A stretch of DNA of 64,000 nucleotides from the NCBI RefSeq assembly GCF_000153185.1, contig NZ_CH724149.1:260424-324423 (forward strand), written 5' to 3'. A program made the position numbers and the translations under genes. Within the stretch, counting starts at the first letter, position 1. The number at the start of each line of letters is the position of its first letter. The notes under the pieces are model-generated. The model searched no databases. It saw only the letters and a list, made by a program, of their open reading frames with translations, and had not been told where the DNA came from. The DNA comes from Reinekea blandensis MED297. Its GTDB lineage: Bacteria > Pseudomonadota > Gammaproteobacteria > Pseudomonadales > Natronospirillaceae. Shown one piece after another: positions 1 to 64,000 of this stretch.

Positions 1-434
1 TTCCGGGTAAAGGTCTTCTGTTGGGTCAGGAAGTAGTTCCGAGCAACCTGCTGTGTCAGGGTGGATCCACCTGGGCCTTCTTTATCGCCGGTTACGATGG
101 TATCGATGATAACCCGGGTCAGTCGAATCGGGTCGACACCATGGTGATGTTCAAACCGTTTATCTTCAATTGCCACAAGTGCTTGAACAAACTGAGTTGG
201 GATTTGTTCATATCGTAACGGTGCTCTACGCTTTTCCCCGTACTCAGCGATAAGCTTGTTATCGGCACTGATAATTCGCATGGGCGTCTGCAGTTTAAAG
301 TCCTTTAATGTCTGCACATCAGGGAGGGCGGGAGAAAGGTAAAGATAGAGGCTGGCTGAAATGAGAACCAAGCCACAAATCCCGGCAAAGGCGCTCCATA
401 ACAGGAATCGAATTGTTTTAGCTGCGAATTTCAT
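1..434 (-). CDS. mrcA: Penicillin-binding protein 1A, N-terminal part (runs off the left edge)
   Basis: Reading the minus strand from an ATG at 434 gives about 144 residues that leave the window open. The protein begins with a short cytoplasmic stretch (MKFAAKTIRFLLW) and one membrane anchor at about residues 8-32. The start of a family GT51 glycosyltransferase domain follows: ALVAIEDKRFEHHHGVD carries the catalytic Glu (EDxxF motif), and GGSTLTQQVARN is the second GT51 motif. Class A PBPs polymerise lipid II and cross-link peptidoglycan at the outer face of the inner membrane. The gene is divergent from pilM, an arrangement common in gammaproteobacteria and typical of ponA/mrcA. The 168-base gap to pilM must hold both promoters. 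The upstream sequence has no strong Shine-Dalgarno match. The transpeptidase domain is not visible here. Confidence 0.93.
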   Translation of the reverse strand, partial: MKFAAKTIRFLLWSAFAGICGLVLISASLYLYLSPALPDVQTLKDFKLQTPMRIISADNKLIAEYGEKRRAPLRYEQIPTQFVQALVAIEDKRFEHHHGVDPIRLTRVIIDTIVTGDKEGPGGSTLTQQVARNYFLTQQKTFTR

Positions 435-590
435 GTTTTTCCAAGGAAATTAAGGAGTTACGTCACGTTTTTGAATTAAAGGCCCGATTATAAGCTGAAA
501 TAGCTCTTTTTATACATTGCGGATTGGTCTATTGTGTTATGTAATAGTTAATGTAAATACTAAATATCGCACGTAAGTGCGTGTTGTTGA

Positions 591-2234
<1,644 letters not shown>

Positions 2235-2238
<4 letters not shown>

Positions 2239-2870
2239 CGTTTAAAGAATTTTTTGATGGTTTCCGACCGGAGAACTTTGACTACCAAAACCCTGACTTT
2301 AATAACATGGGGTCATGGCCGCTTGCGATAAAAATATCAACACTGATATTTGTATCAGCTTTGATTGTTTTTGGTTTTTTCTGGTTTCAGGTCAAAGATT
2401 CTAATGTTCGCTACGATTCAGCCTTGGCTAAAGAACCAACGCTTAAGCAGCAGTATCGGGCGAAGTCTTTTCAGGTCGCTAACCTAGACGCTTTTAAAGA
2501 GCAGCTGAGAAAAATGGAAGAGGACTTCAGTGCCCTGTTGGATCAGTTGCCCAATGATATTGATTTGCCAAGTCTTCTTGATGATATCAGTACAACCGGC
2601 ACTCAAAGTGGTTTGGAGATTGATACCATCACACCGCAAGCAGATGTCGTTCAAGAGTTTTATATTGAAACGCCAATCAGCATATCCGTTCGCGGGTCGT
2701 ATCATGAGATGGGCAATTTTGTCAGTGCAATGGCTGCGATTCCCAGAATCGTCACCTTACATGATTTTTCGGTAAGGAGGGCAGGTGGCGCTGGCGCTAA
2801 CAACGATTCTGAAGCACCTTTGCAGATGTCTATTCAAGCAAAAACCTACCGATATAAAGGAGAGGAGTGA
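2235..2870 (+). CDS. pilO: Type IV pilus assembly protein PilO
   Basis: A 211-residue inner-membrane protein with one transmembrane helix at about residues 30-50. A coiled-coil segment follows (LKQQYRAKSFQVANLDAFKEQLRKMEEDFSALLDQLP), then a C-terminal periplasmic ferredoxin-like domain that ends in the typical MSIQAKTYRY beta strand. It has the same topology as PilN, with which it forms the heterodimer of the alignment complex. Its start overlaps the pilN stop in an ATGA. Its TGA overlaps the pilP start. Recognition rests on position in the cluster and on the family layout. Confidence 0.96.
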
Positions 2871-3418
2871 TGCGAATTCTTAAACTCCCATTGGTTTTTG
2901 TTTCTTTAATAGTTCTGCAGGCTTGTGTTCAGCAAGATCCGCTGGTGGATCTGAAAGCTTACGTCCAAGAACAAGATTCACGCCCAACCGGTGAAATTCC
3001 ACCACCGCCTGAGTTTGTGTCGCCCGATTTTGTGTCTTACACCGCTAGCAGTCGTCGTTCACCGTTCCAGGTGCCTCGTCCAATCGAGCTGGTCGAAGAG
3101 CAAAAAGAAGCACCTAAGAGTAATGTGAAGCCTGATTTAACCCGAGTAAAAGAGTATCTGGAGTCTTTCCGCGTTGAAAACCTCTCCATGGTCGGGACTC
3201 TCCAAGGTTTGGAGGGTAATGATTTGTTGTGGGCTCTGGTACGTGACGGTGATGGTGAAGTTCACCGGGTTCGGGAAGGAAATTACCTGGGTAGGAACTT
3301 TGGCCGAATTATAGACATAACAGAAACACAAATTGATCTGATAGAGATTGTGCCGTCAGGTAAGGATAACTGGGTCGAGAGACCGAGAGTGATTGTGCTT
3401 GATGGATTGGAGCAGTAA
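2870..3418 (+). CDS. pilP: Type IV pilus lipoprotein PilP
   Basis: A 182-residue lipoprotein. The hydrophobic signal ends in the lipobox LQAC, with the acylated Cys at about residue 19. A proline-rich unstructured linker follows (GEIPPPPEFVSPDF), then RRSPFQVPRP and the C-terminal beta-sandwich (VENLSMVGTLQG...RVREGNYLGRNFGRI) that binds the N0 domain of the PilQ secretin. I place the start at the ATG of the TGATG junction, because a GGAGAGGAG run lies just upstream. An in-frame GTG immediately before it would only add one residue. It couples the inner-membrane PilNO complex to the outer-membrane channel. Confidence 0.95.
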   Translation: MRILKLPLVFVSLIVLQACVQQDPLVDLKAYVQEQDSRPTGEIPPPPEFVSPDFVSYTASSRRSPFQVPRPIELVEEQKEAPKSNVKPDLTRVKEYLESFRVENLSMVGTLQGLEGNDLLWALVRDGDGEVHRVREGNYLGRNFGRIIDITETQIDLIEIVPSGKDNWVERPRVIVLDGLEQ

Positions 3419-5589
3419 TGATGAAAAAGCGAAATTTCTACCCAAGGGTGCAATATAAAATGAACCGATTAATTGCGGTCCTCAGTGTAACAGTTTTGTT
3501 TGGTGTTGTTCATGCTGCGAACCTGACCGATTTTGAAGTAATGTCCCTGTCTGGCGACCGGACACAAATTGTTCTGTCTTTCGATGCGCCGGTGAGCGAG
3601 CCGGTTGGGTACAGTATCGAAGAGCCTGCACGTATTTCTCTCGATTTCGATGGAGTCTCCAGCTTACTCGCAGAGAAGTATATTCAGATTGGCAGTGGCA
3701 ATACGCGAAATGCGGCCATTCTAGACGCCGGTGATCGTACGAGAATTGTATTCAGTCTTGCCACTCTGGTGAATTATGCGGTTCAGATGGATGGTAACGT
3801 TGTTTCAGTATATCTTGGCGATGGTGTCGAAGATATTGCATCTAGCGGTCGTGCAGCCAGTAACTCCGCTCAGGCGCAGCCTGTTGCTTCGGCTCAATCG
3901 TCTTCTACGCCAGTGAGTGGTGCAAAAGAGATCAGCGATGTTGATTTTCGTCGAACAGAATCAGGTGCAGGGCAGGTTGTTGTTGGTTTTGACCGACCCA
4001 ATGCCAGTGCTTCTGTCTACGAAGAAGGCGGTGATATTGTCATTCAGGTGGATGACTATAACGTCCCCTCTGAACTTCGCCGTAAGTTAGACGTGATTGA
4101 TTTTGCGACCGCGGTACATTACATCTCCGTCTACAACGAAGATGAACATGCGCTGATACGTCTGGATGTCGATGGCGCCTACGACTATCTGGCCTATCAA
4201 TCTGACCGCCAGATGATTGTCGAAGTGAACCAGCTGACAGAAGACGAAGCCGAAGCTCGTATTAAAGAAAAGTTCCCTTATACCGGCGAGAAACTGTCGC
4301 TTAATTTCCAGGATATTGAAGTTCGAGACGTTCTCCAGATCATCGCCAACTATATCGGGTTTAACCTGGTGGCTTCTGACTCCATTTCCGGGACAATTAC
4401 GTTGCGCCTGAATAATGTTCCATGGGACCAGGCTCTGGAGCTTGTCTTAAAGACGAACGGTTTGGATAAGCGGCAAACGGGTAATGTGTTATTAGTGGCC
4501 CCTGCTGCTGAGTTGGCAGAACAGGAGCGGCTGGAACTCGAAGCCCGCGAGCAGGCAGAAAAACTGGCCCCGCTGCGTACCGAATATGTTCAGGTTAACT
4601 ACGCCCGTGCCGCGGATATCGCGTCAATTCTACGATCATCTAGCTCTGCTGCAGCTGCGGCGGCGAATGTCGGTGATGAGTCTGGCGGCGTTAACTCGTT
4701 GCCTTCGTCAGGCGGTTTCCTGTCGAGTCGTGGTTCGGTGTCTGTCGATGAACGGACCAACACACTGATTATTACCGATACATCGGTCAACTTAGACGGT
4801 ATCCGCAGTGCTATCAGCTTCTTCGACGTTCCGGTTGAGCAGGTGCTGATTGAGGCTCGAATTGTTTCCGCACGAACGTCCGTGGGTGATCAGTTAGGTG
4901 TGAGATGGGGCGGGGCAATTTTCCCTTCCCAGAATGTGTTTGCGACCGGTACAGTAGAATCCAGCGCAAGTATCGAGTCTGATATTTATGGTGGATCACC
5001 TAACCCTGATTTAACCTTCCCGGATGCTTTTGCTGTAAACCTTCCTGCCACAGGGAATGCAAGTTCGTTCGCAGTAGGGTTGATTGCCGATAACCTGTTG
5101 GATCTCGATTTAGAGATATCAGCGCTCGAAAGCCTGGGTGAGGCGGAAGTGGTCTCGCAGCCTAAGATTGTTACGTCGGATGGACAAGCCGCCAGCATTT
5201 TCTCAGGGCAGAACGTCGCGTTCCCGGCAGAAGATGGTGGTACCCAGTTTATTGAGGCAGGTTTGAATCTCAATGTAACACCCCAGGTGACGCCGGACGA
5301 CAAAGTCATTCTGACCTTGACGGTTAATCAGGATTCATTGGCAGCAGGTGGCGGTGCAATCGACACCAATACCGTGTCAACTCAGGTGTTGGTTGAGAAT
5401 GGAGTGACGCTCGTACTGGGTGGTGTGTATCGTACCGAGAAGACACAGTTAGTAGAAAAAGCTCCAATACTCGGGGATTTGCCAGTCGTTGGGAATCTGT
5501 TCAAGCGAACGACGACCAGTGACGAGCGATCCGAGTTGTTGATCTTCATTACACCGAAGCTGATACAGAACGGACTTATCTCCAACTAA
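3418..5589 (+). CDS. pilQ: Type IV pilus secretin PilQ
   Basis: A 723-residue outer-membrane secretin through which the pilus fibre leaves the cell. A signal peptide (MNRLIAVLSVTVLFGVVHA) begins at an internal Met near residue 15, so the true start may be that codon rather than the ATG overlapping pilP. Two AMIN peptidoglycan-binding domains lie at about 35-135 and 175-280. They are followed by the N0/STN domain (LSLNFQDIEVRDVLQIIANY, near 290), an N1 domain with a Ser/Ala/Gly-rich loop near 410-440, and the C-terminal secretin beta barrel (VEQVLIEARIVSA... to LLIFITPKLI). A TAATG overlap with aroK suggests that the pil and aro genes share a transcript. Confidence 0.97.
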   Translation: MMKKRNFYPRVQYKMNRLIAVLSVTVLFGVVHAANLTDFEVMSLSGDRTQIVLSFDAPVSEPVGYSIEEPARISLDFDGVSSLLAEKYIQIGSGNTRNAAILDAGDRTRIVFSLATLVNYAVQMDGNVVSVYLGDGVEDIASSGRAASNSAQAQPVASAQSSSTPVSGAKEISDVDFRRTESGAGQVVVGFDRPNASASVYEEGGDIVIQVDDYNVPSELRRKLDVIDFATAVHYISVYNEDEHALIRLDVDGAYDYLAYQSDRQMIVEVNQLTEDEAEARIKEKFPYTGEKLSLNFQDIEVRDVLQIIANYIGFNLVASDSISGTITLRLNNVPWDQALELVLKTNGLDKRQTGNVLLVAPAAELAEQERLELEAREQAEKLAPLRTEYVQVNYARAADIASILRSSSSAAAAAANVGDESGGVNSLPSSGGFLSSRGSVSVDERTNTLIITDTSVNLDGIRSAISFFDVPVEQVLIEARIVSARTSVGDQLGVRWGGAIFPSQNVFATGTVESSASIESDIYGGSPNPDLTFPDAFAVNLPATGNASSFAVGLIADNLLDLDLEISALESLGEAEVVSQPKIVTSDGQAASIFSGQNVAFPAEDGGTQFIEAGLNLNVTPQVTPDDKVILTLTVNQDSLAAGGGAIDTNTVSTQVLVENGVTLVLGGVYRTEKTQLVEKAPILGDLPVVGNLFKRTTTSDERSELLIFITPKLIQNGLISN

Positions 5590-6107
5590 TGATCAGTGGT
5601 TCCAAAATAATACTTATCGGGCCAATGGGCGCTGGAAAAAGCACCATTGGCCGTTTGCTGTCTGAGCAACTAAATCTGCCGTTTGTCGATCTCGATCGCG
5701 AGATCGAAGATCGGGCAGGGGCATCCATTCCCTGGATATTCGATATAGAAGGTGAGGCCGGCTTTCGAGAGCGTGAGTGCGCGGCCTTGGTTGAAGTTTT
5801 TCAGCGACCCGATCTTATTTTGGCAACGGGTGGTGGTTGCGTGCTGTTGGATGAGAATCGTCAACTGTTGTCGACGCAAGGGCATGTGGTTTATTTGAAG
5901 ACATCTGTGGAACAGCAACTACAGCGTACCGCCAAAGACAAGAATCGTCCCTTACTGCAAACAGAAGATCCGGAATCGGTTCTGCGTACCATGGCAGAAA
6001 AAAGAAATCCGCTGTATGAGGCCGTTGCTGACAGTGTCATTGTGACCAATGGTCAATCTCCCAAGTTGGTCGTGCAGGAAATAATAAGTCAAATTCAGGT
6101 TGATTAA
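5589..6107 (+). CDS. aroK: Shikimate kinase AroK
   Basis: A 172-residue P-loop kinase that phosphorylates shikimate to shikimate 3-phosphate. The Walker A motif is GPMGAGKSTIGR at about residues 10-21. The shikimate-binding DLDREIE lies near 35, the GEAGFRERE segment near 55 and the ATGGGCVL loop near 78. The lid contains KNRPLL near 118. The length is standard. Its ATG overlaps the pilQ TAA, and its own TAA abuts the aroB ATG directly. The pilQ-aroK-aroB-damX order is widespread in gammaproteobacteria. Confidence 0.97.
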   Translation: MISGSKIILIGPMGAGKSTIGRLLSEQLNLPFVDLDREIEDRAGASIPWIFDIEGEAGFRERECAALVEVFQRPDLILATGGGCVLLDENRQLLSTQGHVVYLKTSVEQQLQRTAKDKNRPLLQTEDPESVLRTMAEKRNPLYEAVADSVIVTNGQSPKLVVQEIISQIQVD

Positions 6108-7190
6108 ATGAAAACCATCCAGGTTGATCTTGGCGATCGAAGCTACCCCATCCATATCGGTTCCTGTTTCAGCGATGATGCTCTGATTCGCAGCATTCCT
6201 AATACTGAAGTCGTCGTTGTTACGAACGAAACGGTCGCCCCGTTATATGCGGATCAGGTACTGGCATCGTTGAAGCGTGATGGGCGGCGACTCGGCCAGG
6301 TTGTTTTACCGGATGGCGAGGCCTATAAAACGCTGGATACGGTGAACCGTATTTTTACTTACCTTCTTGAAGGAAACTTCAGTCGCAAAGTGGCATTAGT
6401 CGCACTTGGTGGTGGTGTTGTCGGAGACATGACCGGTTATGCCGCGGCCTGCTACCAACGTGGTGTCGACTTTTACCAGATTCCTACGACTTTGTTGTCT
6501 CAGGTCGATTCATCGGTCGGAGGGAAAACGGGCGTTAATCATGTGTTGGGGAAAAACATGATTGGTGCTTTTAAGCAGCCAAAGGCCGTCTTTATTGATC
6601 CAGAAACGCTGAAAACCCTACCGAATCGGGAACTGTCCGCAGGGTTTGCCGAAGTTGTCAAACACGGTGTCATTGCCGATGCCACCTACTTTGAGCATTT
6701 GGAAGCGAATGTCGAATCAATACTTGCGTTAGAGTCCGATGCGCTCGTTCAGGTCATTGGTCGGTCTTGTGAAATTAAAGCGGGTGTTGTTGCCAAGGAT
6801 GAAACCGAACAGGGTGTCCGGGCGACTTTAAATTTCGGGCATACTTTTGGACACGCGATTGAAACCACATTGGGTTACGGACAATGGTTGCATGGCGAGG
6901 CGGTTGCGGTCGGCATGGTGATGGCCGCTGATTTGTCAGTCCGGCTGGGTATGATCGATAACTTACTGGTTGAGCGGGTAAAAAACTTGTTGGCTGTTGC
7001 CGGGTTGCCCATTGAGGCGCCGTCAGGAATGACTCAAAACCAGTTTTCGACGGCCATGAAGCGGGATAAAAAAGTAGATGCGGGTGCCCTTCGGCTCGTT
7101 TTGCTCCAATCGCTTGGAAAGGCTTTGGTGACTGCGGATTATCCCCAGTCTTCACTGGATGAGACGCTCGCTGAGTTTTGCCGGGATTAA
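6108..7190 (+). CDS. aroB: 3-dehydroquinate synthase AroB
   Basis: A 360-residue NAD- and zinc-dependent enzyme that converts DAHP to 3-dehydroquinate, the second step of the shikimate pathway. Visible signatures are the NAD-binding GGGVVGDMTGYAAACYQRG near residues 98-116, TTLLSQVDSSVGGKTGVNH near 125-143 with active-site Lys, and the metal-binding Glu/His set in ELSAGFAEVVKHG, FGHTFGHAIE and LHGEAVAVGM. The length is normal. It starts directly after the aroK stop with no gap. Confidence 0.97.
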   Translation: MKTIQVDLGDRSYPIHIGSCFSDDALIRSIPNTEVVVVTNETVAPLYADQVLASLKRDGRRLGQVVLPDGEAYKTLDTVNRIFTYLLEGNFSRKVALVALGGGVVGDMTGYAAACYQRGVDFYQIPTTLLSQVDSSVGGKTGVNHVLGKNMIGAFKQPKAVFIDPETLKTLPNRELSAGFAEVVKHGVIADATYFEHLEANVESILALESDALVQVIGRSCEIKAGVVAKDETEQGVRATLNFGHTFGHAIETTLGYGQWLHGEAVAVGMVMAADLSVRLGMIDNLLVERVKNLLAVAGLPIEAPSGMTQNQFSTAMKRDKKVDAGALRLVLLQSLGKALVTADYPQSSLDETLAEFCRD

Positions 7191-7318
7191 TCTAACGATC
7201 ACCAGCTAATCGTCTCATTGATTACGGACAGAGTTTTCCTGGTTCCTCCTTGTTCACTCTGGACAGGGCGCCCGTTAGTCGTTTAAATGAGACGTATTGT
7301 TTGTCTGGAGCGCCCCCG

Positions 7319-8734
7319 GTGGATCTATCAGAACAGTCTGAACGCATGCAGTCTTACTACAACCTGGCCCACGATCCATTTGGTGCGATCGTTGACGCGA
7401 TGGTGTTCAGTGGTGCCGGAGGAAGGTACGAGACAGCGGAAACTCTGCGACATCTGCTGGCCTATTCACAGCAGGACAGTCAGCTAGAAGGCCCGGCCGG
7501 GTCCGGGAAGCGAATGCTCGCGCAACAGGTCATCAAGATGCTTGATGAGTCTTGGCGTGTGGCCTGGGTCGATGCTGCCGATCTTGATTCACCGAAAGCT
7601 CTGGAAAAAGAAATCATCGGTCAGTTGGGGCTTGGTCTCAAAGTCGAAGACGATACAGCAACTCTCTTAAAGCGAATCAATGCCGTCATTGCGCAACGAT
7701 ATGCCGATGAGGAGTCGTTTTTGCTGGTCGTTCAGCGAGCCGATCAGGCGCGACCTGAAGTGGAACAACTTCTGGACGCACTGCGAGTGCAAGCAGAAGA
7801 TGCAGACCATCGAATCCGTCAACTTTGGTTGGTCGAAAACGCAGACGCTGTGAGCGACGAGGGCGATACCGACTGGTATCGACACCCGTTGGAGCCGTTT
7901 ACTGACGCTGACGCCGAGCAATACATTCGAGACCGGATGATTGCGTCGGGCTATGTGGATGATCTGCCCATTCCGTTTACGGATATTGCCCGTCTTAATC
8001 AACTGTCTGGCGGCATTCCCTTGCAACTCAACGACATGGTTCGTGATTACCTGATCTCATCGACCTTTCGTACTACAGAGAAAAAACAAGCGTTTCCTCT
8101 GACTCACGTGATTGCTGGTGTCGCCGCTCTGACTCTGGTAACCGTGGCGTTTTTGTATCAAACCGGTGAATCTGGCGATAACCAACCCGTCAGGCAGGCC
8201 GATTCAGGGTCGACTGAGACGGACCGTCCGCTTACGTCGGTTGAGCAGCGCTTGGCTGATGCGGTGGCGCAGGTGGAAGCCCGGCAAAGCGGCAGCGAAT
8301 CAGTGACCGCTGAAGTGGAAGCAACGGAAGCATCAACGGTCAGTTCGGATAGCACGGGCTCTGAATCAGAACCCTCAGAATCGGTTGCTTTGCCGTCATC
8401 GACTGAAGGAAGCCCAACAGCAGAAGAATCTCGTCCGACACAGAACGCCGAAGTGCCATCCCTGTTAGATCGGGGTGATGATGCCCAGTACACTGTTCAG
8501 CTGATTGGTGTGCGCGACCAAGCGCAGCTGGCCTCACTGCTTGCTGAGTTTAATAGCCCTCTGGATGTGGACATCGTGGAAACCACCTATCAGGGCGATC
8601 CGTGGTTTGTGCTGATATATGGGCAGTTTGATACTCGTGATGAAGCTCAGTCAGCGTTTGAAGCCTTGCCAGAAGGGCTTTTTTCCGGGGATCCCTGGAT
8701 TCGTTCATTCCAGTCACTTCGTAGCTCGCTCTAA
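7319..8734 (+). CDS. damX: DamX-like protein: AAA ATPase plus C-terminal SPOR domain
   Basis: An inner-membrane cell-division accessory protein of about 471 residues. The N-terminal part resembles the ExeA/GspA-type AAA domain (YYNLAHDPFG near residue 11, P-loop-like LEGPAGSGKRMLAQQ near 60). A single membrane helix lies near 260-280 (THVIAGVAALTLVTVAFLY), followed by a long Ser/Glu/Thr-rich periplasmic linker. The SPOR peptidoglycan-binding domain is at the end (YTVQLIGVRDQAQL...WFVLIYGQF...SFQSLRSSL). I choose the GTG at 7319 because TCTGGAG sits eight bases upstream. A TTG at 7250 lacks a ribosome site. An ATG at 7346 would still keep the YYNLAHDPFG motif. It follows aroB in the usual aroKB-damX order. 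Confidence 0.85.
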   Translation: MDLSEQSERMQSYYNLAHDPFGAIVDAMVFSGAGGRYETAETLRHLLAYSQQDSQLEGPAGSGKRMLAQQVIKMLDESWRVAWVDAADLDSPKALEKEIIGQLGLGLKVEDDTATLLKRINAVIAQRYADEESFLLVVQRADQARPEVEQLLDALRVQAEDADHRIRQLWLVENADAVSDEGDTDWYRHPLEPFTDADAEQYIRDRMIASGYVDDLPIPFTDIARLNQLSGGIPLQLNDMVRDYLISSTFRTTEKKQAFPLTHVIAGVAALTLVTVAFLYQTGESGDNQPVRQADSGSTETDRPLTSVEQRLADAVAQVEARQSGSESVTAEVEATEASTVSSDSTGSESEPSESVALPSSTEGSPTAEESRPTQNAEVPSLLDRGDDAQYTVQLIGVRDQAQLASLLAEFNSPLDVDIVETTYQGDPWFVLIYGQFDTRDEAQSAFEALPEGLFSGDPWIRSFQSLRSSL

Positions 8735-8963
8735 CCGTTTAATGTGTTGATGGTGCGGCGAGAAAACCATTCGGCGCATCCATGGCGGGTGATCCCCGTT
8801 TTTTGCGTGTTTGGACGGGCAATGCAATATTTAACCGGATATTATACCGTTATTAATTGTTAATTTGGCCATCAGGCATAGACTCTCTCCTCAACAAAGA
8901 TAAAGAACAGACGTTGGCCTCGCGACCGGCGAATGCCAACGACACTACTGAGAGAGCATTGAT

Positions 8964-11900
8964 ATGAGCACAGGGTTGTATAACCCCGGTGAGTTCCGGG
9001 ATAACTGTGGCTTTGGTCTGATTGCCCACATGGAAGGAAAGGCCAGCCACAACCTGCTTCTGACGGCGATCGAGTCGTTAACCTGCATGACCCACAGAGG
9101 CGGTATTGCCGCAGATGGTAAAACCGGTGATGGCTGCGGTTTATTGCTGCAGATGCCGACAGGCTTCTTTCAGAATGAAGCCCGCCAACATTTCAATGCT
9201 GACATCGGAGAGCATTTCGCGATTGGGATGATCTTTCTGAATGCCGATCCGGAAAAGGGTCGTGAAGGTCGTCAGGTCCTTGAAGCGACATTGGCTGATC
9301 AGGGACTGGACGTCATAGGCTGGCGTCCGGTACCGATTGATACGCAATACTGCGGACCGATGGCGCTCGATTGCCTGCCCGATATTCAGCAGGTCTTTGT
9401 CACAGCGTCGCCGGATGATGATTTGGCCGTCAAACTCTATACGGCTCGTCGAAAAGCGGAACAGGCGATGGCGCACGACGACGAATTTTATATCTGTTCG
9501 TTGTCCGAAAAGGTCGTGTCATATAAAGGATTGGTCATGCCCGTCGACCTTCCTAAGTTTTATAAAGACCTGGGTAATGAGGCGCTCGAAACCGGTATCT
9601 GTGTCTTCCACCAACGATTTTCCACGAACACCATGCCCAAGTGGCCTCTGGCTCAGCCGTTTCGGTTGCTTGCCCATAACGGTGAGATCAATACCATTGC
9701 CGGCAATCGTAATTGGGCGCGTGCGCGTGCCAGTAAATTTGCTAATGATCGCATCCCCCATCTGGAAGATTTACAGCCAGTGGTGAACACCACCGGTTCA
9801 GACTCTTCCAGTATGGATAACATGCTGGAGTTAATGTTGCTGGGCGGCATGGACATGTTCCGGGCTTGTCGGACCATGATTCCACCCGCCTGGCATAATG
9901 TCGAACACATGGATTCTGAACTGAAGGCTTTTTATGAGTTCAATTCCATGCACATGGAACCTTGGGATGGACCGGCCGGCATCGTTCTGACCGATGGGCG
10001 GTATGCCGTCTGTATGCTCGACCGGAACGGGCTGCGTCCCTCGCGTTGGGTTATTACCAAGAACGGTTACATTACGTTGGCCTCAGAGATTGGTACGTTT
10101 GACTATGCGCCGGAAGATGTTATTGCCAAAGGTCGCGTTGGTCCCGGTCGTATCGTGGCCGTGGATACCCAGACCGGTGAGTTCCTGGAAACCGAAACCA
10201 TTGATGGTCGCTTGAAAAAAGCGCATCCCTATAAAGACTGGCTCAAAGAGAATGCGGTGCGGTTGCGTTCTCGTTTGGAGCTGGCGGAAGAAGGTGACGG
10301 CTCAACCCTGAATGAAGGCCAGGTTGACGCTTATCAGAAGCTGTTTCAGGTCAGCTACGAGGAGCGTGATCAGGTGATCCGGCCGCTTGCTGAAACCGGG
10401 CAGGAGGCCGTGGGTTCCATGGGGGATGACACGCCCATGGCCGTTCTGTCCCATAAAATACGCCCCATTACTGACTACTTCCGTCAGCAGTTTGCGCAGG
10501 TCACCAATCCGCCGATTGACCCGTTGCGTGAATCCATTGTGATGTCGCTTGAAACCTGTTTAGGGCCGGAAGCGAACCTGTTTAATCCGGAACCTGAGCA
10601 TGCAACGCGATTGATTCTGGCTTCGCCGGTGCTCTCGCCGCTGAAGTTTCAGAGTATGTTGCACCAGGAAAAGCCTCAGTTCCGTCATCAGATACTGCAT
10701 TTGGGTTATCACGCCGATCAGGATCTGAAGTCCGCAATTGAAGCGCTGATTGATGAAGCGGAACGGGCAAGCCGTGATGGTGTGAAAATTTTGGTCTTGT
10801 CCGATCGGTTACTTGAACCCGGTCAGCAAGCCATACCGGCCGTCATGGCTACCGGGGCCGTGCATCACCGCTTAGTGAACAAAGGGTTGCGCTGCGATAC
10901 CAATATCGTGCTCGACAGCGGCGCCATTCGCGATCCGCATCAGTTCGCGGTGGCGATTGGTTTTGGTGCCACTGCCGTCTATCCGTATCTGGTTTACGAA
11001 GTGATCGACGATATGATCCGCACCGGAGAACTGGTTGGCGATCACCATCTGCTGCACAAAAATTATCGTAAAGGCATCAACAAAGGACTGTTGAAAATCA
11101 TGTCCAAGATGGGCATCTCGACCATTGCATCGTATCGTGGGGCGCAGTTGTTTGAAGCCGTTGGCCTGGCCGATGAAGTGGTCGATCTGTGCTTTACCGG
11201 AGTGATGAGCCGGATTCAGGGTGCCGGCTTCGAGCATATCGAAGCCGAAGTTCGAAAGTTGGCTAATGATGCCTGGAAACCCCGCAAAAAACTCGACCAG
11301 GGCGGTAAACTGAAGTTTGTTCATGGCGGCGAGTACCACACCTATAATCCTGACGTGGTCACCACCATTCAGAAGGCGGTACAGAATGGTGATCATGCGG
11401 CTTATCGCGATTTTGCGGCGTTAGTGAATGAGCGTACTCCTGCCACCATTCGAGACCTGTTCCGTTTGACCAGTGACCGTCCGGCCATTCCATTGGATGA
11501 CGTTGAGCCGGTTGAATCCATCTACCCACGATTCGATTCGGCCGCGATGTCATTAGGGGCGCTGTCACCCGAGGCACACGAAGCGCTCGCCGTGGCGATG
11601 AACGAACTGGGTGGTCGCTCCAACTCCGGAGAAGGTGGCGAAGATCCAAAACGTTACGGTACCAATCGTCGCTCCAAGATTAAACAGGTTGCGTCGGGTC
11701 GATTCGGCGTAACGCCAGCCTATCTGCGCAGCGCGGACGTGATTCAGATTAAAGTCGCGCAGGGTGCAAAACCCGGTGAAGGCGGGCAGTTACCCGGCGG
11801 AAAGGTGAACAAACTGATTGCTGAGTTGCGCTACTCGGTGCCAGGTGTGACGTTGATTTCACCGCCTCCGCATCATGACATTTATTCGATCGAAGATCTG

Positions 11901-13409
11901 GCGCAGTTGATCTTTGACCTGAAAGAAATTAACCCGGAAGCGCTCATATCTGTGAAACTCGTCTCCGAGCCAGGTGTGGGGACCATCGCCGCGGGTGTTG
12001 CAAAAGCTTATGCCGATCTGATTACCATTTCCGGATACGATGGCGGGACGGCGGCAAGCCCGTTAACGTCCATCAAACACGCCGGTTCCCCATGGGAGTT
12101 AGGTTTAGCTGAAGTGCAACAGACTTTGCGCGGTAATGACCTTCGTGACAAGGTTCGGTTGCAGACGGATGGCGGTTTAAAAACCGGTCTGGATGTTGTC
12201 AAAGCCGCAATCCTCGGCGCCGAAAGTTACGGGTTTGGTACAGCACCGATGGTCGCGCTGGGCTGTAAGATTCTGCGCATCTGTCACTTGAACAATTGCG
12301 CCACTGGCGTTGCCACACAGGATGAAACCCTGCGAGAGCAGTACTTCCGTGGAACGGTGGAGATGGTGAAGCACTATTTCCGTTTCGTAGCCGAAGAAGT
12401 GCGGGAAATTCTGGCCCAGCTGGGCTATCGCACTTTGGAAGAAGTGATTGGACAAACCGACCTGTTTCAGGTTCGTGATGATCTGACCGGTAGACAGAGG
12501 GCACTCGACCTGACTCCGATTCTGGGCAGCGACGCTGTGCCGGCGAATAAACCACAGACCTGTCAGGTTGAGCGTAACGAACCGTTTGATAAAGGCAGTA
12601 AGCAACGGGCGATTTTTGCGGAAGTCAAAGACGCGATTGAAAACCGAACCGGCGGTGAGTTTGCGTTCCACATTGGCAACTGTGATCGCTCAATCGGTGC
12701 ATTACTCTCCGGTGCCATTGCCGATAAGTACGGCAACCAAGGCATGGCGGATATGCCGATTACTTTGAACCTGTCGGGCATTGCCGGGCAATCCTTTGGT
12801 GTCTGGAATGCTGGTGGCTTAAACCTGATTCTCAATGGCGATGCGAACGATTACGTTGGCAAAGGCATGACGGGTGGAAAAATTGTCATCCGTCCGCCGA
12901 AGGGCAGTGCCTTCGAAACACAGAAAACGTCGATCATGGGGAACACCTGTTTATACGGTGCGACCGGCGGTGCTGTGTTTGCGGCCGGTGCAGCAGGTGA
13001 ACGATTTGCTGTTCGTAACTCAGGTGCTCACGCGGTGATTGAAGGCGCCGGTGATCACTGCTGTGAGTACATGACCGGCGGTATGGTTGCTGTCTTGGGT
13101 AAAGTCGGAGGTAATTTCGGTGCCGGGATGACAGGGGGCTTTGCCTACGTTCTTGACCTCGAAAACACCTTTGCTGACAAGTACAACCGGGAGTTGGTGG
13201 ACATTCATCGGATCGGAATCGAGTCGATGGAAGGCTATCGCGATCACCTGTTCCGGGTGATCGAACGCTTTGTTAATGAAACGCACAGTGCCTGGGGCGC
13301 CGAACTGCTGGATAACTTCGATGACTATGTTGGTAAGTTCTGGTTGGTGAAACCTAAGGCCGCCAGCCTGTCCGATTTGCTGTCCAGTACCCGTGCACGT
13401 CCAGAATAA
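8964..13409 (+). CDS. gltB: Glutamate synthase (NADPH) large subunit
   Basis: A 1481-residue enzyme that transfers the amide of glutamine to 2-oxoglutarate with electrons supplied by GltD. The class II glutaminase domain begins near Cys15 ([15 protein letters not shown]; the Cys becomes N-terminal after propeptide removal). A central domain follows, and then the FMN domain ([14 protein letters not shown] near residue 1030). The 3Fe-4S cluster ligands lie in [19 protein letters not shown] near 1096-1114. The C-terminal beta-helix carries Gly-rich repeats ([17 protein letters not shown]). The ATG is preceded by a GAGAGAG run. The 229-base upstream gap has AT-rich sequence with a plausible TTGTTA / TAGACT promoter near 8855-8885. 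gltD follows after 18 bases. Confidence 0.97.
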
Positions 13410-14846
<1,437 letters not shown>

Positions 14847-14853
14847 TCTGTCC

Positions 14854-14881
14854 AAGCTCCGGTCGGAACCGGCCGGAGCTT
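14854..14881 (+). terminator. Hairpin behind gltD, T-tract interrupted
   Basis: AAGCTCCGG at 14854-14862 pairs with CCGGAGCTT at 14873-14881. The intervening bases can extend the stem. This is the expected gltD terminator, but no run of T follows it. The MITE-like element begins at 14883, immediately after the hairpin and a TA dinucleotide, so the original T-tract may have been displaced by the insertion. Confidence 0.6.
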
Positions 14882-14882
14882 A

Positions 14883-15147
14883 GGGCCTGTTAACATTGAT
14901 TTCATGGATTCTGCCGAGATCAAAGATTTTCCCAGCCAGGCAGAGCGCGCGTGATGTCGTGAATCGACCTGAGCAAGCGATAACAACGCTGTGTGAAGCT
15001 TTGATCCGGCCCGAAGGGTTGGCGGTGAGCCGATCCAGGATCTTCGTTGTTCGTCGTTCAGGTGGGACCACCACATTTCTCTCCTCTCGCCTCGCCCTGA
15101 ACCGGCTCACAACCAACAGAATTCTCGAAGTCAGTGTTAACAGGCCC
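14883..15147. mobile_element. MITE-like element with terminal inverted repeats and TA target duplication
   Basis: The left end GGGCCTGTTAACATTGATTTC and the reverse complement of the right end, GGGCCTGTTAACACTGACTTC, match at 19 of 21 positions, with weaker similarity beyond. TA flanks both ends (14881-14882 and 15148-15149). The 265-base body is too short for a transposase. Small open frames exist on both strands, but I recognise no transposase motif in them. The end sequence and TA duplication resemble the IS5 superfamily (IS427-type) as I recall it, so this is probably a non-autonomous derivative mobilised in trans. The exact family is an inference. Confidence 0.75.
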
Positions 15148-15199
15148 TAGTATCTAAAGGCTGGCGTGACGCTGTGTTCAATCGACTGGCGTTGCCCGC

Positions 15200-15205
15200 T
15201 ATAAT
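15200..15205 (+). promoter_or_regulatory. Consensus -10 box upstream of the methyltransferase gene
   Basis: A perfect TATAAT lies 31 bases before the chosen ATG at 15237. A weak -35 (TTCAAT at 15177-15182) sits at 17-base spacing. The element begins outside the MITE, so the downstream gene appears to have its own promoter. Confidence 0.5.
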
Positions 15206-15236
15206 CCCCTGCATTTCACTAGTCTGGAGCCCGACC

Positions 15237-16184
15237 ATGTCGGAAATTGCTCTGCTGATTTCCCCGGAGACGAAATCGGCTTATTTTCAGGAAGCTGTTT
15301 CAGTCGCTGAGCAGGAGTTTCGCTGGGTCATGCCAGGGTTCGACTGTCGCCTGGAGCAACGCGGTCCGTTTAATTTTTTATTCACTCAGGCGGATGCTGA
15401 GCATTACCCATTATTGCTGCGTCTGTCATTCTGCCAGGGCTTGTTTGTGTGCGAAGGAGACCGGTTTCAACCGATAAACCTGGAGCCCGAGTTCGCACTG
15501 CACGAAGACTTTGTTTTCGGCAGTAAGTTTAAAGGCAAAACCAACGAACGCCTGACCCAACTGTTGCTGAATGTGGGCCTGGCGGCCTTACCCGATCATG
15601 CCAAAGCGCACGCGAAAGTACTGGACCCGCTCGCGGGGCGAGCCACGTCATTACTTTGGGCCATGCGTTACGGGTTGAATGCCTGGGGGATCGAGCCCGA
15701 TGGCAAAGCCCAGGACGATGTTCGTCAACTGGTGAAAAAATGGTGCAAAGTCCGCCGACAGAGCCATCGGCTTCGAGACGGTGTTCTGGGTAATACCGGT
15801 CGAAAGAAAGATGGGCAGTTTATCGAATTTGCCGTGGAGCCTGTGAAATTTCGTCTGGCACAGGGCGATGCCCGACAAGCGGATCAGCTGTTTCCAAAGG
15901 AGAAGTTTGATCTGCTGATCAGCGACGTGCCTTATGGTGTGCAGCATTTCGCCGGGGATGGAACCCGAAACCCGTTGTCGCTGATCGAACAGGCATTGCC
16001 TGCCTGGAAAGCGGTGATGAAAAAGCACAGTCAACTGGTGCTGGCTTTTAACAGTTACTTACCTCAGCGCGATGCGCTGATTCAGGTTTTAGGTGATGCC
16101 GGCCTGACGGTCGCGGACTTTTCTGCGCCTCACCGTATGAGCGAGTCGATTGTGCGCGACGTGATGATTGCGTCGGCTTCTTAG
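15237..16184 (+). CDS. SAM-dependent methyltransferase, Trm11/UPF0020-like
   Basis: A 315-residue class I methyltransferase. The SAM-binding motif I region is LDPLAGRATSLLWAMRYGLNAWGIEPD near residue 128. A [S/N/D]xPY-type catalytic motif, LLISDVPYG, lies near 228, which is typical of enzymes that methylate exocyclic amino groups in RNA or DNA. The preceding RxKGKTNERLTQLLLNVGL segment resembles Trm11/RlmL-like proteins. The substrate is not evident. I prefer the ATG at 15237 (CTGGAG eight bases upstream) over an in-frame upstream start at 15174. The TAG stop coincides with the first bases of a sequence resembling the end of the nearby MITE. Confidence 0.75.
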   Translation: MSEIALLISPETKSAYFQEAVSVAEQEFRWVMPGFDCRLEQRGPFNFLFTQADAEHYPLLLRLSFCQGLFVCEGDRFQPINLEPEFALHEDFVFGSKFKGKTNERLTQLLLNVGLAALPDHAKAHAKVLDPLAGRATSLLWAMRYGLNAWGIEPDGKAQDDVRQLVKKWCKVRRQSHRLRDGVLGNTGRKKDGQFIEFAVEPVKFRLAQGDARQADQLFPKEKFDLLISDVPYGVQHFAGDGTRNPLSLIEQALPAWKAVMKKHSQLVLAFNSYLPQRDALIQVLGDAGLTVADFSAPHRMSESIVRDVMIASAS

Positions 16185-16196
16185 GGCCTTTTAACA
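16184..16196 (+). repeat. Possible solitary MITE end
   Basis: GGGCCTTTTAACA matches the terminal repeat GGGCCTGTTAACA of the 14883-15147 element at 12 of 13 bases and has the same orientation as its left end. It sits between the methyltransferase stop codon and the acpH stop codon. No second end is visible nearby, so it may be a relic or a chance match. Confidence 0.3.
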
Positions 16197-16200
16197 GATC

Positions 16201-16788
16201 TTAATCATTGTGATCCGGTGTCGGCAGCTCTTGCTGCAGCCACCGCACAAAGTCTGACAGGCCATCGGCGTAACGCACGGTGTCATCGACAGCCTGGTGC
16301 CGGTGTTGGTGCATCGGGTTATCAAACCTGAGTCGGCGAGACATGCCTTCCAGCGCGCGGACCATGCCCATCGGATCCCGATAACTGACAAACCAATCAT
16401 GGCTCTGCATCCAATGCAGGGTTTGGCTCATGCGCTTTGGCTGCTCCAGGCCATCAAACGCACGTAAGTTTTGATAGCAGGCCTGAGCAAAGTCCTCCAG
16501 CGGTTGGGAGTGATACCGCTCCCAATTGGTGGCCAAATGGTGATCGAGCATCATATCAATGACGACCGGGGTGGTTTTACGAAACGTCGGGCGCAGTGCA
16601 GCGCGTATGGGCTCCAACAGATCGTGATGGTCTGTGAGCTGATCGATGACCTGATGTCGATCAAAATGACGATAAAATGATTCACTCAAAAAGGCGGCGT
16701 CTGGCCGGCGGCCAAAGTCTGGCCACAGGCCGCCATTGAGTGCGTCCGGTGTCAGGTCAGAAAACAGACAGTGTCCGAGAAAATTCAT
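16201..16788 (-). CDS. acpH: Acyl carrier protein phosphodiesterase
   Basis: A 195-residue cytoplasmic protein of the AcpH (DUF479) family, which removes the 4'-phosphopantetheine group from holo-ACP. The N-terminal MNFLGHCLFSDLTPDALNGGLWPDF matches the family pattern MNFLAHLHLA-x-G-x-x-GNLLGDF. The metal-binding His/Asp set is visible in HRQVIDQLTDHHDLLEPIR...VVIDMMLDHHLATNW near residues 44-92. The length is normal. It lies convergent with the methyltransferase gene, with only 16 bases between stop codons. Confidence 0.88.
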   Translation of the reverse strand: MNFLGHCLFSDLTPDALNGGLWPDFGRRPDAAFLSESFYRHFDRHQVIDQLTDHHDLLEPIRAALRPTFRKTTPVVIDMMLDHHLATNWERYHSQPLEDFAQACYQNLRAFDGLEQPKRMSQTLHWMQSHDWFVSYRDPMGMVRALEGMSRRLRFDNPMHQHRHQAVDDTVRYADGLSDFVRWLQQELPTPDHND

Positions 16789-16913
16789 CCGAAGATCAAG
16801 ACCTTAGTCAGAGGTTGCTACAATGCGTATAATGGCCCCAAAACCAACAGACGGTTGAGCCGGTTTATGCACGACAGCATGGCACACTCGTCCAGAAGAA
16901 GTGAGATTTAATC

Positions 16914-17978
16914 GTGAGCGAATTGCAGAATGACCGTTTTCTAAAGGCCTTGCTGAAAGAACCTGTTGACCGGACCCCTGTCTGGATGATGCGTCAGGCT
17001 GGACGTTATCTGCCAGAATATCGCGAAACCCGTTCTCAGGCAGGCGACTTTCTGAGTTTGTGCAAAAACGCGGACCTGGCCTGTGAGGTGACTTTGCAAC
17101 CGCTGGATCGATATCCGCTGGACGCAGCCATTCTGTTTTCCGACATTCTGACGGTGCCGGATGCGATGGGGCTTGGGTTGTATTTTGAGGCGGGTGAAGG
17201 GCCGAAGTTTAAACACACCGTCCGTAGCGAACAGGATCTGAGTCGTTTACAGACTCCGAAAATGGACGACGAACTGAAATACGTCATGAACGCCGTCAGC
17301 ACCATTCGTTCTGAGTTGAATGGCCGAGTCCCGTTAATTGGTTTCACAGGTAGCCCCTGGACGCTGGCAACCTATATGGTTGAAGGTGGCAGCAGCAAAG
17401 ATTTTCGTCACATCAAGGCCATGATGTATAGCCAGCCGGATGTTCTGCACGAGCTCTTGTCCCGGTTGGCCGATACGGTGACGGACTATCTGAATGCTCA
17501 GATTGATGCCGGTGCTCAGGCGGTACAGATCTTTGACTCCTGGGGCGGTGCCCTGGGTCATCAAGCCTATCTGGATTTTTCCCTGGCTTACATGAACCGG
17601 ATTATTGCCGGGCTCAAACGGGAACATGACGGGCGTAAAGTGCCGGTCATCCTGTTCACCAAGGGTGGTGGTCAATGGTTGGAAGCCATGGCGGACAGCG
17701 GCGCTGATGCTCTGGGACTGGATTGGACCACCTCACTGACTGATGCACGTCAGCGAGTGGGCGATAAGGTGGCACTGCAGGGGAATATGGATCCGTGCGT
17801 TCTGTACGCCAGCCCGGACCGAATCCGTGACGAAGTCGAGCGCATCCTGGCCGAGTATGGGTCTGGGACTGGCCACGTGTTTAACCTGGGTCATGGCATC
17901 CAACAGTTTGTTGATCCTGACCATGCTGGCGCTTTCGTCGAAGCGGTGGTTGAGCTGTCGCCGAAGTACCATCGATAA
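16914..17978 (+). CDS. hemE: Uroporphyrinogen decarboxylase
   Basis: A 354-residue enzyme that decarboxylates uroporphyrinogen III to coproporphyrinogen III in haem synthesis. Visible signatures are [17 protein letters not shown] near residue 21, [23 protein letters not shown] near 79, [17 protein letters not shown] near 142 and [20 protein letters not shown] near 322. The start is a GTG, and a purine-rich AAGAAGTGAG stretch lies upstream. The other haem genes (hemCDXY) lie 7 kb to the right in a separate run. A terminator follows. Confidence 0.96.
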
Positions 17979-18035
17979 CTTCTCGAAAGGATGGTTTTTT
18001 GCCGGGCCACCGATTGATTTCGGGCTGTTGAAATA

Positions 18036-18061
18036 ACCGGGGCAAATGCCCCGGTTTTTTT
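18036..18061 (+). terminator. Intrinsic terminator after hemE
   Basis: ACCGGGGC at 18036-18043 pairs with GCCCCGGT at 18048-18055 around an AAAT loop. Seven T follow. It lies between the convergent hemE and acylase genes and serves hemE. The opposite strand has a poorer T-run. Confidence 0.9.
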
Positions 18062-18063
18062 AT

Positions 18064-20436
18064 TCAAGGTGTCAAAATAAGCTCATACTCGGTCGCTCCG
18101 GGCAGGAAGGGTGACTCATTGCCCTCTACCCAGTCTTCATGGCCGGCTCCGTAAAATGGAGACAGCGGATGGCCGCTCTGACCGGTCGCCATGTGGAAGT
18201 AACCTTCCGATTCCTGGCCAGGCGAAACCGCCATTCGCTGACTGGCGCCAAAGTCGGTTCCCTGCACCCGGGGCATATAGGTATCACCGGACATTGGTTC
18301 TGCTGGCATGTCGAGGAATGAACCGAGTACCGGCAGGGCAGAACTCATGGGATGGCGAATGTTCAGGGTATTGCTTGCACCCCAGGTGGCATTCTTCAGC
18401 CCGCTTTCCGGATCATTGAGTGACTGAAAGACGTCAATGGCGATGCCGGTCAGCAGCGCATCCCAGGAACGGTATCCCGAGGGCAGATGTTGCTCCGGCT
18501 GTTCAGTGACGAGCGTCCAGGTTGCATATTCAAGCCGATTATCGACATAGCCCGGCCAGAAGTCTGACGTTTTGGCCGCGACATAATCCAGAACGTGTCC
18601 GACGGTGTCATCAATGACCCGCTCGCGATACTCCTTAACCAGGCGATAGCCGACTGAACTGGCCGCGGCGCGCCCCTGCCAGTTCGATACCTGCTCCCGA
18701 TAATCATTGAACAGCGGGTCAGCCAGTGCGTCGCTCGACAGTACGTCATTCAGCAGTGATTGCCATCGCGCCAGAAAGCGGGCTTCGTCGTCGAGATGGA
18801 TGCTGAGAAAGTCTGATGGGGTAAAGCTTGTTTTCTCGAGCAGGCGATCGCGGATTTGCTGTTGTCGGGCTCCGATGGCGCCGAGGCCGTCACCTACCTT
18901 GCGATACGCCTCGCCACTGACAATGCGTGCATTAGCCGTCCAGATCCGGTCATTCTCAGGGTTAACATAACGCGGGTATTGATCGGCGGGCAGGCGGCCC
19001 TGCCAGCCGAAGCGACCATCGGACCAGTCCTGGGTTAACCGCTCTTGTAACGCCGTTGAATACCCTTGCCGTTGCGGCAGGGCACCCATGATGGTCCATC
19101 CGATGTTGCCCTGACGGTCCCCGACATTGAAGTTTTGACCGGGAACGCTGGTATTAGCGGCGATGGTCAGCGCGTCTTCAACCGTATGGGCGGACTCCAA
19201 CTCAAGCAAACCGAGGTTCACACTGTCTGCATCGTGAGCCACCCAGCGCATGGCCAGTAGGTTGCCATAGTGATCTTCACCAATAACCGGACCCCATTGC
19301 GTGCGTCTTACCTGAATGGTCCGATCAGGACTGTCTTTAATCCCGATGATCTCCTGCTCGTTTTCAAACGCTTTCCAGCCGCTTGGGGTCAGATACTCGG
19401 TTTCTTCTGCATTGGTCTGTAACCGGATGAGATCCATAAAGTCACCGTAGGCATTGGTGAAACCCCAGGCGACGTATTCATTGGAACCGATGACCATAAT
19501 GGGCGCGCCGGGTAAGGTGGCTCCGGTAATGCGCTGCCCAGAGCCTGGCAGTATCCACGAAGACCGGAACCAGATGTTCGGCACATCCAGACCGAGGTGC
19601 ATATCATCGGCCACCAGGGCGGCCCCGCTGGGGGTCAGGTTGCCGCTGACGGACCAGTTGTTAGAGCCGATTTCGATCTGATCCTGATAGCGATAAGCCG
19701 ACGCCTGCTGAGAACGTTGAAAGCTGCTTAACGGTTCCTCAGGCAGTGTCGGTGTCAACGTCAGATCACCACCGTCGATAGTTGCGTCCCATTCACCACC
19801 CGTTGGGGTCAGAAACTCGACCCAGTCGGCTGGCAGCAGGTCCACCATCGCGGTCAGAGATCGTTCGGTCTCACCCCATTCATCCTGTAAATCCATGTAC
19901 ATGCTGTAGACCACCAGCATGGTATCGGCCGGTGTCCACGGCTCAATGTCGGCTTGTAGCAACAGGTACTCAAATGGGGCGCTGCGCAGATCCGCAACGC
20001 CCGCATTGACGCCATCAGCGTAGGCTTGCAGCAAGGCCTGATGCTCGGCCGGCATTTGTGCCAGAGCAACTGCGCCGCGTTTGCGAAACTGATGCGTTCG
20101 GATGCGGGCATCGAAGTCCGCCGCCCGTTCACCGAAGAGGACCGAGAGCTCGCCGGCGGAGTTGCGACGTAGCAGATCCATCTGGAACAGCCGTTCCTGG
20201 GCGTGAACAAAACCCAGGGCATAGGCGATGTCGTTCCGGGACTCTCCGTGCAGGGTAACCAGGCCCTGAGCATCGCGCGCAATGAGGGTTTCATGGGTGA
20301 CCTGCTGGCTGCTCAGGGTGCCATCGAGCCGGGCCAGGCTGCCGTCTAGCAGCCACCAGAGGCCAGAGGCTAAAATCAGCACCAGCAATAGTAAGGACAA
20401 GAGGGTATACAGGGAAAATTTTGCGAATCGAATCAT
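18064..20436 (-). CDS. Penicillin acylase family protein (N-terminal nucleophile hydrolase)
   Basis: A 790-residue protein with an N-terminal membrane anchor or uncleaved signal (FSLYTLLSLLLLVLILASGLWWLL, residues 8-31), so it probably acts in the periplasm. Family members are made as precursors and cut autocatalytically so that a Ser becomes the N-terminal nucleophile of the beta chain. Here that Ser is in GSNNWSVSG near residue 258. The alpha-chain motif YALGFVHAQERLFQMDLLRR lies near 72-91, and the oxyanion-forming region GSNEYVAWGFTN near 312. Members cleave penicillins, acyl-homoserine lactones or other amides, and the substrate cannot be read from sequence. It is divergent from parC across a 270-base gap. 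Confidence 0.88.
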   Translation of the reverse strand: MIRFAKFSLYTLLSLLLLVLILASGLWWLLDGSLARLDGTLSSQQVTHETLIARDAQGLVTLHGESRNDIAYALGFVHAQERLFQMDLLRRNSAGELSVLFGERAADFDARIRTHQFRKRGAVALAQMPAEHQALLQAYADGVNAGVADLRSAPFEYLLLQADIEPWTPADTMLVVYSMYMDLQDEWGETERSLTAMVDLLPADWVEFLTPTGGEWDATIDGGDLTLTPTLPEEPLSSFQRSQQASAYRYQDQIEIGSNNWSVSGNLTPSGAALVADDMHLGLDVPNIWFRSSWILPGSGQRITGATLPGAPIMVIGSNEYVAWGFTNAYGDFMDLIRLQTNAEETEYLTPSGWKAFENEQEIIGIKDSPDRTIQVRRTQWGPVIGEDHYGNLLAMRWVAHDADSVNLGLLELESAHTVEDALTIAANTSVPGQNFNVGDRQGNIGWTIMGALPQRQGYSTALQERLTQDWSDGRFGWQGRLPADQYPRYVNPENDRIWTANARIVSGEAYRKVGDGLGAIGARQQQIRDRLLEKTSFTPSDFLSIHLDDEARFLARWQSLLNDVLSSDALADPLFNDYREQVSNWQGRAAASSVGYRLVKEYRERVIDDTVGHVLDYVAAKTSDFWPGYVDNRLEYATWTLVTEQPEQHLPSGYRSWDALLTGIAIDVFQSLNDPESGLKNATWGASNTLNIRHPMSSALPVLGSFLDMPAEPMSGDTYMPRVQGTDFGASQRMAVSPGQESEGYFHMATGQSGHPLSPFYGAGHEDWVEGNESPFLPGATEYELILTP

Positions 20437-20706
20437 AGGGGTGTTTAAACGCTCTCAAATAGTTCTTTTTGTTATGGTTTATCCCTCAGGAGTTTGTCAT
20501 AAAGACTGGGGCGAGGCTAACTCAGTGTCACCCGGCTGGCATTTCCGGGGCATCCACGGTTCATGGCTGGCGATTCAGAGCCTGTTACCTGAGGGTGGCG
20601 CAGAGACTGTTTGAGTTCATCGGCCGTACCTGCGACACTAAGAGGATGACGGGCCTAGCCAGCTCAACAGTTTGATTTCATTGATTTTTTCCGACGGATT
20701 ATCACC

Positions 20707-22950
20707 ATGACCGATCAACAGAATTACAGCGAAACCATCTCGCTGGGTCAGTTTACCGAGAAGGCGTATCTGGATTATTCCATGTACGTCATTCTCGACC
20801 GGGCTCTGCCGCATGTCGGCGATGGGCTGAAACCGGTACAGCGCCGCATTGTGTACGCAATGAGTGAACTGGGTTTACGCAACACCGCCAAGTATAAGAA
20901 ATCGGCTCGAACGGTTGGTGATGTGCTCGGTAAGTATCATCCGCACGGGGACAGCGCCTGTTACGAGGCCATGGTGCTGATGGCGCAGTCTTTTTCCTAT
21001 CGTTATCCGCTGGTGGACGGCCAGGGCAACTGGGGCTCTCCGGATGATCCGAAGTCCTTCGCCGCCATGCGATACACCGAATCCCGATTGCACAAAAATG
21101 CTCATTTACTGCTTGAAGAACTTGGGCAGGGAACCGTTGACTGGGTGCCAAATTTTGATGGGACCATGGATGAACCGTCCGTGTTACCGGCTCGTTTGCC
21201 TCATGTATTGCTGAACGGTACGACCGGTATTGCCGTCGGTATGGCAACGGATATACCACCGCATAACCTTAAAGAGTTGGCGGCGGCCTGTGTTCACCTG
21301 ATTGATCAACCTGATGCTTCAGTGACCGATCTGATGATGCATGTTCGTGGTCCGGACTTTCCGACCGGAGCTGAACTGATTTCCCCGAAAGAGGACATCC
21401 GGAAAATCTACGAAGGTGGTCGGGGGACTCTGAGGTTACGTTCCAAGTACATTCAGGAAGGCACGGACATCGTTATCACTGAGCTGCCGCACCAGGTGTC
21501 AGGCTCTAAGATTCTCGAACAGATCGCACAGCAGATGCAGGCGAAGAAGCTACCGATGGTGGCCGACCTTCGCGATGAATCGGATCATGAAAATCCGACC
21601 CGTCTGGTCATTGAGCCGCGCAGCAATCGGGTGGACACCGACGCACTGATGAATCACCTGTTTGCGACGACGGATCTGGAAAAAACCATTCGGGTTAACC
21701 TGAATATGATCGGCATCGACGGCAAACCGCAGGTGAAACCGTTGAACCACATTTTGAGCGAATGGCTGGAGTTTCGTACCGAAACCGTTCGCCGCCGGCT
21801 GCAGTACCGACTGGATAAAGTCCTGGCCCGGCTGCATATCCTCGATGGTTTGCTGATCGCCTATCTGAACATCGATGAAGTCATTGACATCATCCGCACG
21901 GAAGACAAGCCCAAAGAAGAGCTGATGGCCCGCTTTGGTCTGAGTGATGTTCAAGCCGAAGCCATTCTTGAAATCAAATTACGTCAGCTTGCCAAACTGG
22001 AAGAAATTAAAATCCGTGGTGAGCAGGACGAGTTGTCTAAAGAGCGTGATCAGCTCGAGAAAATTCTCGGGTCAAAAGCCCGCATGCGCACGCTGATCAA
22101 AAAAGAAATTCTGGCCGATGCTGAAACCTATGGTGATGATCGCCGTACGCTGCTGGTATCCCGAGCGGAAGCCAGTGCCTTCAGTGAAACCGAAATCCTG
22201 CCGTCGGAGGCCGTCACCGTGGTGCTGTCTGAACGCGGTTGGATTCGATCGGGTAAAGGACACGAACTGGAACCGGAAGGGTTGAACTATAAGTCCGGTG
22301 ACAGCTTTGCGTTTGCAGCCCGGGGTAAGAGTAATCAGGCAACGGTTCTGCTGGACAGCACCGGTCGGTCGTACTCCTTGCAAACGCATACCTTACCATC
22401 CGCACGCGGTCAGGGTGAGCCAATAACCACTCGCCTTAACCCGCCGCCGGGGGCTGCCATGAAAGGCCTGTTGCTCGGTAATCCGGATGATCAGTATCTG
22501 CTGACCTCCGATGCGGGTTACGGATTTATCGGCAAACTGTCGGACATGGTCAGCAAAAACAAAGCCGGGAAGGCGTTGTTGAGTTTGCCTAAGGGCGCTG
22601 AAGTGATGCCGCCGCAACCGGTTAAACAGTTGAGTACCGACTATCTGGCTGCGATTTCTAATGAAGGCCGGTTACTGGTGTTCCCGGTTCGGGATCTGCC
22701 AGAGTTGGCTAAGGGTAAGGGAAACAAGATCATCAACATTCCGTCGTCCCGGGCGGCCGCGAGAGAAGAACTGATGGTCGGTGCGGTGGTGCTTGGCGCC
22801 GACGATACGCTGTTGGTGTATGCCGGCAAGCGCAAGCTGAAACTGCGCGGTTCCGACCTGGAGCATTATCTGGGTGAGCGTGGCCGGCGCGGTAATAAAC
22901 TGCCCAGAGGCTTCCAGAGTGTCTCGGGTTTGGGCATCGAAGAAAAATAA
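20707..22950 (+). CDS. parC: DNA topoisomerase IV subunit A
   Basis: A 747-residue type IIA topoisomerase subunit that cuts and rejoins DNA to decatenate chromosomes. The N-terminal winged-helix region includes [33 protein letters not shown] near residues 58-86. The catalytic Tyr is in [11 protein letters not shown] near 120. The coiled-coil and tower region is followed by a C-terminal beta-propeller with repeats such as [15 protein letters not shown] and [14 protein letters not shown]. The length fits ParC rather than GyrA, and the GyrA box is absent. parE is not in the window. The ribosome site before the ATG is weak (CGGATT). Confidence 0.95.
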
Positions 22951-22960
22951 TCCTCTGTTC

Positions 22961-22983
22961 GGGCAATCATTCGATTGCCCTTT
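22961..22983 (+). terminator. Short terminator-like hairpin after parC
   Basis: GGGCAATC at 22961-22968 pairs with GATTGCCC at 22973-22980 around ATTC. Only three T follow, so termination may be incomplete. Confidence 0.5.
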
Positions 22984-23003
22984 GCCAACCTCCTCTATAC
23001 TCA

Positions 23004-23030
23004 AGATGTCCTGTCTCAGACAGGACATCT
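23004..23030. promoter_or_regulatory. Perfect 27-base palindrome before the ComFB-like gene
   Basis: AGATGTCCTGTCT (23004-23016) and AGACAGGACATCT (23018-23030) are exact inverse complements around a single C. A TATACT box (22996-23001) lies immediately upstream, so the palindrome covers the likely transcription start. It could be an operator for a dimeric regulator or form a hairpin at the mRNA 5' end. No T-run follows, which argues against a terminator. Confidence 0.55.
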
Positions 23031-23070
23031 GGTTACCAACTGTCATGGTTATGACATTGCAGGAGGCTTC

Positions 23071-23340
23071 ATGAGTTTTGAAACACAGATATCCAACTAT
23101 TACGAAAAACTGGTGGTGGAAGAGCTTGGGCGTCGTGAAGACCTCGCCGACACATCTGATGACGTATTGATTGATATGGCCTGCGTCGCGCTGAACCAGT
23201 TGCCGTCTCGGTATTATCGCTATTCGGTGGATATGGCGTTCTATCTGTCAGCGTCTGAGAACCAGGCGATGGAGGCCGATGTGAAATCGGCCGTGGATCA
23301 CGCTATCTCGTTTGTTCAGGCGCATAAAAGCCGCGCCTGA
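23071..23340 (+). CDS. Small ComFB-domain protein
   Basis: An 89-residue cytoplasmic protein. The segment ISNYYEKLVVEELGRR followed by DVLIDMACVALNQLPSRYYRYSVDMAFYLS matches the late competence development ComFB family pattern (conserved E at the start, ALNxLPxRY in the middle). Homologues in some bacteria bind cyclic dinucleotides and act with motility or competence systems. A role here next to c-di-GMP genes elsewhere in the window is speculative. An upstream in-frame start at 22975 exists, but an AGGAGG four bases before the ATG at 23071 is decisive. The last codons form one arm of a hairpin that serves the convergent gene. Confidence 0.75.
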   Translation: MSFETQISNYYEKLVVEELGRREDLADTSDDVLIDMACVALNQLPSRYYRYSVDMAFYLSASENQAMEADVKSAVDHAISFVQAHKSRA

Positions 23341-23351
23341 TTGGCGCGGCT
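23326..23351 (-). terminator. Terminator of the convergent sugar-binding protein gene, overlapping the ComFB-like 3' end
   Basis: AGCCGCGCC (23329-23337) pairs with GGCGCGGCT (23343-23351) around TGATT. On the minus strand the hairpin is followed by four T. It lies just downstream of the minus-strand gene ending at 23362 and includes the TGA stop of the plus-strand ComFB-like gene in its loop. Confidence 0.7.
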
Positions 23352-23361
23352 GAAGGGTTGA

Positions 23362-24621
23362 TTACTTAATGACGTATAAGCCATAACGAATGGCTTTTGC
23401 CAGTTGAGAGGACGCATCAGCCGGTGTCGTCGGTGTGGCGGTCAGCTCCGCGATTTTTTCGTAAAAATACTGCTGAACGGTGCCGGTGGTTGCGAGGCCA
23501 TGTGCGATGCTGGGTTTCAGCGCATTGTTTGCACTGGCGGCGAGGAAGTCATTCATGGAGCTTCTTGCACAAGCATCAAAATCCGCCATCGACATGTCCG
23601 TTCTGGCTGGAATAGAGCCTTTGTTTTGATTAAACGTGCGTTGGAACGATTCACTCATGATGTTCTGTACCAGCGCGTTCTGAGCTTCAATCTGACTGTT
23701 CTCAACATCGCGTAACTGGAAGATGGCAAAACTGTCGATGTTAAACAGGAACTGACCGGCCGTACCCGGGACCGGAACACAAAGGTAATCTTCCCGTGGC
23801 GTCAGGCCGGCATTTTTAAACTCACCCTTGGCCCAGTCACCCATAATCTGAAAAGCGGCTTCGCCATTGATGACCTTGGCGGTGTTTTCGTTCCACTCAT
23901 TCTGATCGTCGAATGTAATCCAGTTCAGCAGTTTGAAGTAACGCTCAAATACCGCTTCTGTGGTCGAACTCTTCAGGGCTGAAAAGTCGTGGTCAACATA
24001 GGCGGCCTGGTAGTATTCCGGACCACCAATGGACAGCGCAATCGTCTCAAACAACGTTGCGTGCTGCCATGGCTGGTCGCCCTGGGCAATGACCTGATAG
24101 CCCGCAGCACGGATCGCTTCAGCCGCCACATCGAATTCTTCCCAGGTCTGAGGGGCGCTGATGTTAAGTCGATCCAGCAGTGGTTTATTGACCCAAAGCC
24201 AGTTGGTGCGGTGCACATTGACCGGGACCGCAACATACTGGTCGCCATGCTTCATGACATCGGCGACAACGGGAGGCAGCTTGTTATCCCATTGCTGCTG
24301 TTCAGCAATATTGTTGAGATCTTCCAGGAAGCCGAGACGAGCCCATCGTTGTATGTCCAAACCTTTGATCTGGGCAGCTGCGGGCGGGCGTCCCTTGAGC
24401 ACACGGGACTGCAGCTCTGCCATGGCATTACCACCACCGCCGCCGGCAATGACAAAGTCCTGCCATTGATGCCCTTCTGCGGAAATCTGCTGCTTCAAAA
24501 CATCCAGTGCAGCCGCTTCGCCACCGGACGTCCAATAATGCAGTACTTCGACCTCTCCAGCATGTACCACTGGCAGGGCCAGGCCAGCGATAACGGCCGC
24601 CTGTCGTAATAATGTGCGCAT
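23362..24621 (-). CDS. Solitary sugar ABC transporter substrate-binding protein (GtsA-like paralogue)
   Basis: A 419-residue secreted binding protein with a signal peptide (MRTLLRQAAVIAGLALPVVHA). It is a clear paralogue of the gtsA product at 29736: both begin the mature part with GEVEVLH[YW]WTSGGEA, share AGGGG[GE]NA, AQIKGL[DE]IQ, VPVNVHR and IMGDWAKGEF/FMGDWAKGEF, and end with an SMNDFLAASANN/SMDTFKATSASG-type segment. The family binds hexoses such as glucose or mannose for CUT1-type importers. No permease or ATPase genes accompany this copy, so it may feed the GtsBCD transporter 7 kb away or act as a sensor ligand-binding protein. The region upstream contains a TATGTAAC sequence also found upstream of gtsA. 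Confidence 0.85.
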   Translation of the reverse strand: MRTLLRQAAVIAGLALPVVHAGEVEVLHYWTSGGEAAALDVLKQQISAEGHQWQDFVIAGGGGGNAMAELQSRVLKGRPPAAAQIKGLDIQRWARLGFLEDLNNIAEQQQWDNKLPPVVADVMKHGDQYVAVPVNVHRTNWLWVNKPLLDRLNISAPQTWEEFDVAAEAIRAAGYQVIAQGDQPWQHATLFETIALSIGGPEYYQAAYVDHDFSALKSSTTEAVFERYFKLLNWITFDDQNEWNENTAKVINGEAAFQIMGDWAKGEFKNAGLTPREDYLCVPVPGTAGQFLFNIDSFAIFQLRDVENSQIEAQNALVQNIMSESFQRTFNQNKGSIPARTDMSMADFDACARSSMNDFLAASANNALKPSIAHGLATTGTVQQYFYEKIAELTATPTTPADASSQLAKAIRYGLYVIK

Positions 24622-24879
24622 AGTGTGCTCTCTTGTTGTTGTTTGATGTTTTCTGATCGACCAGATCTGCGTGCAGACAGCTCATACTCACTAACCTTAG
24701 CATAGGCCAGATTCTGGCTGCATGGAGCCTGGTCAAAGGATACGCTACGACTATGTAACCTAATGTATCAAAGTGTGAATGGTATCTTACAAGAGCCCAG
24801 GAAAAACCGGCGAAGACGTTAATGACCGGACCTTGCGTGATACACTGCCCCCAAAGTTTTACATTGAGAACCGTCTGGT

Positions 24880-25821
24880 ATGAGTCAAATCGTCCGAATT
24901 GCTACCCGTAAAAGCCCGCTCGCCTTATGGCAGGCGGAGTTTGTTAAAGCCGAGTTGGAAAAACATCACCCGGACCTTCAGGTTGAGCTGGTTAAAATCA
25001 GTACCAAAGGCGATCAGATACTGGACGTTGCCTTATCAAAGGTCGGAGGCAAAGGGCTGTTCATCAAGGAACTGGAAGTGGCGATGGAAGCGGGCGAGGC
25101 GGATATGGCTGTGCACAGCATGAAAGATGTGCCTATGGAGATGCCAGCCGGTTTTGAGTTGGCCACGATCTGCGAGCGGGAAAACCCCTTTGATGCGTTT
25201 GTCAGCAATGACTTTGATTCCATCGATGATTTGCCCCAGGGCGCCGTGCTTGGCACGTCGAGTCTTCGCCGACAAGCTCAGATACTTGCGCATCGGCCGG
25301 ATCTGGACGTTCGTTTCTTACGCGGTAACGTCGGTACCCGGCTGGGTAAGCTGGATGATGGCGAATATCAGGCCATTGTGCTGGCTTGTGCCGGTTTGAT
25401 TCGTCTGGATCTTCAGGCGCGTATTCGTCAGGAAATACCGGGAAATCTGTCTTTACCTGCGGTAGGGCAAGGGGCGGTCGGCATTGAAATCCGTGCAGGT
25501 GATATTGCGTTGAAAGAACGACTGCAGCCGCTGAGTCATGAAAACACCACGCTCAGAGTCAGCGCAGAGCGCGCGATGAACCGGGTATTAAATGGTGGTT
25601 GCGAAGTCCCGATTGCCGGGTATGCGGTGTTGGACGATCAGGTGCTGAAACTCGAAGGCAGGGTCGGTGCAGTTGACGGTTCCAAGCTTCTGAAATCATC
25701 TGCAGAAATGACGTTGACCGGACCGGTTTCTCAGCAGATCAGCCAAGCCACTGACCTGGGACACATGGTTGCGCGTGATCTGCTATCGCAAGGTGCACAA
25801 GCGCTGTTGGCGGAGCAGTGA
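24880..25821 (+). CDS. hemC: Porphobilinogen deaminase
   Basis: A 313-residue enzyme that polymerises four porphobilinogens to hydroxymethylbilane. Visible motifs are [20 protein letters not shown] near residue 6, [32 protein letters not shown] near 80, [29 protein letters not shown] near 127 with the substrate-binding arginines, and the dipyrromethane-anchoring Cys in [13 protein letters not shown] near 243. The start ATG fits the family N-terminus. Its TGA shares a base with the hemD ATG. Confidence 0.97.
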
Positions 25822-26561
25822 TGCGTCGTATTCTGATCCCGAAAGCCTCTCGGGAACAGGCCCGCTGGCAACAAGCCCTGGCCGGAGAAAGCATCGAGCC
25901 TCTTTGGATTGATCCCTGGCAAATGAGCGGTTTACCGCAAACGGCGGAGCATCGTAATCAGTGGCTGAATCTGGACCTGTTCAGTGGAGTGGTTTGTGTC
26001 AGTCCAACCGCTGCCGAGGTGTTGGTTGCCGCACTCGATGAGTTTTGGCCAATGCCTCCCAGCGGAGTGCATTGGCTTTGTAATGGGCCGAGGACCGCTG
26101 AAGTACTTTCGGAGGCCGGATTAACGCCGGTGTTTCCGCAACAGGGGCATACGGCCGAGCAGGTGTTGGCGTTGCCTGAAGCCCAATGTGCTCAGGGTGA
26201 CAAATGGCTGATTGTGAAAGGCGAGGGTGGCCGGGTAACCTTAGCTCAGACTCTGACCGAACGCGGAGCCATAGCAACAGAGTTGCCCGTCTATCGACGG
26301 GCAGTTGATAATGATGCACTTCAATACATGACCTCAATCCGAGCGGACGCCGACGCGCTTTGGTTGAGCTCCGAGTTCTTAGGTGAGAGTTTGTTAAACC
26401 AGGGTCGGGATCTGTGGCAGAGTTGGACGGGTGAGTGGTGGGTTTCCTCGCCCAGGCTGAAAGACTGGTGTCAGGCCCAAGGGTGTCGTCGCGTTCGGGT
26501 CGCCTCCGGTGCGACCGTTCAGGCATTGCAGGCAATGATTAGGGAAACCGCTTCGCAGTAG
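25821..26561 (+). CDS. hemD: Uroporphyrinogen-III synthase
   Basis: A 246-residue, poorly conserved enzyme that cyclises hydroxymethylbilane to uroporphyrinogen III. Its position directly behind hemC (TGATG overlap) and before hemX is the strongest evidence. Family features seen are the N-terminal RRILIPKASREQARW segment, CVSPTAAEVLVAAL near residue 54, a hinge, WLIVKGEGGRVTLAQTLTERGA near 130, and a C-terminal RVRVASGATVQALQAMI. An in-frame GTG one codon earlier is possible but unneeded. Confidence 0.9.
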   Translation: MRRILIPKASREQARWQQALAGESIEPLWIDPWQMSGLPQTAEHRNQWLNLDLFSGVVCVSPTAAEVLVAALDEFWPMPPSGVHWLCNGPRTAEVLSEAGLTPVFPQQGHTAEQVLALPEAQCAQGDKWLIVKGEGGRVTLAQTLTERGAIATELPVYRRAVDNDALQYMTSIRADADALWLSSEFLGESLLNQGRDLWQSWTGEWWVSSPRLKDWCQAQGCRRVRVASGATVQALQAMIRETASQ

Positions 26562-26581
26562 CCGAAGCAAACAGGTGAGTT

Positions 26582-27703
26582 ATGGCAGAAAACAGTACGT
26601 CAGTTACAGAAAAAAAAGAAAAACCGGCCTCGCAACCAGAGAAAACAGAAACGACAGGATCCAAATCTTCGCCGGCTCAGAAGGCACGTCCTGCGCCAGC
26701 CAAGTCGACCGTCAAGCGCGGACGAACGGCCGGTATTCTGGCGCTGATGCTGTTGGTGGTACTGGCAGGGATTGCGGGTGGCGGCTACTGGGGTTGGCAA
26801 TGGTTGCAGCAGTCATTGAGTGCTCTGGACCAGCAAAACCAGCAACTTGCCCGTGAGTTAGAAACGGCAACGGCTCAGCTTCGTCAGTTTGAATCCATGG
26901 CCGAACGCACCGATGACCAGTGGCGTTCCGCCATTGACGATCTGGAAACGCTGGTGGTTGAGTCTGCCCAGCGCTGGAATGCCCAGAGTGACCGCACCGA
27001 AAATCGTTGGCCGTTGGAAGAAGCCTTAACCCTGACCCGTTTGGCTGCACAACGATTGCAGTTGGATGCCGATGCTGGCATCGCTGTGCGCATGCTGCAA
27101 TCGGCTGACGTGATCCTTGCGCAAATGGATCAGGCCGCGGTGTTACCGCTGCGCCGACAGTTAGCTCAGGATATCTTGGCGCTGCAATCCACAGTCTCGG
27201 CCGATGTAAACGGAATTTTCTTTAAACTGGATGCCGTCTCTGACCAGGTTCGTGAGCTGAGCTGGGCACCTAAGCCTCAAACTCAGGAACCAGTACCGGA
27301 CTCTGCGGACCCGGCATCCGGCTTCTGGCACGGATTGAAAAACGTTGTGGTGATCAGTCGGCTGGATGTCCCCATGGCGGCGCCGGCGTTGCAAAGTGAC
27401 TTTGAACGTTGGCGACAGCACACCCTGATGCTCATTGAACAGACGCAGTTGGCTTTATTGGCGGGGAATCAGCGGCTCTATGACACCGCACTTCAGCAGA
27501 CTGTTGAGCAGATCGAGCAGATGCAGAGTCAGGTTAGGCTGAATGGCATTCAAGCAACCCTCGCTGAGGTGACGGGTGCGGTACTGAACCCGCAGTGGCC
27601 GGATATTGATGCCAGCATCGAGGCGATTGAGGATTATCTGGCCGGTCCGGCAGACGATTCTGCTCAGGATGAAGCGGCTACCGCCGAGGAGGGCAGCGAA
27701 TGA
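26582..27703 (+). CDS. hemX: HemX, membrane-anchored uroporphyrinogen-III C-methyltransferase-like protein
   Basis: A 373-residue protein. A Lys/Ser/Pro-rich cytoplasmic tail of about 50 residues is followed by one membrane helix (GILALMLLVVLAGIAGGGYWGWQWL, about 51-74) and a long periplasmic helical region rich in Gln and Glu (QQNQQLARELETATAQLRQFESMAER...). The family is annotated as a uroporphyrinogen methyltransferase in some bacteria, but HemX of the hemCDXY cluster lacks an obvious SAM-binding motif here and probably is not an enzyme. It overlaps hemY by four bases and shares its operon. Confidence 0.88.
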   Translation: MAENSTSVTEKKEKPASQPEKTETTGSKSSPAQKARPAPAKSTVKRGRTAGILALMLLVVLAGIAGGGYWGWQWLQQSLSALDQQNQQLARELETATAQLRQFESMAERTDDQWRSAIDDLETLVVESAQRWNAQSDRTENRWPLEEALTLTRLAAQRLQLDADAGIAVRMLQSADVILAQMDQAAVLPLRRQLAQDILALQSTVSADVNGIFFKLDAVSDQVRELSWAPKPQTQEPVPDSADPASGFWHGLKNVVVISRLDVPMAAPALQSDFERWRQHTLMLIEQTQLALLAGNQRLYDTALQQTVEQIEQMQSQVRLNGIQATLAEVTGAVLNPQWPDIDASIEAIEDYLAGPADDSAQDEAATAEEGSE

Positions 27704-28878
27704 CCCGACTGATGCTCTGGATAGTATTAATTGCTCTTACCCTTCTGCTGGGTGGCGTACTGGCTCAAATGATGGTCCGGGACTCTGGCGTGATGATGCT
27801 GACCTGGAATGGCTGGATGGTGGAAACTACCTTCTGGACCGGCCTCGGCCTGTTGTTGACGCTGGTGATTCTTGGCGTTGTGTTGTTAGCTTTGTTACGC
27901 AAGCTCGCACCGGCGCGACTGCTGAATCAACTGCGCAGTCGTCGGGACCAGAAAGTCGCCAAAAAAGAAACGGCGTCGGCAATCGACCACTGGCTGCATG
28001 GGGCTGACGATCGCGCGCTGGCGTCTTTGCAGAAAGTCATCCGTGCGGGCGGCTCTGACCGTCTTCCCTCGGCGGTTTCACTGGTGCTGGGCATGGATCA
28101 GAGTGACTGGCCGGAACGCTATGGCCAGTTGATTACGGAAGACCCGGAGATGAAAACCTATGCCGATGCCATCCGGGCATGGCGTCTGGTGCAAGCGGCT
28201 CAACACCAAGAGTTTATTGAGTTGATGGAAGACCAGTTTCGACTCCGGCAAGTGCCCTGGCTACGCGAACATTATTGGCGCGCCCTGATGGCTGTTGGTA
28301 AGGCCGAACGATTGTTGACCGTGGTTAATGAAGCCGCCGGGCTGCAACCTGAGAAACGTGAGCAATGGTTGCAGGAAGCGGCTCAGGTGGCGCTGAAAGA
28401 CGCAGCAGGCGAACCCGGACGGTCAGCGTCCCTGTTAAAGCCACTTTCGAGAAAACAGCGCACTGTCCCGGGTATTGTTCGTGCCGAAATCGATTATCTC
28501 TGCTCAGTGGGTGAGTTCAATCTGGCGTTTCGCCGGGCGAAATCGTTATTGCAGCGTCCGGATCAGCATGAGCAAGCCGATATCCTGTTGGACATGCAGG
28601 TCGATAATGGCGAAAAGCTCGGGTTTCTGGAACAGAACCCGCCAGCGCAACCGGGTCCGGTCTATTGTCGTACGGCCGGTATACTGAACCATCGTCAACA
28701 GTTGTGGGGTAATGCGCAAAGCTGGTTGGAACAGGGCTGGAAGCAGGGCGATCTCGGGGCTGGACTGGCCTTGGCGGAGCTTTATGATGCTCGGCAGATG
28801 ACGGCTCAGGCCGCCAAACTTTATCGGGAGCTGGCTCAGCTCCAAGCCAAAAAAGCACAGGAGATCAACGTTGGCTGA
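27700..28878 (+). CDS. hemY: HemY, inner-membrane TPR protein
   Basis: A 392-residue protein with two N-terminal membrane helices (about residues 4-22 and 42-66). A cytoplasmic or periplasmic helical TPR-like region follows, with a conserved RADxALxxLxK-type start (HGADDRALASLQKVIRAGG) and a C-terminal LAELYDARQMTAQAAKLYRELAQL repeat. HemY is a haem-cluster protein of uncertain role. It is not a protoporphyrinogen oxidase like the Gram-positive enzyme of the same name. The start overlaps hemX (ATGA), and the end overlaps msrC by eight bases. Confidence 0.9.
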   Translation: MTRLMLWIVLIALTLLLGGVLAQMMVRDSGVMMLTWNGWMVETTFWTGLGLLLTLVILGVVLLALLRKLAPARLLNQLRSRRDQKVAKKETASAIDHWLHGADDRALASLQKVIRAGGSDRLPSAVSLVLGMDQSDWPERYGQLITEDPEMKTYADAIRAWRLVQAAQHQEFIELMEDQFRLRQVPWLREHYWRALMAVGKAERLLTVVNEAAGLQPEKREQWLQEAAQVALKDAAGEPGRSASLLKPLSRKQRTVPGIVRAEIDYLCSVGEFNLAFRRAKSLLQRPDQHEQADILLDMQVDNGEKLGFLEQNPPAQPGPVYCRTAGILNHRQQLWGNAQSWLEQGWKQGDLGAGLALAELYDARQMTAQAAKLYRELAQLQAKKAQEINVG

Positions 28879-29356
28879 ACAACTGACAACTTCAACATCC
28901 GATGACCGGTTAACCCAATATCGGGACTTACTCTTACAGTTGAAGGGACTGACCGATGGCGAGCCAAACCGGGTAGCGAACCTGGCCAATGTGGCCGCGG
29001 CGTTACGTCAGACCTTTGGCTTCTTTTGGGTAGGTTTTTATTGCGTTGAAGGTGAAGAATTGGTCCTGGGACCGTTTCAGGGGGATATCGCCTGCACGCG
29101 TATAGCCTATGGGCGAGGTGTCTGTGGCACGGCCTGGCAAGAAGCGACACCCCAATGGGTCCCTGATGTCGACGCGTTTCCCGGGCACATTGCCTGCAGC
29201 AGTGAGTCCCGGTCCGAAGTGGTCGTCCCGATCCTTAAAGACGACGAAGTCGTTGCCGTACTGGATGTTGACAGTGATCGATTGAATGACTTCACTGAAG
29301 CTGATGTGGCCGGCTTATCTGAAATCTCCGCCTGGCTTGGAACGTCCCAGTTCTGA
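28871..29356 (+). CDS. msrC: Free methionine-(R)-sulfoxide reductase (GAF domain)
   Basis: A 161-residue GAF-fold enzyme of the fRMsr family that reduces free methionine-R-sulfoxide. The family cysteines are present: GDIACTRI near residue 77, GRGVCGTAW near 86 and FPGHIACSSESRSEVVVPI near 111, the last being the usual catalytic/resolving region. The start is a TTG inside the end of hemY. AGGAG seven bases upstream supports it, and the next ATG is far inside the domain. Coupling to the haem operon is unusual and may reflect oxidative protection, which is a guess. Confidence 0.88.
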   Translation: MAEQLTTSTSDDRLTQYRDLLLQLKGLTDGEPNRVANLANVAAALRQTFGFFWVGFYCVEGEELVLGPFQGDIACTRIAYGRGVCGTAWQEATPQWVPDVDAFPGHIACSSESRSEVVVPILKDDEVVAVLDVDSDRLNDFTEADVAGLSEISAWLGTSQF

Positions 29357-29377
29357 GCCTTGTTTTCTCTTCTTTTT

Positions 29378-29413
29378 GCAATGCTATGTAACATTCTTGT
29401 TACATAGCATTGC
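29378..29413. promoter_or_regulatory. Perfect 16-base inverted repeat between msrC and gtsA
   Basis: GCAATGCTATGTAACA (29378-29393) and TGTTACATAGCATTGC (29398-29413) are exact inverse complements around TTCT. As RNA this forms a long hairpin behind msrC, followed by TTCTAATTT, so it may terminate msrC. As DNA the core TATGTAAC...GTTACATA could be a regulator site. TATGTAAC recurs upstream of the gtsA paralogue at about 24752. Confidence 0.6.
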
Positions 29414-29735
29414 TTCTAATTTACGTAACTAACGCGCTCCGCTATAGCCGAAAGCCTTTGATATTCAGGGGTTTTGGGTTTTTTGTTGTTTCGGCTTCGG
29501 AGGCTGAAATGACTGAAATCCGTACAAAAATCAATCTTGTCATACTTTGTTACGTTACGTTGCGCTAAGAGACGTTACTCCTGTCATCCTCAGGGCTACA
29601 GTGAAAGAGTCTAACCTGATAGCAGAGTACTGCACTCGGACACTGTCCAAGCAAGCGGTTCTGCTGTCTGACCTTAGCAATCCCAAAAAATCAGGCTCTG
29701 ACCTGTTTACAACAACAAGAAAGAAGGAAGCAAAG
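29414..29735 (+). promoter_or_regulatory. gtsA upstream region with GTTACG repeats
   Basis: No gene is supported here. The stretch contains several copies of GTTAC or its complement: TTTACGTAAC near 29420, a direct repeat GTTACGTTACG near 29550 and GACGTTAC near 29571. A small hairpin (TTTCGGC/GCTGAAA) lies near 29485. An open frame from 29547 runs into gtsA, but the signal peptide and AAGGAAG site fix the real start at 29736. The long leader and repeated motifs suggest regulated transcription. Confidence 0.45.
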
Positions 29736-30983
29736 ATGTTTAAAAAGACACTGCTTGCAATGGCCCTCGGCGGCACAATCGCAGCGACAGCACAAGCTGG
29801 CGAAGTTGAAGTACTGCACTGGTGGACATCCGGTGGCGAAGCGAAGTCGATCGCAGTATTGAAAGAAATGGTAAACGACGCGGGTCACAGCTGGAAAGAT
29901 TTTGCTGTGGCTGGTGGTGGCGGTGAGAACGCCTATACCGTACTGCGTTCACGAGCTGTTTCTGGTAACGCCCCAGCTTCTGCACAAATCAAAGGTTTGG
30001 AAATTCAGGAATGGGGTGATCTCGGATTCCTGGCAGACTTGTCTGATGTCGCAGAAGACAACAACTGGGATTCAATCCTTCCTGCCGTCGTTTCTGATGT
30101 TATGAAACATGACGGTAAGTTTGTTGCAGCGCCAGTCAACGTACACCGCGTTAACTGGATGTGGGCCAACAAAGCCGTTTTGGAAGAGCATGGTGTGAAA
30201 GCGCCAACGAGTCTTGATGAACTGTGGGCTGCTTCTGACAAGTTGAAAGCTGCGGGTATCACTCCGATTGCGCATGGTGGTCAACCATGGCAAGACGCGA
30301 CTACCTTCGAAAGCATTGTGCTTGCCGTTGGTGGTGCTGACTTCTTCTCGCAGGTTTTCGTTGATCACGATCAGGCGGCGCTGGAAAGCGACACCATGAA
30401 GACGGCGTTTGAAGAGTTCGGCAAGGTTAAACAGTACATCGACAAGGGCGCACCAGGTCGTGACTGGAACGTAGCCACGGGTATGGTCATTAAAGGCGAG
30501 GCCGCCTTCCAGTTCATGGGTGACTGGGCGAAAGGTGAGTTCTCTGCGGCCGGTAAGCAGCCGGGTGCCGACTACTACTGCCTGCCATTCCCAGGAACTG
30601 AAGGTGAGTTCACCTTTAACATCGACTCTCTGGCGATGTTCAAACAGCGCAGCTCAGAAAACGAAGAAGCCCAGATGAAAATGGCTGAGCTGATTCTGTC
30701 TCCTGAGTTCCAGGATGTCTTCAACATGAACAAAGGTTCCATTCCAGTACGTCTGGACCAAGACATGAGCGGCTTTGATAGCTGTGCTCAAGCGTCTATG
30801 GACACCTTTAAAGCCACCTCCGCTTCTGGCGAAGGGCTGGTGCCTTCAATGGCGCACGGTATGTCGACTACATCGGCTATCCAGGGTGCCATCTATGACG
30901 TAGCAACAGACTTCTTCAACTCTGACATGTCAGCAGATGAAGCTGTACTGAAACTGTCTCGCGCGGTACGCGCAGCGCAGTAA
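29736..30983 (+). CDS. gtsA: Glucose-type ABC transporter substrate-binding protein
   Basis: A 415-residue periplasmic binding protein with a clear signal peptide (MFKKTLLAMALGGTIAATAQA, cleaved before GEVEVLHWW). The conserved segments WTSGGEAKSIAVLKEMV, AVAGGGGENAYTVLRSRAV, AQIKGLEIQ, APVNVHRVNWMW, AHGGQPWQDATTFESIVL, FMGDWAKGEF and NKGSIPVR match the Pseudomonas GtsA glucose/mannose-binding proteins as I recall them. The substrate is probably glucose or a related hexose. I chose the ATG at 29736 because of the signal peptide and the AAGAAGGAAG ribosome site. A stable hairpin follows, which typically keeps the binding-protein mRNA more abundant than the permease part. Confidence 0.92.
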   Translation: MFKKTLLAMALGGTIAATAQAGEVEVLHWWTSGGEAKSIAVLKEMVNDAGHSWKDFAVAGGGGENAYTVLRSRAVSGNAPASAQIKGLEIQEWGDLGFLADLSDVAEDNNWDSILPAVVSDVMKHDGKFVAAPVNVHRVNWMWANKAVLEEHGVKAPTSLDELWAASDKLKAAGITPIAHGGQPWQDATTFESIVLAVGGADFFSQVFVDHDQAALESDTMKTAFEEFGKVKQYIDKGAPGRDWNVATGMVIKGEAAFQFMGDWAKGEFSAAGKQPGADYYCLPFPGTEGEFTFNIDSLAMFKQRSSENEEAQMKMAELILSPEFQDVFNMNKGSIPVRLDQDMSGFDSCAQASMDTFKATSASGEGLVPSMAHGMSTTSAIQGAIYDVATDFFNSDMSADEAVLKLSRAVRAAQ

Positions 30984-30992
30984 GTTGCAGTC

Positions 30993-31022
30993 TGATCACC
31001 GGACCCTGGGGTCCGGTGATCA
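30993..31022 (+). promoter_or_regulatory. mRNA-stabilising or attenuating hairpin between gtsA and gtsB
   Basis: TGATCACCGGACC (30993-31005) pairs perfectly with GGTCCGGTGATCA (31010-31022) around CTGG. There is no T-run, so it is more likely a 3' stabiliser and partial attenuator than a full terminator. A second smaller hairpin (CGGAA/TTCCG) follows near 31026-31041. The position fits higher expression of the binding protein than of the membrane proteins. Confidence 0.7.
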
Positions 31023-31206
31023 AAACTCCGGAACCCTGCTTCCGAACTCCCAAACTGAAATACAGTCAGGCCGGCACGTGACGGTCCTGCGACGGGTACG
31101 TCTGTTTTTGGCAAAAGTAGGACTACACTGAACCGAGGTTACGCTGACGATATCCCGGAAAGCGTCACTTCAGTCATTGAACAATAACAAACAAGACGGT
31201 AATCGC

Positions 31207-32127
31207 ATGACGAAATCCAACCGCTCAAAGGGGATAGACTACTGGTTGCCCAAACTGGTGCTATCGCCAACTATCGCAATTACGACCGTGTTTATTTATG
31301 GCTTTATTTTCCTGACTGCCGCGTTATCGGTGACGGACGAGCCATTGATGACCATCTTTTCACTGACGAACCCAAACATCGATTTTACCTTTGATTTCGT
31401 CGGGCTGGATCATTACGTCAAACTCTTTGAAAACGACCGTTGGAACGGAGCCTTGCTTAACCTCGGTATCTTCGGTGTGCTTTTCATTGGCATCTGTATG
31501 ATCGTCGGACTTATTTTTGCCATTCTGCTGGATCAGAACATCCGTGCAGAAGGCGCGCTGAGAACCATTTACCTGTACCCGATGGCTCTGTCGTTTATCG
31601 TGACCGGTACCGTCTGGAAGTGGATCCTGAACCCGACCGTGGGTATCGAAAAATTCATGCAGGACATCGGTTTTACCAGTTTTACCTTTGATTGGATCGT
31701 CGATCCGCAAATGGCAATCTACACCGTCGTGATTGCCGGGATCTGGCAATCGTCCGGGTTTGTCATGGCTATTTTCCTGGCCGGTTTGCGGGGTATTGAT
31801 ACGTCGATCATCAAAGCGGCGCAGTTGGATGGTGCCAGTCTGTTTTCGGTTTATACCCGCATCATCATCCCGTCCATGCGTCCGGTGTTTTTCTCGGCCT
31901 TTGTCATGCTGGCCCACATCGCCATTAAGAGTTTCGACCTGATCATGGCGTTGACGGGTGGCGGACCGGGTAATGCAACCGATGTACCGGCCATTTTCAT
32001 GTATCAGTTCAGCTTTACCCGCAGTCAGTACGACATGGGTGCGACATCCGCCATGATCATGTTGATGGGTGTGGCCGCTATTCTGATTCCTTACCTCTAT
32101 TCAGAACTTCGGGGTGAAAAACAATGA
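31207..32127 (+). CDS. gtsB: Sugar ABC transporter permease (GtsB/MalF-like)
   Basis: A 306-residue inner-membrane protein with six predicted helices, beginning near residue 18 (LPKLVLSPTIAITTVFIYGFIFLTAAL). The cytoplasmic EAA-type loop lies near residue 205 (IKAAQLDGASLFSVYTRIIIPSMRP), where it contacts the ATPase. I prefer the ATG at 31207. An in-frame TTG at 31177 would add ten polar residues without a ribosome site. It overlaps gtsC by four bases. Confidence 0.93.
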   Translation: MTKSNRSKGIDYWLPKLVLSPTIAITTVFIYGFIFLTAALSVTDEPLMTIFSLTNPNIDFTFDFVGLDHYVKLFENDRWNGALLNLGIFGVLFIGICMIVGLIFAILLDQNIRAEGALRTIYLYPMALSFIVTGTVWKWILNPTVGIEKFMQDIGFTSFTFDWIVDPQMAIYTVVIAGIWQSSGFVMAIFLAGLRGIDTSIIKAAQLDGASLFSVYTRIIIPSMRPVFFSAFVMLAHIAIKSFDLIMALTGGGPGNATDVPAIFMYQFSFTRSQYDMGATSAMIMLMGVAAILIPYLYSELRGEKQ

Positions 32128-33005
32128 GTATTAAAGTTCAGGATACCCGTTATAAAGACATCACCGCTCGCTCGATTCTGTACGCGGTACTGGTGATTGC
32201 CGCCATTTACTACCTGGCGCCTTTGTTTCTGATGATCATCACATCGTTCCGTTCAATGGATGAAATTCGTGTTGGCCAGCTCATTGAGTGGCCGAAATCC
32301 TTCAGTCTGGATGCCTGGGCTGCGGCCTGGAATCAGGTCCAGATTGGTGCTCGTGAAGAGCTGGGGCTGAAGCCTTACTTTATCAACTCCATTAAAATGG
32401 TGATTCCGTCGGTGGCCATTTCAACGCTGCTGGGTGCGTTGAACGGCTATGTGTTGAGCTTCTGGAAGTTCCGCGGCAGTGAAATATTTTTTGCCCTGTT
32501 GCTGGCGGGTTGCTTCTTGCCGTTCCAGGCCATTTTGTTACCTCATTCGATTGTGCTGGGTAAATTGCAATTGACGGGAACCGTTTCTGGTTTGGTGATG
32601 ACCCACGTGATTTACGGGGTCGCCTTTACCACGCTGTTTTTCCGTAACTATTACGTCAATCTGCCAGGAGAGCTGATCAAAGCCGCGAAGCTGGATGGTG
32701 CCGGCTTCTGGATGATTTTTTATCGAATCATTCTGCCGCTGTCGACGCCCATTATTGTGGTTTCCGTCATTTGGCAGTTCACGCAGATCTGGAACGACTT
32801 CCTGTTTGGTGTGGTCTTCTCCGATCCGGATTCGCAGCCGGTCACCGTGGGTCTGAACAACATGGTGAACTCCACCACCGGTGAAAAACGCTACAACGTC
32901 GATATGGCGGGCGCCATCATCGCTGCATTGCCTACGGTCATTGTCTATGTCGTAGCAGGAAAATATTTCGTTCGCGGCCTGACGGCCGGTTCTGTAAAAG
33001 GTTAA
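32124..33005 (+). CDS. gtsC: Sugar ABC transporter permease (GtsC/MalG-like)
   Basis: A 293-residue inner-membrane protein with six helices. The first is at about residues 14-40 (SILYAVLVIAAIYYLAPLFLMIITSF). The EAA loop is LIKAAKLDGAGFWMIFYRIILPLSTP near residue 190. MalG-type permeases pair with the MalF-type partner to form the channel. It starts within the gtsB stop (ATGA), and gtsD follows after 14 bases with TTAGGAG as ribosome site. Confidence 0.94.
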   Translation: MSIKVQDTRYKDITARSILYAVLVIAAIYYLAPLFLMIITSFRSMDEIRVGQLIEWPKSFSLDAWAAAWNQVQIGAREELGLKPYFINSIKMVIPSVAISTLLGALNGYVLSFWKFRGSEIFFALLLAGCFLPFQAILLPHSIVLGKLQLTGTVSGLVMTHVIYGVAFTTLFFRNYYVNLPGELIKAAKLDGAGFWMIFYRIILPLSTPIIVVSVIWQFTQIWNDFLFGVVFSDPDSQPVTVGLNNMVNSTTGEKRYNVDMAGAIIAALPTVIVYVVAGKYFVRGLTAGSVKG

Positions 33006-33019
33006 TTAGGAGTTTTTTC

Positions 33020-34129
33020 ATGGCTGGTTTAATCATTGATAACGTACAGAAAAGCTTTGGCCAAACCCATATTCTGAAAGGGATTGACCTGGAAATCCCG
33101 GATGGCGAGTTTGTCATCCTGGTCGGGCCGTCTGGTTGTGGTAAGTCGACACTGTTGAACTGTATCGCAGGCCTCGAAGAGGTGACCAGTGGTCGTATCC
33201 TGATGGGCGACACCGATATGACACATGCGGCACCAAAAGATCGCGACATCGCGATGGTGTTTCAGAGTTATGCCCTCTATCCGAACATGAACGTACGTAA
33301 AAACATCGCGTTCGGTCTGGAAATCCGCAAGATGCCGAAGGCTGAAATTGACGAGATTGTAAACAACGTCGCCAAGTTGCTGCAGATTGAGAACCTGTTG
33401 GATCGCAAACCATCGCAATTGTCCGGTGGTCAGCGTCAGCGTGTTGCCATGGGGCGGTCGCTGGCTCGTCAGCCGGAGGTCTTCCTGTTTGACGAACCAC
33501 TGTCCAACCTGGATGCGAAACTGCGTGTGGAAATGCGTACCGAGATTAAAAAGCTGCACCAACGTCTGGGGACCACCATCGTTTACGTGACGCACGATCA
33601 GATCGAAGCCATGACGTTGGCCGATCGAATCGCGGTCATGAAAGCGGGACACGTCCAGCAGTTCGGCACGCCTCAGCAGGTTTATGATGATCCGGCGAAT
33701 ATGTTTGTCGCCGGCTTTATGGGCTCACCATCGATGAACTTCCTGCGTGTGGAAGTGGGACAGAATGGCGATGATTATCACGTGTTGATTGCATCGGAAG
33801 GTCACACTTATCAGTTGCCGTGTCCTAAGGCGCAAGGCGACCTGAGCGGTTACGTTGGAAAAGACGTAATTTTGGGTATTCGACCTGAGCAGCTGACCCA
33901 TGTGATGCCTCATGTTGAGGAAGGCGAGTTCGTAACCAAAGTACCGGTGAAAATTGAAGTGACTGAGCCGACCGGTGCCGACACCCTGGTACTGACTCGC
34001 ATTAATGACGAAGAGTGTGAGTGTCGTGTACATCCCGCCGAAGCCGGACAGCCGGGTGAGATGATGGACATTCTCTTTAACATGGATAAAGCCGTGTTTT
34101 TCGATATCGAAACAGAAGATCGAATCTAA
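33020..34129 (+). CDS. gtsD: Sugar ABC transporter ATPase (GtsD/MalK/UgpC type)
   Basis: A 369-residue ATPase. Walker A is GPSGCGKST near residue 38, the Q-loop is MVFQSYALYPNMNV near 79, the signature is LSGGQRQRVAMGRSLARQPEVFLFDEPLSNLDAKLR (signature plus Walker B and D-loop) near 133-168, and the switch His is in VYVTHDQ near 191. A C-terminal TOBE/regulatory extension of about 130 residues is typical of MalK-type proteins that can energise several CUT1 importers. It closes the gtsABCD operon, and a strong terminator follows. Confidence 0.94.
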   Translation: MAGLIIDNVQKSFGQTHILKGIDLEIPDGEFVILVGPSGCGKSTLLNCIAGLEEVTSGRILMGDTDMTHAAPKDRDIAMVFQSYALYPNMNVRKNIAFGLEIRKMPKAEIDEIVNNVAKLLQIENLLDRKPSQLSGGQRQRVAMGRSLARQPEVFLFDEPLSNLDAKLRVEMRTEIKKLHQRLGTTIVYVTHDQIEAMTLADRIAVMKAGHVQQFGTPQQVYDDPANMFVAGFMGSPSMNFLRVEVGQNGDDYHVLIASEGHTYQLPCPKAQGDLSGYVGKDVILGIRPEQLTHVMPHVEEGEFVTKVPVKIEVTEPTGADTLVLTRINDEECECRVHPAEAGQPGEMMDILFNMDKAVFFDIETEDRI

Positions 34130-34201
34130 CGGATTGACCTCGATTCTTGTGTGCTGGTAGTGAGCCAGATGCCTGACTTAGTGCTCAAATCAGGCCTTAT
34201 A

Positions 34202-34225
34202 CGCGGCGAAAGCCGCGTTTTTTTT
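34202..34225 (+). terminator. Intrinsic terminator of the gts operon
   Basis: CGCGGC (34202-34207) pairs with GCCGCG (34212-34217) around a GAAA tetraloop. Eight T follow. It lies 73 bases after the gtsD stop. Confidence 0.93.
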
Positions 34226-34360
34226 AAGGGGAAACACGCTTTCTTCGTGGTCGCTGCGCCTGGCTCGACCAAATCCGGGCTTTTTCCCAGAGAATGCGTG
34301 AATTTCTGTGAAACTTCCCTAAACTCAAAGAGTTAAGAATGTTTACAGAGTTGAAACCTG

Positions 34361-37288
34361 TTGTTAGTTGACAATTCCAGAGCACCGGGCCTGGACGACG
34401 CCTGGCGATCCGTATCTGAACTGGCACAAGAGATCATAGTGCCATTGTTGCAGCCTTGGCTTGCCCGGCAGTCTGAGCTTATCGGGCTGAGCGTGAGTAT
34501 TGACGACGTTCAGTTGGGTGAATCACGAACCCTGTGTGCGCTTGGTGACGTCAGCGACCTCGTACAACGCTTGCCTGGGCCTGATGGTCAGACTGAAATC
34601 GTCCTCTATACACAATCTCCTTTGGAGGATATCGTTGAGTTACCGGAAGGGCTCGCTGCAAGAATAGCTCAGCTGGTGGTGTTCCAGCAGCAGCTGGTCA
34701 GTGCTCAGATTTTCCGGTTTTCACCAATCATTCAATATGAAGCGGCCGAATTGGACGGTCGCTGGGTCTTGATTCAAGCAAACCCGGCTCTGGGGGATTT
34801 TCTGGGGGTCGATCCGGCGGAACTGGAAGGGCGCGGTGCACGCAAAGTGATGATCGATTTCATTCATCCAGACGATGTACGCATGCTGATGACCAGCTAC
34901 GACATGACGCGGACAACCTCCCGGCAAATGACATTGCAGTATCGCCTGTTAGCTGCAGATGGGGTTTATTACCCCGTGACGGAAAGGGTTCTGTACATCA
35001 GTGATGACCCGCCACGGCGATGCATCTCAACCATCTGGCATCGGGAACTGGATCAGATGGACAGTCAAACCCAGTATCAGCTCTTTCATGATATCCAAAC
35101 GACGACGGCCGATCTCAGTCTGTTGTCCGGTCGCGAGTTTCTGCATCATTTTTGCCGTCGTCTGGAGGCGCTGGATGATGTGGATTCGCTGGCGCTGATT
35201 GCCCACACCCGTGGAGACTGGTGGGAAAGCTGGGCGTTGTATCGTCGAGCCTCGCAGCTTCCGGATTTTCATATTCAACTGAATCACGGTCACCGCCTCG
35301 ATGAGGCGGCCTGGAATCTGACTTCCCTGTTCGGTCGCGACGACGATGCCAGTCAGGCGCTCTACGATCAGATGCCATATCAATCGGTTTTGCCGCTAAA
35401 ACACGATGGCGAATCGGTTGTGGCGTGCCTGATACTCGGCTCGGTGAAACCGCTGTCGAACTCTGACCAGGTGGTGCAGCTGGTTCGTTTGTTGGGTATC
35501 CGAGTGCTTCGGGAAATTCGTCAGGTGCGCATTGCCGAGGCTCAGTGGGAGCAAAACCTGCAACTGCAACAGCAAAAGCAACAGCTGACTCGCATGGTGA
35601 CTCTGTTGGGGGATCTCGACACCGTCGCCGATGAGTTCAGTTTTATGCGCATAACCGAAGACCAGTTACGGCAGACCTTTAATCTACAGTGTCTCGATTG
35701 GGTTTTATGGGTGTCAGGGGAGTGGCATCGATTGACGCTGGAAGACGTGCTCATGAACCGACGCCCGGCATCGGATGCAACCCGCATAGTCAAACCCAAC
35801 TGGATCGAGTTTCTTGAACAGGTACGCCGGCAGTCCGAAATGGTCGTCTACCGAGGGCGGCTGCGGGTATTCTGGCCGGTCGGTTCCGCGTTAGATGGGT
35901 TTCTGGTACTGGTGCAAACCTTTCGCAAGAGTCTTCCCGACCGGGAACTGCTTGAGTTTGCGCAAAACTCACTGACGTTGGCTCATCAGGGGTTGGTGCA
36001 ACGCGAAAACCTGCGCCGGCAAGCCATGTACGATTCCCTCACCGGGCTTGGTAATCGCAGTCAGCTGCATGCTTGGATTAAGGTGGCTTTGCCGGTTAAA
36101 GAGCGGGCCAGTTTGCTGCTTTTTGACCTGAACCGGTTTAAAGAAATTAATGACAGCTTCGGTCATCAGTTTGGCGATCGGTTACTGTGTGAGATCGGTC
36201 CCCGTATCTCATCAACGTTGGGGGATCGTGAGCATTATCTCTCCCGGCTGGGTGGGGATGAGTTTGCACTCTTTTTGCCGGATACCGACACCGAAACCTC
36301 ATCAGAGTTGGCAGGGAAACTCCATAAAGCGCTGGCCAAAAGCTACACCATCGACGGCCTGCGGTTTCAGGTAGAAGCCAGTATCGGCGTGGCTCAGTTC
36401 CCACAGCATGGTGACGATGGCCATGAGTTGCTGCGTTGTGCTGATGTTGCCATGTATGCTGCCAAACACACCAATCGTTCAGTGGTCTTATTTGATCCGC
36501 AACTGGATAACTCGACGCCGATGCGTATCGCGGTGTTATCTGGTCTGGATCAGGCGATTGCCGAACACCAGTTATCGGTGGCTTACCAACCGCTCATGCA
36601 GACCAGTACCGGACAGGTGGCGGGTTTTGAAGCTCTGGTTCGATGGAGTCACCCTGAGTTTGGTGAACTGTCGCCGTCAGAGTTTATTCCATTGGCGGAA
36701 GTGGGGGAGGGTATTCGTAAAATCACCGATTTTGTCTTGCGCTCGACCCTGGAATATCTGGTTGTCTGGCGACGATTGCTGCCTCAGATGCACGTGGCTG
36801 TGAATATTTCACCGCGAGTACTGCTGGATCACGACTTTCCCAATCGGGTTCAGGCTTTATTGGAAGCCTATAACTTACCAGGTGAATCCGTTGTAATGGA
36901 GCTGACCGAATCGACGCTTCTGGTCGACCCGGTCCGGGCCGTTGAGATCATACATTCGTTAAGTGCATTGGGTGTCAAAGTGGAAATTGATGATTTTGGC
37001 ACCGGCTATTCGTCGTTGTCGTATCTGAAACGTTTGCCGCTCAGTGCGCTGAAAATTGATCGTTCGTTTGTCGCCGATATCAGCAGCGACAGCCATAATG
37101 AAGTCATCGTTCAGTCGACCGTGCAGATGGCCCACAATCTGGGGTTACAGGTCGTTGCGGAAGGCGTCGAAGATGAAGCGACCTTGTTAAAAATGATGCG
37201 CTTGGGGTGCGATATGATCCAGGGCTATTATTTTTCCAAGCCCATCCCGGGGGATGAAGTGGAAGAGTGGCTGAAGCGAAATCGCTGA
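34361..37288 (+). CDS. PAS-GGDEF-EAL cyclic-di-GMP signalling protein
   Basis: A 975-residue protein without obvious membrane helices. A PAS-like domain (IIQYEAAELDGRWVLIQANPALGDFLGVDP...) lies at about residues 120-240, and a GAF-like region follows to about 540. The GGDEF domain (MYDSLTGLGNR at 556, LGGDEFALFLP at 629) is intact. The residues before GGDEF are REHY, not the RxxD product-inhibition site. The EAL domain has GFEALVRW near 754, ELTESTLL near 847, DDFGTGYSS near 876 and AEGVED near 935, so the phosphodiesterase also looks complete. The start is uncertain: a TTG at 34361 gives the longest frame, with only a weak ribosome site. It is followed by a second signalling gene after 49 bases. 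Confidence 0.9.
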   Translation: MLVDNSRAPGLDDAWRSVSELAQEIIVPLLQPWLARQSELIGLSVSIDDVQLGESRTLCALGDVSDLVQRLPGPDGQTEIVLYTQSPLEDIVELPEGLAARIAQLVVFQQQLVSAQIFRFSPIIQYEAAELDGRWVLIQANPALGDFLGVDPAELEGRGARKVMIDFIHPDDVRMLMTSYDMTRTTSRQMTLQYRLLAADGVYYPVTERVLYISDDPPRRCISTIWHRELDQMDSQTQYQLFHDIQTTTADLSLLSGREFLHHFCRRLEALDDVDSLALIAHTRGDWWESWALYRRASQLPDFHIQLNHGHRLDEAAWNLTSLFGRDDDASQALYDQMPYQSVLPLKHDGESVVACLILGSVKPLSNSDQVVQLVRLLGIRVLREIRQVRIAEAQWEQNLQLQQQKQQLTRMVTLLGDLDTVADEFSFMRITEDQLRQTFNLQCLDWVLWVSGEWHRLTLEDVLMNRRPASDATRIVKPNWIEFLEQVRRQSEMVVYRGRLRVFWPVGSALDGFLVLVQTFRKSLPDRELLEFAQNSLTLAHQGLVQRENLRRQAMYDSLTGLGNRSQLHAWIKVALPVKERASLLLFDLNRFKEINDSFGHQFGDRLLCEIGPRISSTLGDREHYLSRLGGDEFALFLPDTDTETSSELAGKLHKALAKSYTIDGLRFQVEASIGVAQFPQHGDDGHELLRCADVAMYAAKHTNRSVVLFDPQLDNSTPMRIAVLSGLDQAIAEHQLSVAYQPLMQTSTGQVAGFEALVRWSHPEFGELSPSEFIPLAEVGEGIRKITDFVLRSTLEYLVVWRRLLPQMHVAVNISPRVLLDHDFPNRVQALLEAYNLPGESVVMELTESTLLVDPVRAVEIIHSLSALGVKVEIDDFGTGYSSLSYLKRLPLSALKIDRSFVADISSDSHNEVIVQSTVQMAHNLGLQVVAEGVEDEATLLKMMRLGCDMIQGYYFSKPIPGDEVEEWLKRNR

Positions 37289-37337
37289 TCAGGCTGTCTA
37301 CTCTGAGTAAATAAGTACAGGAACCACAGAAAACAGT

Positions 37338-39422
37338 ATGAACCAAGATCGGTTGCAACGAGACCTTATCGGGCTAATAGAACAGACTCATCTGGACCCA
37401 ACGCAGGCGCGCCTGACGGCTGAAAAAGCCATTCTATGGGCCGGGCGAAACGGCTGGGTCAACATCATGGCCCTGGCTAATCTGGTTGCCGGTCGCGCTC
37501 ATGCCAGCCAGTCTGCCTTTGATTCGGCCGTCGAGTGTTATCAGCGAGCCAGCACCCTGTTTAAAGATGTTGATGACATTCAGCGCGTTGCTGAAAGCTT
37601 TCATGGCCTGTCCGCCGTCTATCTGCGTAAAGGCGAGTTTTCGTTGGCTCTGGAACAACTACGAAAAGCCTTAACCTGGCTAAACCGGCTGGAAGAGGAA
37701 CACAGTCTGGTCGCTGTTGTACGCATGCAGTTGTCACAGACGCTGATGAATCTGGGCTATTGGTCCGATGCTGAACAGGAGCTTCTGTCCCTGGGCGAAG
37801 GGTTGGATGTGTCGGATCAACAGTTGGCTGAATACCAACTCGCGCTGTTGCGGTTGGTGTTCTTCCGCGGCGATCAACGAGCCGTCCGGGAACAGCTGCA
37901 GTTGTGCCGTGAAATGATTTTAAGTCTGGACAATGACCGTTTTCGAATGCCATTGGATTACTACAGTGCCCGTTACGTCTGTAAATACCAAAAGGTACGC
38001 CAGGGTGAAAAAGAATTGACCCGGTTATGGCAAGATGCAAATAAAAGTGACATTCAAATTCTTTATCTGGCTTATGAGGCCGCGGTCGATCTGCTGCAAT
38101 CGGATTACCCTCAACGCGGTATCTTCTGGTTGACGGAGCTGCTGACGCAAACGGCTTTACCGCTCAGCCTTAAACAACAGATTCACCTGGCCCTGGCTAA
38201 CTTTTTTGTCGCGCATCTGAGCCATGAACTGGCCAATGAGCACTTCCAATCCGCCGCCAGGTTGACCAACACCATCCGGGAGTCCGAGATCAACCAACAA
38301 TGGGCACGTTACCGCGCCGATGACATGTTTCATGAACTGCGCTCGCAACTGGCGCAGCACAAAAAGAACAATCAGATTCTCGCGCAGAGTAATGCCTTGT
38401 TACAGGCCGTTAACCGTATCGCGATGGCGGTGAATGCCGCGCTCGATCAACACAGTCTGTTGACGCGTCTGCGCGAACAATTGGAAGGATGGGTCAGTGC
38501 CGAGATCATTGGTATCGGTGAGTTACGTGATGAAGAACTGATTTTTGACTGCCTGCTGGACGGGGAACGCCGCATTCCCAGTAATCGGTTGTCGATGTCA
38601 GAGACTCGGGCCTGGTCTGTCAAAGCGATTCAACAAGGGCGAATACTCTTTGATAACGATTTTGTCTTTAAAGATGAAATCCTGATGGAGGAGGCACCGA
38701 ACGTCGCGCGTTCGGTCGCGTTTGTTCCATTGAAGTGTGAAAATCGGGTGATTGGACTGCTGACGCTGCAGTCTCGTCAATCACAGGCGTTCGACAACCG
38801 ATGCATCAGTCTGCTTGAATATATTGCCCCGGTCATCGGCATTGCCTTTGCCAACCAAATCAATTTCCGGCGCACCATTGAACTGAGTGGCCAGGTCAGT
38901 CGGCACAAGCAGGAGCTGCATGATGTCCGACAACTGATGGCGCACATGGTGGATCACGACGAACTAACCGGATTACCCAATCGGACAAGTTTGCCGGCAC
39001 ATTTTGAACGTTGGATATCTCAGGCGCCATTCCATTGTCTGTTGATCCGAATCGCCAACCTTGCCGACATTAACAAGGGTTTGGGCTATGGCTCTGATGA
39101 AGATGTCGTCAAGATTCTCGGTCAACGGTTGCGTAATCGATTGCGACCGGACGATTTACTGATTCGAATGAGCAACGATGAGTTTCTTTTGCTGGTGGGG
39201 CAGATGGAAACCCGGGAATCGCTGATTGATTTCGCCCGCCAGCTATCGGAACTGACGGTTCAGCCACTGCGTGCGCGCGAACAGACAGTTGATGCTAAAC
39301 CGGCCATTGGCATTGTGACTTATCCGGAACACGGCGAAACGCTGGAAGAAGTTTTGTCGATGCTTACCATTGCCACGGATCATGCGTTGTCTGACGAGAC
39401 CAACGTATTTACGCTGGAGTAG
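37338..39422 (+). CDS. TPR-GAF protein with degenerate GGDEF domain
   Basis: A 694-residue cytoplasmic protein. Helical TPR-like repeats fill about residues 35-330 (for example AFDSAVECYQRASTLFKDVDDIQRVAESFHGLSAVYLRKGEF). A GAF domain follows at about 350-505, then a short coil. The last domain is GGDEF-like (DHDELTGLPNRTSL near 538), but the signature is MSNDEF near 610 instead of GGDEF. Cyclase activity is therefore unlikely, and the domain may bind GTP or c-di-GMP or only mediate contacts. It follows the GGDEF-EAL gene by 49 bases and may be co-transcribed with it. Its 3' end overlaps the convergent gene by 14 bases. Confidence 0.85.
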   Translation: MNQDRLQRDLIGLIEQTHLDPTQARLTAEKAILWAGRNGWVNIMALANLVAGRAHASQSAFDSAVECYQRASTLFKDVDDIQRVAESFHGLSAVYLRKGEFSLALEQLRKALTWLNRLEEEHSLVAVVRMQLSQTLMNLGYWSDAEQELLSLGEGLDVSDQQLAEYQLALLRLVFFRGDQRAVREQLQLCREMILSLDNDRFRMPLDYYSARYVCKYQKVRQGEKELTRLWQDANKSDIQILYLAYEAAVDLLQSDYPQRGIFWLTELLTQTALPLSLKQQIHLALANFFVAHLSHELANEHFQSAARLTNTIRESEINQQWARYRADDMFHELRSQLAQHKKNNQILAQSNALLQAVNRIAMAVNAALDQHSLLTRLREQLEGWVSAEIIGIGELRDEELIFDCLLDGERRIPSNRLSMSETRAWSVKAIQQGRILFDNDFVFKDEILMEEAPNVARSVAFVPLKCENRVIGLLTLQSRQSQAFDNRCISLLEYIAPVIGIAFANQINFRRTIELSGQVSRHKQELHDVRQLMAHMVDHDELTGLPNRTSLPAHFERWISQAPFHCLLIRIANLADINKGLGYGSDEDVVKILGQRLRNRLRPDDLLIRMSNDEFLLLVGQMETRESLIDFARQLSELTVQPLRAREQTVDAKPAIGIVTYPEHGETLEEVLSMLTIATDHALSDETNVFTLE

Positions 39423-40302
39423 TTGCGTCGGCCAGGTGTGTCAGTACGCCGGTATTCTTTAAAACGTCGAGGCCCGGTTCCAGGTAGGCATCGTTTTTCT
39501 GCGGATAGAATATTGGGAATAAATAAGATTCAGAAACACCGCGTCGTGCATACAGTTGCTGATCGGCTCGTCGCTCCCGCTCTATGGTCCATTCACTGCG
39601 ATAGCCATTGTCGTAGCCTATCGTCCGATGAAAACGCAAGGTCGATTCCGGCCAGGCAGTTCGCTTCAGACCGCCCACCAACACCAACATGCAGGTACCG
39701 GAGCACTCGTTTCGCACTGCCGTGTTGAGTTGCCGCTGGGTTATCAACGCGGACAGTTGACGGGCTTCGTGCAGGTGACCACCGCTTAAGTCGAGTTCAA
39801 CCGTGTCGATCTGTGGAGATTGATTGAGCACCGTGCGGACGCGTTGAGTACTGTCGTAGGTCAGGGCGCCACTGAGTTGTAACCGGTTTTCTGTCGTCTT
39901 CAGCTGAAGCGAAAAATCGTCCTGCTTCAGGGCGATCTGCCACATCGATTGTACGACGCTACGATGTTCGTACAGATCGGACACCACCAGAAACATCAAC
40001 CCAGCGGACGCGGCTGCTAACAACAGGCTTTGGTATCCGCCTTTAAACTGCTGTGCAGCAATCCAAATGGACTTCAGTGTCGCGGCGAACAGCAGTGGCA
40101 GCAGGATGATGAAACAAACCAAGCCTATGGGTAGCCAGATGCGCGTGGATACAACCGGATCGGCGATGACGTTCATCAGCGACAGCATGGCAATGCTGAA
40201 CTTGAGCAGGAGCAGGGCTGGAATCAAAATGGCCCAGAACGCCTGTCCCTGACTGAAATCTCCGATCCAGAGTCGGTGGACAAATCGGTTTAGGCTTCGC
40301 AT
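39409..40302 (-). CDS. Inner-membrane protein with ClpP/COG3904-like periplasmic domain
   Basis: A 297-residue protein with three hydrophobic helices (about residues 21-46, 55-77 and 90-108). A soluble domain follows, with the pattern LDLSGGHLHEARQLSALI (170-187), ECSGTCMLVLVGGLKR (199-214) and LRFHR near 222. This pattern resembles COG3904-type ClpP-fold proteins, which read GG...EA..LA..I and C-x-S-A-C...GG..R. Here the position expected to hold the serine nucleophile is Gly202, with a Ser one residue earlier. The protein may therefore be catalytically inactive or have shifted chemistry. Family assignment is from memory of the motif and moderate in certainty. Confidence 0.55.
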   Translation of the reverse strand: MRSLNRFVHRLWIGDFSQGQAFWAILIPALLLLKFSIAMLSLMNVIADPVVSTRIWLPIGLVCFIILLPLLFAATLKSIWIAAQQFKGGYQSLLLAAASAGLMFLVVSDLYEHRSVVQSMWQIALKQDDFSLQLKTTENRLQLSGALTYDSTQRVRTVLNQSPQIDTVELDLSGGHLHEARQLSALITQRQLNTAVRNECSGTCMLVLVGGLKRTAWPESTLRFHRTIGYDNGYRSEWTIERERRADQQLYARRGVSESYLFPIFYPQKNDAYLEPGLDVLKNTGVLTHLADATTPA

Positions 40303-40399
40303 GGATGGGGCTTCTCTTCACAGTGCGTTTTGCGGCGGTTGGCGCAGGCAGAACGCATCAACGACGGGTTTGGATGACAGTGCGCACCTGAGTCAATGT

Positions 40400-40430
40400 G
40401 ACACCAGCCCTGACTGTGAAGGCTGGCGTC
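40400..40430 (-). terminator. Stem-loop downstream of argH
   Basis: GACACCAGCC (40400-40409) faces GGCTGGCGTC (40421-40430). Read as minus-strand RNA the stem is complete with one G-U wobble, while as plus-strand RNA it has an A-C mismatch. That favours function in argH transcription. No T-run follows, so termination efficiency is unclear. Confidence 0.45.
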
Positions 40431-40494
40431 TCGGGTGTCTGTCAAAATGCGTCGCTATTTTACGCCAACGGACGCGATGCACAATAACGAATAC

Positions 40495-41889
40495 TTACGC
40501 CGTTCGGCTCTTAACCAGGGTCAACGCTGTTTCGCAGGCTTTGCGTACCTGTGACGGTGCGGTACCGCCAATATGATCGCGCGCTGCAACGGAGCCTTCG
40601 AGCGTCAGGACATCAAAGACATCCTCGCTGATCAGGTCAGAGAAGTTCTGCAGTTCGGTCAGACTGAGTTCAGCGAGATCCTTTTTCTGTTCAATGCCAA
40701 ACGCTACCGACGCCCCGACCACTTCGTGCGCATCGCGGAACGGCAAGCCTTTCTTCACCAGATAGTCTGCCAGGTCCGTTGCCGTGGAGTAGCCTTTGGC
40801 TGCTGCAACGCGCATGGAGTCTTTCTTCGCCTGAATGTGGGGCACCATGTCCGCAAACGCGCGCAGGCTGCCCGCCAGCGTATCGATGGTGTCAAACAGT
40901 GGCTCTTTGTCTTCCTGGTTGTCTTTGTTATAAGCGAGGGGTTGTGACTTCATCAGCGTTAACAGACTGATCAGATGGCCATACACCCGACCGGATTTAC
41001 CGCGTACCAGTTCCGGAACGTCCGGATTCTTCTTCTGCGGCATGATCGACGAACCGGTGCAGAAACGATCTGGCAGGTCGATGAAGTCAAACTGAGCGGA
41101 CGCCCAGAGCACCAGTTCTTCCGACATGCGTGACAGGTGCATCATGATCAGCGCGCCGGCGTGGGTAAACTCAATGCCAAAGTCGCGATCCGAAACCGAG
41201 TCCAGCGAGTTTGTGCTGGGGCGATCAAAACCCAGCAGCTCAGCGGTGCGGGCCCGGTTAATCGGATAGGTGGTGCCGGCCAAAGCAGCCGCCCCCAGTG
41301 GCATAATGTTGACCCGTTTGCGACAGTCCTGCAGACGTTCATAGTCGCGTTGCAGCATCTCGTTCCACGCCAGCAGGTGATGCCCAAAGGTCACCGGCTG
41401 CGCCGTTTGCAAATGCGTGAAGCCGGGCATGATGGTGTCGGCTTCGCCTTTGGCCAGTTCAATCAGGGCCAGTTGCAAACGTGTCAGCTCGGCACTGAGA
41501 TGGTCAATGTTATCGCGCAGATACAGGCGGATATCGGTGGCAATCTGGTCATTACGGGAGCGCCCTGTGTGCAGTTTTTTGCCAACACTGCCGATCTTAG
41601 CGGTCAGTGCGGCTTCGACGTTCATGTGCACATCTTCCAGCGCGACCGACCATTGCTGGCGGCCTTGTTCGATGTCATCTTTGACCTCGTTCAGCCCCTG
41701 AACAATGGCGTTTTTTTCTTCGTCGGTCAGGACACCGCACTCAGCCAACATAGTGGCGTGGGCAATGGACCCTTCAATGTCCTGCCGGTAGAGTCGCTGA
41801 TCAAAACCGATGGAGGCTGTGAATTCCGCCACAAAGGCATCCGTTGCTTCGGAAAATCGGCCACCCCAGGCCGAATTGGTTTGACTCAT
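40495..41889 (-). CDS. argH: Argininosuccinate lyase
   Basis: A 464-residue homotetrameric lyase that splits argininosuccinate into arginine and fumarate. Visible signatures are [24 protein letters not shown] at the N-terminus, [17 protein letters not shown] near residue 85, [17 protein letters not shown] near 107, [19 protein letters not shown] near 155, and the fumarase/aspartase signature [12 protein letters not shown] near 280 with the mobile catalytic Ser. I chose the ATG at 41889 (AGGTGA upstream) rather than the GTG three codons earlier. It is divergent from algZ, as in Pseudomonas. Confidence 0.97.
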
Positions 41890-42037
41890 AAGACTCACCT
41901 GACAGTTATTGGATTAAAAACAGCGCTCATTATAGGGAAATGGCCGTAAACATCACCTGTAGATACGGCAACACTGTATCGAGCGTTCTGTGACCGGTGG
42001 TTGAAATGATTGGTCAACTGACGTAACTGTAATACAG

Positions 42038-43084
42038 TTGAAGAAACCAGATTTTGACAGTGCGTGCCCATTGAGTACAAAAAACGCCTTTGTTATCCCC
42101 AATCTTTGCCAGACGGTTCCGTTACTGCTGTTGATCCTGGTCTCTGAACTGTGTGTTCTGGTCTGGACGCTGACGGAGCTACCGTTCAGCTGGGCTCAGC
42201 TGGGACTACGCAGCATCACCGTTCAATGGATTGTGCTGCTCAGCGCCGCCGCGCTGTGTCAGCTGCGCCCACTGTTGTCCCGCTTCAGTCTGCGCACCGG
42301 TTGGCTTCTATGTTTTGTGGTCATACTGGTGACCGGGTTAACCGTGATTGGATTAGGCTATTGGTTGGTCCGCCCGCAGGCCTTTAGCGTCGGCCATTTT
42401 TTCCGGCTCGGGCTGGCGGTCTCGATACTGGCGGCCATGGTGTTGCGTTACTTCCAGATACTTCAGCAGGTGATTGAGAACAATCAGGCCGAAGTCAGTT
42501 CCCGGCTTGACGCCTTGCAGGCTCGAATCAAGCCTCATTTCCTGTTTAACAGCCTGAACACCATTTCTGAGTTGATCGCCACGCGACCGCAGGCCGCCGA
42601 AGACGCCGTTGAAAATCTGTCGACCCTGTTCCGGGCCAATCTTCGCCAAACCTCCAGCTTTTGTGCTCTGCAGCAGGAAATTGATCTGGTGAAGGGCTAT
42701 CTCGAGCTGGAGCAGTGGCGATTAGGGGAGCGCCTAAGCGTAGACTGGCAGGAATCGCTTGATGATCCGTCAGCGGCGGTGCCGGTGCTGTGTCTGCAAC
42801 CTCTGGTTGAAAATGCCATTGTGCACGGTATTGCACCGCAACCGTCTGGTGGGTGCATCCGGGTATCGGTGTTGCAGTCGCCCCGGGTGACCACTCTGAT
42901 GGTGGAAAATCCGATAGATCCAACCCGACCGGGACACACCGGACACGGCGTGGGTTTAGATAATGTCCGGCATCGGCTCAGTGTGCTGTACGGGGACGCG
43001 GCGCGTTGCCAGGTAGAACAAAGCGATCGACTATATAAGGTGACCGTGGTACTGCCGCGCTCATCGGTACAGGAGGGTACATGA
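42038..43084 (+). CDS. algZ: AlgZ/FimS-like (LytS-type) sensor histidine kinase
   Basis: A membrane-bound kinase of up to 348 residues. Four hydrophobic helices occupy about residues 24-135. A His-kinase domain follows, with the phospho-accepting H box ARIKPHFLFNSLNTISELI near 166 and the ATPase N box CLQPLVENAIVHGI near 247. A GHGVGLDNVRHRL G box lies near 305. LytS/AlgZ-type kinases partner LytTR regulators. The gene overlaps algR by four bases. In Pseudomonas this pair controls twitching motility and alginate. The start is uncertain: a TTG at 42038 or a later TTG near 42070, with no ATG fitting. Confidence 0.88.
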   Translation: MKKPDFDSACPLSTKNAFVIPNLCQTVPLLLLILVSELCVLVWTLTELPFSWAQLGLRSITVQWIVLLSAAALCQLRPLLSRFSLRTGWLLCFVVILVTGLTVIGLGYWLVRPQAFSVGHFFRLGLAVSILAAMVLRYFQILQQVIENNQAEVSSRLDALQARIKPHFLFNSLNTISELIATRPQAAEDAVENLSTLFRANLRQTSSFCALQQEIDLVKGYLELEQWRLGERLSVDWQESLDDPSAAVPVLCLQPLVENAIVHGIAPQPSGGCIRVSVLQSPRVTTLMVENPIDPTRPGHTGHGVGLDNVRHRLSVLYGDAARCQVEQSDRLYKVTVVLPRSSVQEGT

Positions 43085-43797
43085 GAGTATTGGTGGTCGA
43101 TGATGAGCCTCTGGCTCGTGAGCGACTGGTGAGGTTTCTGCAGGACATAGATGATGTGGAAAACATTGCAACGGCCAGCAGTGGTGAAGAGGCGTTGAGT
43201 AAGCTCAACGATTTTCGGGCCGATGTGTTACTGCTGGACATTCGTATGCCCGGTCTGAATGGCCTCTCTGTGGCTGATCGCGTGCAGCAGCAGGAACAGC
43301 CTCCGGCCATCATCTTCTGTACAGCCTACGATGACCACGCCATGGAGGCGTTTCAGGTGCGGGCTCAGTCCTACCTGTTAAAACCGATTCAGCGGCAGGC
43401 ATTAACCGATGCCCTACATACCTGTCGCCGCTTGAACCGGGCGCAGGTCCAGGCGCTCGACACGCAGCAGCAGGTGGACAGCCTCAGCGTACAGCATGGT
43501 CGTGAAAAAGAGATCTGGCCGCTGTCAGACGTCTATTTTTTCCGAGCCGAGCAAAAATACGTCATGCTGTTCGGCCTGCATGGTGAGCGGGTGGTGGATG
43601 AAAGCCTGAAAGCGCTTGAACAACGCTTTGCCAGCAGTTTCGTTCGTGTGCACCGCAACACACTGATTGCCCGGGCCCGCGTTGAGAAGCTTTACCGGGA
43701 TCACGAAGGGGGTTACTGGGTTCGGGTTCGGGGGGTTGAGGAACCCATTGCCGTCAGCCGACGACATGCCCGGGAAGTTCGCGCACTTTTCGATTGA
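43081..43797 (+). CDS. algR: AlgR-like LytTR response regulator
   Basis: A 238-residue regulator. The receiver domain has acidic pocket DDEP near residues 7-10, phosphorylation site LLLDIRMPG with Asp near 54, TAYDDHA near 82 and Lys in LLKPI near 102. The C-terminal LytTR DNA-binding domain (about 135-238) includes IWPLSDVYFFRAEQKYVMLF, RVHRNTLIARARVEKLYRD and EEPIAVSRRHAREVRALF. Its ATGA overlap with the kinase shows one operon. In Pseudomonas hemC follows algR. Here hemC lies 18 kb upstream on the same strand, so the usual cluster is broken. Confidence 0.93.
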   Translation: MRVLVVDDEPLARERLVRFLQDIDDVENIATASSGEEALSKLNDFRADVLLLDIRMPGLNGLSVADRVQQQEQPPAIIFCTAYDDHAMEAFQVRAQSYLLKPIQRQALTDALHTCRRLNRAQVQALDTQQQVDSLSVQHGREKEIWPLSDVYFFRAEQKYVMLFGLHGERVVDESLKALEQRFASSFVRVHRNTLIARARVEKLYRDHEGGYWVRVRGVEEPIAVSRRHAREVRALFD

Positions 43798-43950
43798 ATC
43801 ATCGGTTGATACTTAGTGCCGCTCTCGGGTTTGATGACGTTCCGGGCAGACAAATTACTGGCGTTTTTCCCGTTTTGGTCTATAACTCAGTGGTCGAACT
43901 GTTAAAGTGTCAAAAGTGGCACGATAATAAGCGTATTGGGAGTTAAAAAG

Positions 43951-44157
43951 ATGACATCGACTAAGAAGAGTGATGCACCAATCACCACAGCCGAGCTGGC
44001 AAGAACCCCGAAAACCAATGAAGAACTGCGCACCCAGATGGCCAGCGAAGTTGAAGCCTTTCTGGCGCAGGGTGGTTCTGTCGAGAAGATTGAAAAAGGT
44101 CGCCGAGTCGATATTCCGAAGAAACCGGAAAATAAATACGGCTCGCGCCCAATCTGA
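43951..44157 (+). CDS. SutA-like small RNA polymerase-associated protein
   Basis: A 68-residue, highly charged protein. The N-terminal part is low complexity (TSTKKSDAPITTAEL), and the C-terminal half is EVEAFLAQGGSVEKIEKGRRVDIPKKPENKYGSRPI. The end, with F-L-x-x-GG-x-V-x-x-IE and PPKKP-x-x-KYGSRPI, closely resembles the C-terminus of Pseudomonas SutA, a slow-growth transcription regulator that binds RNA polymerase, as I remember it. The Pseudomonas protein has a longer acidic N-terminus. I use the ATG at 43951, which has GGGAG eight bases upstream. The gene stands alone between algR and the HD-GYP gene. Confidence 0.65.
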   Translation: MTSTKKSDAPITTAELARTPKTNEELRTQMASEVEAFLAQGGSVEKIEKGRRVDIPKKPENKYGSRPI

Positions 44158-44235
44158 TCATTTCTGACACGCGCTTGCGTGTTACCCGAACCCCACTATC
44201 TTAGTTGATGCATGCATCAGGCACCGCAGGTATGA

Positions 44236-45513
44236 GTGTTGAAAAAAGAATCGTTCTACATTGAAATTGAACGTCTGGTTCCGGGGTTGTTTGTTGATCT
44301 GGAACTGGCTTGGTCTCAACACCCCTTCCTGTTCCCCAGATTCCGCATTAAAAATACCCGTGAGGTTCGGCAGATTCGTGAGCTCGGGTTGTCCCGGGTT
44401 CGCATTATCACCAAAAAATCTCAGGCCGACGCCTTACAAACTCTGAAATCCCCGCCGCCATTAGTCCCCGAAGGCAATGACGTGCCTGACAGCGATGCCG
44501 ACCTGAACACCCTGTGGCAGCAGAAAAAAGACAGTTTGGCCGAAGCAGAAGGGTTTAAGAAAGAGCATCGACGCACCACCAAAGCTTACCGGGAAACTCA
44601 AAAGCGGATCGGCAATGTGATCCGTAATCTGAAACTGGCTCCGGCAAATGCCATCCGGGACGCCGACGAAGTGATTACCGACATCACGGCCATGTTGGCC
44701 GAGACCGGAAACATTGTCATCAGTATGGTGAATCTCAGTTCGGATGAGTTCTCCAGTCAACATCATGCACTGAACGTGACGGTATTGGCACTGGCCCTTG
44801 GTAAGCAGCTGAACTTGTCCGAAGCTCAACTGCACGACCTTGGTGTGGGGTGCATGTTGCATGATATCGGCAAGATCATGTTGCCGGCCCCGTTGTTGCA
44901 GAAAACCCATCTGTCAGAGCAGGAAAAACAGGTCGTTCTGACGCACGTCGGTCACGGCCTGAAAATGCTGACCCGGCTGGACATTGTCAGCGATCAGGTG
45001 CAGGAAATGGTGGCCCACCATCATGCGTATCTGGATGGGTCAGGGCACCCCCCGACCAGCGATGCTGACGACATTTCATCGCTGTGCCGGATCCTGCAGA
45101 TTGCCAACCATTACGACAACATGTGTAACCCGTCGGTGCCGCTTACGCCGTTGTCACCGAAAGCCGCCATGGCGAAGCTGTTTTCCGATTTTGAAACCAA
45201 ACTCGACAGCCAGTTGATTCATCAGTTTGTTCGTCATTTCGGCGTCTACCCGCCGGGTACCGTTGTGCAGATGAACGATGACTCCATTGCTGTGGTTATC
45301 TCGGTTCGCAGTGAAGCCCTGCTGTCGCCCCGGGTGCTGATCTATAATCCGGACATTCCCGCCAAGCAGGCCCTGATGATCGATTTGACGGATAATCAGG
45401 ACTTATCGATCCGGCACGCGCTGAAGCCCGGCGAGTATCCACAGGAAGTTCAGGAATACCTGGGTCTGGAAGATCGTCTCGGTTACTTCATCAGTCCGTC
45501 TGCCTCCGGGTAA
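44236..45513 (+). CDS. HD-GYP domain phosphodiesterase
   Basis: A protein of about 425 residues. The N-terminal part resembles DUF3391 (KKESFYIEIERLVPGLFVDLELAWSQHPF...). The HD-GYP domain follows, with LGVGCMLHDIGKIMLPAPLLQK near residue 207, HVGHGLKML near 236 and VAHHHAYLDGSGHP near 258. The canonical HHExxDGxGYP reads HHAYLDGSGHP here, so the Glu and the Tyr of GYP are replaced while the metal-binding His/Asp residues remain. Such enzymes hydrolyse c-di-GMP, and activity with the altered motif is uncertain. The start is a GTG at 44236 or the adjacent TTG, and the upstream CGCAGG is a modest ribosome site. Confidence 0.85.
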   Translation: MLKKESFYIEIERLVPGLFVDLELAWSQHPFLFPRFRIKNTREVRQIRELGLSRVRIITKKSQADALQTLKSPPPLVPEGNDVPDSDADLNTLWQQKKDSLAEAEGFKKEHRRTTKAYRETQKRIGNVIRNLKLAPANAIRDADEVITDITAMLAETGNIVISMVNLSSDEFSSQHHALNVTVLALALGKQLNLSEAQLHDLGVGCMLHDIGKIMLPAPLLQKTHLSEQEKQVVLTHVGHGLKMLTRLDIVSDQVQEMVAHHHAYLDGSGHPPTSDADDISSLCRILQIANHYDNMCNPSVPLTPLSPKAAMAKLFSDFETKLDSQLIHQFVRHFGVYPPGTVVQMNDDSIAVVISVRSEALLSPRVLIYNPDIPAKQALMIDLTDNQDLSIRHALKPGEYPQEVQEYLGLEDRLGYFISPSASG

Positions 45514-46106
45514 TCGGACTCTAATCTACCTTTATAATCTTGCACATAAGCTTACAGGATAGTGACTATCGGTATTCTGTATAGCGATGTTGTGAACTTA
45601 CCGAAAAGCTTTGAAACGGACGATATGTTCGTAATATCACTACAATCTCATTTTGCAAAATGCCCTGAAAAAATTGACAAATCGGCCTGTATTTTGACGT
45701 CAGGACGCCTTGTCAGGAAATCTTATATCCAATTTTTCTGATAGCTTTTTTTGGAATTAACAGCGGTCATATTCTTGATAAGGGTCAAACAAGACCCCCG
45801 GACGGCGCTGCCTATCGGCGTATAATGGAGAAATAGTCCGGGTTGAAAGCGTAAGCGGGCTGTGGATCCGTTAAAAGGACGTTCTGTAGTTTAGTTTCAG
45901 AGAAAATTGTGAGGTCGGAAGTTTGTCAGTAAAAAGTTGACGATGTGGTGATTGAGTTAATGCGGTTACTGATTAGACTGCCAGTTAATGCTTTCCGGTA
46001 TATGAGCCGGAACGGCCTTTAAAAAATAAGACTGAATCAACGGACAATCACAGCCACGCCAACACAACCTGACTGACGATTTGTTATCCAATCAAGGAGA
46101 TCGAGC
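45514..46106 (+). promoter_or_regulatory. 593-base region upstream of pckA
   Basis: I see no supported protein gene. A perfect TATAAT lies at 45821-45826 without a good -35 (it would fall on CCGGAC near 45798), so an activator may be involved. A TTGACA occurs near 45675 without a matching -10 at normal spacing. TTCCGG (45993-45998) pairs with CCGGAA (46007-46012). If the TATAAT is the pckA promoter, the leader would be about 270 bases. A small RNA starting there cannot be excluded. The pckA ribosome site is AAGGAG near 46094. Confidence 0.45.
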
Positions 46107-47663
46107 ATGAACGCCACCACACAATTTGTTCACGTTGACCTGCCCAATGCCAAACTGCTTGAGTTGGCGGTGCGCCGGGAAGAAGGTGAGTTTGCCGCCA
46201 ATGGCGCTTTTGTGGCGACCACCGGCACCCGGACGGGACGCTCACCGAAAGACCGTTTTATTGTAGACGAACCCTCCATGTCGCATCTGGTCGACTGGGG
46301 TAAAGTGAACCAGCCATTTCCAGTCGAAAAATTCAACGCGCTCTGGGACCGAGTCAGTCAGTATGTCGCAGAAAAGGAGCGGTTTGTTGGCCACCTGGAA
46401 ATCGGCTCAGCTGAAGAGCATATGTTGCCGGCCCGGGTGACCACAGAGTTGGCCTGGCATCAGGTGTTTGCCCGTAATTTGTTTATTGTTCCTGAACAAT
46501 GGAACACACCGGATAAACCGGTTTGGGAAGTTCTGAATGTGCCGAGCTTTGTGTGTGATCCCGATCGAGACGGCACACACAGCGACGGTGTCGTTGTCGT
46601 CAGTTTTGAGCAGCGTAAGGTCCTGGTGGCGGGCCTTTACTATGCCGGCGAAATGAAAAAGTCGCTGTTCGCCGTTCAGAACTTCCTGCTTCCGGAAAAG
46701 GGTGTGCTGCCCATGCACTGCTCGGCGAATGTCGGCGAAGATGGCAACACCACCTTGTTTTTCGGCTTGTCAGGCACCGGTAAAACCACTTTGTCCGCCG
46801 ACCCTGATCGCTACCTGATCGGCGATGATGAGCACGGTTGGGGACCGGGCGTTGTGTTTAATTTTGAAGGCGGTTGTTACGCTAAAACCATCGATTTAAC
46901 CCGCAAAAACGAACCGATGATCTGGGATGCCATTCACTTTGGTGCCGTTCTGGAAAATGTGGTTCTGGATAAAAACCGCGTGCCAGACTATCACGATGTC
47001 TCTCTGACACAGAATGGTCGTGTGGCGTATCCGTTAAGTCATATCGAAAAACGTCAGGTCAGTAATCAGGGCAGTGAACCGAATGCCGTGGTGTTCTTAA
47101 CCTGCGACCTTAACGGCGTGCTGCCTCCGGTGGCCAAGCTGTCTAAAGAGGCGGCGGCGTACTACTTCCTCAGTGGTTACACCGCGTTGGTTGGCTCGAC
47201 TGAGATGGGGGCCGGCAGTGGTATTAAATCGACGTTCTCAACCTGTTTTGGTGCGCCATTCTTCCCACGGCCTGCGGGTGTCTATGCCGAACTGTTGATG
47301 CAGCGTGTCGCCGAGAGCGGAGCCAGTGTGTACATGGTCAATACCGGGTGGACCGGTGGCCCGTACGGTGAAGGTCAGCGTTTCGATATTCCGACGACGC
47401 GTGCCGTGATCACAGCCATTACCAATGGGTCGTTGCATCATACGCCGACGCAACACATTGAAGAACTGAATCTGGATGTACCGGTCGAAGTACACGGCGT
47501 CGATTCAAAAGTATTGAATCCTCGACTGACCTGGTCCAGTCAAGCTGCCTTCCACAAACGGGCGCAGGAATTAGCTCGGGAGTTTGCGGCTAACTTCGCT
47601 AAATACGATGTGGACGACAGCATTGTGAAAGCCGGTCCTAAATTGCACAGCGCTGACGATTGA
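46107..47663 (+). CDS. pckA: Phosphoenolpyruvate carboxykinase (ATP)
   Basis: A 518-residue gluconeogenic enzyme that converts oxaloacetate and ATP to phosphoenolpyruvate and CO2. Seen are [14 protein letters not shown] near residue 41, the kinase-1a (P-loop) motif [14 protein letters not shown] near 221, kinase-2 [23 protein letters not shown] near 241, and the adenine-binding TRAVITAI near 431. The length is typical of the ATP-dependent class. The gene stands alone with its own long leader and a terminator. AAGGAG lies upstream of the ATG. Confidence 0.97.
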
Positions 47664-47691
47664 TCCTCCCCTCAACGTAAGCACTGTTTAG

Positions 47692-47719
47692 AGCCCGCCA
47701 CTGGCGGGCTTTTCTTTTT
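47692..47719 (+). terminator. Intrinsic terminator after pckA
   Basis: AGCCCGCC (47692-47699) pairs with GGCGGGCT (47703-47710) around ACT. The tract TTTCTTTTT follows. Confidence 0.92.
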
Positions 47720-47764
47720 CGGTCCGGCTTTCATTCATGGGGCCCATCGCGCACAATCCAGCCT

Positions 47765-48706
47765 ATGAATGAATTCACTCTTATCCAGCGCTGTTTTCAG
47801 GGTTGGGACATTACTCATCCCAATGTGTTGCAGAGCATCGGTGACGATTGTCTGGTTTGGTCCGGCTCTCAGCCGCTGGTGGTTTCTGCGGATACCGCCG
47901 TCGCCGGCCGACACTTCCCTGAATGGGCATCGCCGGAGCAGGTGGCTCAACGTGCGTTTTTGCCAGCCGTCAGCGATTTAGCCGCAATGACAGCAACCCC
48001 CGCATTTTTTACGCTGGCTCTGACGTTACCGCCTGCCACCAGCGAAGACTGGTTGACACGATTTGCACTGCGACTGCGGGCATTGGCAGAAACCTATGGC
48101 ATCATGCTGGCCGGTGGCGACACCACAGCGGGTGCAACGTTGACGTTAACGCTCAGTGTGCATGGGACCTGTCCGCATCCGGTACTGCGTTCCGGGGCTC
48201 GCAGTGGCGATCAGATTTGGGTGACCGGTCAATTGGGCCAGTCCGCTGCCGCCTTGCCTTACATTCTTGAGAAACGGGAAGCGGACGCGCCAAGGTCGTG
48301 GTCCGAGGCTTATTGGAACCCACAGCCTCCGGTGTTGTTTGCCAGTCAGTTACAAGGCTGTATTCACAGTGCCATCGACTTGTCGGATGGCTTGATAGGC
48401 GATGCAGCCCATCTGGCTCGTGCCAGTGAGTGCGATCTGGCCATTCATCTCGATCGCTTACCTCTGGAGAATGACCTGAAACAGCGTGAGGACGAGGGCT
48501 TAAAACTGGCCCTCGCCGGTGGCGATGATTACCAGTTGTTGTTTACCGCCGACCCGGTCGCCGAGCGTGAAATAGTTGCGCTGGCCGCGCAAGCTCAGGT
48601 AAGCGTGACAAAAATCGGCGAGGTTCAGGCAGGCAAGGGTGACATTCGCTGGTATGATAGCGGCCTTGAACGTCAGTTGCCCTGGCAGAGTTTTACCCAT
48701 TTCTGA
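47765..48706 (+). CDS. thiL: Thiamine-monophosphate kinase
   Basis: A 313-residue enzyme that phosphorylates thiamine monophosphate to thiamine diphosphate. Visible are MNEFTLIQRCF and IGDDCLV at the N-terminus, VSADTAVAGRHFPEWASPEQVAQRAFLPAVSDLAAM near residue 39, LAGGDTTAG near 117, AIDLSDGLIGDAAHLA near 203 and LALAGGDDYQLLFTA near 246. The length is standard. pgpA follows after 13 bases in the usual thiL-pgpA order. nusB, ribH and ribE, which often precede thiL, are not here. Confidence 0.95.
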   Translation: MNEFTLIQRCFQGWDITHPNVLQSIGDDCLVWSGSQPLVVSADTAVAGRHFPEWASPEQVAQRAFLPAVSDLAAMTATPAFFTLALTLPPATSEDWLTRFALRLRALAETYGIMLAGGDTTAGATLTLTLSVHGTCPHPVLRSGARSGDQIWVTGQLGQSAAALPYILEKREADAPRSWSEAYWNPQPPVLFASQLQGCIHSAIDLSDGLIGDAAHLARASECDLAIHLDRLPLENDLKQREDEGLKLALAGGDDYQLLFTADPVAEREIVALAAQAQVSVTKIGEVQAGKGDIRWYDSGLERQLPWQSFTHF

Positions 48707-48719
48707 ACGAGAACACAGC

Positions 48720-49196
48720 ATGACACAACCCTCTGAGCGCCGCTGGAACAACCATTGGGTGCATTTCCTGGCCTTTGGTTTTGGCAGTGGTGCGGCCCCG
48801 AAAGCCCCCGGAACCTTTGGTACTGTTGCCGCCATTCCGGTTTATCTGCTGTTAGCGCAGCTGCCGTTAGTGGCCTATCTGGTCGTGCTGGTGCTGGCGT
48901 TTGCGCTCGGCGTGTATTTGTGTGGACAGGCTTCGAAAGACATGGGTGTGCATGATCACGGCGGCATTGTCTGGGATGAGTTTGTCGGTTTCTGGATAAC
49001 CATGATTGCTGTGCCGGTGCATTGGACATTGATTGTGGTCGGTTTCCTGCTCTTCCGGTTTTTCGACATCATCAAACCCTTTCCGATCGGCTGGTTGGAT
49101 AAGCGCGTTCATGGCGGTTTAGGGATCATGATTGACGACGTCATCGCCGGCCTGTTTGCGCTGGCGATTCTGCAGTTAATACTGTTTCTGCTGTAG
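48720..49196 (+). CDS. pgpA: Phosphatidylglycerophosphatase A
   Basis: A 158-residue inner-membrane phosphatase that forms phosphatidylglycerol. It shows the family motif HFLAFGFGSGAAPKAPGTFGTVAAIPVY near residues 14-41, helices near 35-70, and KDMGVHDHGGIVWDEFVGFWITM near 76-98 with the catalytic His/Asp/Glu residues. FFDIIKPFPIGWLDKRVHGGLGIMIDDVIAGLFA ends the domain. A longer frame from 48639 overlaps thiL, but the family N-terminus fits the ATG at 48720. Confidence 0.94.
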   Translation: MTQPSERRWNNHWVHFLAFGFGSGAAPKAPGTFGTVAAIPVYLLLAQLPLVAYLVVLVLAFALGVYLCGQASKDMGVHDHGGIVWDEFVGFWITMIAVPVHWTLIVVGFLLFRFFDIIKPFPIGWLDKRVHGGLGIMIDDVIAGLFALAILQLILFLL

Positions 49197-49372
49197 GCTT
49201 ATCTGGTTACGGAACCCTAACCTGCCCGGTCTGTGATCGCAATCACAAATACGAATAGACTTATGTTGGGCTTTGGTCTGTGAGATTTTCGTGTGATAGA
49301 GTCGGATTGCTATTCAAATTGATCAACCATTGATCAAGGATGATGTGAGGATGGCAATTCAAGGAGATGAAG

Positions 49373-50395
49373 ATGTTACGCCCACGAACTAGAAATCTCG
49401 CAGCACTAGCGCTCATGAACTTGATCTTACTTTCGTGCGGGCCGACATCGACACCTCCGGAAGACAATGACACTGGAACTGGAGGAGCTGGAGAGACAAC
49501 CCTAACCTCCTGCGTTGAAAACTATCCATCTGCAATATCTACAACTGGCAATGTCTATGTCTTCGAAGCTGAACCGACAGATTGTATTGGCGTTCAAGAA
49601 ACCACGTCTCTAAAAAAGTCGGTGCCGTTAACTATAAGAATCCTTGATGTCGACAACAGTATTCCAGGATCACCTGAGTTCGAGTACGAATCTGAGATTA
49701 GGCTAACGTTGCGTAAGTCCGGGATTAACGTGGGCGGGTTTGATCTCTATGCGACGTTGAATTTTACGAACAACTCCACATCTGATTATTGTTTCGACGC
49801 CGAAAATATAGAGCTTCTAGACTCAGATGGCATTGCTATCGATACGACTACCAATTTGAATGATGGGCGCTCAGGTGCACTAATTAATGGAATCAACGAT
49901 ACTCGACGAAGATGCTTACCTGCTGGAGAAACCCATGTTTTTATAGCTGATGCGGCATTAGTGCAAGAGAGCCAGTTCAACAGAATATCAAGCGCAGTTA
50001 TCCCGGAAATCGAACTGGACGAAGTCAAATATCTTTTTGACATTGCTCCGTCTATTTCGGCTGAAATGCTATGGCTGAACCCGGGCAATGGAAATTCAAA
50101 CATACCAACTCTGCAAGTCACATGGACCAATACAGAATCCGAAACCATAAGAATCGACGACGATGCCCAGCGAGTGTGGTTCATGGATACCGAAGGTTAC
50201 ATTCTCTCTGAAAGCTATATCTATCTGGACGATTACCTCGGTATTGATGATTCTGAGCTCATGCCCGAAGACTTTTTGATTGTTCCTGGTGGCACCATTA
50301 CATTGGAAGATTCGGATGCTGACAATGCTTACGTAGGATTGTCGCCATCGTCCGCATCTAGAGCTCTTGTTTTTCTAGACTGGTGGTTTGACTAG
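49373..50395 (+). CDS. Predicted lipoprotein of unknown function
   Basis: A 340-residue protein I do not recognise. The signal MLRPRTRNLAALALMNLILLSC ends in a lipobox (LLSC, acylated Cys22). A Gly/Thr/Asp-rich linker follows (GPTSTPPEDNDTGTGGAGETT). The rest is acidic and beta-rich, with a conspicuous pair of cysteines near DYCFDAENIELLDSDG and RRRCLPAGETHVF that could form a disulfide in a DUF4352- or Ig-like sandwich (guess). Later residues include WTNTESETIRIDDDAQRVWFM. AAGGAG six bases before the ATG at 49373 favours this start over one two codons upstream. Codon use is more AT-rich than in the neighbours, so it may be acquired. Confidence 0.7.
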   Translation: MLRPRTRNLAALALMNLILLSCGPTSTPPEDNDTGTGGAGETTLTSCVENYPSAISTTGNVYVFEAEPTDCIGVQETTSLKKSVPLTIRILDVDNSIPGSPEFEYESEIRLTLRKSGINVGGFDLYATLNFTNNSTSDYCFDAENIELLDSDGIAIDTTTNLNDGRSGALINGINDTRRRCLPAGETHVFIADAALVQESQFNRISSAVIPEIELDEVKYLFDIAPSISAEMLWLNPGNGNSNIPTLQVTWTNTESETIRIDDDAQRVWFMDTEGYILSESYIYLDDYLGIDDSELMPEDFLIVPGGTITLEDSDADNAYVGLSPSSASRALVFLDWWFD

Positions 50396-50599
50396 TTGAA
50401 AGGGGAAGCAGGTTGGATTAACAGCGATTACATTTAGAATTTTAAATTCAGCTCTTGGTTAATTATTCTGTTCTCTGGGTTTGGATCAATGACAGCTTCG
50501 AACACAAGCCAGAATCGGATTTCAATGAGTCCAATACCCGCTACTTGGTTGAAGCGAACAAACCATACTTTCTTTCCAATTCATGCTATAGCGGCCAGG

Positions 50600-51454
50600 T
50601 CACAGACGTTTAATGATGACTGCGCCGGTCAGTTGATCGCCTTCACTGACGCTGACCTGATGCTCGATCAACTTAGTGTCGTTCACATCCCGTAGAGCTG
50701 TTAACCACTGCTGCCAATAATCGAAATAGGGTTCAATCTGTTGCAGTGAGACCTGAATCTCGCAGTAGCGGTCGCTGCAATGGATGACCAACAGGCGGGT
50801 ATCGTTGTTGTGCGTCGCCGTCAGCTGTTCGGTCACCGGCGTCAGGCGTTCGTAGAGTTGATCGGTAAAGGCATAATCGACCGTCTGCAGCAACAGTGAG
50901 AAGCGACGCTCAATAAATTCCTGATGGCGGGTCACATCGGCCGTCATGTGTTGGTAGAGAGTGGGGTTATCGTTCAGGCTGTGCGGGTAACTGAGTAAGC
51001 CAAGCAGTTCGTTTTCCAGTTCGTAGTCTGGTACCTGGCTGAGTTGTTCATCCCGTTGTGCGAGCTGAGTCTGAATTTTGTCATCCAGCTCTTCAATTTT
51101 ATCAATCACTTTTTGTTTGCGGGCTTCCAGGTCGTTAAACAGCCGGTCCCGTTCATCCCGATACGTCTGCAGTTCCTGAATCAAGGCACGGGCGTGCCCC
51201 TCGTCAATACGGTATTCCGTCTGCACCTGCGCCAGCTTTTGTTCCAGCTCCAAAACCCTCGGACTTAAGGAGGTGGGAACCTCAATCGCGTTCTCGTTGG
51301 TCTCAGGGTTGATGGTGACGCTGCTCGCAACGGTACTGCGATCGGTCGTTTCGAGGCTGGGACGAATGCTCCAATGGATGCCTAAACTTCCCAGGAAGCC
51401 GGCCACAAACAGCGCAATGAACAGTGCCGAATTAATCAACAACTTCTGAATCAT
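50600..51454 (-). CDS. Membrane-anchored coiled-coil protein, second of a paralogous pair
   Basis: A 284-residue protein with one N-terminal membrane helix (SALFIALFVAGFLGSLGIHW, about 8-27). A periplasmic coiled coil lies at about 65-140 (LELEQKLAQVQTEYRIDEGHARALIQELQTYRDERDRLF...). A C-terminal domain carries VIHCSDRYCEIQVSLQQIEPYFDYWQQWLTALRD, a C-x5-C pair followed by hydrophobic strand and helix. The same layout and a related LAECHQSLCAVHLGHV segment occur in the adjacent upstream gene, so the two are likely ancient duplicates. Function is unknown. It overlaps its neighbour by four bases and lies in an operon downstream of ptsP. Confidence 0.75.
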   Translation of the reverse strand: MIQKLLINSALFIALFVAGFLGSLGIHWSIRPSLETTDRSTVASSVTINPETNENAIEVPTSLSPRVLELEQKLAQVQTEYRIDEGHARALIQELQTYRDERDRLFNDLEARKQKVIDKIEELDDKIQTQLAQRDEQLSQVPDYELENELLGLLSYPHSLNDNPTLYQHMTADVTRHQEFIERRFSLLLQTVDYAFTDQLYERLTPVTEQLTATHNNDTRLLVIHCSDRYCEIQVSLQQIEPYFDYWQQWLTALRDVNDTKLIEHQVSVSEGDQLTGAVIIKRL

Positions 51455-52248
51455 GGCGTGGCTCCCTGCAGGTACCAGACCTCAACCTGATGACCCTTGC
51501 CCCGATACTGATGCGCCTTTCCAACGCGTTGCAGATCCATCCAGGGTTGTTGCGATAACTGATCCCAAAGGACATCAAACCCCTCGTAAAAGGGCTCCGA
51601 CCAGACATGGCCAAGATGCACCGCACACAACGACTGATGGCACTCAGCCAGAGATACATTCAGTTCCTGCTGAGCCAGAAAACGCCGCAGTGGTAACTCA
51701 TAGCGGGCCGCAAAGGAGGCATCCCGGGGTTCATTGATGAACTGGTTGTGCGTGTTTGCCAGTTGACCGCCGGCATCGTAAACCAGGTCGAGCTGTACCG
51801 AAGGCAGGCTGAGTAAGCTGTCGCTCTGCTCGAGCGTTACGAAGGAATCAAGCGCTGTCATGGCCTGATGATAATCGCGGTATTTGTTGACCAGATCGAT
51901 GTAGAGCTGCAGACGTTCATCCTGACTGGCGCGAGCTTTGTCGGCAAAGGCTGCACGGTAGGTTTGTAGTTCGCTTTCCAGAGGCGCCACGTATTGTCCG
52001 ACGGCCCGGTTTTTCTGCTCCACTTCCTGAATGCGGCTTTCCAGGCTGTCGATGCGTTGCTGATAAATGGCCTGTTGCAGTGCCCTGCTGGTTTCGTTTT
52101 GAGGCTTCAACGATTGCGAGACCTGAGAGATCAGAAACTCGCGTTCAGTATTGTGGGTGATGGCCAGCCGTTCCAGTAACGAGTTCGCCGCCATAATGCC
52201 GAATGCAAACCCCAGAACCGCCAATGTGATGGGGAGCAGCTTCGACAT
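51451..52248 (-). CDS. Membrane-anchored coiled-coil protein, first of a paralogous pair
   Basis: A 265-residue protein. A hydrophobic N-terminal helix (LLPITLAVLGFAFGIMAANSLL, about 4-25) is followed by a coiled coil at about 55-120 (QAIYQQRIDSLESRIQEVEQKNRAVGQYVAPLESELQTYR). A C-terminal domain contains SLAECHQSLCAVHLGHVWSEPFYEGFDVLWDQLSQQPW. The C-x5-C spacing and W/L-rich helix match the downstream gene. It begins 14 bases after the ptsP stop with CGGAG as ribosome site, so co-transcription with ptsP is likely. I do not recognise the family. A link to nitrogen-PTS signalling is only suggested by position. Confidence 0.75.
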   Translation of the reverse strand: MSKLLPITLAVLGFAFGIMAANSLLERLAITHNTEREFLISQVSQSLKPQNETSRALQQAIYQQRIDSLESRIQEVEQKNRAVGQYVAPLESELQTYRAAFADKARASQDERLQLYIDLVNKYRDYHQAMTALDSFVTLEQSDSLLSLPSVQLDLVYDAGGQLANTHNQFINEPRDASFAARYELPLRRFLAQQELNVSLAECHQSLCAVHLGHVWSEPFYEGFDVLWDQLSQQPWMDLQRVGKAHQYRGKGHQVEVWYLQGATP

Positions 52249-52262
52249 AACAGACTCCGTCG

Positions 52263-54506
52263 TTACTCAAACTGACCGTTGTAGCCCAGTTCTTTTAGTT
52301 CCCGGGATAACATGGCCTGAATGTCGGCGTCGCGGCCAAGGTCGCGCGCTTCATCGAGGATCTGCCGGCATTGCGGAATACTGACTCGTCGAACTAACCA
52401 TTTTACCTGAGGCAGTTTAAAGGCACTCATGCTGAGCGTTTTCACACCCATGCCCAGCAGCAACAGAACGGCCTTGGGGTCGGCTGCCATTTCGCCACAA
52501 ACGCTGACCGTCAGGTTCAGCCGTCGGCATTCACGCACAATGTCATGCATGGCACTGAGCACGGCCGGATGAAAATGTGAGTACAGGTGCGCAACGCGAG
52601 GATTGTTGCGATCGACCGCCAGTAAGTACTGTGTCAGGTCGTTAGAGCCGATGGAAACAAAGTCGATGTTGTCCCGCAGGCGCGGCAACATCCAGATGAC
52701 CGCCGGTACTTCGGCCATGATGCCAACCGGTGGCTTGTGCACTGGGTGGCCTTCTTCTTTCAGTTGCCGGATGGCTTCGTCGATCAACGCGTGGACGCGC
52801 AGCAGTTCGTCTTCGTGGCTGAGCATCGGCACCATAATCTGTAGATTGTCGTGTCCGATGTTGGCCAGCAGCATAGCGCGAATCTGATCCAGTTGTATGT
52901 TGCGATAATCGAGTGTGAAGCGGATGCCGCGCCAGCCCAGAAACGGGTTTTCTTCCTGAATCGGGAAGTAGGGCAGAGCTTTGTCGCCGCCGACATCGAG
53001 TGTGCGCATGACCACCGGCTTTGGTGCATAGGCTTCCAGCACGCCCCGGTAAATCCGAACCTGTTCCTCTTCGGTGGGGAAGGTGTTGTGCACCATAAAC
53101 GGAATTTCAGAGCGATACAGTCCGACGCCTTCGGAGCCACGATCCAGCCCTGGTGTGATATCGGCCAGCAGACCGGTGTTGGAAAACAGCCGGATGCGTT
53201 CACCGTCGGTGGTTTCCGCTGGCAGGTTTTTCAGGTGTGCCAAATCGGCCTGGCGGGCCGCTTCCTGTCGGATGAGTCGTTCAAACTCCTGACGAATCTG
53301 CTCCGGCGGGTTGGCGATGACATGCCCGCGGTGTCCATCCAGAATCAGTTCATTGCCGTGTAGGGTTTTCAGGCGGCTTTCTTTTAAACCGACCACCGCC
53401 GGAATGCCCAGTGCGTTTGCCAACACGGAAGTGTGCGAGAGCTTGGAGCCCTGATTGCTGACGACCCCGGCGATTAAGCGGGCATCGAGCTTGGTGAAAT
53501 GTTCGACCGTGATGTTTTCACCGACCAGGATAACCGGCTCATCGGTATCGATGACTTCCGGTTCGAGGTTTTGCAAAGCACGATAAACCCGAACCGCGAG
53601 TACTCGCAGGTCATCGGCTCGGGCTTTTAAGTAGGGGTCTTCAATGGCATCGAAGACGGCAATCTGATTGAGCATCGCCCGCTTCAGAGCCGTGCTGGCG
53701 CTGACGTTCAGTGCCAACTCGGCTTCAATGGCCATCTGCAGTTCCGGCGAGCCAAGCAATAGGCGATACACTTCCAGTAGTGACGACAGTGTCTCGGAGT
53801 TCACATGTGTGGACTCGTCAGCATCAAGTTCTTCGAGGGTGTTATTGACCGCATCTTTAATGCGTTTGCGCTCGAACTCAAGACCCGAGCCTTCGCGTTC
53901 TTCAATGTCTTCCAGATGAATGTCATCGCGAACCACCCAGGCGCGGGCAATGGTGGTGCCCGGTGACCCGGAGATCCCGCGCATACGACGAACCTGATCG
54001 TCCTGACCGTCCGGCGTGGTTTCCATGAGTTGAATCGATTGGCTGGCGACCAGGTGCGCGCCCATGGTAATCAGGAAGGCTTCTTCTTCTTCACTGAAGC
54101 GTCGGGTCTCGGTGACCTGAACCACCAGAACCCCGAGGACTTCGCCATGGTGAATCATCGGAACGCCAAGGAAACCCTGATAGATTTCCTCGCCGGACTC
54201 GGCAAAGTATTTGAACGACGGGTACTGGTCGGCATGGGTCAGGTTCAGCAGGTGTTGGCGCTGGGCAATGGTACCGACCAGACCTTCACCCAGATTCATA
54301 CGGATGCGGCCGATGGCCTCCTGCGACAACCCTTCGGTTGCGGAAAGCACCAGTTGCTGCCGTTCGTTCATCAGGTAGAGACTGCAGACGTCGACTTTCA
54401 ATGCCTGTCTGATGCGACGCACAATCAAAGATACCAATGCTCGCTGATCGGTGACCTGGCCGGCGTCGATGAGGATTTTCTTAGCAACAATAAGCGGGCT
54501 GAGCAT
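52263..54506 (-). CDS. ptsP: PTS-Ntr enzyme I (phosphoenolpyruvate-protein phosphotransferase PtsP)
   Basis: A 747-residue cytoplasmic protein. The N-terminal GAF domain (about 15-160; VDVCSLYLMNERQQ, YPSFKYFAESGEEIYQGFLGVPM, VLGVLVVQ) senses small molecules such as glutamine in relatives. The enzyme I part follows: a phospho-histidine motif SKLSHTSVLANALGIPAVVG near residue 360, VGLYRSEIPFM near 470, NPFLGWRGIRFTLD near 525, SIGSNDLTQYLLAVDR near 626 and the active Cys in SVCGEMAADP near 679. PtsP passes phosphate from PEP to NPr and PtsN in nitrogen and stress regulation. Two unknown genes follow in the same operon. rppH, often upstream, is absent. Confidence 0.95.
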   Translation of the reverse strand: MLSPLIVAKKILIDAGQVTDQRALVSLIVRRIRQALKVDVCSLYLMNERQQLVLSATEGLSQEAIGRIRMNLGEGLVGTIAQRQHLLNLTHADQYPSFKYFAESGEEIYQGFLGVPMIHHGEVLGVLVVQVTETRRFSEEEEAFLITMGAHLVASQSIQLMETTPDGQDDQVRRMRGISGSPGTTIARAWVVRDDIHLEDIEEREGSGLEFERKRIKDAVNNTLEELDADESTHVNSETLSSLLEVYRLLLGSPELQMAIEAELALNVSASTALKRAMLNQIAVFDAIEDPYLKARADDLRVLAVRVYRALQNLEPEVIDTDEPVILVGENITVEHFTKLDARLIAGVVSNQGSKLSHTSVLANALGIPAVVGLKESRLKTLHGNELILDGHRGHVIANPPEQIRQEFERLIRQEAARQADLAHLKNLPAETTDGERIRLFSNTGLLADITPGLDRGSEGVGLYRSEIPFMVHNTFPTEEEQVRIYRGVLEAYAPKPVVMRTLDVGGDKALPYFPIQEENPFLGWRGIRFTLDYRNIQLDQIRAMLLANIGHDNLQIMVPMLSHEDELLRVHALIDEAIRQLKEEGHPVHKPPVGIMAEVPAVIWMLPRLRDNIDFVSIGSNDLTQYLLAVDRNNPRVAHLYSHFHPAVLSAMHDIVRECRRLNLTVSVCGEMAADPKAVLLLLGMGVKTLSMSAFKLPQVKWLVRRVSIPQCRQILDEARDLGRDADIQAMLSRELKELGYNGQFE

Positions 54507-54599
54507 GGGCAGAATACAGTCGGAGTTCCTCTCAGATTGTACTCTGTTTGATGAATTGCGCCAGTCGTGAGACTGGCGCGGATTTGACCGCTTTTAGGA

Positions 54600-57500
54600 T
54601 CAGGAGCGTTTAAAGGTGCGCTTGCCGAACAACAGCAGTGGCAGTAACAGCCATGGCAGACCCGCGCCACCACGACCACCGCTTGATTTGGCGTCGGGCA
54701 GTGGCGTTGAGTCGCTGCCGCCATCAACGGCGCTTTCACTGTCGCGCACGTCACCGGCAAAGTCGAGACGACTGCTGTTGCTGTTATTGTTAGCGCTGAT
54801 GACGTCGGCTTCCCCGCTGCCGTCAACATCAACCATTAAAATGGTGTCGGCGCCGTCGGTATCCATCACATCAATAACGGCTAGCTGTCCCTGACGCTGA
54901 CTCATGATTTCCAGGGCGCCACCGGGTCGCAGTACCGCCACGTCGTCCTGACCGTCGCCGTCGTAGTCACCGATGCTGAGGTCATTCACCGAGCCGGTGT
55001 CAGTCGACGTCAGCGTCGTTGTCTGTTCCTGCTGACTGATGCTCAGGGTTTCGAGTTTCGCAGGCTGGTCTTCTGTCCCTTCGTGCATCAGAACCAGTTC
55101 ACCGGCGGTACCGTCGCCGTCGAGATCGGCAAGCACCATCTGTGTGGTCAGATCGGTGTCGTCACCGAACTCGGCGGCGTCAAAGTCTTCAGCAGCAGGC
55201 GCTTCACCAATGCGCAGTAGATTGCGGTTTTGGTGACCGTTGTGACGATGGCCAAAACCTCGGTTCCAGTACAGCCGGTTACGGAAGCCCCGGTTCGCAA
55301 AGACAATGTCCGGATAGCCGTCCCAGTTGAAATCGTACAGCAAGACGCGTCGACTGTTGCGGGCCGGGAAAGTTTTGCCCAGCGTGAACTGGCCGGTGCC
55401 ATCGTTCAGGAACAGGGTGTTGTCGTCGGTGTTGTTGGCAAAGACCAGGTCGATGTCACCGTCGCGATCGATGTCGGCATAGGCCACCGCTCGGCTGTCG
55501 GCCTGGCCAAGCTGACCGATCAGTTCAAAGGTGCCGTCGCCGCGATTGCGATAGACCGTGTTGGCTTCGCCGTGTCCGTTGGCCAGCACCCAGTCCCGGT
55601 GGCCGTCGTTATTTAGGTCGACCACGGCCATGGCGTAGCTGTCCGAGGCGTCGGCCAGATGCGTATGCAGGACCGGGCGGAACAGCGAGTGCTTGAATCG
55701 GTACGCAGTGGAGGCTTCGGCCGGTCCATTAGCAAACAGGATTTCCGGCCAGCGACCGCCCTGAATGTCCGCAATGCCAATGGCCCGAACGGTACCCTGA
55801 CCGAAAGCCGGTACGCTGTATTGTGGGCTCGTCGGTGTACCGTTGGTAAAGGTCAGCGTCATCTGCGCCCGGTTGTTGTCGGCTTGAGTCTCAAAGCCGT
55901 TGTGGCTTATTTGGGTTTCGATGTCGACTGAACCGATCTCCTGTTGGCGAACATCAACACGCAGACTCTGCGCTTCGTCCTCGGTCAACGTCAGCAGGCA
56001 CACATTGTTGTGCGGCGTACAGCGTGGGTCTTCACTGGTCCATTCGCCGGCAAAGCGCAGCGTCAGTTGGGCGTCTGTCAGTGGCATTGGGCCGTGGTTG
56101 GTCGCGGTCACCGTCAGCGGTACCCAGGCGTTGGTGGCCCAGATGGTGCGATTGGCTGAAATGGCAACGGACAGGTCCGTTGCGGTTGGGTCGTTGAGCA
56201 CGGTCAGTGCCAGCGTTTGACCGGTGGTGGCCTGTCCGTCGGTCACCCGGACGTCAATGACTTGCTCACCGATCATGTTTTCATTCGGCAGCGCGGTTAA
56301 CACGCCATCGGCCGACAAAGAAAGCCATTCCGGAGCATTGGCGAGTTCAAAACTCAGCGTATCACTGTCGATGTCTTCAGCTTCGAGGCGTGCTTCCCAC
56401 GGACGATAAATCTGCGCAGTGGGCAAGCCCTGCGTGGTGATGACAGGCAGATCATTCACCGGGCTCACGGTCAACGTCAGCGACAAGGTGTTGCTGTCGG
56501 CCTGGCCGTCATTCACGGTTAAGTCGATGGTCAGCGTGCCGTTCCAGTTCGGATCGGGAATGATCTCGTTTCCGGCCACCTGATAATGCTCGCCCAGAGC
56601 GATATCGATGGTGAAGTCGGCACTGTCCGGGTCCACGATGTCGAGCATGTCCCGAACGACAAACAGACTGGTGTCTTCCGCAATCGTCTGAGCCGTCACC
56701 GCGTTGAGTTCGGGAGCATCGTTCACGGCGGTAACCGTCACCGGAACCAGCAGGGTGTTACTGAGTAAATCGCCATCAAAGATGCGCACCGGCACGGTCA
56801 GTTCGCCATTAAAGTTCTGAGCCGGCATCAGCGTGCTGCCGTTGACGGTATAGTGCTCGCCGGCGTCCATGACGACCGAGTGTTCGGTTGAGTCGATATC
56901 GCTGAACTGGAACTGACCGGGTGACAGTGTCAGTGCCGTATCTTCCGGTGTACTGAGGACAGCGTGGCCGGTCAGCACCGGTGGGTCGTTCACAGGGTTC
57001 ACCTGCACGGTGAGTATCTGTGATTCGCTGGTCAGTTCACCGTCGTTCACGGCAACGCCGACGGACAGAGTGCCCGTCCAGCTGTCGGCCGGGGTAATGG
57101 TCTGACCATCCACACTGTAGTTGGCACCCGGCTGTAGCTGAATGGTGAAGGTCTCTGAGTCCGGGTCTTGTAAGGTCATCATTGATGTCGTCACCGTTAA
57201 CGAGGCGTCTTCGTCGATGACCTGGTCAATCGTGTTGAGCAATACCGGCGGATCGTTGACCGGTGTTACGTTCACCGTCATTGGCTGCGGCGCGCTGCTC
57301 AGTTCGCCATCACTAACGGCGACCGACACCGACAGAGAACCATACCAGTTGCTGGCCGGTTGGATGGTTGTCCCTGTAACGTCGTAGTTTGCCCCCGGCA
57401 ACACCTGCAACTGGAACGAGGTGGAGTCCGGGTCATCAACCGTGACCATAGCTGTGGTTAAGGTCAGTGAGGTATCTTCCGGCATGGTTTGCGCAGCGGT

Positions 57501-59489
57501 ACTGATCAGGCTTGGGGCATCGTTCACCGCGGTAACTGTCACCGGAACCAGCAAAGCATTACTGAGTGACAGGCCATCGAAGATGCGCACTGGCACGGTC
57601 AGTTCACCATTAAAGTTCTGAGCGGGCATCAGCGTGTTGCCGTTGACGGAATATTGCTCACCCGCTTCGATGACGACGCTATGGCTGGAGGAGTCGATAT
57701 CACTGAACTGAAACTGACCCGGTGACAGTGTCAGTGCGGTATCTTCTGGTGTACTGAGCGGAGCGTGGCCGGTTAAGACCGGTGGGTCGTTCACCGGCAC
57801 CACCTGCACAGTCAACACCTTGGTTTGACTGCTCAGGCTGCCATCGCTGACGGCAACGCCAACGGACAGGGTGCCCGTCCAGCTTTCGGCAGGGGTAATG
57901 GTTCGCCCATTCACACGGTAGTTCGCGCCTGGCTGAACCTGAATAGTAAAGGTCTGAGAGTCCGGATCCTGAATGGTGAGCATCGACGCCGTGACTGTCA
58001 GGGCGGTGTCTTCTTCAATCATCTGTGCTTCAGTCGCCACTAACGCTGGTGCATCGTTGACCGGCGTCACGTTGACCGTAACGGATACGGATTGGCTGGA
58101 CAGCGCACCGTCGCTGACCACAACAGGCACCTGCAGCGTGCCGTTCCAGTTGGCACTCGGCGCCACCGTGGTTCCGGTGACCTGATAGTTAGCACCCGGT
58201 AACACCTGCAGTTCAAAGTTGCTGGAGTCCGGATCGCGAATGTCGAGCATCGCCAGCGTTAAGGTCAGTGCCGAGTCTTCGGCCATCGTTTGTGCCTGAG
58301 CCTCAACGATGACCGGCGCGTCGTTGACGGGGGTGACGCTAATCTGCGCGGTAAAAACGTTTGAGCTTTGTTCCGTATCCTGAACCGTAACCGGGACCGC
58401 CAGTGTGCCGGCAAAATCTGTGTCGGGGATGATGGTCGTGCCTTGAACGGTATAATGACTGCCAGTGCCAACCAGCAAGGTTAAGGCGTCGGGCTGTTCG
58501 TCGCTGACGATGAAGTCCGCCAGCGACAGGGTAATCTGACTGTCCTCCGAAACCGATACGGGCTGTTGACCTTCAATGACCGGAGCCTGGTTGTGCATCG
58601 TTGGCCAACCCAGGTCACGCATCATCGCCTTCGCGATGACCCCTTCCGGATTGTAGCCCCGGCGGGTAATCATCATGATCTGGTAAGGGTCAATGCTTTC
58701 GTGCAGGTGCATTCCCGTCAGTTGAGGCGCATGGTAGGTGCGGGAAAACAGTAAGAGGGCATCTTTGGTTCGGCCGAACGTCAGGTGTTCGGCGGCCGCA
58801 AACGAGTGCTCACCTTTGAAGGCCAGGTTGTCGTAGTCGTGGGAGGCCTGATCGATTTCTGCTGGCGTCATATCCGTCAGCATACGGTCCAACTTAGACG
58901 ATTTCAGATGACGCCAGTAAATGTCCGGAATGCCGTCGAGCGTTTCGCCTCTCATCAGATCACCCAGTGGAGCCAGGCCTAAGTGGTGACCCATCTCCTG
59001 GATGGTTTCGAGATACAGGCTGTACTCGCCGAACTCGTATTGCCCATCGCGGCCCAGATACCATTTCTGGCAATTGTTGTGAGTGATAATCTTGCTGTTA
59101 AATCGAATGTAGACGTCTGGTTTATTGGGTGACAGGTCGGTACCGGCTAATGCATTGGCCAGGGCAATGGGGTAATGGGTGTCCGCAATGGGTGCGTTCG
59201 GGAAGTTAATGACGGTTTCTGGTGGCTGCCAGTCAATGTGAGCGTTGTACGCGAAGCTGCAGTTTAACGACGGCGCTTGTACCGCTACTTCAATCGGCAC
59301 GTCCGAGCGCAGCCAATCGGCCCAGAACAGCGCCGCATCGTTCATGACCTCGCGCATTTCGGTGGTGTAGACGTCGTCGTAGGTCAACACGAAGGTGCTG
59401 CCCTTGCCCTCAACGACACTGTCGGCGGCTGCAATCTGAAACGTCGCGACCGCCAGCCCGGTGAATAGCCATGTACGCAGAATTTTCAT
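54600..59489 (-). CDS. Large secreted repeat protein with FG-GAP repeats and GlyGly-CTERM-like tail
   Basis: A 1629-residue protein. The signal is MKILRTWLFTGLAVATFQIAAA. An N-terminal domain of about 280 residues has a zinc-protease-like helix reading IQEMGHHLGLAPLGD near 162, where metzincins read HExxHxxGxxH. The first His is Gln and the third is Pro, so activity is doubtful. Eight cadherin-like or tandem-95 modules of about 88 residues follow, each ending in (T/N)VTPVNDxP. The first six full modules form an ABCABC pattern. An Ig-like and a CARDB-like domain come next, then FG-GAP/VCBS-type motifs (DLNNDGHRDWV, DIDRDGDIDLV, DFNWDGYPDIV, DYDGDGQDDVAV). The tail GGRGGAGLPWLLLPLLLFGKRTFKRS fits GlyGly-CTERM sorting. 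An upstream TTG at 59504 is less likely. Confidence 0.82.
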   Translation of the reverse strand: MKILRTWLFTGLAVATFQIAAADSVVEGKGSTFVLTYDDVYTTEMREVMNDAALFWADWLRSDVPIEVAVQAPSLNCSFAYNAHIDWQPPETVINFPNAPIADTHYPIALANALAGTDLSPNKPDVYIRFNSKIITHNNCQKWYLGRDGQYEFGEYSLYLETIQEMGHHLGLAPLGDLMRGETLDGIPDIYWRHLKSSKLDRMLTDMTPAEIDQASHDYDNLAFKGEHSFAAAEHLTFGRTKDALLLFSRTYHAPQLTGMHLHESIDPYQIMMITRRGYNPEGVIAKAMMRDLGWPTMHNQAPVIEGQQPVSVSEDSQITLSLADFIVSDEQPDALTLLVGTGSHYTVQGTTIIPDTDFAGTLAVPVTVQDTEQSSNVFTAQISVTPVNDAPVIVEAQAQTMAEDSALTLTLAMLDIRDPDSSNFELQVLPGANYQVTGTTVAPSANWNGTLQVPVVVSDGALSSQSVSVTVNVTPVNDAPALVATEAQMIEEDTALTVTASMLTIQDPDSQTFTIQVQPGANYRVNGRTITPAESWTGTLSVGVAVSDGSLSSQTKVLTVQVVPVNDPPVLTGHAPLSTPEDTALTLSPGQFQFSDIDSSSHSVVIEAGEQYSVNGNTLMPAQNFNGELTVPVRIFDGLSLSNALLVPVTVTAVNDAPSLISTAAQTMPEDTSLTLTTAMVTVDDPDSTSFQLQVLPGANYDVTGTTIQPASNWYGSLSVSVAVSDGELSSAPQPMTVNVTPVNDPPVLLNTIDQVIDEDASLTVTTSMMTLQDPDSETFTIQLQPGANYSVDGQTITPADSWTGTLSVGVAVNDGELTSESQILTVQVNPVNDPPVLTGHAVLSTPEDTALTLSPGQFQFSDIDSTEHSVVMDAGEHYTVNGSTLMPAQNFNGELTVPVRIFDGDLLSNTLLVPVTVTAVNDAPELNAVTAQTIAEDTSLFVVRDMLDIVDPDSADFTIDIALGEHYQVAGNEIIPDPNWNGTLTIDLTVNDGQADSNTLSLTLTVSPVNDLPVITTQGLPTAQIYRPWEARLEAEDIDSDTLSFELANAPEWLSLSADGVLTALPNENMIGEQVIDVRVTDGQATTGQTLALTVLNDPTATDLSVAISANRTIWATNAWVPLTVTATNHGPMPLTDAQLTLRFAGEWTSEDPRCTPHNNVCLLTLTEDEAQSLRVDVRQQEIGSVDIETQISHNGFETQADNNRAQMTLTFTNGTPTSPQYSVPAFGQGTVRAIGIADIQGGRWPEILFANGPAEASTAYRFKHSLFRPVLHTHLADASDSYAMAVVDLNNDGHRDWVLANGHGEANTVYRNRGDGTFELIGQLGQADSRAVAYADIDRDGDIDLVFANNTDDNTLFLNDGTGQFTLGKTFPARNSRRVLLYDFNWDGYPDIVFANRGFRNRLYWNRGFGHRHNGHQNRNLLRIGEAPAAEDFDAAEFGDDTDLTTQMVLADLDGDGTAGELVLMHEGTEDQPAKLETLSISQQEQTTTLTSTDTGSVNDLSIGDYDGDGQDDVAVLRPGGALEIMSQRQGQLAVIDVMDTDGADTILMVDVDGSGEADVISANNNSNSSRLDFAGDVRDSESAVDGGSDSTPLPDAKSSGGRGGAGLPWLLLPLLLFGKRTFKRS
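56700..58290 (-). repeat. Two-fold super-repeat (three modules each) inside the large secreted protein gene
   Basis: About 790 bases are repeated head to tail within the gene. The stretch near 57515-57795 closely matches 56725-57000 at the DNA level, 57780-58045 matches 56990-57255, and 58050-58310 matches 57260-57520 more loosely. Each unit encodes three cadherin-like modules in the same order. An internal duplication of a three-module block explains the pattern, and the DNA identity of the third modules suggests it is recent or homogenised. Confidence 0.8.
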
Positions 59490-59862
59490 GTGAATAACAA
59501 CCAATAATCAGACATAGGTCACAATACCAGTGTGACGTCGGGCTTAAATGAAAGGACGAAGTTAGCGGTAAAAGTGTGAACTGAACACTGTTAAATTGGC
59601 GTTATTTTTAGATATAAGTGTCAAAAATCACGTTTATAGCCAATTTCCTACAAAGATAGACGGAAATTTGTCACACATAATCGAGTCATTTTGAACAATA
59701 GAAAATCCCTGGAACCTGCCCGGAATGACCGCCCATTGTGCCGTAAGCACCGTAGGCTCCGAGCCGACAACCTCGATTTGAAAAATCTGAAAAACACAAG
59801 CAAATCAAGTATCTGGGTGGACTTGCTGAAGTAGCGCGTTATAATGCGCGGACTTTCGGTTA
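59490..59862 (+). promoter_or_regulatory. Intergenic region with stable-RNA-type promoter
   Basis: TATAAT lies at 59840-59845, with TGGACT (59818-59823) as a -35 at 16-base spacing. A GC-rich discriminator (GCGCGG) directly follows the -10 box, which is typical of stringently controlled tRNA and rRNA promoters. The first tRNA-like sequence begins 18 bases after the -10 box. The rest of the stretch is AT-rich and must hold the promoter of the minus-strand secreted protein gene. I see no gene in it. Confidence 0.7.
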
Positions 59863-59882
59863 GGGGCCTTTAGCTCAGTTGG
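59863..59882 (+). pseudogene. tRNA 5' fragment
   Basis: Twenty bases beginning GGGGCCTTTAGCTCAG are identical to the 5' end of the intact tRNA at 60072 including one upstream base. Thereafter the sequence departs completely (GTGGCTCC instead of TTAGAGC), so this copy lacks anticodon and T arms. It lies directly downstream of the promoter, which suggests that the first tRNA of an array has been interrupted. Confidence 0.75.
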
Positions 59883-60003
59883 GTGGCTCCACGATAGCGA
59901 AGCTACTGAAAGCAGGCTAACCCTGCTTTTGGAGTGGAACACGCCGAGGGCAGGAGCCCGAGGCCGGGCTGTTAGCGAGAACAGGACGTTCGAGCCTTAC
60001 AGC
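59883..60003 (+). other. Densely base-paired GC-rich insert within the first tRNA copy
   Basis: About 120 bases that can fold into successive hairpins. CTCCA (near 59887) pairs with TGGAG (near 59930), enclosing TAGC-GAA-GCTA and AAAGCAGG-CTAAC-CCTGCTTT. Then GCC-GA-GGGC-AGGA-GCCC-GA-GGC has a symmetric GA/GA internal loop, and CTGTT-AGCGAG-AACAG follows. It would be transcribed from the tRNA promoter. I do not recognise a known RNA family. It could be a structured RNA or a small mobile insert. Confidence 0.5.
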
Positions 60004-60010
60004 GAATCTA

Positions 60011-60070
60011 ACCAACTTTTAACCGGAGTTGGAGATTTAAAAGTGACGTTGTCACCGTTACGGTTTTATA
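60011..60070 (+). repeat. Array spacer repeat, copy A
   Basis: The segment starting ACCAACTTTTAACCGGAG and including GATTTAAAAGTGACG recurs at 60268 with few changes. It contains the hairpin CCAACT/AGTTGG. It precedes the intact tRNA, and the second copy precedes the decayed tRNA. Confidence 0.85.
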
Positions 60071-60071
60071 G

Positions 60072-60148
60072 GGGCCTTTAGCTCAGTTGGTTAGAGCACA
60101 CGACTCATAATCGTTAGGTCCACGGTTCAAGTCCGTGAAGGCCCACCA
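60072..60148 (+). tRNA. tRNA with CAU anticodon, most likely tRNA-Ile2 (lysidine-modified)
   Basis: A 77-base cloverleaf. The acceptor is GGGCCTT (60072-60078) with AAGGCCC, the D stem GCTC/GAGC, the anticodon loop CTCATAA with CAT at the anticodon, the T arm CACGG-TTCAAGT-CCGTG, and the encoded CCA ends at 60148. The anticodon arm CGACTCATAATCG is the same as in Escherichia coli ileX, the AUA-reading tRNA whose C34 is changed to lysidine by TilS, which favours Ile2 over elongator Met. It has one mismatch at the base of the anticodon stem (C27-U43). Transcribed from the promoter near 59840. Elongator tRNA-Met remains possible. Confidence 0.85.
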
Positions 60149-60194
60149 CCTATTTCCTCAGTTTGTTTTTTTGAATGAACTGAAACGAAAGTCC

Positions 60195-60225
60195 AGAAAC
60201 CCGCTTCGGCGGGTTTTTGCGTTTT
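60195..60225 (+). terminator. Intrinsic terminator after the tRNA
   Basis: ACCCGC pairs with GCGGGT around a TTCG tetraloop near 60198-60213. TTTTGCGTTTTT follows. Confidence 0.88.
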
Positions 60226-60267
60226 TGGGTAACGAGAAGGGCATTTTTGAGTGTTTCATAGAAGCCC

Positions 60268-60329
60268 ACCAACTTTGAACCGGAGTTGGAGATTTAAAAG
60301 TGACGTTGTCACAGTTATGGTTTCTTTAA
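60268..60329 (+). repeat. Array spacer repeat, copy B
   Basis: The second copy of the spacer found at 60011 begins with ACCAACTTTGAACCGGAG. The bases just before it (GAAGCCCACCA near 60261) resemble the 3' end of the tRNA (GAAGGCCCACCA), so this marks the end of another lost tRNA copy. Confidence 0.8.
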
Positions 60330-60412
60330 AGGCCTTCAGCTCAGTCGGTTGGAGCACATGACTCATAATCGTTAGGTCCACGTTTAAGTCCGTACGGTGC
60401 GACGGCCCACTA
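60330..60412 (+). pseudogene. Decayed tRNA copy (CAU anticodon retained)
   Basis: It aligns with the intact tRNA at 60072 through the D arm (CAGCTCAGTCGGTTGGAGC) and the anticodon arm (GACTCATAATCGTTAGGTC). The T arm is damaged (CACGTTTAAGTCC lacks a stem base and the TTCAA loop), and an extra eight bases separate it from GGCCCACTA. The terminal CCA has become CTA. It cannot fold into a normal cloverleaf. Confidence 0.8.
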
Positions 60413-60588
60413 CCTATTTCCGTTAAGTGGTTCGTTTACAGGCAAACACATGACACACATGAAGATCTTCGGGAGGCTCAGCCGTGATGCTGTTCGCTGG
60501 AAAGGTGTTGCGATGTCAGCTTCTAGCAGTTGTGATCGGCGATCAGGCGGATAAGCGTCATCGAAGATTGGCTGAATCTATTATCAGT
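60413..60588. other. Non-coding stretch after the tRNA pseudogene
   Basis: It starts with the TACCTATTTCC sequence that also follows the intact tRNA (60149), marking the end of the duplicated unit. Short frames on the plus strand (such as one from 60484) overlap the lipoprotein gene and show no recognisable protein. I see nothing further in it. Confidence 0.4.
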
Positions 60589-60954
60589 TTAACGGCGAGT
60601 TCGACAGCTGGAACGGAAGCTATTGCCATCACCATAATATTGCCACCCAGTGCCTTCGCGTGGGGGGACGTGGACCTCCGTACCGTTGAATGTACAAATG
60701 GCTACAGAATCGGTGTTGTTAAAGATTCTTGCTTTCCATAAAAGACAGTCTTTTTTAAATGTAAAACGTATGAAATCACCATCCTCGTTCGCTTGTTGTC
60801 GAGTTTTCCGCTTGGAGTATTGGCAATAAGATGGTAGGCCGGAGCGATCCCATTCATATAGATTACGTTCATCGCTGAGGGTGTCTTCAAATTGAGTAGC
60901 AGCACAGCTGAATAACAGTGTGATTGACGAAAAAATAATAGCGAGTTGTTTCAT
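60589..60954 (-). CDS. Small predicted lipoprotein
   Basis: A 121-residue protein beginning MKQLAIIFSSITLLFSC, a lipoprotein signal with the acylated Cys at residue 17. The mature part is short, polar and has three further cysteines (SYCQYSKR, DCLLWKAR, AICTFNG, plus a terminal SSCRTRR). I do not recognise the family. AT-rich sequence and a weak ribosome site suggest a different origin from the core genes on the left. It points the same way as the MFS and YcaO genes but is separated by a terminator and 576 bases, so it is probably not part of their operon. Confidence 0.55.
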   Translation of the reverse strand: MKQLAIIFSSITLLFSCAATQFEDTLSDERNLYEWDRSGLPSYCQYSKRKTRQQANEDGDFIRFTFKKDCLLWKARIFNNTDSVAICTFNGTEVHVPPREGTGWQYYGDGNSFRSSCRTRR

Positions 60955-61508
60955 ATCTATATCGTTTTTCGGATAAGAAGAATAATCATAAGGGTTTCAG
61001 GAACTTGTTGACAGGTCTAATGGTGCATTGACGATGCAGTGGCGGCTGTCGGTCATGGTTATCCGGTTGGCCTTTTGCACCACGGTTGAGCACGGGCAAT
61101 GGACGAAGCCATTGTTTAGTGAGGCAAGAAGGCACCTAAGTCGTGTGTTCGGTTTGTTGAGGTACTGACAAAAGACCGTACAAAGGCCGGTTATCAATGA
61201 TGAAATCCTAAGGATGGGTTTATAACGTTTCGATTTTAGAACTGAGCAGACACAGATGTTAGGCCGTCTCTAACACTATTTGTACTATCAGCTCACTCGA
61301 TTGTCGTAATCAGTCAAGCCTTCTTTGATAGTAAAGTAGGCACAGAAACTACCATCGCATCTTTAAAAGAGTTTATCCCTTGAGGTTGCCTCGGTTATTT
61401 ACGATTTTAAAGGAACTACCCGGGTCTCTAAAGTTCGTAAGCTAGGCTATGGTTGATTGATCACGTAACGCAGAGTTCGTTCGAAAGTTTTGAAGCATTA
61501 GCATTAAA
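60955..61508. other. Long stretch without a supported gene
   Basis: A short minus-strand frame of 66 codons (60997-61197) shows no family features. The plus strand is interrupted by many stops. The composition shifts between GC-rich patches near 61020-61190 and AT-rich DNA, as expected for decayed mobile DNA, but I find no transposase or integrase motif. The promoter of the small lipoprotein must lie near 60960-61000. Confidence 0.4.
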
Positions 61509-61526
61509 AAGCGGCATTCGCCGCTT
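61509..61526 (-). terminator. Terminator of the MFS gene
   Basis: AAGCGGC (61509-61515) pairs with GCCGCTT (61520-61526) around ATTC, with A-runs before and T-runs after, so it works in both directions. On the minus strand it follows the MFS stop codon by four bases and is followed by T. Confidence 0.88.
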
Positions 61527-61530
61527 CTTT

Positions 61531-62709
61531 TTAGGTTGCATTAACAGCTTCCTGTCTACTTTTTTGAAAGCTTAGTATTGGTAATGCGAATAGACTTACG
61601 AAACCGATTGCCGCACAGAGTAGCCAAACCGCATCCCCATCAAGGTACTGATAGAAATAAAAACCAATGGGAGCACCTAAGAAGTTTCCGGTTGCAAATA
61701 AAGTTTGGTGCCATCCGACTACTTTACCGCGATGGTTTGTTGATGCTTTTACAAACTCGTTTAAAATAATAGGAAAAAATAACATCTCTCCAACTGTCCA
61801 AACAATTACTGAGAGAAAGGGGAAGGTATAATTACTGGACAAAGATATTGCCGCAAAACCAAAACATAGCGCACAGCTACCTAATAACATCAATCTTACT
61901 TGATTGAACCGAGCCGTGAATGCAATCAATGGCACTTCGATAAAAATAACCAGCAGGGTGTTAAGCAAAAAAATAAAAGATATGTCCTTCGAACTAAAAT
62001 TAAAGACCTCTTTGAGGTAGATGGCGAAAGTAGTTTTAAACTGCGAGAAGACAATGACATTCAATACCATAACCAGTGATAAAAAAATGAATGTAGAATT
62101 GAGGTTTTTCCATCCGATGGATGACTCGATTTCAGATGATAAAATCTGTCGAGTAGTTGTCACGAGTTTTGGTGAGAAAGATAGTAATAGTATTAAGGTA
62201 ATAACGTTCAAAAAAGCATCGAATAAAAATATGTATTTCACGTTTAAATCAAATACTGCGGCACCCGCCGCCGCTGAAATACCAATACTGATATTCATAA
62301 CAGCATTTCTGATGCCGAATACATAGGTTCTTTTTTCTTCAGATGTATTGTTGACCAATAGCATGGTAAACGCAGGCCTGAATGCGTGGTCAGAGAACCC
62401 AAAAGTCAACAGCAAAAAAGATAATAGATACAGGCTTTCAGAAAAGAAGATACCAACCAATGCGGAAATTGAAATTGTTAAACTGACGATAATTACCTGA
62501 AAAGGGGATGTTTTATCTGATAAGTAACCACCTAGGTAACCGCCGATGAATCCACCAAAACCATAAGCTGTCAAAATGTAGCCAATTACCCCGAGTGAAT
62601 GCCCCTCCTCATGTAAAAACAGAGACAAAAACATCGGTACAACAAAACCGATATAGTTTGTAAAGGTCGCAAACATGAGTACCGATAGGGTGCGGTTCAT
62701 CTTAATCAT
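61531..62709 (-). CDS. Major facilitator superfamily transporter
   Basis: A 392-residue inner-membrane protein with about 12 hydrophobic helices, starting TLSVLMFATFTNYIGFVVPMFLSLFL. The loop between helices 2 and 3 has YGFGGFIGGYLGGYLSDKTSPF, a variant of the MFS motif GxLaDrxGrr. Substrate is unknown. The gene starts 16 bases after the YcaO stop with AAGGA upstream, so the two form an operon. In this context an exporter for a modified peptide is the natural guess, as RiPP loci often carry MFS or ABC exporters. The DNA is AT-rich relative to the left part of the window. Confidence 0.85.
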   Translation of the reverse strand: MIKMNRTLSVLMFATFTNYIGFVVPMFLSLFLHEEGHSLGVIGYILTAYGFGGFIGGYLGGYLSDKTSPFQVIIVSLTISISALVGIFFSESLYLLSFLLLTFGFSDHAFRPAFTMLLVNNTSEEKRTYVFGIRNAVMNISIGISAAAGAAVFDLNVKYIFLFDAFLNVITLILLLSFSPKLVTTTRQILSSEIESSIGWKNLNSTFIFLSLVMVLNVIVFSQFKTTFAIYLKEVFNFSSKDISFIFLLNTLLVIFIEVPLIAFTARFNQVRLMLLGSCALCFGFAAISLSSNYTFPFLSVIVWTVGEMLFFPIILNEFVKASTNHRGKVVGWHQTLFATGNFLGAPIGFYFYQYLDGDAVWLLCAAIGFVSLFALPILSFQKSRQEAVNAT

Positions 62710-62725
62710 TATTGAAAATCCTTAT

Positions 62726-63748
62726 TTACCCTATCGGGTAACACATATTCCTATGAGTTAAATGCCCTAAAAGGTCGGGGTTGACCCTGATATCTCTTTC
62801 GTGTTCGTACTGAAGGGGGATTAAGTGAGGCATGACCACTTCGCAATAAACAAGGTCGTTATTTGTCTTTTCAGTGAACATATAAGGACTGTACTTTTCG
62901 AAGACACTCTTAGTTATGGAAAGCGGGGTTGAACTTAATGAAGTGTTAATCTTCCTTTGCCATTGGGAAGTTCCTTTGCCCGACAAATAGTAAAGGGACG
63001 CATTGTTCACCTTTTTATCAAAGGCTAGATAGGCCTCAAGTGTTTGAAGGCATTCGGTATAAGCTCGAATGCAAGCATCAGAGTCACTCCCAAAAGAGAG
63101 TCCTACCGTCATCGCTCCTTTACTAAACCTACGATCAGACCGATTTATCATTACGCAAATAGTGCATGATTTATAATCCCTTATTTCATAGAAATCTAGT
63201 CTCCATCCTGACTCGATAGCGTGTTCGATTTCATCGCTTGAAAAGCTTTTCTCTAGAATATTGGATTCGAAAAGCCAAAAAATGTTGAATAAATGCCTTT
63301 CTATTAGCTCTTCTAAAGCTGAGTTAATAGCAAGTTCTTCTGTCTCATGAACTGCGGAACCATTTGATGTTTGAGTGAAATAGTTTGAGTAACATGCTGA
63401 GTTGATAGGGCGATGGATAAAGATTCGCTGATGATTGCTTAATGAATAGTAAGATTTCCACTCAACTTCCCTGTCATCTATAGATTCAGATATAGGAAGC
63501 ACTTGTTCTTCAGGAGATAGCATAGGTTTATCCGCGCAAAAAGCTGAAGTCAAGTCTGGAGTTTGGTTCCACAAACAATAGCGCTCAAGTATTTCCCCAT
63601 ATGCGGTTATAGTTCGCATTTCAATTGAGCTTCCTCTCCCCATTGATGTGTATCGAAGGTTTTTATCATGAACAGCAATAATTTTTGGAAGGTCACTGCA
63701 AAATGGGTTATCTAACTCAATGAGGTAGTAATCAAGTTCGTGAATCAT
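62726..63748 (-). CDS. YcaO-domain protein, probable RiPP-modifying ATP-dependent enzyme
   Basis: A 340-residue protein. The YcaO fold is shown by GRGSSIEMRTITAYGEILERYCL near residues 38-60, SNGSAVHETEELAINSALEELIERH near 127-151 (both carry the conserved Glu clusters that bind Mg-ATP), and SFGSDSDACIRAYTECLQTLEAYLAF near 219-244. YcaO enzymes activate a peptide amide with ATP to make azolines, thioamides or amidines. The C-terminus RNMCYPIG lacks the PxPxP ending of azoline-forming cyclodehydratases. No ThiF/Ocin-ThiF, TfuA or dehydrogenase gene is inside the window. The start ATG has no clear ribosome site. Upstream on the same strand is the Cys/Ser repeat frame. Confidence 0.88.
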   Translation of the reverse strand: MIHELDYYLIELDNPFCSDLPKIIAVHDKNLRYTSMGRGSSIEMRTITAYGEILERYCLWNQTPDLTSAFCADKPMLSPEEQVLPISESIDDREVEWKSYYSLSNHQRIFIHRPINSACYSNYFTQTSNGSAVHETEELAINSALEELIERHLFNIFWLFESNILEKSFSSDEIEHAIESGWRLDFYEIRDYKSCTICVMINRSDRRFSKGAMTVGLSFGSDSDACIRAYTECLQTLEAYLAFDKKVNNASLYYLSGKGTSQWQRKINTSLSSTPLSITKSVFEKYSPYMFTEKTNNDLVYCEVVMPHLIPLQYEHERDIRVNPDLLGHLTHRNMCYPIG

Positions 63749-63877
63749 AATTTCGTATCTAGGACTCAGATCAATTATCAGAATCCAGGCATAAACAATA
63801 TTGGTTTAGCACTTATGCTGTTATAGAACATCGGTTCACAGTATTAAGCGTTGAGATTTTCGTTCTATGTAATTTAA
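63749..63877 (-). promoter_or_regulatory. AT-rich region upstream of ycaO
   Basis: Between the terminator of the repeat frame and the YcaO start lie 129 AT-rich bases. Read on the minus strand they include TTCTATAAC and GATAATTG, possible -10 elements, but no convincing -35 and no ribosome site. Expression of ycaO may come from here or by read-through from the repeat gene. Confidence 0.35.
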
Positions 63878-63899
63878 AAGCTCGGCTAGAACCGAGCTT
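63878..63899 (-). terminator. Hairpin behind the repeat-peptide frame
   Basis: AAGCTCGG (63878-63885) pairs with CCGAGCTT (63892-63899) around CTAGAA. On the minus strand it lies 21 bases after the TAA of the repeat frame and is followed by TTAAATT (with the stem's own TT giving four T). A partial terminator between a precursor gene and its enzyme gene is common in RiPP operons. Confidence 0.75.
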
Positions 63900-63920
63900 A
63901 AGTTTATCTAAAGTCAGTTG

Positions 63921-64000
63921 TTACAATGCGATGCTGCACTTGTCAGCAATACTGCATTTATCAGCGATACTGCACTTATCAGCAATACTGCACTTATCAG
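63921..64000 (-). CDS. C-terminal end of a hexapeptide-repeat peptide, candidate RiPP precursor (runs off the right edge)
   Basis: Read on the minus strand, the frame ending in TAA at 63921 encodes four tandem copies of Asp-Lys-Cys-Ser-Ile-Ala followed by a final Leu, and continues past the window edge. The 18-base units, from the C-terminal one inward, read GAC AAG TGC AGC ATC GCA, then GAT AAA TGC AGT ATT GCT, then GAT AAG TGC AGT ATC GCT, then GAT AAG TGC AGT ATT GCT. All differences are synonymous, which is strong evidence for coding and for selection on the peptide. The neighbouring YcaO enzyme acts on Cys or Ser in other systems, so these repeats look like multiple core peptides. The leader, the number of repeats and the start codon lie outside the window. 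Confidence 0.8.
   Translation of the reverse strand, partial: DKCSIADKCSIADKCSIADKCSIAL

What the first reader, a model, noticed from the sequence alone, without database searches (positions are those of the whole stretch)
63921..64000. Tandem hexapeptide-repeat frame (Asp-Lys-Cys-Ser-Ile-Ala) beside a YcaO enzyme: candidate multi-core RiPP precursor
Seen: four 18-base units on the minus strand in one frame, identical at the amino-acid level, with differences only at third codon positions (GAC/GAT, AAG/AAA, AGC/AGT, ATC/ATT, GCA/GCT), ending Leu-stop, then a hairpin. Known: YcaO enzymes modify backbone amides next to Cys, Ser or Thr in RiPP precursors, and multi-core precursors exist in cyanobactins and thiovarsolins. 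Inferred: each hexapeptide is a core that is heterocyclised, thioamidated or otherwise modified at Cys/Ser, giving either many small products or a long poly-modified chain. I know of no described family with this repeat.
Basis: partly seen in the sequence, partly recalled or inferred. Interest (0 to 1): 0.95.

Follow-up and report, generated by a model that had tools for sequence, protein, structure and literature searches.

The report
Tandem Cys-Ser peptide beside YcaO enzyme
A bacterial gene fragment of four identical six-amino-acid units (Asp-Lys-Cys-Ser-Ile-Ala) lies just upstream of genes for a YcaO enzyme and a transporter, and a bacterium of another order carries the same two genes below a two-unit version of the motif, so the repeat peptide is likely the substrate that the enzyme would turn into a small modified natural product.

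Summary
In detail: window 63921-63998 (-) encodes four DKCSIA units, then Leu-stop, and all five variable unit positions are silent third positions. The array is cut by a 365-base run of N that begins right after the window, so start, leader and unit number are unknown.

The new evidence is comparative. The YcaO has five relatives in the protein search; one could be read in context, G978, which matches the record named Candidatus Celerinatantimonas neptuna. There YcaO (51% identical) and the MFS transporter (54%) keep their order. Upstream on the same strand, before a hairpin as in the window, a frame ends MADKCCKISDRCSVSAK-stop; such a D[KR]C[SC] pair arose in 0 of 3000 shuffles. Both loci look horizontally acquired.

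Best reading: RiPP precursor of a YcaO without a seen partner protein, likely heterocyclised at Cys/Ser and exported by the MFS protein. Chemistry, leader and function are inferred. Against: only two readable loci; in G978 the only canonical in-frame start is the Met right before the first unit; no protease or partner found. New variant of a known kind.

The parts
63921..63998 (-). Four DKCSIA units (63998-63927), then Leu (TTG) and stop (TAA, 63923-63921); 3' end of the candidate precursor gene, cut by the window end and the N run behind it
   Evidence: unique in the genome
63878..63899 (-). Hairpin between the array and YcaO (8-base perfect arms, 6 bases between); terminator-like only weakly
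   Evidence: a hairpin also separates motif peptide and YcaO in G978 (L021:10599-10629)
62726..63748 (-). YcaO protein, 340 aa, no additional domain found
   Evidence: PF02624 E 4.1e-20, 72.8 bits against cut-off 25.7; below cut-off of TIGR03604, TIGR03266 and TIGR00702; alignment with E. coli YcaO
61531..62709 (-). MFS transporter, 392 aa, predicted exporter
   Evidence: PF07690 E 1.7e-35; 54% identical to the MFS protein in the same place in G978

Best explanation
The minus-strand frame ending at window 63921 is likely the 3' end of a tandem-core RiPP precursor gene whose Asp-Lys-Cys-Ser-Ile-Ala units would be heterocyclised at Cys (and perhaps Ser) by the adjacent YcaO enzyme and then likely exported by the MFS transporter. 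Shown: the repeat, its silent-only variation, the gene order, the YcaO and MFS family matches, and a related two-unit Cys motif at the same place in a second genome. Inferred: that translation starts inside the N run, that YcaO acts on this peptide without an E1-like docking partner, that the product is an azoline-bearing chain or is cut into small units by a host protease, and that the MFS protein exports it.
For: Silent-only variation among units. Same gene order motif peptide - hairpin - YcaO - MFS in G978, with YcaO 51% and MFS 54% identical. The peptide ends align: ADKCSIAL-stop and SDRCSVSAK-stop. D[KR]C[SC] pair: 0 of 3000 shuffles of the 987-base G978 region, single motif 50 of 3000 (the motif was chosen after seeing both sequences). 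YcaO keeps E52, E55, R56, E147, E150, R151, R228, E232 and Q235 when aligned with E. coli YcaO (that these belong to the ATP site is recalled). Of 6 PDB matches at E <= 0.001 for the predicted fold, 5 are YcaO-type structures: chain D of the McbBCD microcin B17 synthetase first, three of an archaeal YcaO, one TruD.
Against: Start and leader are not visible. In G978 no canonical start lies in frame upstream of MADKCC, and an ATG-led frame just upstream ends in another frame. Only two loci could be read. The array is not conserved: two imperfect units in G978. No protease, dehydrogenase or partner gene was seen in the two clusters. The fold model is poor (mean pLDDT 51.6) and its sixth match is an unrelated RNA-binding domain. 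The MFS and YcaO pair alone does not prove what the substrate is.
Confidence: 0.6

Rival explanations
1. The repeat is the YcaO substrate, but the enzyme does other chemistry: backbone thioamidation or an amidine, as YcaO enzymes without an E1-like partner can do.
For: No E1-like partner model (TIGR03882) over cut-off in 0 of 2 genomes. YcaO can act alone in bottromycin biosynthesis, and YcaO-TfuA pairs thioamidate (passages of PMC6511847). The second to fifth PDB matches include an archaeal YcaO three times.
Against: Cys followed by Ser (or Cys-Cys) at the conserved spot suits azoline formation. The first PDB match is a microcin B17 synthetase chain. No TfuA gene was recognised among the neighbours that were scanned, though TfuA was not sought genome-wide. 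TIGR03882 rang over cut-off in none of 14 control genomes and gave one weak hit in the own genome (22.7 bits against 36.9), so the absence weighs little.
Confidence: 0.2
2. The peptide is a small Cys-rich, unmodified protein (for instance a metal-binding peptide) whose closeness to YcaO and MFS is not a substrate link.
For: No product or enzyme test exists. In G978 the genes lie beside type B L31 and L36 genes, and the whole stretch is absent from the sister genome, so the neighbours may be a mixed cargo.
Against: The same motif precedes YcaO in two genomes whose YcaO proteins are only 51% identical, in the same order and strand.
Confidence: 0.1
3. The coding strand is the plus strand (ILHLSA frame) or the array is not coding at all.
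For: An 18-base unit keeps several frames open; the + frame ILHLSA begins at an ATG and has one non-silent difference only.
Against: Only the DKCSIA frame is fully silent; its motif recurs on that strand in G978; the direction matches YcaO and MFS.
Confidence: 0.04

Closest known systems
Thiovarsolin-type clusters (varA with YcaO varY and TfuA varT; PMC6511847, passages seen)
   Same: YcaO with a precursor of imperfect tandem repeats; the repeat number varies between relatives, from none to five; the figure legend lists MFS genes in these clusters
   Different: The product arises from an APR tripeptide and is a thioamide made by a YcaO-TfuA pair; here the unit is DKCSIA and no TfuA was recognised among the scanned neighbours
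Heterocycloanthracin (PMC2674419 abstract; passage of PMC4603692)
   Same: Putative thiazole peptide with repeated Cys units; Cys-Ser repeats are reported for most precursors located in PMC4603692
   Different: Unit Cys-Xaa-Xaa; precursor encoded far from its maturation operon; here the unit is six residues and lies next to YcaO
Microcin B17 synthetase McbBCD
   Same: First PDB match of the predicted YcaO fold (6gos_D); Cys-Ser pairs in the core become fused azoles (recalled)
   Different: Needs partner and dehydrogenase subunits (recalled), none seen here; single Gly-rich core (recalled)
Bottromycin-type YcaO without partner protein
   Same: YcaO acting without an E1-like partner (passages)
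   Different: Other core, other chemistry (recalled); no tandem Cys units

Membership tests
YcaO superfamily | PF02624 over the curated cut-off | tested here: met
   72.8 bits against 25.7; the G978 homologue 53.1 bits
YcaO superfamily | Conserved Glu/Arg/Gln residues of the nucleotide site | tested here: met
   E52, E55, R56, E147, E150, R151, R228, E232, Q235 shared by six family members and E. coli YcaO; their role is recalled
SagD-type azole cyclodehydratase (TIGR03604) | Score over the curated cut-off | tested here: not met
   43.1 and 33.4 bits against 219.25
SagD-type azole cyclodehydratase (TIGR03604) | E1-like / ocin-ThiF partner in the genome | tested here: inconclusive
   TIGR03882 over cut-off in 0 of 2 genomes; one weak hit in the own genome; no control genome of 14 over cut-off
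Thiovarsolin-type YcaO-TfuA RiPP | TfuA gene beside YcaO | tested here: inconclusive
   Pfam scans of five proteins near the window cluster and four near the G978 cluster show none; not sought genome-wide
Multi-core RiPP precursor | Tandem core units in one reading frame | tested here: met
   Four DKCSIA units with silent-only variation; two imperfect units in G978
Multi-core RiPP precursor | Start codon and leader (or follower) region | tested here: inconclusive
   Hidden by 365 N here; in G978 only the Met of MADKCC is a canonical start in frame
Multi-core RiPP precursor | Modified product detected | not testable with these tools
   Needs mass spectrometry

The most novel reading that the evidence does not exclude
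A mobile three-gene cassette (Cys motif peptide, lone YcaO, MFS exporter) makes an exported chain of Cys-Ser azolines that binds metal, perhaps zinc. In G978 it lies, within the same 3.9-kb stretch that the sister genome lacks, next to genes for type B ribosomal proteins L31 and L36 behind a Zur-box-like site, the classic zinc-starvation pair.
Probability: 0.12. Interest if true: 0.82.

Novelty: new variant of a known kind. Interest (0 to 1): 0.6.

Why it matters
If the peptide is the YcaO substrate, this is a very small family (six proteins, the window's own included) that joins a lone YcaO to a tandem six-residue Cys-Ser core. So small a system could show how a YcaO picks Cys residues without an E1-like docking partner and how one enzyme works along many cores; the unit number (two imperfect units against at least four) is a natural series for that test.

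Tried and rejected
More relatives. Two scans of genome contigs gave 114 and 93 pattern matches, none confirmed; viral contigs 27, none confirmed; plasmids, tblastn with P0002, none. The genome search: 1 of 57 relatives, the own genome; 2 of 390 in the own order, the own and one weak; 4 of 369 in the class, the own and three with weak hits; 0 of 63 in the order of G465; 5 of 394 in the order of G530, one strong and four weak; 1 of 12 in the family of G978. Weak hits (E 3.1e-7 to 5.7e-4) were left out of the family; I read one, L005, whose next gene looks TfuA-like by eye, not tested.

Repeat elsewhere: one doubtful protein, P0006, E 7.8e-3; no second array in the genome.

Zinc control of the cassette itself: no Zur-box-like match in the window or in L002. 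The pattern used is recalled. In L021 it found one site, with 1 mismatch, before the L31 gene; at up to 3 mismatches 54 of 200 shuffles had at least one match. A scan for the 18-base motif given in PMC4219657 found nothing in the stretches scanned of L021, L002 and the window, not even the L31 site, so it is uninformative.

Structure: poor model, so its PDB ranking is a lead only; the sequence profile found no PDB chain at E <= 1.

Papers: no paper; 30 of 215 listed; 15 of 433; 15 of 16; 15 of 51; 12 of 102. No listed title or abstract start names a DKCSIA-type YcaO substrate. Passages were seen of PMC6511847, PMC4603692 and PMC4219657 and the abstract and outline of PMC2674419; the other papers were seen as listings only.

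Full report
Observation. The minus-strand frame at 63998-63921 reads DKCSIA four times, then Leu-stop. Five of 18 unit positions vary, all silent third positions. With the same number and kind of changes placed at random, all are silent in this frame with P = 0.00015 and in at least one of six frames with P = 0.004. The opposite-strand frame ILHLSA comes close (one non-silent difference), so this pattern alone does not fix the strand beyond doubt. The exact unit is found nowhere else in the 4.5 Mb genome.

The edge. Window base 64000 is G000:C7:324423, and the next 365 bases are N. Whether this is an assembly gap or a withheld stretch I cannot say. Beyond it, in the frame implied by 365 bases, 41 codons are open without ATG, GTG or TTG. 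Start, leader and number of units therefore lie in the N run.

Neighbours. YcaO (62726-63748) and an MFS transporter (61531-62709) follow on the same strand. YcaO scores over the Pfam cut-off but far below the NCBIfam cut-offs. Aligned with E. coli YcaO it keeps E52, E55, R56, E147, E150, R151, R228, E232 and Q235; their place in the ATP site is recalled. The predicted fold is poor (mean pLDDT 51.6), yet 5 of its 6 PDB matches at E <= 0.001 are YcaO-type structures: a chain of the McbBCD complex first, an archaeal YcaO three times, and TruD; the sixth is an unrelated RNA-binding domain. The E1-like partner model TIGR03882 is over its cut-off in 0 of 2 genomes, with one weak hit in the own genome; since no control genome of 14 passed the cut-off either, this absence weighs little.

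Relatives. phmmer over 5.8 billion proteins gave four relatives besides the query; the alignment added one. This search sees only proteins that share short exact words. The six share 44-79% identity. Whole-genome draws gave one in context: G978:C1:2723505-2724539.

The comparison that matters. In G978 (L021) YcaO at 9503-10534 and MFS at 8263-9480 keep the order; the MFS proteins are 54% identical. Upstream of YcaO, on the same strand, one frame reads NKIKVNESKTRTLISSISMADKCCKISDRCSVSAK-stop, ending at 10664, 129 bases before the YcaO start. A pair of D[KR]C[SC] motifs one to six residues apart occurred in 0 of 3000 dinucleotide shuffles of that 987-base region, a single motif in 50 of 3000; the motif was chosen after seeing both sequences. 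The end SDRCSVSAK-stop lines up with ADKCSIAL-stop. A hairpin with perfect 13-base arms separates it from YcaO, as one with 8-base arms does in the window. The weak point: the only canonical start in that frame is the Met of MADKCC at 10717; an ATG-led frame just upstream ends in another frame. I leave this unresolved.

Horizontal transfer. YcaO and MFS have 39.5% and 38.0% G+C against 52.4% for the window and 53.8% for the next gene upstream, and they lie beyond a tRNA-Met with partial copies. In the sister genome G1001 (same genus as G978; no YcaO relative) ffh lies directly beside the decarboxylase gene that G978 has too. In G978 3.9 kb lie between them: type B L36, type B L31, MFS, YcaO and the motif peptide. 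Type B L31 was sought in six genomes: G978 (in this stretch only) and G965 (with other flanks in the 13 kb read) are over the cut-off; the other four, G1001 among them, are not. A Zur-box-like site precedes the L31 gene (L021:8147-8163; pattern recalled). That L31p and L36p belong to the Zur regulon of E. coli is in a passage of PMC4219657. No such site was found before the motif peptide or in the window and L002, so a zinc role for the cassette is an idea only.

Mechanism, with status. Shown: sequence, gene order, and the motif in two genomes. Inferred: translation from a start in the N run; recognition by YcaO without a docking partner; ATP-driven cyclisation of Cys, perhaps also Ser, in each unit; cleavage by a host protease; export by the MFS protein.

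Known kinds. Multi-core precursors with YcaO exist (thiovarsolins, passages), and so do repeated Cys units, Cys-Ser among them (heterocycloanthracin). A six-residue Cys-Ser unit beside a lone YcaO was not named in the listings of the searches made, which cover open-licence papers only and were mostly cut lists. I call it a new variant of a known kind.

Noticed in passing
window 59864-60421: tRNA-Met (60072-60148) with partial copies at 60331-60382 (92%) and 59864-59882 (19 bases, identical), inside an 81% direct repeat (59973-60157 and 60230-60421); may mark an insertion site.
   Followed up: partly
L021:7650-8163 (G978): Type B L36 and type B L31 genes behind a Zur-box-like site, within the 3.9-kb stretch absent from sister genome G1001.
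   Followed up: partly
L021:11024-11057 (G978): Near-perfect 34-base palindrome (20-base overlapping arms, 95%) about 300 bases upstream of the motif peptide; role unknown.
   Followed up: no
window 54600-59504: Long minus-strand frame of 1634 aa with internal repeats, by eye like a surface protein with cadherin-like repeats; not searched.
   Followed up: no
P0006 (130 aa, 9.9-kb contig, source ena): Its N-terminal part reads ADKCSIADKCTIADKCAN; E 7.8e-3 to the repeat query, so perhaps chance; its contig could not be read.
   Followed up: no
L005 (G420:C10): A weak YcaO hit whose next gene looks TfuA-like by eye, behind a transporter-like gene; a separate YcaO cluster.
   Followed up: no
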